A DNA stretch of 32,468 nucleotides from Clostridia bacterium (GTDB taxonomy: Bacteria > Bacillota > Clostridia > UMGS1883): NCBI GenBank assembly GCA_017440585.1, contig JAFSGW010000070.1:1-32468 (forward strand), written 5' to 3'. Of the stretch, positions 1-32,468 are shown in pieces. How positions within the stretch are numbered: the first letter of the stretch is position 1; each line of letters opens with the position of its first letter. Both the position numbers and the translations under genes were made by a program. The notes below the pieces were generated by a model. The model was not told the origin of the DNA and searched no databases. It saw only the letters and a program-made list of their open reading frames with translations.

Positions 1-269
1 ATGTTAAGCTTTTGGGCACAAAAGAGGGCTGTATCGTCCGTTAACTGCATAACACCCTTTGCATCGGCACGGGACACGGCACCCTCACCAAAATTACTTT
101 CCGCCTTTATAAGTGCCGTTACAAGGTACGGGTCAAGCTCCATTTGTGCGGAAAACAGGCGTATTTCGTCAAGGTACTTTAACGGAAAGAGCGTGTATGC
201 ACCCCATATCACGCCCAAAAGCAGTGCGGCGATAACAAGAGCACTCACAATACTTCGTATTAACTTCAT
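1..269 (-). CDS. Lytic transglycosylase, Slt-type (partial, N-terminal end)
   Basis: Reading the minus strand from an ATG at 269 gives 89 residues before the window edge, so the C-terminal part is missing. The protein starts with a short basic end and one membrane segment (LVIAALLLGVIWGAYTLF, about residues 11-28), which would anchor it outside the cytoplasmic membrane. Next comes the start of a goose-lysozyme/Slt fold: LDPYLVTALIKAESNF contains the catalytic glutamate (ESNF), followed by the family motif AKGVMQLT. Enzymes of this family cleave the MurNAc-GlcNAc bond of peptidoglycan without hydrolysis, leaving an anhydro end. An AAAGGA ribosome site precedes the ATG. The gene follows coaE by 26 nt on the same strand, so it is probably co-transcribed with polA and coaE. 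The family is clear. The exact subfamily cannot be told from this fragment. Confidence 0.88.
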   Translation of the reverse strand, partial: MKLIRSIVSALVIAALLLGVIWGAYTLFPLKYLDEIRLFSAQMELDPYLVTALIKAESNFGEGAVSRADAKGVMQLTDDTALFCAQKLN

Positions 270-295
270 TGCCACAATCCTTTCCGTTACATTTT

Positions 296-889
296 TTATT
301 CGTCACGTATTGTTTCAAAAATTTCAATCACCCTTCTGTTAAGGGTTTCAACGTTACCATTATTAAGTATTACAAAATCCACCCCGTGAGCATACTGTGC
401 ATCGGTAGGCTGTGAATTTATACGGTCAAGTGCACGCTCCTCACTTAAAGCGTCACGTTGCATAATTCGCTGCACCCTCTGGTTTATGGGGGCAACAACA
501 GCAATTATAAAGCTGCACAAATCCTTAAGGCGTGTGGTTTTTAAAACCGCCGCATCTATTGCCACAATATCGCTTCCCGATTCACGGAGGCGTTTTTCTA
601 TTTCATCATATATCTTTTTATGGGTGATTATGTTAAGTGTTTCCAAGTCCTCTCTTGAGGAAAACACCCTCGCACCCAGCTTTTTACGGTCAAGTGTACC
701 GTCGGGCTTTATAACCTCCGTGCCGAAGGCAACCTCAATTTCACGGAGCACGTCGCCTCTGGCTGTTACCTCGTGACCTATTTCATCCGCATCAAGTATA
801 TGTGCCCCCATAGAGGCAAGAAGCTTACATACCTGGCTTTTACCGCTTCCACTGCCTCCCGTAATTCCTAAAACCAACTGACCCTTCAT
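296..889 (-). CDS. coaE: Dephospho-CoA kinase
   Basis: This 197-residue cytoplasmic P-loop kinase carries out the last step of coenzyme A synthesis, phosphorylating the 3'-hydroxyl of dephospho-CoA with ATP. The N-terminus LGITGGSGSGKS (residues 7-18) is the Walker A loop typical of CoaE. DADEIGHEV, about 15 residues further on, matches the family segment around the catalytic aspartate. The Q/R-rich region QRVQRIMQRDALSEERALDRI fits the lid domain, and the C-terminal FVILNNG is typical of the family. The length is normal (about 200 residues). It starts 22 nt after polA stops, on the same strand, and the polA-coaE order is common in Firmicutes. No promoter of its own is evident. Confidence 0.96.
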   Translation of the reverse strand: MKGQLVLGITGGSGSGKSQVCKLLASMGAHILDADEIGHEVTARGDVLREIEVAFGTEVIKPDGTLDRKKLGARVFSSREDLETLNIITHKKIYDEIEKRLRESGSDIVAIDAAVLKTTRLKDLCSFIIAVVAPINQRVQRIMQRDALSEERALDRINSQPTDAQYAHGVDFVILNNGNVETLNRRVIEIFETIRDE

Positions 890-910
890 CTATTTATCAT
901 TCCTTATTTC

Positions 911-3403
911 CTATTTTGTTTCGTACCAGCTTGTGCCACTCTTTACATCGGCAATAAGGGGCACATTAAGAGAAACCGCCTTTTCCATTTCCTCTTTCAG
1001 AATTTCCTTAACCTTTTCCACATCAGCCATCGGAGCTTCAACAATAAGCTCATCGTGCACCTGCATAACAAGACGGCTGTCGGGACATTTGTCTTTAAGT
1101 GTATTATAAACGTTAACCATTGCTATTTTTATAATGTCTGCGGCAGAGCCCTGAATGGGTGTGTTCATGGCACACCTTTCACCAAAGGCAACAAGGTTTC
1201 TGTTTTTTGCCTTTAACTCGTCAATATACCTTCTTCTGCCGAAAATGGTTGTAACAAAGCCATTCTCCTTCGCCTTTTCCACAATGTCTGTCATATAGGC
1301 ACGTACACCCTCATACTTTGTAAAGTAGCTTTCAATATAATTACGGGCACTTTTTACGGTAATTTTCAATTCCTTGCTTAATCCGAAGTCTCCCTGACCG
1401 TAAACAATGCCGAAGTTAACCGTTTTTGCCGCAGAACGCATTTCATCCGTTACGAGAAAATCCGGCACATTAAATACCTGAGATGCTGTCATGCGGTGGA
1501 TGTCAATGTCATGTAAAAAGGCATCCGTCATGTTTTTATCGCCGGATATATGGGCGAGCACTCTCAATTCAATCTGTGAATAGTCCGCACCAACTAAGCT
1601 GCAGCCCTCTTTTGCAACAAACATTTTCCTTATTTCACGGCCCAGGCTTGTACGGGTGGGAATGTTCTGTAAATTAGGCTCTGTGGAACTCAGCCTGCCC
1701 GTTTGTGTAACGGTCTGGTTAAAGGTTGAATGTATCCTTCCGTCCTCGGCGATAACGGGCAACAGCCCGTCTGCATAGGTGGACTTAAGCTTCATAAGCA
1801 TTCTGTATTCCTGCAAAAGGTCAATAATTTCATGCTTACCGGAAAGCTTTTCCAGTACCTCGCTGTCGGTGGAATAGCCCGTTTTTGTTTTCTTTACAAC
1901 GGGAAGAGCAAGCTCTTCAAAAAGGATAACTCCAAGCTGCTTTGTGGAATTTATGTTAAATTCCTTCCCTGCCATAAAGTATATTGCGCCTTCAAGCTCC
2001 GTAAGCCTTTCGCCAAGCATTTCGCCAAATTCCTTTAAGGCGTCACGGTTTACTAAAAAGCCTTCCTTTTCCATTTGGTATAAAACCTCGCACAGGGGAA
2101 GCTCAATTTCATAAAGAAGCTTCTCCTGACCGCGTGCCTTTATTTCTTCGCTCTGGCACTTATAAAGCTCTTCCATGCTTAAAGCATTGCCGTGAAGAGA
2201 AAAGCGTGCGCATAAATCGGGCAGGGTGTAGCTTTTCACAGACGGGTCAAGCACATATTCCGCAAGGGCAAAATCATAATACTTACCCTTTAATTCTATA
2301 CCCTTGTCGGAGAGTAAATGCTTAACCTTTTTATAATCAACTGTATATTTTTCAATTTCTTCATTTTCAAAAACTGCCTTAAGGCTTTCCATTGGTGCAC
2401 TATAGGCATTATCACAAAGGAAGGTTACTCCATCCTCTGTAAGGGTGAAGAAAAGCCTTTCCTTTTCATTAAGACGGGCAATAACACTATCGTCCGCAGG
2501 AAGGATTTCTATTTCCTCTGTCGCTTCTGCCCCGTCTAACCCAAGCCTTTCGGAAAGCTTTTTCATTTCAAGCTGGTTAAGCTTTTTTATAAGCTCTCTT
2601 GTATTATAACTGCCTCTTCTTGCATCTTCAAAGTCAATTTCAAGAGGCATATCGCACACAATTGTTGCCAAATAACGGCTTAAGTATGCACTATCCTTAC
2701 CCTCAACAAGCTTCTGCCTCTGACCTTTTTTAATAATGTCAGACTCAATATTTTCATAAATCCCTTCTAAGGAATGGAAGTTTTCAATAAGTGTAAAGGC
2801 TGTTTTTTCGCCAATGCCACTAACCCCGGGGATATTGTCGGAGGCATCGCCCATAAGAGCCTTCACGTCAATAAATTCATGAGGTGTAATGTTATACTTT
2901 TCAATAAATGCCGCCTTGTCAAAATCCTCAACGGTGGTCTGTCCCATACGGGTTGTTGTGAGAAGGATGTGGGTTTTTTCGCTTGCAAGCTGCAAGTCGT
3001 CCTTATCGCCCGTTACAACAACGCACTTAACCCCTTCCCTTTCACATTTTGCGGAAACTGTGCCGATAATATCGTCCGCTTCAAAGCCCTCCTGGGAGAG
3101 CATTTTTATGTTCATGGCACAAAGGAGCTCCTTTAAGTGGGGCATCTGGGCTGCCAGGTCCTCGGGCATGCCCTTTCTCTGTGCCTTGTATTCTGAGTAT
3201 TCCTTATGGCGGAAGGTAGGTGCTTTAAGGTCAAATGCAACTAAAAGGTAGGTCGGGTTAACCTCCTCCAAGTGCTTTAAAAGAATATTCATAAACCCGA
3301 AAATGCCATTTGTGGGAATGCCCTCCTTTGTGCTAAGAGGTCTTACGCCGTAGTAGGCACGGTTTATTATGCTGTTGCCGTCAATTATCATCAAAGTTTC
3401 CAT
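911..3403 (-). CDS. polA: DNA polymerase I
   Basis: Family A DNA polymerase for gap filling and Okazaki-fragment processing. I place the start at the ATG at 3403 (830 residues) because GGTGAT lies at the right distance upstream; a TTG two codons earlier is the alternative. Order of parts: a 5'-3' nuclease domain (about residues 1-290, beginning LMIIDGNSIINRAYYG, with GDKDDLQL and GDASDNIPGVSGIGEKTA), a middle 3'-5' exonuclease-like domain (about 305-450), and the polymerase domain. Polymerase motif A is DYSQIELR (Asp607), motif B is RSAAKTVNFGIVYGQ, and motif C is QVHDE (Asp784). The middle domain lacks the DxE metal-binding motif (KERLFFTLTEDG stands where it would be), so proofreading is probably absent, as in Bacillus and Thermus polymerases. 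It is transcribed from a promoter at 3588-3616 through a structured repeat in its leader. Confidence 0.97.
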   Translation of the reverse strand: METLMIIDGNSIINRAYYGVRPLSTKEGIPTNGIFGFMNILLKHLEEVNPTYLLVAFDLKAPTFRHKEYSEYKAQRKGMPEDLAAQMPHLKELLCAMNIKMLSQEGFEADDIIGTVSAKCEREGVKCVVVTGDKDDLQLASEKTHILLTTTRMGQTTVEDFDKAAFIEKYNITPHEFIDVKALMGDASDNIPGVSGIGEKTAFTLIENFHSLEGIYENIESDIIKKGQRQKLVEGKDSAYLSRYLATIVCDMPLEIDFEDARRGSYNTRELIKKLNQLEMKKLSERLGLDGAEATEEIEILPADDSVIARLNEKERLFFTLTEDGVTFLCDNAYSAPMESLKAVFENEEIEKYTVDYKKVKHLLSDKGIELKGKYYDFALAEYVLDPSVKSYTLPDLCARFSLHGNALSMEELYKCQSEEIKARGQEKLLYEIELPLCEVLYQMEKEGFLVNRDALKEFGEMLGERLTELEGAIYFMAGKEFNINSTKQLGVILFEELALPVVKKTKTGYSTDSEVLEKLSGKHEIIDLLQEYRMLMKLKSTYADGLLPVIAEDGRIHSTFNQTVTQTGRLSSTEPNLQNIPTRTSLGREIRKMFVAKEGCSLVGADYSQIELRVLAHISGDKNMTDAFLHDIDIHRMTASQVFNVPDFLVTDEMRSAAKTVNFGIVYGQGDFGLSKELKITVKSARNYIESYFTKYEGVRAYMTDIVEKAKENGFVTTIFGRRRYIDELKAKNRNLVAFGERCAMNTPIQGSAADIIKIAMVNVYNTLKDKCPDSRLVMQVHDELIVEAPMADVEKVKEILKEEMEKAVSLNVPLIADVKSGTSWYETK

Positions 3404-3430
3404 AATCAATCACCCACGCTTCAGTCTGCT

Positions 3431-3546
3431 TTTATTAGGTAACTGCAACGTTTTTATAAGGAACAGCGACACTCCCATTCATTCATTTTCACTTTTGCTT
3501 GTAAAAAAACGAGTTAATGGGTTGGCTGTGGGTAGGGAGTGTCCCG
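3431..3546 (-). repeat. Structured 108-nt leader element, copy A (upstream of polA)
   Basis: The core is 3439-3546. Read on the minus strand, it begins CGGGACACTCCC, runs through the conserved word TACCCACAGCCAACCCA and ends GTTGCAGTTAC, followed by CTAATAAAA. The stem pairs 3545-3535 (GGGACACTCCC) with 3476-3466 (GGGAGTGTCGC): 11 positions, one mismatch, closing a loop of 58 nt. Copy B at 23833-23948 has the same length, loop size and orientation relative to its downstream gene. The element lies inside the predicted polA leader and ends 35 nt before the polA start. It may be a cis-regulatory RNA or a small palindromic mobile repeat. Confidence 0.8.
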
Positions 3547-3587
3547 TGCTGGTGCTCCCAATCACTTAGTGCTACAATTACTCAATC

Positions 3588-3616
3588 ATTATACTATTAT
3601 TTGCACATTTCTTCAA
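3588..3616 (-). promoter_or_regulatory. Sigma-A-type promoter for polA
   Basis: On the minus strand there is TTGAAG (3616-3611), 17 nt, then TATAAT (3593-3588). Transcription would start near 3581, giving a leader of about 178 nt that contains the structured repeat. It is back-to-back with the rimP promoter. Confidence 0.7.
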
Positions 3617-3645
3617 GTTTTTTCTTAATTATATAGAAAAAACTC

Positions 3646-3674
3646 TTGCTTTTTTGTAACTTTAATGGTATAAT
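3646..3674 (+). promoter_or_regulatory. Sigma-A-type promoter for the rimP-ribF operon
   Basis: TTGCTT (3646-3651), a 17-nt spacer and a perfect TATAAT (3669-3674) precede rimP. The predicted start near 3681 places the hairpin at 3691-3715 close to the 5' end of the transcript. No other convincing promoter is seen before the end of ribF. Confidence 0.75.
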
Positions 3675-3690
3675 CTTCATGTATTCAAGG

Positions 3691-3715
3691 AAGAGTGGGC
3701 AAAGGGTCCACTCTT
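3691..3715 (+). promoter_or_regulatory. Leader hairpin upstream of rimP
   Basis: AAGAGTGG (3691-3698) pairs perfectly with CCACTCTT (3708-3715) around a 9-nt loop, about 10 nt into the transcript and 23 nt before the rimP start. The following TTGTATTGTT is only moderately T-rich, so it could be a weak attenuator, an mRNA-stabilising 5' hairpin, or a protein-binding site. Which of these applies cannot be told from the sequence. Confidence 0.6.
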
Positions 3716-3738
3716 TTGTATTGTTGGAGGTGCAAAGT

Positions 3739-4194
3739 ATGGCAAAAAATGAAGTGCTCCTCGAGGAGCTTGCCGCTCCCATCTGCGAAGAAGAGGGCGT
3801 TTTTGTATACGAGTGTGAATACAAAAAGGAAGGCGGTCAGTTTTACCTGAGGCTTTTTATTGACAAGGACGGCGGTGTTACCATCGACGACTGCGAAAGG
3901 GTAAGCCGCAGGGTTAACGAAAAGCTCGACGAGCTTGACCCTATCAAGGAGGAATACATTTTTGAGGTTTCCTCTCCGGGTATTGACCGTAAGTTAACAC
4001 GTGACTGGCATTTTGAAAAGGCAATCGGCAAAGAGGTTGACTTAAAGCTTTTCGCTCCCTTTGAAGGAAGCAAAACACTCACAGGTACACTCACAGGCTA
4101 TGACCATGCTCTTTTATCAATTAAAATTGGTGAGAGGGTTGTAAGAATAGAAAAAGGCAAGACCTCATCCGTAAGGCTTGCAATCACTTTTTAA
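3739..4194 (+). CDS. rimP: Ribosome maturation factor RimP
   Basis: RimP helps late maturation of the 30S subunit. The protein of 151 residues starts at the ATG at 3739, which has GGAGGT seven bases upstream; an in-frame extension back to 3646 covers the promoter and is not coding. The N-terminal domain contains the family signature around VYECEYKKEGGQFYLRLFID and VTIDDCERVSRRVNEKLD, followed by FEVSSPGIDRKL, which is diagnostic for RimP. The C-terminal part (about residues 88-151) is the SH3-like domain. It is the first gene of the translation operon, 22 nt before nusA, the standard Firmicute arrangement (ylxS-nusA). Confidence 0.97.
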   Translation: MAKNEVLLEELAAPICEEEGVFVYECEYKKEGGQFYLRLFIDKDGGVTIDDCERVSRRVNEKLDELDPIKEEYIFEVSSPGIDRKLTRDWHFEKAIGKEVDLKLFAPFEGSKTLTGTLTGYDHALLSIKIGERVVRIEKGKTSSVRLAITF

Positions 4195-4216
4195 CCGAAG
4201 GGAGATATAAGGAATC

Positions 4217-5260
4217 ATGAAAGCAAACAGAGAGCTCATTGCAGCGTTGGACGCTCTTGAGAAGGAAAAAAACATATCCAAGGAGGTAATGTGTGAAGCC
4301 TTGGAAACAGCCCTTATTACAGCTTATAAGAAAAACTACGGCCCCAACTTTGTATGCTATGCAACAGTTGACCGTAAAAGTGGCGGTATGAAGGTATGGG
4401 CTGAAAAGACAGTTGTGGAAGAGGTTGAAGACGATTCTACACAGATGACACTTGAAGAAGCAAGAGAAATTTCAATCCGCTACCAGATAGGTGACGTGGT
4501 TGAGCTTCCTGCAAACCCTGCTACCTTCGGCAGAATTGCCGCACAGACAGCAAAGCAGATGGTTGTGCAGAAGATACGTGAAGCTGAACGCGGAAACGTG
4601 TTCATGCAGTTCTCCGACAAGGAAAACGACATTTTAACAGGTAAGGTTGTTAAAATTGAAAAGAAGGGCATTTACCTTGACATGGGTAATGCAGAAGCCC
4701 TTTTAGCTCCCTCCGAGCAGGTTCCCGGCGAGGTTTTGAACGTTGGTGACACCGTAAAGGTTTACATTTTAGAGGTTAAGAAGTCCACAAAGGCACTTCA
4801 GCTTCTTGTTTCCAGAACTCATCCCGGCATGGTGAAGAAGTTCTTCAGCCAGGAGGTTCCCGAAATTGCAGACGGCACAGTTGTTATTAAGTCCATTGCC
4901 AGAGAAGCCGGCAGCCGTACAAAGATTTCTGTTTACTCCGACAACGAAAACGTTGATGCAGTAGGCAGCTGCGTTGGCCCCAAGGGTGCAAGAGTAGCCG
5001 CTGTTGTAGATGCTTTGGGCGGTGAAAAGGTAGACATTATCCTCTACGATGAGGACATTTCAAAGTACATTTCTGCCGCACTTAACCCTGCAACAGTTTC
5101 CACAGTAACTGTTGACGAGGAAGCAAAGAGTGCATTTGTTACAGTTCCCGATTTCCAGCTTTCCCTTGCAATCGGTAAGGAAGGTCAGAACGCACGCCTT
5201 GCGGCACGTCTCACAGGCTGGAAGATTGACATTAAGGGTGATTCTCAGGTAAACGGCTAA
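4217..5260 (+). CDS. nusA: Transcription termination/antitermination factor NusA
   Basis: NusA binds RNA polymerase and nascent RNA and adjusts pausing, termination and antitermination. The 347-residue form is the short Firmicute type without the C-terminal acidic repeats of E. coli NusA. Domains in order: the polymerase-binding N-terminal domain (about 1-125, starting ANRELIAALDALEKEKNIS), an S1 RNA-binding domain (about 133-200, LTGKVVKIEKKGIYLDMG), then two KH domains (about 200-345) with GPKGARV and the GKEGQNARLAARLTGW loop. A GGAGAT ribosome site precedes the ATG. It lies between rimP and rnpM as in Bacillus. Confidence 0.98.
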   Translation: MKANRELIAALDALEKEKNISKEVMCEALETALITAYKKNYGPNFVCYATVDRKSGGMKVWAEKTVVEEVEDDSTQMTLEEAREISIRYQIGDVVELPANPATFGRIAAQTAKQMVVQKIREAERGNVFMQFSDKENDILTGKVVKIEKKGIYLDMGNAEALLAPSEQVPGEVLNVGDTVKVYILEVKKSTKALQLLVSRTHPGMVKKFFSQEVPEIADGTVVIKSIAREAGSRTKISVYSDNENVDAVGSCVGPKGARVAAVVDALGGEKVDIILYDEDISKYISAALNPATVSTVTVDEEAKSAFVTVPDFQLSLAIGKEGQNARLAARLTGWKIDIKGDSQVNG

Positions 5261-5275
5261 AAGGAGTGGTTTATA

Positions 5276-5530
5276 GTGAGTACACCACAGAGAATGTGCG
5301 TAGTTTGCAGAAAAATGCAGGAGAAAAAAAGCCTTATAAGGGTTGTTAAAAATAAAGATGGCGACATAAGCTATGACCCCACGGGTAAAATGCCCGGCAG
5401 AGGAGCTTATCTTTGCAGAACAAAGGAATGCTTTGACCGCCTGCCCAAAACAAAAGGCTTTGAAAGATCACTTAAATGTTTTGTTCCTCCGGAGGTTTTT
5501 TCTGCAGTAAATGAAAAAATTGGGGAATGA
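5276..5530 (+). CDS. rnpM: RNase P modulator RnpM (YlxR, DUF448)
   Basis: A small basic protein of 84 residues with the YlxR signature: RMCVVCRKMQEKKSLIRVV at the start (a CxxC pair) and GRGAYLCRTKECFDR in the middle. YlxR of B. subtilis has been described as a nucleic-acid-binding protein that binds the RNase P RNA and modulates its activity, hence RnpM. The start is GTG at 5276 with AAAGGAG upstream. It follows nusA by 15 nt and is followed at 5 nt by the L7Ae-like gene, the usual nusA-ylxR-ylxQ order. Confidence 0.93.
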   Translation: MSTPQRMCVVCRKMQEKKSLIRVVKNKDGDISYDPTGKMPGRGAYLCRTKECFDRLPKTKGFERSLKCFVPPEVFSAVNEKIGE

Positions 5531-5535
5531 TTTAA

Positions 5536-5850
5536 TTGACAGATAAAATTCTTGGTATGACAGGCCTTGCCGTAAGAGCGGGCAAGGTAAAATTCGGCGT
5601 GTTTCTCACTTTGGCGGCATGCGACAGTGGCAAGGCAAAGCTTGTTATTATGCCTTCCGACATAGGTGCTAGCAACCGCCGCAGTATTGAGGCAAAGTGC
5701 AGAGGGCTTCACATTCCCTCAATCATGGTTTCCGACAAGGAAAGCCTCAGTAAGGCTGTAGGCAAAAAGGACACCGTTGCCCTGGCAGTATGTGATGAAA
5801 ACTTTAAGTCGGCAATTTTAAAATTATATGGAGGTGGCGTAAATGGCTAA
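5536..5850 (+). CDS. ylxQ: L7Ae-family RNA-binding protein YlxQ
   Basis: 104 residues with the L7Ae/L30e/S12e fold, a family that binds kink-turn RNAs. [18 protein letters not shown] near the N-terminus and [23 protein letters not shown] are typical. The role of YlxQ in the cell is not well defined. The start is a TTG at 5536, with GGGGAATGA partly inside the end of rnpM; TTG is the only start that keeps the complete domain. The last 8 nt overlap the start of infB, which suggests translational coupling. Confidence 0.88.
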
Positions 5851-8107
5851 ACCTAAAATTCATGAAATTTCAAAGCAGTTCGGCGTTCCCAACAAGGAAA
5901 TACTTGAGGTGCTTACAAAGTATAACGTAACAGGCAAAAGCTATATGAGTTCACTTGAATCCTCTGAAATGGATATTCTTCTGGAGTACTACACTCAGAA
6001 GAGCGACAAGGGAGAAGACCTTGCAGCTTTCCTCAGAGCACAGTTTGAAGTAAAGGAAGAGGCTCCCAAGGCTGAAAAGAAGGCAGAAAAGAAGGCTGAG
6101 GAAGCACCCGCAGAGGAAAAGATTTCCCGTAAAAAGGAAGTAAGATACGTTGACACACGTACAAATGCTGTTGACCTTGACCAGCAGGCAGGCAGAGAAA
6201 AGGCAGAAAGCCTTGTCAACGTACAGATTAAGGATACAGAAACAAGCAAGCAGAAGATAAAGAAGAATAAGAACAAGAACCAGGGACAGAATAAGAAGAA
6301 CCAGCCCTCTAATGAGGAAATGCTTGAAAAGAAGCAGAAGGAAAAGAAGCAGGAAAAGCTTCACGTGCTTATCGGTGATGAAATTACCGTTGGCGACCTT
6401 GCAAAGGAACTTAAGTGCAGTCCCGTTGAGGTTATCAAACGCCTTATGCAGCTTGGCATTATGGCAACAGTTAACCAGACTATCGGCTTTGACGAAGCAA
6501 GCATGATTGCAGAGGACATGGGTGCCGAGGTTGAAAGAGAAATTATTGTTACCGCAGAAGAAAAGCTCTTCAACGACACACCCGATGATGAGGCAGACCT
6601 TCTTCCCCGTCCTCCCGTTGTTGTTGTAATGGGTCATGTTGACCATGGTAAAACAAGCCTTCTTGACTGTATCAGAAATGCAAACGTTACTGCAACGGAA
6701 GCAGGCGGTATTACACAGCACATCGGTGCATACACAGTAACAGTTGACGGCAAGAAGATTACATTCCTTGACACACCCGGTCACGAAGCCTTCACAGCTA
6801 TGAGACTGCGTGGTGCCATGGTAACAGATATTGCAATTATCGTTGTTGCGGCAGATGACGGTATCATGCCCCAGACAATTGAAGCTATCAACCACGCCAA
6901 GGCTGCAGAGGTTTCAATCATTGTTGCAATCAACAAGATTGACCGTGAAGGTGCAAACCCCGACAGAGTTAAGCAGGAACTTACAGAGCATGGCCTTGTT
7001 CCCGAAGAATGGGGCGGCGATGTAGTATGTGTTGAGGTTTCCGCAAAGCAGAACATAGGTATCGATAACCTTCTTGAAATGCTCACACTTACAGCAGAAT
7101 TGAAGGAATTAAAGGCTAACCCCAACCGTCAGGCAAAGGGTACAGTTGTTGAGTCCAAGCTCGACAAGGGCCGTGGTCCCGTTGCAACAGTTCTTGTTCA
7201 GAACGGTACACTTAAGGCAGGCGACATTATTGTTGCAGGCACAGCAGTGGGCAGGGTAAGAGCCATGACAGACCATAAGGGCAAGAAGATTAAGGAAGCA
7301 GGCCCCTCCACACCCGTTGAAATCATCGGTCTTTCCGAAACACCCGAGGGTGGCGACACATTCTACGTTGTAGACGACGAAAGAGCTGCACGTAACGTTG
7401 TTGAAGCAAGAAAGCAGAAGATTAAGGATGAAAAGGTTAAGGCAGCTACAAAGGTAAGCCTTGATAACCTCTTCGACGTATTGAACGAAGGTGCAATGAA
7501 GACACTTAACATCATCGTTAAGGCAGACGTACAGGGCAGCGTTGAAGCAGTCCGTCAGTCTCTTGAAAAGATTTCAAACGAAGAAGTTAAGGTAAGAGTT
7601 ATCCACGGTGCTGTTGGCGGTATCACAGAAAGCGACGTTACACTTGCTGCAGCCTCCAGTGCAATCATCGTAGGCTTCAACGTACGCCCCGATGCAGGTG
7701 CAAGAAGTGCAAGCGAATCAAACGATGTAGATATCAGAACATACCGCATCATTTACGAAGCTATCGAGGAAATCGAAGCTGCTATGAAGGGTATGCTTGC
7801 TCCCAAGTTCCGTGAAGCAGTTATCGGTCATGCTGACATCCGTGACACCTTCAAGGTTTCCGGTGTTGGTACAATCGCAGGTGCATACGTAACAGACGGT
7901 AAGATTGTTCGTCACTGCCAGGTAAGAATTGTCCGTGACGGTATTGTTATCCACGAAGGTATGCTCTCCTCTCTTAAGAGATTTAAGGACGATGCCAAGG
8001 AAGTTAATTCCGGCTACGAATGCGGTATGGGCTTTGAAAACTATAACGACATTAAGATTGGCGACAATGTTGAATGCTTCGTAATGGAAGAAATTAAGCA
8101 GGCATAA
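5843..8107 (+). CDS. infB: Translation initiation factor IF-2
   Basis: GTPase that brings initiator fMet-tRNA to the 30S subunit and drives subunit joining. The 754 residues comprise an IF2_N domain (about 1-50), a lysine/glutamate/alanine-rich linker (about 70-170), a second IF2_N domain (about 172-230), and the G domain from about 255 with GHVDHGKTS (G1), DTPGHEAF (G3) and NKID (G4). Beta-barrel domain II, domain III and the C-terminal fMet-tRNA-binding domain IV follow. GGAGGTGGC precedes the ATG inside ylxQ. The length is normal for Firmicutes. Codon choice is strongly biased (AAG, GTT, GAA, CGT), as expected for a highly expressed gene. Confidence 0.99.
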
Positions 8108-8118
8108 AGGTGATTTGT

Positions 8119-8484
8119 ATGGCTAATTATCAGAGAACTGATCGTATTTCGGAAGAGGTAAGAAAGCACCTTTCCGATATCATACGTGAATTGAAGGACC
8201 CCAGAATTCCTCTTATGACAAGTGTTGTTTCTGTTTCCGTCACAAAGGACTTGAAGTATGCAAAGGCATATGTAAGCATTATGGGTGATGAGGAAACAAA
8301 GAAAGAGGCATTGAAGGGTTTAAAGAGTGCCGCAGGCTTTATCCGCAAGGAAATCGGTGCCCGTGTGCTTCTTCGTGCACTGCCCGAGTTCCACTTTGAG
8401 CTGGATAACTCCATTGAGCACGGTGCTCACATAAACGAGCTTTTACAGTCCGTTATAAAAAACACTCCTTCTGAGGAAGAATAA
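8119..8484 (+). CDS. rbfA: 30S ribosome-binding factor RbfA
   Basis: RbfA (121 residues from the ATG at 8119) binds immature 30S subunits and assists 16S rRNA 5'-end processing and cold adaptation. The signature RTDRISEEVRKHLSDIIRELKDPRI is followed by the KH-type core (SVSVTKDLKYAKAYVSIMG) and by RVLLRALPEFHFELDNSIEHGAHI. A GTG at 8110 is in frame, but it is part of the AAAGGTGAT ribosome site, which is correctly spaced for the ATG at 8119. A strong terminator-like hairpin follows (8492-8524). Confidence 0.96.
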   Translation: MANYQRTDRISEEVRKHLSDIIRELKDPRIPLMTSVVSVSVTKDLKYAKAYVSIMGDEETKKEALKGLKSAAGFIRKEIGARVLLRALPEFHFELDNSIEHGAHINELLQSVIKNTPSEEE

Positions 8485-8491
8485 ATAAGAA

Positions 8492-8524
8492 CGGGGCGAG
8501 GGTACAAACCCCGCCCCGCTTTTA
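8492..8524 (+). terminator. Intrinsic terminator or attenuator between rbfA and nrnA
   Basis: CGGGGCG, a bulged A, GGGT, ACA, AACCC and CGCCCCG form a very GC-rich stem followed by CTTTTAAATTT. It lies inside the operon, 8 nt after the rbfA stop, and nrnA starts only about 25 nt later with a good ribosome site. It probably reduces rather than abolishes expression of nrnA-truB-ribF. Confidence 0.75.
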
Positions 8525-8543
8525 AATTTAAAGGAGAACGATT

Positions 8544-9497
8544 ATGAATAATCCACTTTCCTATTTACTGACAAAGAAATCCGTAGCACTTCTGCCCCAT
8601 ATTTCCACCGACTGGGATGCTTTGGGCTCATGTATGGCTATAAGAACAATTTTAAGGGACAATGGCATAAAATGCGATATTTTTGTTCCCGATGCCCTTG
8701 CACCCCATCTGTCCTTTATGGAAACAGATGTGCTTTTATATAACGAAGAGGAAGAGTATGACTACGAAACCGTGTGCGGTGTAGACGTAAGCACAAAGGA
8801 GCGTTTAGGTGCAAACCTTCCCCTTTTTGAAAAAATTGAGGACAAGGTATGGATAGACCACCACATTTCCGAGGAGGTTTACGCCCCCGTAAACCGTGTA
8901 GAAACAGATGCTGCAGCAACTGCTGAAATTGTTTACGAAATGATGCTTGAAGGTAATATTCCCCTCACTAAAAAGGCAGCAGAATACCTCTACCTTGCAC
9001 TTGCCTCCGATACGGGAAGCTTCCGTTATCAGAACACACGCCCCTTCTCCGCAAAAATGCTTGGTGCACTTATAGAAGCAGGTGCAGATGTGTCTGCCCT
9101 TTCAAACGAGCTTTTCTTTAACAGCACCTATTCATTGGTTAAGCTCCGTGGGGAAGCAATAGGCACCATTGAGCTTTTTGCAAATGGCAAGGTTGGCACA
9201 GCCTTTATCACAAAGGCAATGATGGAAAAGGTTGGTGCAACACGTAACGATGCAGGTGCACTTGCCGACGTGCCCAGAAGCATTGGCACGGTTTGTGTTT
9301 CCGCTGTTATTAAAGAAGAGGACGACGGAATGTGTAAAATAAGCTTCCGCTCTAAGGGCAATTACAACGTTGAACAGATTGCCGCACTCTTTGGCGGCGG
9401 CGGTCACGAAAAGGCTGCAGGTGCTACAATAAAGGGCACTGTGGAAGAGGTGCACGAAATTATACTGCCTCACCTTATAAAGGCGGTGGAAGCGTGA
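8544..9497 (+). CDS. nrnA: Oligoribonuclease / pAp phosphatase NrnA (DHH family)
   Basis: A cytoplasmic DHH/DHHA1 phosphoesterase of 317 residues that degrades short oligoribonucleotides and, in studied members, 3'-phosphoadenosine 5'-phosphate. Metal ligands are visible: His19, Asp23 and Asp25 in LPHISTDWDALGS, the aspartate in CGVDVS, and the DHH motif at 105-107 (WIDHHIS). The C-terminal DHHA1 substrate-binding loop is FGGGGHEKAAGA. The start has AAAGGAGAA upstream. It sits between rbfA and truB and overlaps truB by 4 nt, which ties nanoRNA turnover to the translation operon. Bacillus subtilis has ylxP near this position and keeps nrnA elsewhere. Confidence 0.92.
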   Translation: MNNPLSYLLTKKSVALLPHISTDWDALGSCMAIRTILRDNGIKCDIFVPDALAPHLSFMETDVLLYNEEEEYDYETVCGVDVSTKERLGANLPLFEKIEDKVWIDHHISEEVYAPVNRVETDAAATAEIVYEMMLEGNIPLTKKAAEYLYLALASDTGSFRYQNTRPFSAKMLGALIEAGADVSALSNELFFNSTYSLVKLRGEAIGTIELFANGKVGTAFITKAMMEKVGATRNDAGALADVPRSIGTVCVSAVIKEEDDGMCKISFRSKGNYNVEQIAALFGGGGHEKAAGATIKGTVEEVHEIILPHLIKAVEA

Positions 9498-10357
9498 AGG
9501 GCATTGTTATAATGGATAAGCCCATGGGCGTAACAAGCTTCAAGGCATTGGGGCTTATAAAAAAAGCCTACGGCACAAAAAGGGTTGGCCACACGGGCAC
9601 CCTTGACCCTGATGCAACGGGTGTTCTGCCAATATTGGTAGGCAATGCAACCCGTGCCGCAGAGCTTATAGTTGCAACAGATAAGGAATATATTACAACC
9701 ATCCTTTTAGGCGTAAAAACCGACACACTTGACATGTCGGGCACAGTTTTAGAGGAACGGGAAGTAAATGTAACAGAAGACGAAATCCGCAGTACCGTTG
9801 CCGCCTTCGTGGGTGAAATTGAGCAGATACCTCCTATGTATTCCGCAATTTCCGTGGATGGGGTAAGGCTTCATCATCTTGCCCGTCAGGGCATTGAAAT
9901 TGAGCGTGAGCCTCGGCCTGTCACAATCCACGAAATAGAAATACTTGACATTTCCCTTCCCGAGGTAACTCTGCGGGTGAGCTGTTCCAAGGGCACCTAC
10001 ATAAGAACCCTTGCCGACGATATAGGTGAAAAATTAGGCACACTTGCGGCAGTTAAAACCTTAAGGCGTTCAAAAACGGGCATTTTTGATTTGTCCATGG
10101 CACATTCACCTGAGTCCATTGCCGAAAACCCCGAAGGTTGCCTTATGGACTTGTCCCTTTGCTTTCCTCAGTATGAAATTTTACGCCTTGACGAAAAGAA
10201 GGCAAAAATGGTTAAAAACGGCGTGCCCGTTTACATTAATGCAAAAGAGGGCGTAACCTACCGTGTATTTGACCAGACGGGTGAATTTATTTCTATCTCC
10301 CGTGTTGAAGAAATTGACGGCAGGCTTTGCCTTAAACTGATTAAGGGGTTTTATTAA
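9494..10357 (+). CDS. truB: tRNA pseudouridine(55) synthase TruB
   Basis: Converts uridine 55 in the T-loop of tRNAs to pseudouridine. Of 287 residues, the N-terminus IVIMDKPMGVTSF and GHTGTLDPDATGVL (catalytic Asp38) are diagnostic. Further family segments are KEYITTILLGVKTDTLDMSG, QIPPMYSAISVDGVRLHHLAR and CSKGTYIRTLADDIGEKLG. The start is GTG at 9494 within the end of nrnA (GTGA overlap), preceded by GGCGGTGGA. The stop overlaps the ribF start (TAATG), so nrnA-truB-ribF should be translationally coupled. Confidence 0.98.
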   Translation: MKGIVIMDKPMGVTSFKALGLIKKAYGTKRVGHTGTLDPDATGVLPILVGNATRAAELIVATDKEYITTILLGVKTDTLDMSGTVLEEREVNVTEDEIRSTVAAFVGEIEQIPPMYSAISVDGVRLHHLARQGIEIEREPRPVTIHEIEILDISLPEVTLRVSCSKGTYIRTLADDIGEKLGTLAAVKTLRRSKTGIFDLSMAHSPESIAENPEGCLMDLSLCFPQYEILRLDEKKAKMVKNGVPVYINAKEGVTYRVFDQTGEFISISRVEEIDGRLCLKLIKGFY

Positions 10358-11241
10358 TGGAAAGAACCGTATGTGCATTGGGCTTTTTTGACGGTGTGCA
10401 CAAAGCTCACATAAGCATTCTTGCTTCATGTGCCCGCTATGCAAAGGAGCAGGGCTTAAAAAGCATTGCTCTCACCTTTGAAAAATCCCCGGCTGAATTT
10501 TTTGGTAAACAAATTAAATATCTTACAACCCTTCCCCGTAAAAAGGAGCTTATGGAAAATATAGGCATAGACCGTGTTGAGGTTTTGCCCTGCAACGAGG
10601 AAACCCTCTCCCTTTCCCCTGAGGCATTTATTGACGAAATCCTCATCGGTAAGCTTAATGCGAAGGCACTTTTCTGTGGCTTTAACTACACCTTCGGTAA
10701 GGATGCATTAGGCAACACCCTTACCTTAACAAGCCTTTGTAAAAAAAGGAATATTGAGGTTGTGGTAATGCCCTGCCTTACAGATGATGGTGTTACTGTT
10801 TCATCAAGCGAAATACGTATGGCACTTTCAAAAGGTGAGGTGGAGCTTGCAAACCGCCTTTTAACACGACCCTTCTCTGTTGAAGGAGTTGTTCGGGAGG
10901 GAAAAAAATTAGGCAGGGAAATGGGCTTTCCCACGGCAAACCTGTACCCTGAAAGAATGCCGAACCTCCCCTACGGAGTTTATGCCACAAAAACAGTTGT
11001 GGATAATAAGAAATACGTTTCCGTAACAAACGTTGGTGTAAACCCCACCGTTAACGATAATTCCCTCCGTGTTGAAACCTTTATTACGGGCTTTGAGGGC
11101 GATATTTATAACAAAAAAATTGAAGTTAAGTTTTATAAATTCCTCCGCAGGGAAACAAAATTCAACTCCATTGAGGAATTAAAGGAGCAAATTGCTTCCG
11201 ATAAAGAAAACTCAATAAATTACTTCAAAGAGCTTCACTGA
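10357..11241 (+). CDS. ribF: Bifunctional riboflavin kinase / FAD synthetase
   Basis: Makes FMN from riboflavin and then FAD. The N-terminal nucleotidyltransferase domain (about 1-180) begins ALGFFDGVHKAH, the family's G-x-FDGVHxGH motif with alanine in place of the last glycine, and includes CGFNYTFGKDALGN and SSSEIRMALSKG. The C-terminal kinase domain (about 180-294) has LGREMGFPTANL, GVYAT, NVGVNPTV and VETFI. The length of 294 is slightly short but complete. It is the last gene of the translation operon. There is no FMN riboswitch, which is expected because it is internal to the operon. A stem-loop spans its stop codon. Confidence 0.97.
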   Translation: MERTVCALGFFDGVHKAHISILASCARYAKEQGLKSIALTFEKSPAEFFGKQIKYLTTLPRKKELMENIGIDRVEVLPCNEETLSLSPEAFIDEILIGKLNAKALFCGFNYTFGKDALGNTLTLTSLCKKRNIEVVVMPCLTDDGVTVSSSEIRMALSKGEVELANRLLTRPFSVEGVVREGKKLGREMGFPTANLYPERMPNLPYGVYATKTVVDNKKYVSVTNVGVNPTVNDNSLRVETFITGFEGDIYNKKIEVKFYKFLRRETKFNSIEELKEQIASDKENSINYFKELH

Positions 11242-11254
11242 CGTGAGGCTCTTT
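11227..11254 (+). terminator. Terminator hairpin at the end of ribF
   Basis: Arms at 11227-11238 and 11243-11254 (AAAGAGC..TCAC / GTGA..GCTCTTT) surround the loop TGAC, which holds the stop codon. The following TCATTT is a short, weak T-rich tail. This is the probable end of the rimP-ribF operon together with the next palindrome. Confidence 0.65.
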
Positions 11255-11263
11255 CATTTCCGA

Positions 11264-11296
11264 TTTACCAAATGGGGACAGTCCCCTTTTGGTAAA
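11264..11296. repeat. 33-nt near-perfect palindrome after ribF
   Basis: Two 16-nt arms (11264-11279 and 11281-11296) pair with a single mismatch around one central A: TTTACCAAATGGGGAC, A, GTCCCCTTTTGGTAAA. It has no T-tract. It may be a second terminator element, a cruciform-forming repeat or a protein site. It lies directly upstream of the LysM gene pair. Confidence 0.7.
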
Positions 11297-11324
11297 TAAC
11301 ACTTTTCTGCTCTTTTCATATTAT
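11297..11324 (+). promoter_or_regulatory. Possible mother-cell sporulation promoter (sigma-E/K-like) for the LysM pair
   Basis: CATATTAT (11317-11324) resembles a sigma-E/sigma-K -10 box (CATAnnnT), with AATAACA-like bases about 15 nt upstream. No sigma-A pair is visible in this gap. The match is partial and the call rests mainly on the spore-type character of the downstream genes. Confidence 0.3.
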
Positions 11325-11346
11325 GTAGGGAAAGGAATGATATATT

Positions 11347-12033
11347 ATGCCTTGTCCCACACAGAGAGAGTGCCCCGTAGGGTCACTTCCATACATTGTC
11401 CGTGAGGGCGACACATTGGATAAAATTGCACAAAGCTATTCTGTAACTGTCCTGAGTATAATGAAAGCAAACGTAAATGTAAACCCCTATAACCTGAACC
11501 CGGGGCAGGTTTTATGCATACCCCTTCAAAGTGAGGAATACCCCTCCTGCCGTACAACAAATTACTACATTGCCCAGGAGGGCGACACCTTTTTCTCCAT
11601 AGGGAAGAAGTTCGGAGTGGATACAGAGGAAATAATAAATGCCAACATGGGCGTGGAGCCCGAGAATATTTACACGGGCATTATCCTCTGCATACCCGTT
11701 GCCCCCTCTCCCGTGTGCCTTACTCTTTCAAAGGACGGCACAAAAATAGCCGTCATCAATAAAGAGACGGGCACAAAAAAGGAATATAAAAGCACCCTTT
11801 CCTCCAAGGGGGTTCTGATCCCCGGTCAGATTGTGCTCACGAAAAAACGCTTAGAGTCAGGCGACGTGGAGGGGGCAAAGGAGCTTTTGTTCTCACCCTT
11901 TGAATTTGGCATACGGGGGAAGGCACAAATGAATGATTCAACGGGGCTTTTTGTGGAAACCGATGACAAAAACATGCTTGAAATTTTCAATGCCTGCCCC
12001 GTGGGCACAATACTGGAGGTGGAAAATGTATGA
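11347..12033 (+). CDS. LysM-domain protein, probably spore- or cell-wall-associated
   Basis: 228 residues. Two LysM peptidoglycan-binding repeats are visible at about 15-58 (YIVREGDTLDKIAQSYSVTV...LNPGQVLCIP) and 73-116 (YYIAQEGDTFFSIGKKFGVD...IYTGIILCIP). The remaining 110 residues (LTLSKDGTKIAVINKETG onward) match no domain I recognise. There is no signal peptide or membrane segment, although LysM proteins normally act on peptidoglycan. Spore-coat LysM proteins such as SafA, made in the mother cell, also lack one. The N-terminus (CPVGSLPYIVREGDT) is closely related to that of the next gene (CPIGSSSYEIRPGDT), so the two are diverged tandem duplicates. The last 4 nt overlap the next start (ATGA). 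The ribosome site is AAAGGAATGAT. Confidence 0.85.
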   Translation: MPCPTQRECPVGSLPYIVREGDTLDKIAQSYSVTVLSIMKANVNVNPYNLNPGQVLCIPLQSEEYPSCRTTNYYIAQEGDTFFSIGKKFGVDTEEIINANMGVEPENIYTGIILCIPVAPSPVCLTLSKDGTKIAVINKETGTKKEYKSTLSSKGVLIPGQIVLTKKRLESGDVEGAKELLFSPFEFGIRGKAQMNDSTGLFVETDDKNMLEIFNACPVGTILEVENV

Positions 12034-12704
12034 GCTGTCCCATAGGCTCTTCCTCCTACGAAATACGCCCGGGTGACACATTTGCAACCATTTCACGAGC
12101 CTTCGGCATACCCATCTCCGACATTGCACTTTTAAACCCCTTTGTTGACCCCGACAATTTGCAGGTAGGTCAAATTTTATGCCTGGGCACCGTTAACCGC
12201 CCCACCGTCCCCTGCGAAAGCGGTAACTACTACGTTGTACGCCGTGGTGACAGCGTGTATTCCATTGCACAGACCTTTTCCTTAACTACTGCCGATATTT
12301 TTGCCGCAAACCCACGCCTTACGGAAAACCTTTTCATAGGTCAGGTTCTCTGCATTCCCGAAAACCCCTTACGGCTTGAATTCCGCATAAACATAAGTGC
12401 AAAAACACTTTCCGTTTACCAGAACGGTGTTCTTATAAAGGAATACCCCGTGGCAACGGGTAAGCCCACAACTCCCACGCCTATAGGCAATTTCACCGTT
12501 ATAAACAAACAGCTTAATCCCGGTGGACCCTACGGCACCAGGTGGCTGGGATTAAGCCAAAAAGGCTATGGCATACACGGCACCAATGCCCCCGAATCAA
12601 TAGGCACTGCCGCTTCCAACGGCTGTATACGAATGTTCAACTCCGACATTGAGGAGCTTTTTGACATTACAAATACAGGCACAGCGGTGCGGATATTCCC
12701 GTAA
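12030..12704 (+). CDS. L,D-transpeptidase with two LysM domains (YkuD type)
   Basis: 224 residues: LysM repeats at about 9-52 and 66-110, then a YkuD-type L,D-transpeptidase domain (about 115-224) beginning LEFRINISAKTLSVYQNG. The active-site pattern is complete: His183 in GIHGT and Cys199 in SNGCIRM. These enzymes form 3-3 peptidoglycan cross-links or attach proteins, through an acyl-enzyme at the cysteine. Like B. subtilis YkuD, which is a LysM plus L,D-transpeptidase protein, it has no signal peptide, which fits export-free action from the mother cell on the spore wall (inference). It overlaps the preceding LysM gene by 4 nt. A strong terminator follows immediately. Confidence 0.93.
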   Translation: MSCPIGSSSYEIRPGDTFATISRAFGIPISDIALLNPFVDPDNLQVGQILCLGTVNRPTVPCESGNYYVVRRGDSVYSIAQTFSLTTADIFAANPRLTENLFIGQVLCIPENPLRLEFRINISAKTLSVYQNGVLIKEYPVATGKPTTPTPIGNFTVINKQLNPGGPYGTRWLGLSQKGYGIHGTNAPESIGTAASNGCIRMFNSDIEELFDITNTGTAVRIFP

Positions 12705-12740
12705 AAAATCCCGACAGAAATTTTCTGTCGGGATTTTTTT
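12703..12740. terminator. Bidirectional terminator between the L,D-transpeptidase and PI-PLC-like genes
   Basis: AAAAAATCCCGACAGAAA (12703-12720) pairs perfectly with 12722-12739, giving a GC core of TCCCGACAGA with A/T tracts on both sides. It therefore serves the plus-strand transpeptidase gene and the minus-strand giant gene, whose stop codon lies in its edge. Confidence 0.9.
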
Positions 12741-15700
12741 ATTCAACCGAGTTCAAATCAAATGTAAGAGTATATGTTCCGTCTTCATTTTCAGTAAGCG
12801 CTGTTGCCACTTTAATCTTTGAATTATTGTTATTAATTCTGATATATGTATTCCAGGAATTCATATCGATTTTTGTTTGTGCCCCTATAGGAATAAGCGT
12901 TACAGTATAAACATTGTCATTTACCTGTGTTTCACCCACACTGAAGAAGGCACCTCTACCTGTATATGCACCCTCGCCGGAAATACGGGAGAAGAAGCCC
13001 GTGTTTGAAAGTGTAAGCCTGATACCAACCTGGTTAACATATGCATTAAGCACTTTTACAAGCATTTCCGAGGCAGTATAATCCTGAATTTCCTCATCAG
13101 TTTCCAGCAAACCTTGTGCTACCTGATAAATGCTTCTGGACACAGGTGCTCCTTCAAACTTTTGTCCGTCAACTATAACATAGGGAGTAGCTGTATAAAC
13201 ACGGTTATAATTGTTTTCGCCGATATTTGTAAGTGCTGTGGAGAATGTGGTATCCGTCTGCCAGTATGTTGTAGGGATATCCACTGACTTATCGCTGTCT
13301 TCCGCTTTCATCATGACACCAAACTGTGCATCTTCGTTTGCCGCAACACTTTCGTTATAGTCAACTGTTGTTATAAATCTGATGCCGCTTTCGCTGTCAA
13401 TTTTGCCATTTTCATCAACGCCATTACCTATTCTTATCTGTGCACCGTCAACCATGGAAATACCCAAACCTACAGAATAGATTTCACCATCAGCATCTAT
13501 CGTGGTTGGAGTATTTGCTTTGTAAACTTCAACGCCATCTGTAAATAAGGGGTTTATGTTCGTATACATTATAACAGTTGCATCTGCAGGCACAGTTATC
13601 TTTTCTGCATTATCAACTAATGTACCCATTTTTGTGACCTTATAGGCATCTTCTACAGAAATAGTATGAGCATCAACTACATCCAAATATGCAGCCTTTC
13701 CTTCATATTCGCCACCATTCACTGCCTTTTCTCTGTCAACAACATAAGCTGCAGCAGTAGGTGCATAAAGTGTAAAGGTTATTGTATCTCCGTCGGCTTT
13801 TTCTACAAGCTCTGTTACGTCAAAGCTTACCCACTCGTCAACGCCGAACCTTCCGTTTCCGTCACTGTAACCATCCATTGCAAAGAAATTATCAGACCAT
13901 ATAATATTATTTACATCACAATAATCTGCAGGATAATAACCAATTTCTTCATTAGCTTCAAAATCAACAGAATTCACAGCAAGCTTCACTGTAGCTCCAC
14001 TTGAAAGGTTCTGATTTGCCTTGCCTACATAAACATTGAGCTTCACTGCCTTACTTTCGTCCACCTTGGGCACATTGAATGTAAGCAGGGGAATTCTGGC
14101 ACTTCCCACATTACTGCTTTCTCCTACGAATGTGGCATTACCGTCATCATCAAAATCTGGTGCGTCGGAAACACCGGATGAGCCTACAAACAGCATATCC
14201 ACTATGTTGTTTGTAACAGAACCCGCTGTGTTTCCGAAGGTATCGCTAAGTACCGCATTATCACTTACAACAGAAAGATGAACCGTACTTTCTTTTCCTT
14301 CAGAGTCAGCAGAAACAGTAAATCGCTGTTCTTCTTCACAGGAAACGATATAAGCCTTATTGCCTAACTTAATATAGAAGCCTTCTGATGCAGAGAAGCT
14401 GTATGCATCCTGTCCAACAAGATATTCCCTGCTGTCTGCATACACAACCTCGCCGTCCAGATTGTAGTTAACAGTGAAGTTAACATAAGCTGCTTGAGCA
14501 GTTGCAAGGAAGAATCTTCCTGTCTCGCTTGTAGTTACACTGATTTCCTCGCCCTCTGCCGCAACAGCTACAATTTCATTCTTCTCATTGAGAAGCACAT
14601 CAATAAAGCCGTCTTCCTCACTTACGTGGGGGAATGTAATTTTAATTTCATCAGACGGGCTGACAGAGTTTTTATCAAACTGCAAAAGCTCAATATCGTA
14701 TTCGGAAATCACATTACAGCTCATTCCGTTCACAACAATTGCTTCATCTGACAAAGCATCGTTCTTTTCAACAGCAAGCTTTGTGGAGAAGGGTATACTT
14801 GCCGTAATGCCTTCCACCTCAACTTCGTTTACTGTGTTTGAATACTTTCTGTCAAAGCCATCACGGTTATACTGCTGAAGCAGTGCAAGATATGTGGTTG
14901 CATCCGATACAACGTCATCCATAAGTAAAACATTTGCACTCATCATCCACTTTTCAAAATTTGCTTCCTCAACAAATCTCGGATTGTTGCTTCTTGCACC
15001 GTTTTCGCCCTCAATAAGAGTCGGGCTTGTAGCATATGCATGAATTATGTTGAAGGAATGGTCTCCTGCCAAGGGGTAGGAGTTATTTATTCCGTCAACA
15101 ACACTCTGGTAATCGCTCACCTCATGATAGGTATCAGCATCAATTGTATTTCTGTTTATAAACTGTGAAATACAGTTGGAGCCTCTTGCCTTTGAGAAAC
15201 AAACAATAGCTGTTTTCGTTCCGTTTTCGGTAAGCTCCTCATAAGTAGTTTCCAGCTTTATATTACCCACAACATATTCTGCAATACCTGTTTCCTCAAG
15301 GAGAGCCCATAAAGCTTCATATGCACCCTTGTTATCGTCGCCTGCGTCTGCACCATATTGCGCATTATTATTTGTAACAGGATTAAGGTATAATGCATCG
15401 TACATAGACTGGAAGTCAAGAACAATTACTTCGCCGGGGTTTTCCTTTGCAAACTGAGCGATTGTTGTGGCTACATCTCTGAACGCATCTGAAAGCAAAC
15501 CGTGTCTTGTCCAGAATTCACCATTGTCCTGACGCGAAAGACGGGCATCGAAATATCTTACGCCTGCACTTAACTGGTCATACACATCGGCACTCTGAGC
15601 ACGGCTCATATTGTATACCATATTTCCGTATTCTGCATATGTGGCTATTTCATCTTCGGTATAACCGTCAGCACCATTTTCCGTAAAGAAAATCTTTTCA

Positions 15701-18411
15701 TATTCTATAGCAACTGCAGCGGATATTATACCTGCTAAATCACCGTAGCATGCCGCTCCTGTATCGGCATTTTTCGCCTTCAATTCCATGTTGCTTGTAA
15801 ACGAGTCATGTGAGCCCAGGAACTTCATGCTATTGAAGGGAGTATCTGAGGCCGTATTATTTCTCACTGCCCATGTTCCCGTTGTATCGGTCTGTTCACA
15901 ATATGTAAGTGTGATTACATTACCCTCTACAGCACGGCTTTTAAGGATGTAACCTTCAAAGTAAGGCAGTTCTACATCTGTGGAATATACGGTTTTCTTT
16001 GTATAACTGCGGTTATTTTCACCTGCACCTGTAATGTTAACAGTGTAATCTACCATCTGTGCAGCCACAGATGCAGAGTTCACTTTGATGTTTGTAGCCT
16101 TCACAGAGCCTTTGCCATTGTTTGTAAGCAATGCAAGGCTTGTAATTGAATCAGCATTTGTTCTGAAGCCATAATTTTTCGCTGTTGTAATTTTCCCGTC
16201 GGGGCCTGTAAGCATAACTGTGTATTTATCGTCTCCTGCAGAAGCCCTTATCATCAGTCTGTATGTAACATTTGTTGAAAGATTTACAAGGGTCTTGTCT
16301 GCTTCAGCTCTTGAACCTGCACCATCGCCGTTTACAGGTCTGAAGCCACCCTGTGCATCGATGCCTACGGGAACCTGTTCAGGACCGAAAAAGTTCGCGT
16401 ATCCTCTGTTTTTAAGAATCACCCATAAGTCGCCGAAGGATTCAAAGGTAATATCCATTTCTACTGTAAAGCTGTCTGCAATGGCACAAGGGAAATTAGA
16501 AAGATTTTTATCAGCCGCACCCTGTCCGTTCACACTGGCTTTATCCTCAAGTGCAAAGGTCTCTTCTAAAACTGTTACCGTCATTGAAACATTCTGCTTA
16601 ATTTCGTCAGAAGTTCCGAATGCCGTTGTAAGAATACCGTCTATAACATTGTCGCCAACCTCATACTCTTCAGGCAGGTTATTCCATGCTATAACCGCCT
16701 CTACAGTTGAGCCCAGGTCGCCCTCTACAGTTGTGACTGTAGGAATAATGGGTTCGTTTGAGCCTATAGCAAATATTTGCTCGGGCAGGTTAACCTTTTC
16801 AATATTTTCAGCTACAGTTTCGTCTACCTTCACTTCATAAAGCTCAATATCTGTAACGCTCAGGCTTTCGTTAAGCCAGCTGTATACAAACGTGAGATAA
16901 TTTGCATTGTCAGAAGCGGTAAATATCTCTTCTACCTTTGTCCATTCATTTGCATTAGTTGTTATGCTTCCCGTAGCTGTACCTGAAACATAATTAACAG
17001 CCACTTCATCGTTATAAGCATTCTTTGTAGTATAAACCTTATTATACGCATTTGAAGTGCCGTTAGCTAATGCACATCCACTGTAATAGAAGCGAAGAAG
17101 GTATGATTTTCCGGGAGTAATTGCAATAGATGTTCTTGCGTTTACGGTTCCGTCTGTTGCACTGCTGCCTGCGCCACCCAAGGGCGGGAAAGCATAGCTT
17201 GTTACACCGTTTTGTGTAACAGTCTTAAGCCCGGGAACTGCATGTGATCCATCAGAGCTCTTTCTTAAATACCATTTTATATCCGATGTATCAACCTGCG
17301 ACTCAACGCTGTATGCATTACCTGCGCCGGAAATTTTATCGCCCTCACTGTAGCTTTTAGGGAATACATTAATAGTTACGGGCGGGAGGCTTAAATCCGT
17401 TCCGTCAACTACGGTGCTTATGTCAAGAGCAACAGGGGTTACCTCGCCTACAGGAGCAACACTTCCGTCATTTGCAATTATACTCTCGTCTTCCGATGCC
17501 CATGTAATGCTCACTTCGGTACCAAAGGGGTCCTTTGCCGATGTGGGCACATTAAAAGTATCGCCTTTTGTCACAGTTCCTATGCTGTTACGAAGTTTAT
17601 ACGCCGTTACAAATTGTGTAGTAATATCTGACTGTACCGGTGCAGTAATTGTATAAATCTTCAGATTCTGAAGAGAAATTCTGGTGTATCCGCCGCCGGA
17701 GCCTCTGCTCATGTGAATTTCGGACAAGCCTGCAACGTTTTCACCTTCATAGGTTACAACGGTAAGCAGTTCATTGTCTATGTAATAAGCTGCTGTGTAA
17801 TAACCGGAATAATTTCTTATTAAAACATCCACCTGTGTTGAGCCGCTGGCAATTTTAGCCTTTGCTCCTTCTACAGAATAGGAATAGCTTTTGTCTTTGA
17901 AGCTATAGGGGTTTCCCCATCCGGTATGACCCCATTCAACGCTGAAGGTGTTGCCGTCTCCCGTGCCGTAGCGGAAAGCTGTTATAATGTTTCCCTTTGT
18001 ATCATAAAAAGCAATATCGCCCCATGTGCAAGTATATTCCGCAATGAAACTCACTAAAAGCGCATCATCATTTACTCCATAATCAGGCAATGATACAATG
18101 TTTGCAACCTGACCACCATTTGTTGAAGATGCCGAATAGCTCTGAATTCGCGGATTATTTACACCACCTGCAACGTTTATAAAACCGTTTTTCACAATTC
18201 CTGTCAAGCCGGAAGAAGGCCACGCAGTTGAAATTGCAGTATCGCTTGCTGCAGCCGGAGCAGGGCTGTTTGCATCAAAATCAGCCGTGGTAAGCAGCCT
18301 CATATAGTCCATAATGAAAGCATCGCTCAACTCAGCTGCATATACAACGGGCATTACAGAAAAAACCATTATTGCAGCAACCATAAATGCTACCATTCTT
18401 TTCAAGCTCAT
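12739..18411 (-). CDS. Giant secreted multidomain protein with PI-PLC-like phosphodiesterase domain
   Basis: 1890 residues. A signal peptide is clear (residues 1-25, ending VVYA-AEL). Likely parts in order: a concanavalin-like module (about 30-265), an Ig-like stretch, a carbohydrate-binding-like jelly roll (about 360-530), another Ig-like domain (about 535-620), a second concanavalin-like module (about 617-780), a PI-PLC X-type domain (about 860-1190), a CBM96/DNRLRE-like module (about 1385-1578), and a C-terminal domain (about 1640-1890) of a type seen in ruminococcal secreted proteins. The catalytic pattern shows FLGSHDS (His868), QLSAGVRYFDARLS and RHGLLS (His970), then FAKENPGEVIVLDF. 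There is a roughly 50-residue insert between the first histidine and the arginine segment compared with Bacillus PI-PLC. There is no SLH, sortase or dockerin motif. The substrate is unknown: a phosphoinositide, a glycolipid or a teichoic-acid-like polymer is possible. AAAGGATG precedes the ATG. Confidence 0.85.
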   Translation of the reverse strand: MSLKRMVAFMVAAIMVFSVMPVVYAAELSDAFIMDYMRLLTTADFDANSPAPAAASDTAISTAWPSSGLTGIVKNGFINVAGGVNNPRIQSYSASSTNGGQVANIVSLPDYGVNDDALLVSFIAEYTCTWGDIAFYDTKGNIITAFRYGTGDGNTFSVEWGHTGWGNPYSFKDKSYSYSVEGAKAKIASGSTQVDVLIRNYSGYYTAAYYIDNELLTVVTYEGENVAGLSEIHMSRGSGGGYTRISLQNLKIYTITAPVQSDITTQFVTAYKLRNSIGTVTKGDTFNVPTSAKDPFGTEVSITWASEDESIIANDGSVAPVGEVTPVALDISTVVDGTDLSLPPVTINVFPKSYSEGDKISGAGNAYSVESQVDTSDIKWYLRKSSDGSHAVPGLKTVTQNGVTSYAFPPLGGAGSSATDGTVNARTSIAITPGKSYLLRFYYSGCALANGTSNAYNKVYTTKNAYNDEVAVNYVSGTATGSITTNANEWTKVEEIFTASDNANYLTFVYSWLNESLSVTDIELYEVKVDETVAENIEKVNLPEQIFAIGSNEPIIPTVTTVEGDLGSTVEAVIAWNNLPEEYEVGDNVIDGILTTAFGTSDEIKQNVSMTVTVLEETFALEDKASVNGQGAADKNLSNFPCAIADSFTVEMDITFESFGDLWVILKNRGYANFFGPEQVPVGIDAQGGFRPVNGDGAGSRAEADKTLVNLSTNVTYRLMIRASAGDDKYTVMLTGPDGKITTAKNYGFRTNADSITSLALLTNNGKGSVKATNIKVNSASVAAQMVDYTVNITGAGENNRSYTKKTVYSTDVELPYFEGYILKSRAVEGNVITLTYCEQTDTTGTWAVRNNTASDTPFNSMKFLGSHDSFTSNMELKAKNADTGAACYGDLAGIISAAVAIEYEKIFFTENGADGYTEDEIATYAEYGNMVYNMSRAQSADVYDQLSAGVRYFDARLSRQDNGEFWTRHGLLSDAFRDVATTIAQFAKENPGEVIVLDFQSMYDALYLNPVTNNNAQYGADAGDDNKGAYEALWALLEETGIAEYVVGNIKLETTYEELTENGTKTAIVCFSKARGSNCISQFINRNTIDADTYHEVSDYQSVVDGINNSYPLAGDHSFNIIHAYATSPTLIEGENGARSNNPRFVEEANFEKWMMSANVLLMDDVVSDATTYLALLQQYNRDGFDRKYSNTVNEVEVEGITASIPFSTKLAVEKNDALSDEAIVVNGMSCNVISEYDIELLQFDKNSVSPSDEIKITFPHVSEEDGFIDVLLNEKNEIVAVAAEGEEISVTTSETGRFFLATAQAAYVNFTVNYNLDGEVVYADSREYLVGQDAYSFSASEGFYIKLGNKAYIVSCEEEQRFTVSADSEGKESTVHLSVVSDNAVLSDTFGNTAGSVTNNIVDMLFVGSSGVSDAPDFDDDGNATFVGESSNVGSARIPLLTFNVPKVDESKAVKLNVYVGKANQNLSSGATVKLAVNSVDFEANEEIGYYPADYCDVNNIIWSDNFFAMDGYSDGNGRFGVDEWVSFDVTELVEKADGDTITFTLYAPTAAAYVVDREKAVNGGEYEGKAAYLDVVDAHTISVEDAYKVTKMGTLVDNAEKITVPADATVIMYTNINPLFTDGVEVYKANTPTTIDADGEIYSVGLGISMVDGAQIRIGNGVDENGKIDSESGIRFITTVDYNESVAANEDAQFGVMMKAEDSDKSVDIPTTYWQTDTTFSTALTNIGENNYNRVYTATPYVIVDGQKFEGAPVSRSIYQVAQGLLETDEEIQDYTASEMLVKVLNAYVNQVGIRLTLSNTGFFSRISGEGAYTGRGAFFSVGETQVNDNVYTVTLIPIGAQTKIDMNSWNTYIRINNNNSKIKVATALTENEDGTYTLTFDLNSVE

Positions 18412-18491
18412 AAATACACATCCTTTGAATTTATTTCAATCCACATAATGAAATCAATTATTCTTAAATCCAAGAGAATTTTTCGCTGATT

Positions 18492-18545
18492 ACTGCTCAG
18501 CTTAAGCGCCGTGTACTATGTGTACATAAGCGAAAGCTGAGTAGT
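18492..18545. repeat. Hairpin with GTAC core, copy 1
   Basis: ACTGCTCAGCTT (18492-18503) pairs with AAGCTGAGTAGT (18534-18545) with one G-T pair. Inside is GCCGTGTAC, TATGT, GTAC. The core resembles those at 20159-20174 and 31974-31993. It lies between mscS and the giant secreted-protein gene, in the latter's leader or the former's 3' end. There is no T-tract, so a simple terminator is unlikely. Confidence 0.65.
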
Positions 18546-18558
18546 GAAATGCGGGAAA

Positions 18559-19371
18559 TTAATTGGATTTAACGTGAACATCTACCTGAGGATAGGGTAT
18601 CTCAATTCCTGCCTTATCAAATGCCTTCTTAACGTTTTCGTTAATGGAGAAGTAAACAGACCAGTAGTTTTCAGTCTGTGTCCATACACGAACGGAAAAA
18701 TCAATACTGCTTTCGCCGTGGTTTGAAAGGAAAATGTCAACGCCTCTGTCTGTGATGATGTTTTCTGTGTTTTCGATTACGTAGTTAATAACCTTTCTTG
18801 CCATGTCAATGTCTGTCTGATAAGAAACGGAAAACTTAAAGTCCACTCTTCTTGTTTCAAGCTGGTTAACAGCTGTAACTGTGGAGTTCATCAAACCGCC
18901 GTTAGGGATAATAACCCTCTTGTTGTCGGGTGTTAAAAGAGTTGTGTAGAAAATGCCTATAGCCTCAACTGTGCCTTCAACACCGCCTTCAACTATGTAG
19001 TCGCCAACCTTGAAGGGCTTTAAAATAATAATCATGATACCGCCTGCAATGTTACTTAAACCGCCCTGAAGTGCAAGACCGACAGCCACACCGCAGGAAG
19101 CAACAACTGTAATAACGCTTGTGAGGGGCACACCCAATACGCCGATTGCCGTTACAAAAACTACAGCCTTAAGGGAAATTGAAATAACGCTCTTTAAAAA
19201 GGTCTGTGCTGTGACGTCAATTTTTGCAAATGCTCTTGATTTTGTAATAAGGTTCACAATAAAGGATGCAACCTTAAGACCTACACCAAGCACCAAAAGA
19301 GCTGCAATAATCTTACCGCCAAGGGAAATACCAAACTGGGCAAGGTTAGTTAAAATCTGTTCAAAATTCAT
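18559..19371 (-). CDS. mscS: Small-conductance mechanosensitive channel (MscS family)
   Basis: 270 residues from the ATG at 19371, chosen because GGAGGAAAATTT lies directly upstream; a further ATG 18 nt earlier is part of the leader. Three membrane helices fill about residues 10-105. The third is the pore helix, with the glycine/alanine-rich SCGVAVGLALQGGLSNIAGGIMI pattern (shown in part) typical of MscS. The beta domain follows (FKVGDYIVEGGVEGTVEAIGI, PNGGLMNSTVTAV) and then the C-terminal vestibule. The channel opens under membrane tension during osmotic downshock. It is preceded by eda with a terminator between them, so it may have weak read-through or its own promoter within eda. Confidence 0.95.
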   Translation of the reverse strand: MNFEQILTNLAQFGISLGGKIIAALLVLGVGLKVASFIVNLITKSRAFAKIDVTAQTFLKSVISISLKAVVFVTAIGVLGVPLTSVITVVASCGVAVGLALQGGLSNIAGGIMIIILKPFKVGDYIVEGGVEGTVEAIGIFYTTLLTPDNKRVIIPNGGLMNSTVTAVNQLETRRVDFKFSVSYQTDIDMARKVINYVIENTENIITDRGVDIFLSNHGESSIDFSVRVWTQTENYWSVYFSINENVKKAFDKAGIEIPYPQVDVHVKSN

Positions 19372-19391
19372 AAATTTTCCTCCGTTCATCC

Positions 19392-19420
19392 AAAAAAGCC
19401 CGCCGTAGGGACGGGCTTTT
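19392..19420 (-). terminator. Terminator after eda
   Basis: On the minus strand AAAAGCCCG, a 9-nt loop and CGGGCTTTTTT form a hairpin with T-tail 10 nt after the eda stop. It ends only about 20 nt before the mscS start codon. Confidence 0.85.
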
Positions 19421-19429
19421 CACTTTTAA

Positions 19430-20074
19430 TTATAAACCGCGTGCTTCACGAACAGCCTGCACAAAAGCCTTTGCCTTTTCTGTAATAGCCTTGTAGTCGC
19501 CTGTTGCTGCACCACCTGTAAGAGCACCGCCTGCACCTACTGCACAAGCACCTGCCTTAATCCATTCGCCAACGTTATTTACGTCAACACCACCTGTGGG
19601 CATCATCTTTGCCTGAGGAAGGGGGCCCTTGATAGCCTTTAAAATCTTGGGACCGAATGCTTCGCCGGGGAACACCTTAACAATGTCAGCACCTGCTTCC
19701 ATAGCAGTAACAACCTCTTTGATTGTCATTGCACCGGGCATGCAGGGGATGCGGTAACGGTTACAAAGCTTAACTGTTTCAAGGTCGAAGCAGGGGCTTA
19801 CGATGTACTGTGCACCGGAGAGGATTGCAATTCTTGCAGTTTCGCTGTCAAGTACTGTACCTGCACCAAGAATCATGCTGCCGTCAGAATATTCCTTAGC
19901 CAAATCTTCAATAACGTGATGAGCCATGGGAACTGTGAATGTGAGCTCAATAGCGGGAACGCCGCCTTCCATACAAGCATCGGCAATTCTCTTTGCCTTT
20001 TCGCCGTTTTCTGCACGAACAACAGCAACAACGCCTGCATCGGTTAACCTGGTGATTACGATTTCCTTATCCAT
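19430..20074 (-). CDS. eda: KDPG / 4-hydroxy-2-oxoglutarate aldolase
   Basis: A class I aldolase of 214 residues that splits 2-keto-3-deoxy-6-phosphogluconate into pyruvate and glyceraldehyde 3-phosphate. The Schiff-base lysine is Lys133 in IVKVFPG, the same position as in the E. coli enzyme. Other family segments are VVAVVRAENGEKA, AIELTFTVP, ILGAGTVLD, SPCFD and MPTGGVD. The start has AAAGGTTGATG upstream. No gene for KDPG formation (edd, kdgK) is adjacent. In gut Clostridia a lone eda usually serves uronate catabolism, which would fit the nearby plant-polymer gene, but the window does not show this. Confidence 0.95.
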   Translation of the reverse strand: MDKEIVITRLTDAGVVAVVRAENGEKAKRIADACMEGGVPAIELTFTVPMAHHVIEDLAKEYSDGSMILGAGTVLDSETARIAILSGAQYIVSPCFDLETVKLCNRYRIPCMPGAMTIKEVVTAMEAGADIVKVFPGEAFGPKILKAIKGPLPQAKMMPTGGVDVNNVGEWIKAGACAVGAGGALTGGAATGDYKAITEKAKAFVQAVREARGL

Positions 20075-20137
20075 ATTTCATCAACCTTTCATTTCTTATT
20101 TTTTATCCATACCAAATACGTCAAAAATTTTGTCAGA

Positions 20138-20212
20138 TTGTGCGTTTAACCGATTGCCGCGTACAAGTGTACGCAATTGAGGCTAAACGTGCAAGATGGC
20201 ATAATATTTGCC
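20138..20212. repeat. Hairpin with GTAC core, copy 2, between guaB and eda
   Basis: A roughly 57-nt imperfect palindrome (20138-20194) has outer arms TTGTGCGTTTA / TAAACGTGCAA and the perfect core GCGTAC, AAGT, GTACGC (20159-20174). A small hairpin GGCA-N7-TGCC (20198-20212) sits next to it, just after the guaB stop. There is no T-tract. The core differs at only one base from the 31978-31991 copy. Confidence 0.7.
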
Positions 20213-20217
20213 GTATT

Positions 20218-21696
<1,479 letters not shown>

Positions 21697-21715
21697 TCAA
21701 AATCTTATTTTATTT

Positions 21716-21744
21716 ATTATATCAACTTTTATGTCTTCCGTCAA
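21716..21744 (-). promoter_or_regulatory. Sigma-A-type promoter for guaB
   Basis: On the minus strand TTGACG (21744-21739), 17 nt, then TATAAT (21721-21716), almost consensus. The -35 box overlaps the last bases and stop codon of dusB. Confidence 0.88.
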
Positions 21745-22697
21745 CCGCATTTTACTAAAGATATCAAAACATTTTTCATGGCGTCAAGGGTTTCACAGCG
21801 GTTTATTGCCTCGCGGGCACCTGCCGCTCCCTCTATTCCCTTTATATACCAGGCGGCGTGCTTTCTCGCCTCACGTATGCCTATATATTCACCCTTTAAG
21901 CTGCAGAGCATTTCAATGTGCTCAATTGCCTGAAGCATTTTTTCTTCGATGGTGGGCATTACAATTTCTTTCCCCTCTTTGAGAGAGGCAATCTGTGAAA
22001 AAATCCAGGGGTTACCCTGTGCACCTCTGCCTATCATAACAGCATCAACATGGGTTTCCTCAAGCATTTTTACGGCATCATGAGCCGTAAAAATATCGCC
22101 GTTACCTATAACGGGGATTTTTACCGCCTCTTTAACACGGGCAATCTCTTCCCAGTCGGCATTTCCCGAATAAAACTGATTACGTGTTCTGCCGTGAACA
22201 CAGATTGCAAATGCACCCTCCTCCTCGCAGATACGGGCAAGGTCTACCGCATTTATACTGTCCTCGTCCCAGCCAAGCCTCATTTTAACGCTCACCGGCT
22301 TGGGTGATGCCTTCACAACGGAGTGTACAATACTTCTGGCAAGGGGCAGATTTTTCATAAGTGCACTTCCATCGGAATTGTTCACAATTTTAGGGGCAGG
22401 GCATCCCATATTGATGTCAAGAAAAAGCCCTGCCTCTGCGGCTTTTTCGGCAATCTGTGCCATAACGGAGGGCTCGTGGCCAAAAATCTGCACAGCGGAG
22501 GGCATGCTTTCGGTTTCCATCATGTCCTCTGTTTTTTCGCTCTGAAAGCTCAGTGCCTTTGCACTGACCATTTCTGTGTATGAAAGAGCGCATCCCATCT
22601 TGTGGCAAACCCTGCGGAAGGCAAGGTCGGTTACCCCTGCCATAGGTGCAAGAAACGCGTTATTTTTAAGTTTTATACCGCCTAAATCAAATTCCAT
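21741..22697 (-). CDS. dusB: tRNA-dihydrouridine synthase (DusB type)
   Basis: A flavoprotein of 318 residues that reduces specific uridines of tRNA to dihydrouridine. The FMN-binding start is FLAPMAGVTDLAFRR. The active-site cysteine is Cys99 in DINMGCP. Further motifs are SVKMRLGWDED, ICVHGRTRNQFYSG, VIGNGDI and MIGRGAQGNPW. The C-terminal helical domain recognises tRNA. The weak ribosome site is GGATTTAGG. A promoter lies at 22724-22752, divergent from the ferredoxin promoter. The guaB promoter overlaps its end. Confidence 0.95.
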   Translation of the reverse strand: MEFDLGGIKLKNNAFLAPMAGVTDLAFRRVCHKMGCALSYTEMVSAKALSFQSEKTEDMMETESMPSAVQIFGHEPSVMAQIAEKAAEAGLFLDINMGCPAPKIVNNSDGSALMKNLPLARSIVHSVVKASPKPVSVKMRLGWDEDSINAVDLARICEEEGAFAICVHGRTRNQFYSGNADWEEIARVKEAVKIPVIGNGDIFTAHDAVKMLEETHVDAVMIGRGAQGNPWIFSQIASLKEGKEIVMPTIEEKMLQAIEHIEMLCSLKGEYIGIREARKHAAWYIKGIEGAAGAREAINRCETLDAMKNVLISLVKCG

Positions 22698-22723
22698 AGC
22701 CTAAATCCTCACTTTATACCCTA

Positions 22724-22752
22724 ATTATATATAACTTAGCACAAAAAAACAA
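22724..22752 (-). promoter_or_regulatory. Sigma-A-type promoter for dusB
   Basis: On the minus strand TTGTTT (22752-22747), 17 nt, then TATAAT (22729-22724), ending 27 nt before the dusB start. It is divergent from the ferredoxin promoter. Confidence 0.65.
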
Positions 22753-22773
22753 CGATATTTTGCAAATTAACTA

Positions 22774-22801
22774 TTGAAATTTCTCTGTTTTATGGTACAA
22801 T
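22774..22801 (+). promoter_or_regulatory. Sigma-A-type promoter for the ferredoxin gene
   Basis: TTGAAA (22774-22779), 16 nt, TACAAT (22796-22801). The start of transcription is expected near 22808, about 27 nt before the ATG. Confidence 0.75.
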
Positions 22802-22834
22802 GTAGGTAGATTTTTAAGAAAGAGGTGCTTCACT

Positions 22835-23005
22835 ATGGCATATGTTATCAGCGACGATTGCATCAGCTGTGGCGCATGCGCATCCGCTTGCCCCGTTGGT
22901 TGCATCACAGAAGGCGACGCTAAGTACGTTATCAACGCTGACGAATGTGTTAGCTGCGGTAGCTGTGCAGAAGCTTGCCCCGTAGGCGCTCCCGTTGAAG
23001 AGTAA
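22835..23005 (+). CDS. 2[4Fe-4S] ferredoxin
   Basis: A very small acidic protein of 56 residues with two clostridial-type cluster motifs: CISCGACASACPVG and CVSCGSCAEACPVG, each CxxCxxCxxxCP, with the internal twofold symmetry of the family. It carries low-potential electrons in fermentation, for example from pyruvate:ferredoxin oxidoreductase to hydrogenases. AGAGGTG precedes the ATG. The gene has its own promoter and a perfect terminator, so it is monocistronic and probably strongly expressed. Confidence 0.97.
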   Translation: MAYVISDDCISCGACASACPVGCITEGDAKYVINADECVSCGSCAEACPVGAPVEE

Positions 23006-23018
23006 TTACATTTAAATT

Positions 23019-23048
23019 AAAAACGCCAAGGGTTTCCTTGGCGTTTTT
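23019..23048 (+). terminator. Terminator after the ferredoxin gene
   Basis: AAAAACGCCAAGG (23019-23031), loop GTTT, CCTTGGCGTTTTT (23036-23048): a perfect 13-bp hairpin with T-tail. The methyltransferase start codon follows only 15 nt later, so read-through may feed it. Confidence 0.92.
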
Positions 23049-23063
23049 AATTAGAGGTGCTTT

Positions 23064-23795
23064 ATGGAAAATTTAATCTTACCTGATGAAAAAATTGAAG
23101 ATTTAAATATAGGCGGCTATAAGATTATACAGACAAAGGCAGGCTTCTGCTTCGGAAGCGATGCGGTGCTTTTAAGTAAATTCGCCTCTTTCAAAAAAGG
23201 TGACCGTGTGCTTGATTTGTGCACGGGCACGGGCATTATCCCTGTTTTGTGCTGGGCAAGAAACAGCCTTTCCGGTATTGATGCAGTTGAAATAATGCCC
23301 TCTGTTGCCTCAATGGCAAGCCGCACTATGGAATTAAATAACCTTTCCGATAAAATCCGCGTTAAAAATGCCGATTTGAAGGACTGTGTTGAAATATACG
23401 GGAAAAGACAGTTTGATGCTGTAACCTGCAACCCACCTTATATGAATAAGGGCGGAGGTTTGGTTAACCCGAAGGACTTTTTAGCCGTTGCGAGGCATGA
23501 AATACTCTGCACCTTAGAAGATGTTGTGCGGATTTCTGCCGACATGTTAAAGCCTCACGGCAAGCTTTTTATGGTGCACCGTGCCGACAGACTGTGCGAC
23601 GTTATCACAACCTTCAGGAAATATTCAATTGAGCCAAAACGCCTTTCCATGGTACAGCCTAATTCAAAGGCTGCACCCAACCTTATTTTAATTGAGGGTG
23701 CACTTTATGGCAAGGCTCAGCTTAAAGTTACGCCTCCCGTCTGTATGTACGACGACGAGGGAAACTACATACAGCAAATAACTGATGTGCTGTAA
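23064..23795 (+). CDS. tRNA1(Val) adenine-N6 methyltransferase-like protein (YabB/TrmN6 family)
   Basis: 243 residues. A class I SAM-dependent N6-adenine methyltransferase: SAM-binding motif I VLDLCTGTGIIPVL, the acidic residue in DAVEIMPSVA, and the catalytic motif IV CNPPY (about residue 120). The N-terminal KIIQTKAGFCFGSDAVLLSKF matches the E. coli TrmN6 (YfiC) and Firmicute YabB families, which act on A37 of tRNA-Val in E. coli. The Firmicute substrate is less certain. It is followed by rsmI as in the Bacillus yabB-yazA-rsmI group, though yazA is absent here and a structured repeat lies in between. Confidence 0.9.
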   Translation: MENLILPDEKIEDLNIGGYKIIQTKAGFCFGSDAVLLSKFASFKKGDRVLDLCTGTGIIPVLCWARNSLSGIDAVEIMPSVASMASRTMELNNLSDKIRVKNADLKDCVEIYGKRQFDAVTCNPPYMNKGGGLVNPKDFLAVARHEILCTLEDVVRISADMLKPHGKLFMVHRADRLCDVITTFRKYSIEPKRLSMVQPNSKAAPNLILIEGALYGKAQLKVTPPVCMYDDEGNYIQQITDVL

Positions 23796-23832
23796 TTCAA
23801 TACCCCTTTATAACTACACTGAAACCCACAAC

Positions 23833-23948
23833 CGGGACATTGCCTACCCACAGCCAACCCACATTTCCGTTTTTCCACAGACTAATGCAGAAATGAATGA
23901 ATGGCTGTGTCCCGGCACCTAAAAAAAATGTTGCAGTTACTCAATAAA
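23833..23948 (+). repeat. Structured 108-nt leader element, copy B (upstream of rsmI)
   Basis: The core is 23833-23940, the same length as copy A. The stem pairs GGGACATTGCC (23834-23844) with GGCTGTGTCCC (23903-23913): 11 positions, with one T-T mismatch and one G-T pair, closing a 58-nt loop. The loop starts with the conserved TACCCACAGCCAACCCA and ends with ATGAATGAAT. The tail has GTTGCAGTTAC and then AATAAAA. The element ends 44 nt before the rsmI ATG. Confidence 0.8.
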
Positions 23949-23984
23949 ATTATGCTAAAGCCCACCTGGGGAGGAGGAAAATTT

Positions 23985-24830
23985 ATGGCAGGAACATTAT
24001 ACCTTTGTGCCACACCAATAGGCAATTTAGAGGATATAACATACCGTTGTGTACGTATTTTGAACGAGGTTGACCTCATTGCCGCAGAGGACACAAGAAG
24101 AACCTTGGGTCTTTTGAACCACCTCGGCATAGAGAAGCCCTTAACAAGCTATTACGAGCACAACAAGGCAGAAAAGGGACCTTATCTTATACAGAAGCTT
24201 TTAGACGGAATGAATATTGCCCTTGTTTCCGATGCGGGCACCCCTGCAATATGTGACCCCGGGGAGGACTTGGTAAAGCTTTGCATAAATGCAGGTGTTA
24301 CCATTGTACCCGTGCCCGGTGCTGTTGCGGCTGTTACCGCACTTATTTCAAGCGGTCTTTCAACAATAAAGTTTGCCTTTGAAGGCTTCATTTCCACCAA
24401 TAAGAAAAACCGTATTGAGCTTTTCGACCGCCTTAAAAACGAAACCCGCACAATGATTTTTTATGAGGCACCCCACAAGCTGCAGGCAACATTGGAGGAC
24501 ATGTACAAGTACTGGGGTGACAGAAAAATAACCCTTTGCCACGAGCTGACAAAAATACACGAGGAATTTATAAGAACAACCCTTTCCGAGGCTGTGCACA
24601 CCTACGAGGAAAACCCGCCCAAGGGCGAATTTGTGCTGATTGTCGAGGGAAAAAGTGAGGAAGAAATAAAGGCAGAAGAAAAGGAAGGTTGGGAGGCTAT
24701 GACTATTGAGGAGCATTTCAATTTCCACCTTTCGCAGGGACTTAGTGAAAAGGATGCCATAAAGCAGGTAGCAAAGGACCGAGGCCTTCGCAAGCAGGAC
24801 GTATATAAAGAAATAAAGATAGCCGATTAA
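23985..24830 (+). CDS. rsmI: 16S rRNA (cytidine(1402)-2'-O)-methyltransferase RsmI
   Basis: 281 residues from the ATG at 23985, which follows GGAGGAAAATTT; an upstream in-frame ATG at 23901 lies inside the structured repeat and is not used. It methylates the ribose of C1402 in the decoding centre. The tetrapyrrole-methylase-like fold is shown by YLCATPIGNLEDIT, AAEDTRRTLGLL, SDAGTPAICDPG, VPGAVAAVTALISSGL and IFYEAPHKL. The C-terminal extension (about residues 230-281) is lysine- and glutamate-rich and ends in a helical segment common in RsmI. The stop codon sits in the loop of its terminator. Confidence 0.97.
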   Translation: MAGTLYLCATPIGNLEDITYRCVRILNEVDLIAAEDTRRTLGLLNHLGIEKPLTSYYEHNKAEKGPYLIQKLLDGMNIALVSDAGTPAICDPGEDLVKLCINAGVTIVPVPGAVAAVTALISSGLSTIKFAFEGFISTNKKNRIELFDRLKNETRTMIFYEAPHKLQATLEDMYKYWGDRKITLCHELTKIHEEFIRTTLSEAVHTYEENPPKGEFVLIVEGKSEEEIKAEEKEGWEAMTIEEHFNFHLSQGLSEKDAIKQVAKDRGLRKQDVYKEIKIAD

Positions 24831-24844
24831 GGCTATCTTTATTT
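24811..24844 (+). terminator. Terminator after rsmI
   Basis: AAATAAAGATAGCC (24811-24824), loop GATTAA containing the stop codon, GGCTATCTTTATTT (24831-24844): a 14-bp perfect hairpin. Confidence 0.88.
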
Positions 24845-24851
24845 CTTGTAA

Positions 24852-24873
24852 GGACCGACGTCCCCGGCGGTCC
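24852..24873. repeat. GC-rich hairpin between convergent genes
   Basis: GGACCG (24852-24857), 10-nt loop, CGGTCC (24868-24873), much richer in GC than its surroundings. It is possibly a fragment of a dispersed clostridial intergenic repeat. No function is visible. Confidence 0.5.
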
Positions 24874-24926
24874 GCAATTACAGGTATGTTTTCAAATAAC
24901 TCTCATAAATGGATGCAGAAGCACAC

Positions 24927-24956
24927 AAAACGGGCACTTATAAAGTGCCCGTTTTT
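24927..24956 (-). terminator. Terminator of the discoidin-domain protein gene
   Basis: AAAACGGGCACTT (24927-24939), loop ATA, AAGTGCCCGTTTTT (24943-24956), with A/T tracts on both sides. It can end the minus-strand gene and also back up the rsmI terminator. Confidence 0.88.
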
Positions 24957-24974
24957 ATGGTCTGTGCCATTTAA

Positions 24975-26888
24975 TTACTTTGTGTATACTTCGATTTCTG
25001 CAATGCTGTTCCAACCGGAAACTGTGTTACCGTAAGCTGTAACTCTTACGTATCTTGCCTTTTCGGATGTGGAAACATACTGTGTAGCATCGCTGAACAT
25101 TTCGCTGTTACCGCTCCAGATTTCTGCATAGGAGGAACCGTCCTTGGAAACTTCAATCATGTAGGGGATTGTTCTGTCATCCTCATAGAGCTTCATAGCA
25201 ACACCGATAGTTGCAAGTGTCTTTTCGCTACCAAGGTCAATAACTACAAATGCTTCACCCTGAGATGCCCATACGGAGGACTTATTGTTGTCGATAAGGT
25301 TACCTGCATGGTTGTTAGACTCAGGTGTCTGGGAAGCATTAAGCATAGATGCAGAAAGGTTCATCTTTGTGCCGGATGCTGTTGTAGTAGCTGTACCTGC
25401 AGCTGCTGTAGTAGTTGTTGTTGTAGTTGTTGTAACACCTGTAGCTGCACCGGAGGAGTAAACTTCAACTTCTGCGATGGAGTTCCAGCCGGAAATTGTG
25501 TTACCGTGAGCAGTAATTCTTACATATCTTGCAGGAGCAGAGAATGTTACATACTTGAATTCGTCTGTCATCATATCGCTGGAACCTGTCCATACCTCTG
25601 TATAGGAGCCACCGTCAGCAGATACTGCAATGTCGTAAGGAATTGTTCTGTCGTCTTCGTAAAGCTTCATGGAAACGCCTACAGCTGTAACTGTCATTGC
25701 GCTGCCAAGGTCAATTGTAAGAGTAGCTTCGCCCTGGGAAGCCCATACGGAGCCCTTGTTACCGTCAAGAAGGTTACCTGCATGGTTAGCTGCTTCAGGT
25801 GTCTGGGAAGCGTTAAGCATAGCTGTAGTAAGGGAAACCTTGCTTCCTGTGGGTGCTGTAGCAACTGCACCTGCTACACCACTGCCACCACCGGAGGGTG
25901 TTACAACAGCTGTACCGTTCCATACTTCAACTTCAAGGATACTTGCCCAGTCGCCTGCAGATGTACCATTGGGGTTAATTCTCACGTAACGGATAGAATC
26001 GTTAACATCGTAGGAGTCATATGTAGCACCGGAGGAACCGCCGTTGAAGATAGAATTATAATTCTTACCGTCGGCAGATACTTCGATAGCATAGTTAGTG
26101 CTTCTTTCGGAAGGCTTCCATACAGCTACCTTTATGTTTGTAACGGGCTTAACAGAGCCTAAGTCAAGTGTAGCGGAAGCTGCACCCTGGCTTGCCCATC
26201 TTGTAGCAAGACTGCCGTCGATCATGCACTGACCATTGTTTTCGGGTTCGGGCTCCTGGTCTGCATATGCGGAAACAACAGTAAGCTTACCTGTTTCAAC
26301 GAAGCTGCTGCCACCCTGAGGATCTGTGATAACTGCAACGGGTGCCTTTATAACGATTTCGGGAAGAGAGCCGGATGTGATAGCACCGGAGATTGCAGCA
26401 ATAGCTTCCTTATCACGGGAAGAGAGGCACTTTCTGTGAGAGATAACTGCCATCTTTGTGTCTGCATCGTAGTATACACTCTTGCCGAGAACTGTTTCGC
26501 CAAGGAAAGTAACGGGAAGCATAAGTGCACCGTTTACAACCTTGGGAGCGATTTCGGGGTTATATACTCTGCCGTTTACAACAACGTTTCTGTTGCCTTC
26601 AACAAGGTATGCCACTGTATCGCCAAGCTTAACAACAGTAATGTTGCCAACCTTTTCGATAGTGCCGTTGAAGCCTGCTGTTACAAAGCCAACGGGTGCA
26701 AGCATAACACCATTTTCCTCTACGGGAGCAACAGTCTGTACAATACTGTTCCATGCTATTGCGTTGGTGTTGCCAACCATGATAGCCACGTTGTTGTTGA
26801 TTGCGAGAGAATAATCAGCTGCAAAAGCTGTGCTCATGCAGGAGAACATAACGCAAATAACAACAAGGATACTTAAAACCTTTTTCAT
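24975..26888 (-). CDS. Secreted protein with copper amine oxidase N-like domain and three F5/8-type C (discoidin/CBM32) domains
   Basis: 637 residues. The signal peptide (1-23) ends STAFA-ADY. About 30-150 resemble the amine oxidase N-terminal-like (stalk) domain common in clostridial surface proteins (APVGFVTAGFNGTIEKVG, MLPVTFLGETVLGKSVYYD). Three F5/8 type C modules follow at about 205-327, 350-482 and 505-637, each with an ASQG-type segment, a (T/V)IDLGS strand and an end like GWNSIAEVEVY. Modules 2 and 3 are near-copies joined by a linker with nine threonines, so one duplicated recently. There is no catalytic domain, SLH or LPXTG motif. It probably binds a glycan, either free or on the cell surface. 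It is transcribed alone from a strong promoter. Confidence 0.92.
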   Translation of the reverse strand: MKKVLSILVVICVMFSCMSTAFAADYSLAINNNVAIMVGNTNAIAWNSIVQTVAPVEENGVMLAPVGFVTAGFNGTIEKVGNITVVKLGDTVAYLVEGNRNVVVNGRVYNPEIAPKVVNGALMLPVTFLGETVLGKSVYYDADTKMAVISHRKCLSSRDKEAIAAISGAITSGSLPEIVIKAPVAVITDPQGGSSFVETGKLTVVSAYADQEPEPENNGQCMIDGSLATRWASQGAASATLDLGSVKPVTNIKVAVWKPSERSTNYAIEVSADGKNYNSIFNGGSSGATYDSYDVNDSIRYVRINPNGTSAGDWASILEVEVWNGTAVVTPSGGGSGVAGAVATAPTGSKVSLTTAMLNASQTPEAANHAGNLLDGNKGSVWASQGEATLTIDLGSAMTVTAVGVSMKLYEDDRTIPYDIAVSADGGSYTEVWTGSSDMMTDEFKYVTFSAPARYVRITAHGNTISGWNSIAEVEVYSSGAATGVTTTTTTTTTAAAGTATTTASGTKMNLSASMLNASQTPESNNHAGNLIDNNKSSVWASQGEAFVVIDLGSEKTLATIGVAMKLYEDDRTIPYMIEVSKDGSSYAEIWSGNSEMFSDATQYVSTSEKARYVRVTAYGNTVSGWNSIAEIEVYTK

Positions 26889-26983
26889 AAAGTTTCCTTC
26901 CTTTCATCTCAAAGGCATTTCGCCTAAAATATTTTAAAGGATGTCTTGCGACACATACCCCTATTGTATAGAGATACATAATT

Positions 26984-27012
26984 ATTATAAACTAAAAACA
27001 TCTTTTTGTAAA
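26984..27012 (-). promoter_or_regulatory. Sigma-A-type promoter for the discoidin-domain protein gene
   Basis: On the minus strand TTTACA (27012-27007), 17 nt, TATAAT (26989-26984). The leader of about 90 nt contains a small TGTC-GCAA-GACA hairpin and ends with an AAGGAAGGA ribosome site. Confidence 0.8.
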
Positions 27013-27030
27013 TAGCCAATTTAGCAAAAT

Positions 27031-27068
27031 TAAGAAAAAAGTCGATGTTTCCATCGACTTTTTTCTTA
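27031..27068 (-). terminator. Terminator after rqcP
   Basis: Perfect 17-bp arms (27031-27047 and 27052-27068) surround the loop TTTC, with A/T tracts on both sides. The rqcP stop codon is inside the stem. Confidence 0.92.
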
Positions 27069-27311
27069 TCCTTCAATAACTGTATACATTGTTGCCGCAT
27101 CTGCTTTAAGAGCGTGCTCGGTAATGGTTTCAACCTTAACCTTAATAACTCTTTCGCCAAAGGTTATGGCAATAATATCGCCAACCTTAACCTCGCTGGA
27201 TGCCTTTGCAACCTTGTCATTGATTGTGATTCTGCCCCCGGTACAAGCCTCGGCGGCAACAGTACGCCTTTTTATAAGGCGTGAAACCTTTAAATATTTA
27301 TCAATTCTCAC
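27066..27311 (-). CDS. rqcP: S4-domain ribosome quality control factor RqcP (YabO)
   Basis: 81 residues from the GTG at 27311, which has GGAGGT upstream; a longer frame to 27401 runs into a repeat and is not coding. The S4 RNA-binding fold fills the protein: RIDKYLKVSRLIKRRTVA, then GRITINDKVAKASSEVKVGD and a C-terminal MYTVIEG. This matches B. subtilis RqcP closely; RqcP works with RqcH to add alanine tails to nascent chains on stalled 50S subunits. Hsp15 is a more distant relative. The ribosome site lies in a hairpin (27314-27330). A repeat array separates it from the upstream aminopeptidase gene. Confidence 0.92.
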   Translation of the reverse strand: MRIDKYLKVSRLIKRRTVAAEACTGGRITINDKVAKASSEVKVGDIIAITFGERVIKVKVETITEHALKADAATMYTVIEG

Positions 27312-27313
27312 AA

Positions 27314-27330
27314 TAAAACCTCCGGTTTTA
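27314..27330 (-). promoter_or_regulatory. Hairpin sequestering the rqcP ribosome-binding site
   Basis: On the minus strand TAAAACC, GGA, GGTTTTA is a perfect 7-bp stem directly before the GTG start (2 nt between). The Shine-Dalgarno GGAGGT is half in the loop and half in the 3' arm, so folding should limit initiation. Confidence 0.6.
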
Positions 27331-27511
27331 TGGAATGAATTGCAAGTATAGCTCACGTGAATTGTGATGCTCACATGGAGAATGAATTGTTTGCAGAGCA
27401 AACGTTAATGTTGAAACTCCTGCGGAGTTTCTTCCAAAATGCCTTTTGGCAATTCATGATGCAAAATCAATTCATGGCTCCGCCAATTCATGCACGTAAG
27501 TGCAATTCACT
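27331..27511. repeat. Array of mini-hairpins separated by AATTCA words
   Basis: Small perfect hairpins follow each other: GTTTGC-AGA-GCAAAC (27389-27403), GAAACTCC-TGC-GGAGTTTC (27413-27431), CCAAAA-TGCC-TTTTGG (27434-27449), TGGC-TCC-GCCA (27475-27485) and TGCAC-GTAA-GTGCA (27491-27504). AATTCA words recur at 27451, 27469, 27485 and 27504, and complementary GAATTG words at the left. The array lies between rqcP and the aminopeptidase gene, in the 3' region of the latter. It contains no gene. Confidence 0.75.
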
Positions 27512-28912
27512 TTACTTGCAGTCCTTGTAGAATGCGGCAAATGCCTTATAGGACATATAGAGGTCCATTTTGCCTACTACCTCATAGGGAGCGTGCATAC
27601 TAAGCATGGGAACACCGCAGTCGATGGTGTTAACGCCTAAGTTTGCAACAAACTGAGCGATTGTACCGCCGCCGCCTGCATCAACCTTGCCTAATTCTGC
27701 TGTGTGCCAGAGAACGTTGTTGTCGTTAAAAATCTTTCTTACAAGGCCCATAAGCTCTGCGGAAGCATCGTTACTGCCGCTCTTACCGCCACTTCCTGTG
27801 TACTTACTGATTGCAATACCCTTATTCATTCTGCCACAGTTCTGAGAGTCGTAAACATCGCTGAACTTGGGGTCAAATGCCGCAGAAACGTCGGCAGAAA
27901 GGCAGAAGGACTTATCGAGCATACGGAGACGGTTAATATCGGAGGGTGCTTCGCCGGTCTTTTCCATAAGCTCAGAAAGAACAAGCTGCATAAAGTAGCT
28001 CTTTGCACCTGTGTTACCCATGGAACCAACCTCTTCCTTGTCTGTAAGGATGCATACAGCTGTTCTTTCGGGTGTTTCGATGTCAAGTACTGCCTTAAGT
28101 GCCGCATAGGAGCATACACGGTCATCATGACCGTAAGCTGCAATCATACTGCGGTCAAAGCCAAGGTCCTTTGCCTTGAAGGCAGGAACAATTTCCAGTT
28201 CTGCAGAGAGGAAGTCTTCCTCGCAGATACCGTACTTTTCGTTAATGATAGCGAGCATATTGCTCTTGATTTCGCCCTTCTTAAGACCTGTTTCCTCATC
28301 GTCCTCGCCCTGATAGGGGATGGAACCCAAAAGAATTGTGAGCTGTTCGCCCTCAAGCATTCTGTCACCGGTCTTACTCATCTGGTTGCGACCAAGGTGA
28401 GGAAGAAGGTCTGTAATAACAAATGTGAAGTCATCGTCGTAGTCACCGATGGAAATTTCCTTTTTGGAGCCGTCATTGAGCACTACAACACCGTGGATAG
28501 CAAGGGGAATTGCCGCCCACTGATACTTCTTGATACCGCCGTAGTAATGAGTTTTGAAGAAAGCCATTTCCCCATCCTCAAAGAGGGGGTTCTGCTTCAA
28601 GTCAAGACGGGGAGCGTCGATATGAGCACCTGCAATGTTAACGCCATCGCTGACAGGCTTGTTGCCGATAACAGCAAGCATAATGCACTTATTTTTGTTA
28701 ACTGCATAAACCTTGTCACCTGCCTTAAGAGAGGAAGCCTCCTCAAGGTTCTTAAAGCCTGCAGCCTCTGCCATGGCAATTGTTGTCTTTACACATTCAC
28801 GTTCTGTTTTACCTTCGTCAAGGTATGTTTTATAGCCTTCACCAAATTCGAAAACCTTTGCTTTTTCACTATCATCGATTACGTTCCAGCCGTTTTTAAA
28901 TTCAAGCTTCAT
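27512..28912 (-). CDS. M18 family aminopeptidase
   Basis: 466 residues from the ATG at 28912, chosen because AAAGGATGAT is correctly spaced for it; an ATG 9 nt earlier lies within the ribosome site. It is a cytoplasmic dinuclear-metal aminopeptidase that removes N-terminal residues (acidic or neutral in known members). Metal and catalytic residues are visible: His in GAHIDAPRLDLK, Asp in YGHDDRV, the glutamate pair in TDKEEVGS, Asp in SADVSAAFDP and His near the C-terminus in SMHAPYEV. The length is normal for M18. It has its own promoter, divergent from the GH127 gene. Confidence 0.95.
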   Translation of the reverse strand: MKLEFKNGWNVIDDSEKAKVFEFGEGYKTYLDEGKTERECVKTTIAMAEAAGFKNLEEASSLKAGDKVYAVNKNKCIMLAVIGNKPVSDGVNIAGAHIDAPRLDLKQNPLFEDGEMAFFKTHYYGGIKKYQWAAIPLAIHGVVVLNDGSKKEISIGDYDDDFTFVITDLLPHLGRNQMSKTGDRMLEGEQLTILLGSIPYQGEDDEETGLKKGEIKSNMLAIINEKYGICEEDFLSAELEIVPAFKAKDLGFDRSMIAAYGHDDRVCSYAALKAVLDIETPERTAVCILTDKEEVGSMGNTGAKSYFMQLVLSELMEKTGEAPSDINRLRMLDKSFCLSADVSAAFDPKFSDVYDSQNCGRMNKGIAISKYTGSGGKSGSNDASAELMGLVRKIFNDNNVLWHTAELGKVDAGGGGTIAQFVANLGVNTIDCGVPMLSMHAPYEVVGKMDLYMSYKAFAAFYKDCK

Positions 28913-28951
28913 AATTATCATCCTTTCACAAAAATTATCTTCTTACCACTT

Positions 28952-28979
28952 ATTATACCACTTATTTTAAGGATTTCAA
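28952..28979 (-). promoter_or_regulatory. Sigma-A-type promoter for the M18 aminopeptidase gene
   Basis: On the minus strand TTGAAA (28979-28974), 16 nt, TATAAT (28957-28952). The -10 box is flanked by two direct copies of AATAAGTGGT, a possible regulator site. Confidence 0.75.
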
Positions 28980-28988
28980 GCCATATTG

Positions 28989-29017
28989 TTGACTTTGTTT
29001 TTACTATGTGATAATCT
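28989..29017 (+). promoter_or_regulatory. Sigma-A-type promoter for the GH127 gene
   Basis: TTGACT (28989-28994), 17 nt, TAATCT (29012-29017) with an extended TGn motif in front. It lies 9 nt from the divergent aminopeptidase promoter. I see no clear catabolite-response element. Confidence 0.65.
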
Positions 29018-29045
29018 CAATTTAACAACAGAAAGGAATGATGAC

Positions 29046-30827
29046 ATGATTACTCTTAAAGGCAAATATGCCCGTCTCAGTGATGCGGTAATGAAAAAAA
29101 GTGCGTTTTCTGAAAACCGTGACCGCACACTTACTTATCTTAATTTAGTTGATTGTGACCGTATGCTTTACAACTTCCGTAAAACCTTCGGTTTGGAAAA
29201 TAAATGCGAGCCTCTTGGTGGCTGGGAGGACCCGAAAGGGCTTCTCCGCGGTCACTCCACAGGTCATTTCCTCTCTGCCCTTGCATTGGCTTATTCTGCC
29301 ACAGGTGAGGCAGTTTATAAGGAAAAGATGGACTATATGGTGTCCGAATTAAGGAAGATGCAGCTTATGTGCAAGGGCAAGGCAAGTCAGTTTGTATGTA
29401 AGGGCGACAGCGAGCACCCCGAAGAGGAATTATGGAGCACCAACCCCTCAGAGTGGGGCGAGGGCTTTTTGTCCGCATACTCCCCCGACCAGTTTGCTTT
29501 ACTTGAAAAATTCACAAAGTACAATAAAATCTGGGCACCCTACTACACTCTCCACAAAATAGTTGCAGGATTGCTTGACTGCTACACCCGTGGCGGCAAT
29601 GAGGAAGCCTTGGATTGTGCAAAGGGCATCGCTCTCTGGATTGCAGACCGCTTAGCTCCCCTTACAGATGAACACAGAACAAAAATGTGGAGCATGTACA
29701 TAGCAGGTGAATTCGGCGGTATGAACGAGTCCTTAACTGCTCTTTACAACATTACAGGGGAAGAAAAATACCTTGTAACGGCAAAAATGTTTGACAATGA
29801 AAACATTTTCCCCGGTCTTTCCGAAGGTAAGGATACCGTGCAGAACCTTCATGCAAACCAGCACATTCCCCAGATACTTGGTGCAATTGAGGAATATATG
29901 GCAACAGAGGACGATTTTTACTATAACATAGGCAAAAATTTCTTCGACATTGTAACAGACCATCACATGTATGCTATCGGCGGTGTTGGTCAGGGCGAAA
30001 GCTTCCGTGACCCGGATGCCCTTGCCCAAAACATTAAGGAGGCTACAAACTGCGAAACCTGTGCAGCCTATAACCTTTTAAAAACAGCACGTATGCTTTA
30101 TGGCTTAAACCCCGACGAGGTTAAGTATATGGACTATTACGAAAGAGCAATGATAAACCAGATTCTTGCTTCTCAGACACCCTTTATAACAGAAAACGTG
30201 CACAACGGTGTTACATATATGCTCCCCATCGGCCCCGGTGCAGAAAAGGAATATACGGATGACTATGATTCCTTCACCTGCTGTCATGGCACAGGTATGG
30301 AAAACCACGTTAAGTATACCGATGCCTCCTTCTTTATGAAGGACGATAACACACTCATGGTTAACCAGTACGTGCCTGCAACCTATAAGGGCGATATAGA
30401 GGTTGACGTTGATACCCTCTTCCCCTTTGGCGGTGGCAAAATCACCGTTACGGGCAACTGTGACATGACGGTAATGTTCCGTATCCCCACCTGGTCACAA
30501 AACCCCTTCAAAGACCTCAAAACAGAAGGCAGATATGCAGTTTTAAACCATAAGGCAGGGGAAACTGACGTTATTGAGGTTAACTTCACCTATGAGGTAC
30601 GCTTTGAAAAAACATCCGATAAGTTAGAGGGTAAGGAAATCGGTGCAGTTATGTACGGCCCCTTTGTAATGGTATGTGAAAACAGCTACAAAAAGTTTTT
30701 AACCATAGGAAAAGACCTCACTCCCGTAGAAGGTGAGGTTGCATTAACGGGCTACGGCTTGAAGTTTGTGCCTATGTACAAAATGCACGGCAAGCCATAT
30801 CATACATATTTTATTATAGAAGAATAA
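29046..30827 (+). CDS. Beta-L-arabinofuranosidase, glycoside hydrolase family 127
   Basis: 593 residues from the ATG at 29046 (GAAAGGAATGA upstream); an in-frame extension to 28986 covers the promoter. There is no signal peptide, so it acts inside the cell on imported oligosaccharides. The family (formerly DUF1680) is recognised by LRGHSTGHFLSALALAY, YTLHKIVAGLLD and the zinc-thiolate site: Glu337 and Cys339 in NCETC, and Cys412-Cys413 in TCCHGTGMEN. These correspond to Glu338, Cys340, Cys417 and Cys418 of Bifidobacterium HypBA1, where Cys417 is the nucleophile. The likely substrate is beta-linked L-arabinofuranose of plant glycoproteins or related glycans. Some family members have other specificities. 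No transporter or regulator is adjacent. Confidence 0.93.
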   Translation: MITLKGKYARLSDAVMKKSAFSENRDRTLTYLNLVDCDRMLYNFRKTFGLENKCEPLGGWEDPKGLLRGHSTGHFLSALALAYSATGEAVYKEKMDYMVSELRKMQLMCKGKASQFVCKGDSEHPEEELWSTNPSEWGEGFLSAYSPDQFALLEKFTKYNKIWAPYYTLHKIVAGLLDCYTRGGNEEALDCAKGIALWIADRLAPLTDEHRTKMWSMYIAGEFGGMNESLTALYNITGEEKYLVTAKMFDNENIFPGLSEGKDTVQNLHANQHIPQILGAIEEYMATEDDFYYNIGKNFFDIVTDHHMYAIGGVGQGESFRDPDALAQNIKEATNCETCAAYNLLKTARMLYGLNPDEVKYMDYYERAMINQILASQTPFITENVHNGVTYMLPIGPGAEKEYTDDYDSFTCCHGTGMENHVKYTDASFFMKDDNTLMVNQYVPATYKGDIEVDVDTLFPFGGGKITVTGNCDMTVMFRIPTWSQNPFKDLKTEGRYAVLNHKAGETDVIEVNFTYEVRFEKTSDKLEGKEIGAVMYGPFVMVCENSYKKFLTIGKDLTPVEGEVALTGYGLKFVPMYKMHGKPYHTYFIIEE

Positions 30828-30868
30828 ACAAAAAGGGACGAGGAATTATTCCTCGTCCCTTTTGTTTA
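30826..30868. terminator. Bidirectional terminator between the GH127 and hepT genes
   Basis: AAACAAAA..GGGACGAGGAAT pairs with ATTCCTCGTCCC..TTTTGTTT across 30826-30867, with A/T tracts on both sides. It ends GH127 on the plus strand. On the minus strand it overlaps the end of the hepT coding sequence. Confidence 0.88.
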
Positions 30869-31199
30869 AAAGCTCCTGAAGCTCTTCCAGCAATTCGGGT
30901 ATGTCATTGTTAATCGTGTCGTACACCACCGACAGGTCTACATTGCCGTATTCGTGCACAATTCTGTTTCTTAAGCCTTTCATTGCTCTCCAGGGAACAG
31001 CAGAATTAGCCAGCTTAAATTCTTCTGTTAATTTGTCGGAATTTTCTGAAATCTGTATTAAGCGGAACATTACCGAGTCAACAAGTATTTCTATGCTCTC
31101 CAGCTCTTGCTGTGATAATCCCCGGGTGTGCTCAAGGATAAAGGTTAAATCTGTAATAATCTTATTGATATAATATTGATTGTCCTTTACGTTATCCAT
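30846..31199 (-). CDS. hepT: HepT-like HEPN ribonuclease toxin (type VII toxin-antitoxin)
   Basis: 117 residues, all-helical HEPN fold (DUF86). The catalytic RX4-6HxY motif is intact: Arg77, His82 and Tyr84 in RNRIVHEYG. In the characterised HepT/MntA pairs, HepT is an RNA-cleaving toxin and the partner nucleotidyltransferase inactivates it by adding AMP units to the tyrosine of this motif. The start overlaps the end of the antitoxin gene by 8 nt, the usual antitoxin-first order. The acidic C-terminal tail (LLEELQELLNKRDEE) overlaps the terminator hairpin. Toxic activity itself is inferred, not shown. Confidence 0.9.
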   Translation of the reverse strand: MDNVKDNQYYINKIITDLTFILEHTRGLSQQELESIEILVDSVMFRLIQISENSDKLTEEFKLANSAVPWRAMKGLRNRIVHEYGNVDLSVVYDTINNDIPELLEELQELLNKRDEE

Positions 31200-31662
31200 A
31201 TATCTTCACTCCATCCCTCAGTATTTCATTTATCAAATCCGGGTTATCCTTAAGCTGTTCCTTGTTCAGCACATCTACTTTTTTGTGAAGCTTTTCCCTT
31301 ACGGCTTCTATCAGCTCAAAAAACCTCATTCCGGAAACAGTCGTTGATATTAAAAGATCCACGTCGCTTTTTTCGGTGGCTTTTGATTTTGCATAGGAAC
31401 CAAAGAGATAGCAGTATTCCACATCAAACAAAGGAAAAACCTCTGCACATTTTTCCTTTATATCCTGAATTGATAATACGCCGTGGGTTTCATCCACAAA
31501 TCCATACTCCGATAATTTTCTCATCATATACATATATTTCATTGTTGCTTGTTTAGTTTCGTCTGTTTCATAATTCTGGTATGTTCTGATGGGAATTTCA
31601 AGGTATTTTGCACACTCAACCTGGGTCAGTTTTTTCTGTTTACGCAATTCTTTAAGTGTCAT
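31192..31662 (-). CDS. mntA: MntA-like nucleotidyltransferase antitoxin with N-terminal HTH domain
   Basis: 156 residues. The N-terminus (about 1-35, LKELRKQKKLTQVECAKYLEIPIRTYQNYE) is an XRE-type helix-turn-helix. A linker (36-78) leads to a minimal nucleotidyltransferase domain with GSx10DxD: Gly88-Ser89, Asp100 and Asp102 in FGSYAKSKATEKSDVDLL. The enzyme half should AMPylate and neutralise HepT. The DNA-binding half should make the operon self-regulating. Two palindromic operators and a promoter sharing the same hexamer lie directly upstream (31683-31766). Most MntA antitoxins are about 100 residues and lack the HTH, so the fusion is notable. Confidence 0.9.
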   Translation of the reverse strand: MTLKELRKQKKLTQVECAKYLEIPIRTYQNYETDETKQATMKYMYMMRKLSEYGFVDETHGVLSIQDIKEKCAEVFPLFDVEYCYLFGSYAKSKATEKSDVDLLISTTVSGMRFFELIEAVREKLHKKVDVLNKEQLKDNPDLINEILRDGVKIYG

Positions 31663-31682
31663 CCTTACTTCACCTCAAGCTA

Positions 31683-31711
31683 AATATAACACAAAAAATC
31701 AAAATACGCAA
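31683..31711 (-). promoter_or_regulatory. Promoter of the mntA-hepT operon with operator half-site as -35 box
   Basis: On the minus strand TTGCGT (31711-31706), 17 nt, TATATT (31688-31683). The -35 hexamer is identical to the half-sites of the two palindromes upstream, so a repressor reading that word would compete with RNA polymerase. Confidence 0.75.
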
Positions 31712-31716
31712 TAGCA

Positions 31717-31735
31717 ACACGCAATTTTTGCGTGT
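31717..31735. promoter_or_regulatory. Palindromic operator 1 upstream of mntA
   Basis: ACACGCAA (31717-31724), TTT, TTGCGTGT (31728-31735): perfect 8-nt arms. It lies just upstream of the -35 box. It is the likely binding site of the HTH domain of MntA. Confidence 0.75.
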
Positions 31736-31751
31736 TTTTTCAAAATATTTT

Positions 31752-31766
31752 ACGCAACTTTTGCGT
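31752..31766. promoter_or_regulatory. Palindromic operator 2 upstream of mntA
   Basis: ACGCAA (31752-31757), CTT, TTGCGT (31761-31766), centred 33 nt (about three helical turns) from operator 1, so proteins on both sites would face the same side of the DNA. Confidence 0.75.
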
Positions 31767-31818
31767 GTTTATACCTATAGTGTGTGCCATTCGGCATATT
31801 TTATGCTTATAGTGAAGA

Positions 31819-31981
31819 TAAAAATTAGCGAAAATGGATGCAGGATCTTTCCTCCTAACCCCGAAGGGGCCTCCCTATGGCGTACAAACCAAATAAGCCG
31901 CATTTTGGCACAGCTAAAAATTAGCGAAAATGGATGCAGAATCTTTCTTCCGAACCCCGAAGGGGCCTCCCGACGGCGTAC
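31819..31981. repeat. 67-nt tandem duplication
   Basis: Copy 1 is 31819-31885 and copy 2 is 31915-31981. They have the same length, match at 62 of 67 positions, and start 96 nt apart. Each begins TAAAAATTAGCGAAAATGG and contains the small hairpin CCCC-GAA-GGGG. Copy 2 continues into a large palindrome. Confidence 0.9.
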
Positions 31982-32012
31982 GAGTGTACGCCGAGCGGTT
32001 CGGAAGGAAGAT
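31941..32012. repeat. Large branched hairpin with GTAC core, copy 3
   Basis: The outer arms 31941-31956 (ATCTTTCTTCCGAACC) and 31997-32012 pair over 16 positions with one G-T pair. Inside are CCCC-GAA-GGGG (31955-31965) and the perfect CGGCGTAC-GAGT-GTACGCCG (31974-31993). The core relates it to 20159-20174. Confidence 0.8.
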
Positions 32013-32030
32013 AACGCAAGGACATAAAAT

Positions 32031-32061
32031 AAAAACAGACCGCTTATTTCTAAGCGGTCTG
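32031..32061 (-). terminator. Terminator after gap
   Basis: On the minus strand CAGACCGCTTA, GAAA, TAAGCGGTCTG, then TTTTTATT: a perfect 11-bp stem (32036-32046 / 32051-32061) with a T-tail, about 60 nt after the gap stop. Confidence 0.88.
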
Positions 32062-32122
32062 CACATTACACATATAAACTAAATACTTGTCCTTGCGTGG
32101 TCTGCGCCATTTGCGCAATTTT

Positions 32123-32468
32123 TTATGCAAGTTCTGCGAAGTACTTAATAGTTCTTACCATCTGGCTTGTGTAGCTGTTTTCGTTGTCATACCAGGAAAC
32201 AACCTGTACCTGATAAAGGTCATCGCCAATCTTGGAAACCATTGTCTGTGTAGCATCGAAGAGAGAACCGTATGTCATACCGATAACGTCGGAGGAAACG
32301 ATTTCGTCTTCGTTGTAACCGAAGGAAGCAGAAGAAGCAGCCTTCATAGCAGCGTTGATGCCTTCCTTAGTTACGTCAGCACCCTTAACAACAGCTGTAA
32401 GGATTGTTGTGGAACCTGTGGGAACGGGAACTCTCTGAGCAGCACCGATGAGCTTGCCGTTAAGTTCG
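32123..32468 (-). CDS. gap: Glyceraldehyde-3-phosphate dehydrogenase (partial, C-terminal part)
   Basis: The last 115 codons of a type I phosphorylating GAPDH, which makes 1,3-bisphosphoglycerate in glycolysis. The visible catalytic-domain segments are [19 protein letters not shown] at the edge, then ITKE-like [25 protein letters not shown] and the family end [19 protein letters not shown]. The frame is open across the window edge, so the N-terminal NAD domain and catalytic cysteine lie outside. Codon choice is strongly biased, as expected for a very abundant protein. Confidence 0.97.

Follow-up and report, generated by a model that had tools for sequence, protein, structure and literature searches.

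Hairpin units at polA and rsmI

The window (the whole 32,468-nt stretch of DNA analyzed here) contains two copies of a short hairpin-forming element, copy A on the minus strand (3439-3546) and copy B on the plus strand (23833-23940), each 108 nt long. Copy A is located between the predicted polA promoter and the polA start codon (3403), with rimP (Pfam) as the divergent neighbor of polA, and copy B is located between the stop codon of the upstream gene and the ribosome-binding site of an rsmI-type gene. The features are:

911..3403, minus: polA, adjoining copy A (Pfam DNA_pol_A, PF00476, E 1.2e-162)
3430..3562, minus: copy A, full unit of 133 nt (variant left end ATTGGGAGCACCAGCAC, hairpin, right end GTTGCAGTTACCTAATAAAA)
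3466..3545, minus: copy A hairpin (11-position stem, 58-nt loop, type 1, CTCCC/GGGAG subtype)
3588..3616, minus: predicted sigma-70-like promoter, TTGAAG-17-TATAAT, upstream of copy A
23818..23949, plus: copy B, full unit of 132 nt (left end ACTGAAACCCAC, hairpin, right end GTTGCAGTTACTCAATAAAA)
23834..23913, plus: copy B hairpin (11-position stem, 58-nt loop, type 1, TTGCC/GGCTG subtype)
23985..24830, plus: rsmI-type gene, adjoining copy B (Pfam TP_methylase, PF00590, E 9.6e-26)

An earlier note on this DNA described two 108-nt copies with an 11-position stem and a 58-nt loop, and this description holds: the loop has the same length in both, and ten of the eleven stem positions are paired in each. 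The copy A stem (GGGACACTCCC/GGGAGTGTCGC) has a G-G mismatch at position 2, and the copy B stem (GGGACATTGCC/GGCTGTGTCCC) has a T-T mismatch at position 8. The reported swap at position 9 (C-G in A, G-C in B) is genuine, and the difference at position 7 (C-G in A, T-G in B) is likewise confirmed. The coordinates of the 108-nt copies were also correct, but the element reaches past them at its ends (3430-3562 for A; 23818-23949 for B). The similarity of the two copies is far beyond chance, with copy A as query against its own genome matching copy B at E = 1.5e-17 (BLAST). Single-sequence folding gives z = -1.7 for copy A and z = -3.5 for copy B, and there is no terminator-like call for an intrinsic terminator at either hairpin. 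The predicted polA promoter lies in a region of such length that one such site is expected by chance. On its opposite strand, the loop has a possible two-tier G-quadruplex (GGTTGG..GGGTAGG), which is kept in some copies, not all.

Copy number and structural types

Copies A and B had been treated as a polA/rsmI pair, but the genome has about 36 such hairpins. Searching this genome (G000; 2.2 Mb, 103 contigs) with copy A gives 25 strong BLAST matches and further partial ones. The earlier note had proposed a covariance-model search for homologues, and a model built from 22 copies does find them (30 matches at E < 0.001). With three sister species included (G001, G002 and G003), a scan for the end pattern finds 75 hairpins with common ends in loci of the four genomes, the figure of about 36 for G000 coming from the same scan, and the right end GTTGCARTTACCTAATCAAA occurs 24, 36, 5 and 13 times in the four genomes with no more than two mismatches. 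Some copies are at contig ends, as expected for repeats in short-read MAGs, but the E-values between different sites (to 1e-46), the unique flanks and the presence of the same family in four separate MAGs leave chance or assembly artefact as a negligible explanation.

The full unit is about 132 nt and consists of a left end (ACTRAARCCCAC), a hairpin (GGGACA..TGTCCC) and the right end. The palindrome comprises the inverted ends GGGACA plus five covarying positions, with no separate palindromic REP at either end, and the outer inverted repeat, which in the best copies reads GTWACTGCAAC / GTTGCAGTTAC, is short and imperfect. The 54 two-ended units are mostly about 121-134 nt from end to end and have no coding capacity. 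At least four unrelated loop types occur between identical ends:

Loop type 1: TACCCACAGCCAACCC..ATGAATGAATGG (52 of 73 distinct copies)
Loop type 2: GTGGGTGA..GCAGCCC
Loop type 3: CCTGACCC..GCGAAGCAGG
Loop type 4: CCTCACCC..GGAGG

The distance from the left end to the end of the right end is 131-135 nt for type 1, 128-129 nt for type 2 and 121-125 nt for types 3 and 4, and is greater in units with extra modules between the ends. The middle of the loop, which had been described as diverged, is semi-conserved across copies rather than simply diverged.

Some copies have further modules or unrelated REP-like palindromes ahead of the right end. GTAG-type REPs (GTAGGGGCGACC.. or GTAGGGGCGGG..) are found inside family hairpins, where they replace part of the loop (L051, about 1430-1500; L106; L208). 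At L183/L189 (G001:C73:4519-4550) the right end runs on into a near-perfect palindrome (GTAAACTAAAGCCAAC-GTGGGTTTTAGTTTAC), and at L025 (about 1455-1640) and L138 the hairpin is flanked on each side by a direct copy of a promoter-bearing stretch of approximately 37-40 nt (ACTTTAGTAAAAAAACACTTGACTTTT). About a dozen right ends (including those at L005, L022, L026, L030, L036, L042, L048 and L096) continue as AAACTGRTATRA, an extended -10-like motif that, from its sequence, could be a promoter for the downstream gene. There are also tandem arrays: four units of about 141 bp are present at G000:C49:3856-4372 (L014, L016, L019, L020), each made of a type-1 hairpin, GTTCGTATAGTAC and a GTGGTG..CACCAC hairpin, and a similar array with a unit of about 146 bp is found at G001:C31. 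The sequence GTAAACTRNARYCCAC was considered as a common empty docking site and rejected; most of its matches are unit ends, and it is solo-like only at polA of G002 and G003.

Covariation of the stem

Base pairs were counted in 73 distinct hairpins, in which positions 1 and 3-6 of the stem are invariant and positions 7, 9 and 11 covary. Position 9 is C-G in 45 hairpins, G-C in 26, T-A in one and another combination in one, and is thus Watson-Crick in 72 of 73, versus 38.6 expected after shuffling. Position 7 is paired in all (T-G 49, C-G 19, G-C 4, A-T 1), and position 11 is mainly C-G (52) or T-A (16), with five others. The type of pair at position 9 changes 12 times on a tree of loop sequences, which indicates that the stem is kept paired by repeated double changes or by exchange of arms. 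A covariation test had been suggested in the earlier note, and by these counts, as well as in a 22-sequence alignment whose covariation score is above all 500 shuffles and all slid versions, the stem does covary. Pairing therefore matters. The covariation fits a paired RNA and a paired single-stranded DNA alike and does not separate them; probably, it arises because folded DNA is what is moved.

Distribution among genomes

The element is present in all four genomes of the genus and in none of 56 genomes outside it (17 from other genera of the family and 39 more distant); the right end is also absent from the 17 non-genus relatives. A pattern scan of about 85,000 species, with one genome per species, matched only three "Clostridia bacterium" MAGs, RGIG7308 (water buffalo cecum), RGIG4545 and RGIG4683 (both roe deer rectum), and there was no match in plasmids or phages (BLAST) or in viral contigs (IMG/VR pattern scan). 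The family is found only in one uncultured genus of ruminant-gut Clostridia. It had not been recognized as a named family, which agrees with Rfam, where there is no match at the gathering score or even at E<=1.

Gene context

For the 81 right ends with assigned neighbors, the flanking genes relative to the element are ++ in 39 cases, -- in 29, divergent in 11 and convergent in 2, with gene contexts taken from a simple longest-ORF rule. The earlier note observed that both copies point the same way relative to the downstream gene and proposed a tabulation of orientation; there is no uniform direction (39 with, 29 against, 11 divergent), and the agreement between A and B is a coincidence of two. 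Convergent positions are rare, with at most 2 of 81 as compared to 15 of 133 other intergenic gaps of at least 20 nt in the same loci (Fisher p = 0.02), and a separate hairpin tally gives 0 of 68, the two tallies overlapping in loci and not being independent. Both convergent cases are doubtful (L132 resembles a spurious 93-aa ORF, and L170 a mis-stranded neighbor), so the true count may be zero. This preference for gene 5' ends could reflect target choice, survival between stop codon and Shine-Dalgarno in packed operons, or an occasional benefit for the downstream gene.

The adjacent genes are of housekeeping kinds and have no common theme by Pfam; they include polA, TP_methylase, NUDIX, Mur ligase, ribosome recycling factor, phosphoglycerate mutase, ornithine carbamoyltransferase, HisI/HisE, thymidylate kinase and NIF3. 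A DNA-repair regulon (polA, NUDIX, mutL-like and mutS2-like genes) was considered, but neighbors of murD-, frr-, gpmI-, argF-, hisI-, tmk-type and other kinds dilute it. The mutL- and mutS2-like labels are our own reading; for the mutL-like gene Pfam finds just an ATPase domain, and for the N-terminal fragment of the mutS2-like gene it finds nothing.

Filled, empty and swapped sites

At rsmI, the upstream stop codon leads directly to the ribosome-binding site in G001 and G003, with no trace of the element, and in G002 (G002:C11; L164, about 2345-2430) an unrelated REP-like insert, CAGTCGCCATCGGCGACAGCTTCTCCTCAAGGAGAAGCC, occupies the position of copy B in G000. At polA, the TATAAT of the predicted promoter recurs in G002 and G003, where the leader has no hairpin and only GTAAACTAAAGYCCAC, which looks from its sequence like a remnant of the left end. 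In the polA leader of G001 there are two or more type-4 units in tandem. The window is empty at infB-rbfA and polA-coaE, where G001 has a unit, and several further sites carry a unit in G000 as well as in G001.

The nearest cross-genome relative of copy A is at a non-orthologous site in G002 (94%), and among five shared type-1 sites the orthologous partner is the nearest relative only at the NUDIX site, which together indicate that site occupation turns over. The NUDIX-gene copy is the best mutual match between species, with 92% identity over the hairpin and 8 nt on each side versus about 80% for the surrounding locus. Regarding target-site duplication, the left and right neighbors of one locus resemble each other no more than neighbors from different loci do (permutation), and the sister species are too different to fix the insertion point. 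The polA site, with type 1 in this genome, type 4 in tandem in one sister and a bare left-end-like remnant in the two others, might alternatively be described as an element swap, in which a candidate recombinase would exchange hairpin cassettes between two fixed ends (a docking frame) targeted to gene 5' ends, rather than as ordinary insertion and decay; we consider this improbable.

These sites also bear on the proposal that the copies are a cis-regulatory RNA common to polA and rsmI, or, more broadly, a riboswitch- or leader-like RNA for a shared regulon of polA, rsmI and other genes. The covarying stem, the conserved loop, the position just upstream of the Shine-Dalgarno sequence and the rarity between convergent genes would all suit such an RNA. 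However, 29 of the 68 co-directional copies are antisense to the neighboring gene, the neighbors are unrelated, none of the three sister species has the element at rsmI, at polA they have lost it or carry another in its place, the same ends enclose four unrelated loop types, and there is neither an Rfam relative nor a copy outside the genus. A regulatory RNA of this type is very unlikely, and the claim for polA and rsmI is not supported.

RAYT genes and candidate repeat families

RAYT-like Y1 transposase genes are found in two of the four genomes, two of them at G000 C67 (L033/L034, G000:C67:1-2000; one is truncated at about 124 aa) and a third at G001 C7. They are directly preceded by palindromes tagged GGGGACG, which is one base off the family tag GGGGACA, and the type-3 ends (GGGACATGCCTG) resemble GGGGACGTGCCTG beside a C67 RAYT. 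There is no PF01797 match in G002, although G002 carries copies.

These neighboring palindromes would fit a strict REPIN family, in which GGAC-tagged inverted REPs are moved by the RAYTs of the genus as single-stranded hairpins, as would the compensatory changes in the palindrome and the tandem clusters including flanks, both of which are known for REPINs (PMC3116915). Against this, the tag is one base off, G002 has copies and no PF01797 match, conserved ends lie outside the palindrome, and there is no strong orientation bias relative to genes, though single-strand transposition might give one. Strict membership is possible but doubtful. CGTC-tagged repeats have been reported without an associated transposase (PMC3733652).

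A BOX-like modular repeat, partly domesticated so that it often supplies a promoter, spacer or stabilizing hairpin to the gene downstream, is a similarly tentative alternative. The modular make-up, the extra modules, the dozen or so AAACTGRTATRA continuations and the cross-species match at the NUDIX gene are consistent with it. On the other hand, BOX favors sites between convergent genes (16 of 86; PMC3049150), where the present family is depleted, and at four of the five shared type-1 sites some other copy is closer than the partner, which argues that single copies are not stably kept.

Interpretation

We consider the element to be a family of short, non-coding, non-autonomous mobile DNA repeats of the MITE/REPIN/BOX kind in one genus, with a probability of roughly 85%. 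Its copies are dispersed in both orientations, form tandem arrays, are absent or replaced at sister sites, and have repeated paired changes in the stem. A small palindromic mobile repeat that inserts upstream of genes was the other possibility raised in the earlier note, for which many copies in both orientations with empty sites were to be the mark, and this is what was found.

A transposase acting in trans and recognizing the folded strand would copy or move the units, and such recognition would preserve the pairing of the stem even as its bases change. The likeliest mover is a RAYT/IS200-like tyrosine transposase, given that RAYT genes of the genus are directly preceded by GGGGAC-tagged palindromes, but we put this step forward as a guarded suggestion because the tag is off by one base and there is no RAYT match in G002. 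No autonomous copy or transposase gene was found between the ends at any left or right end inspected in the four incomplete MAGs. Surviving copies would lie mainly between a stop codon or promoter and the Shine-Dalgarno sequence of the next gene. Effects on the neighbor gene are probably incidental, and a function for polA or rsmI is not supported. The near-absence between convergent genes is unexpected for a neutral insert and leaves room for some role at gene 5' ends. More generally, a match between two copies with a compensatory change, at first read as a riboregulator, turned into a mobile repeat after copies, orientation and empty sites were counted.

Comparison with known systems

We judge that the family is best filed as new small interspersed mobile repeats, and do not claim REPIN or BOX membership. 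Like REPINs and REP elements with their RAYTs (Bertels and Rainey 2011, PMC3116915; GTAG/CGTC REPs, PMC3733652), it consists of interspersed extragenic palindromes of approximately 100 nt, in which inverted ends enclose a variable spacer, with compensatory changes, clusters of tandem copies that take in the flanks, and RAYT genes with GGGGAC palindromes beside them in two of four genomes. It differs from REPINs in having conserved left and right ends outside the palindrome, loops that are strongly conserved within a type, and rarity between convergent genes. The RAYT genes are not flanked by the same repeat, their palindromes carrying GGGGACG as compared to GGGGACA/TGTCCCC in the family, and G002 is without PF01797.

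MITEs usually have a target-site duplication, though not with IS200-type movement. The family resembles MITEs (reviewed in PMC10969869) in its short, dispersed, non-coding copies (under 300-400 nt) with inverted-repeat ends, in both orientations and with filled and empty alleles, but its outer inverted repeat is short and imperfect, and no parent element was found. The BOX, RUP and SPRITE repeats of Streptococcus pneumoniae (PMC3049150) are likewise genus-level, modular, non-coding and hairpin-forming; they have internal modules that can be exchanged and lack a transposase of their own. This is a likeness of architecture only. Unlike BOX, which is over-represented between convergent genes, the present family is under-represented there, and it also differs from the three pneumococcal repeats in that no target duplication was found. 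It is a clean, undescribed example from ruminant-gut Clostridia, and the several loop types on the same ends, together with a gene 5'-end bias opposite to that of the pneumococcal repeats, could help to identify the transposase that moves such hairpins.
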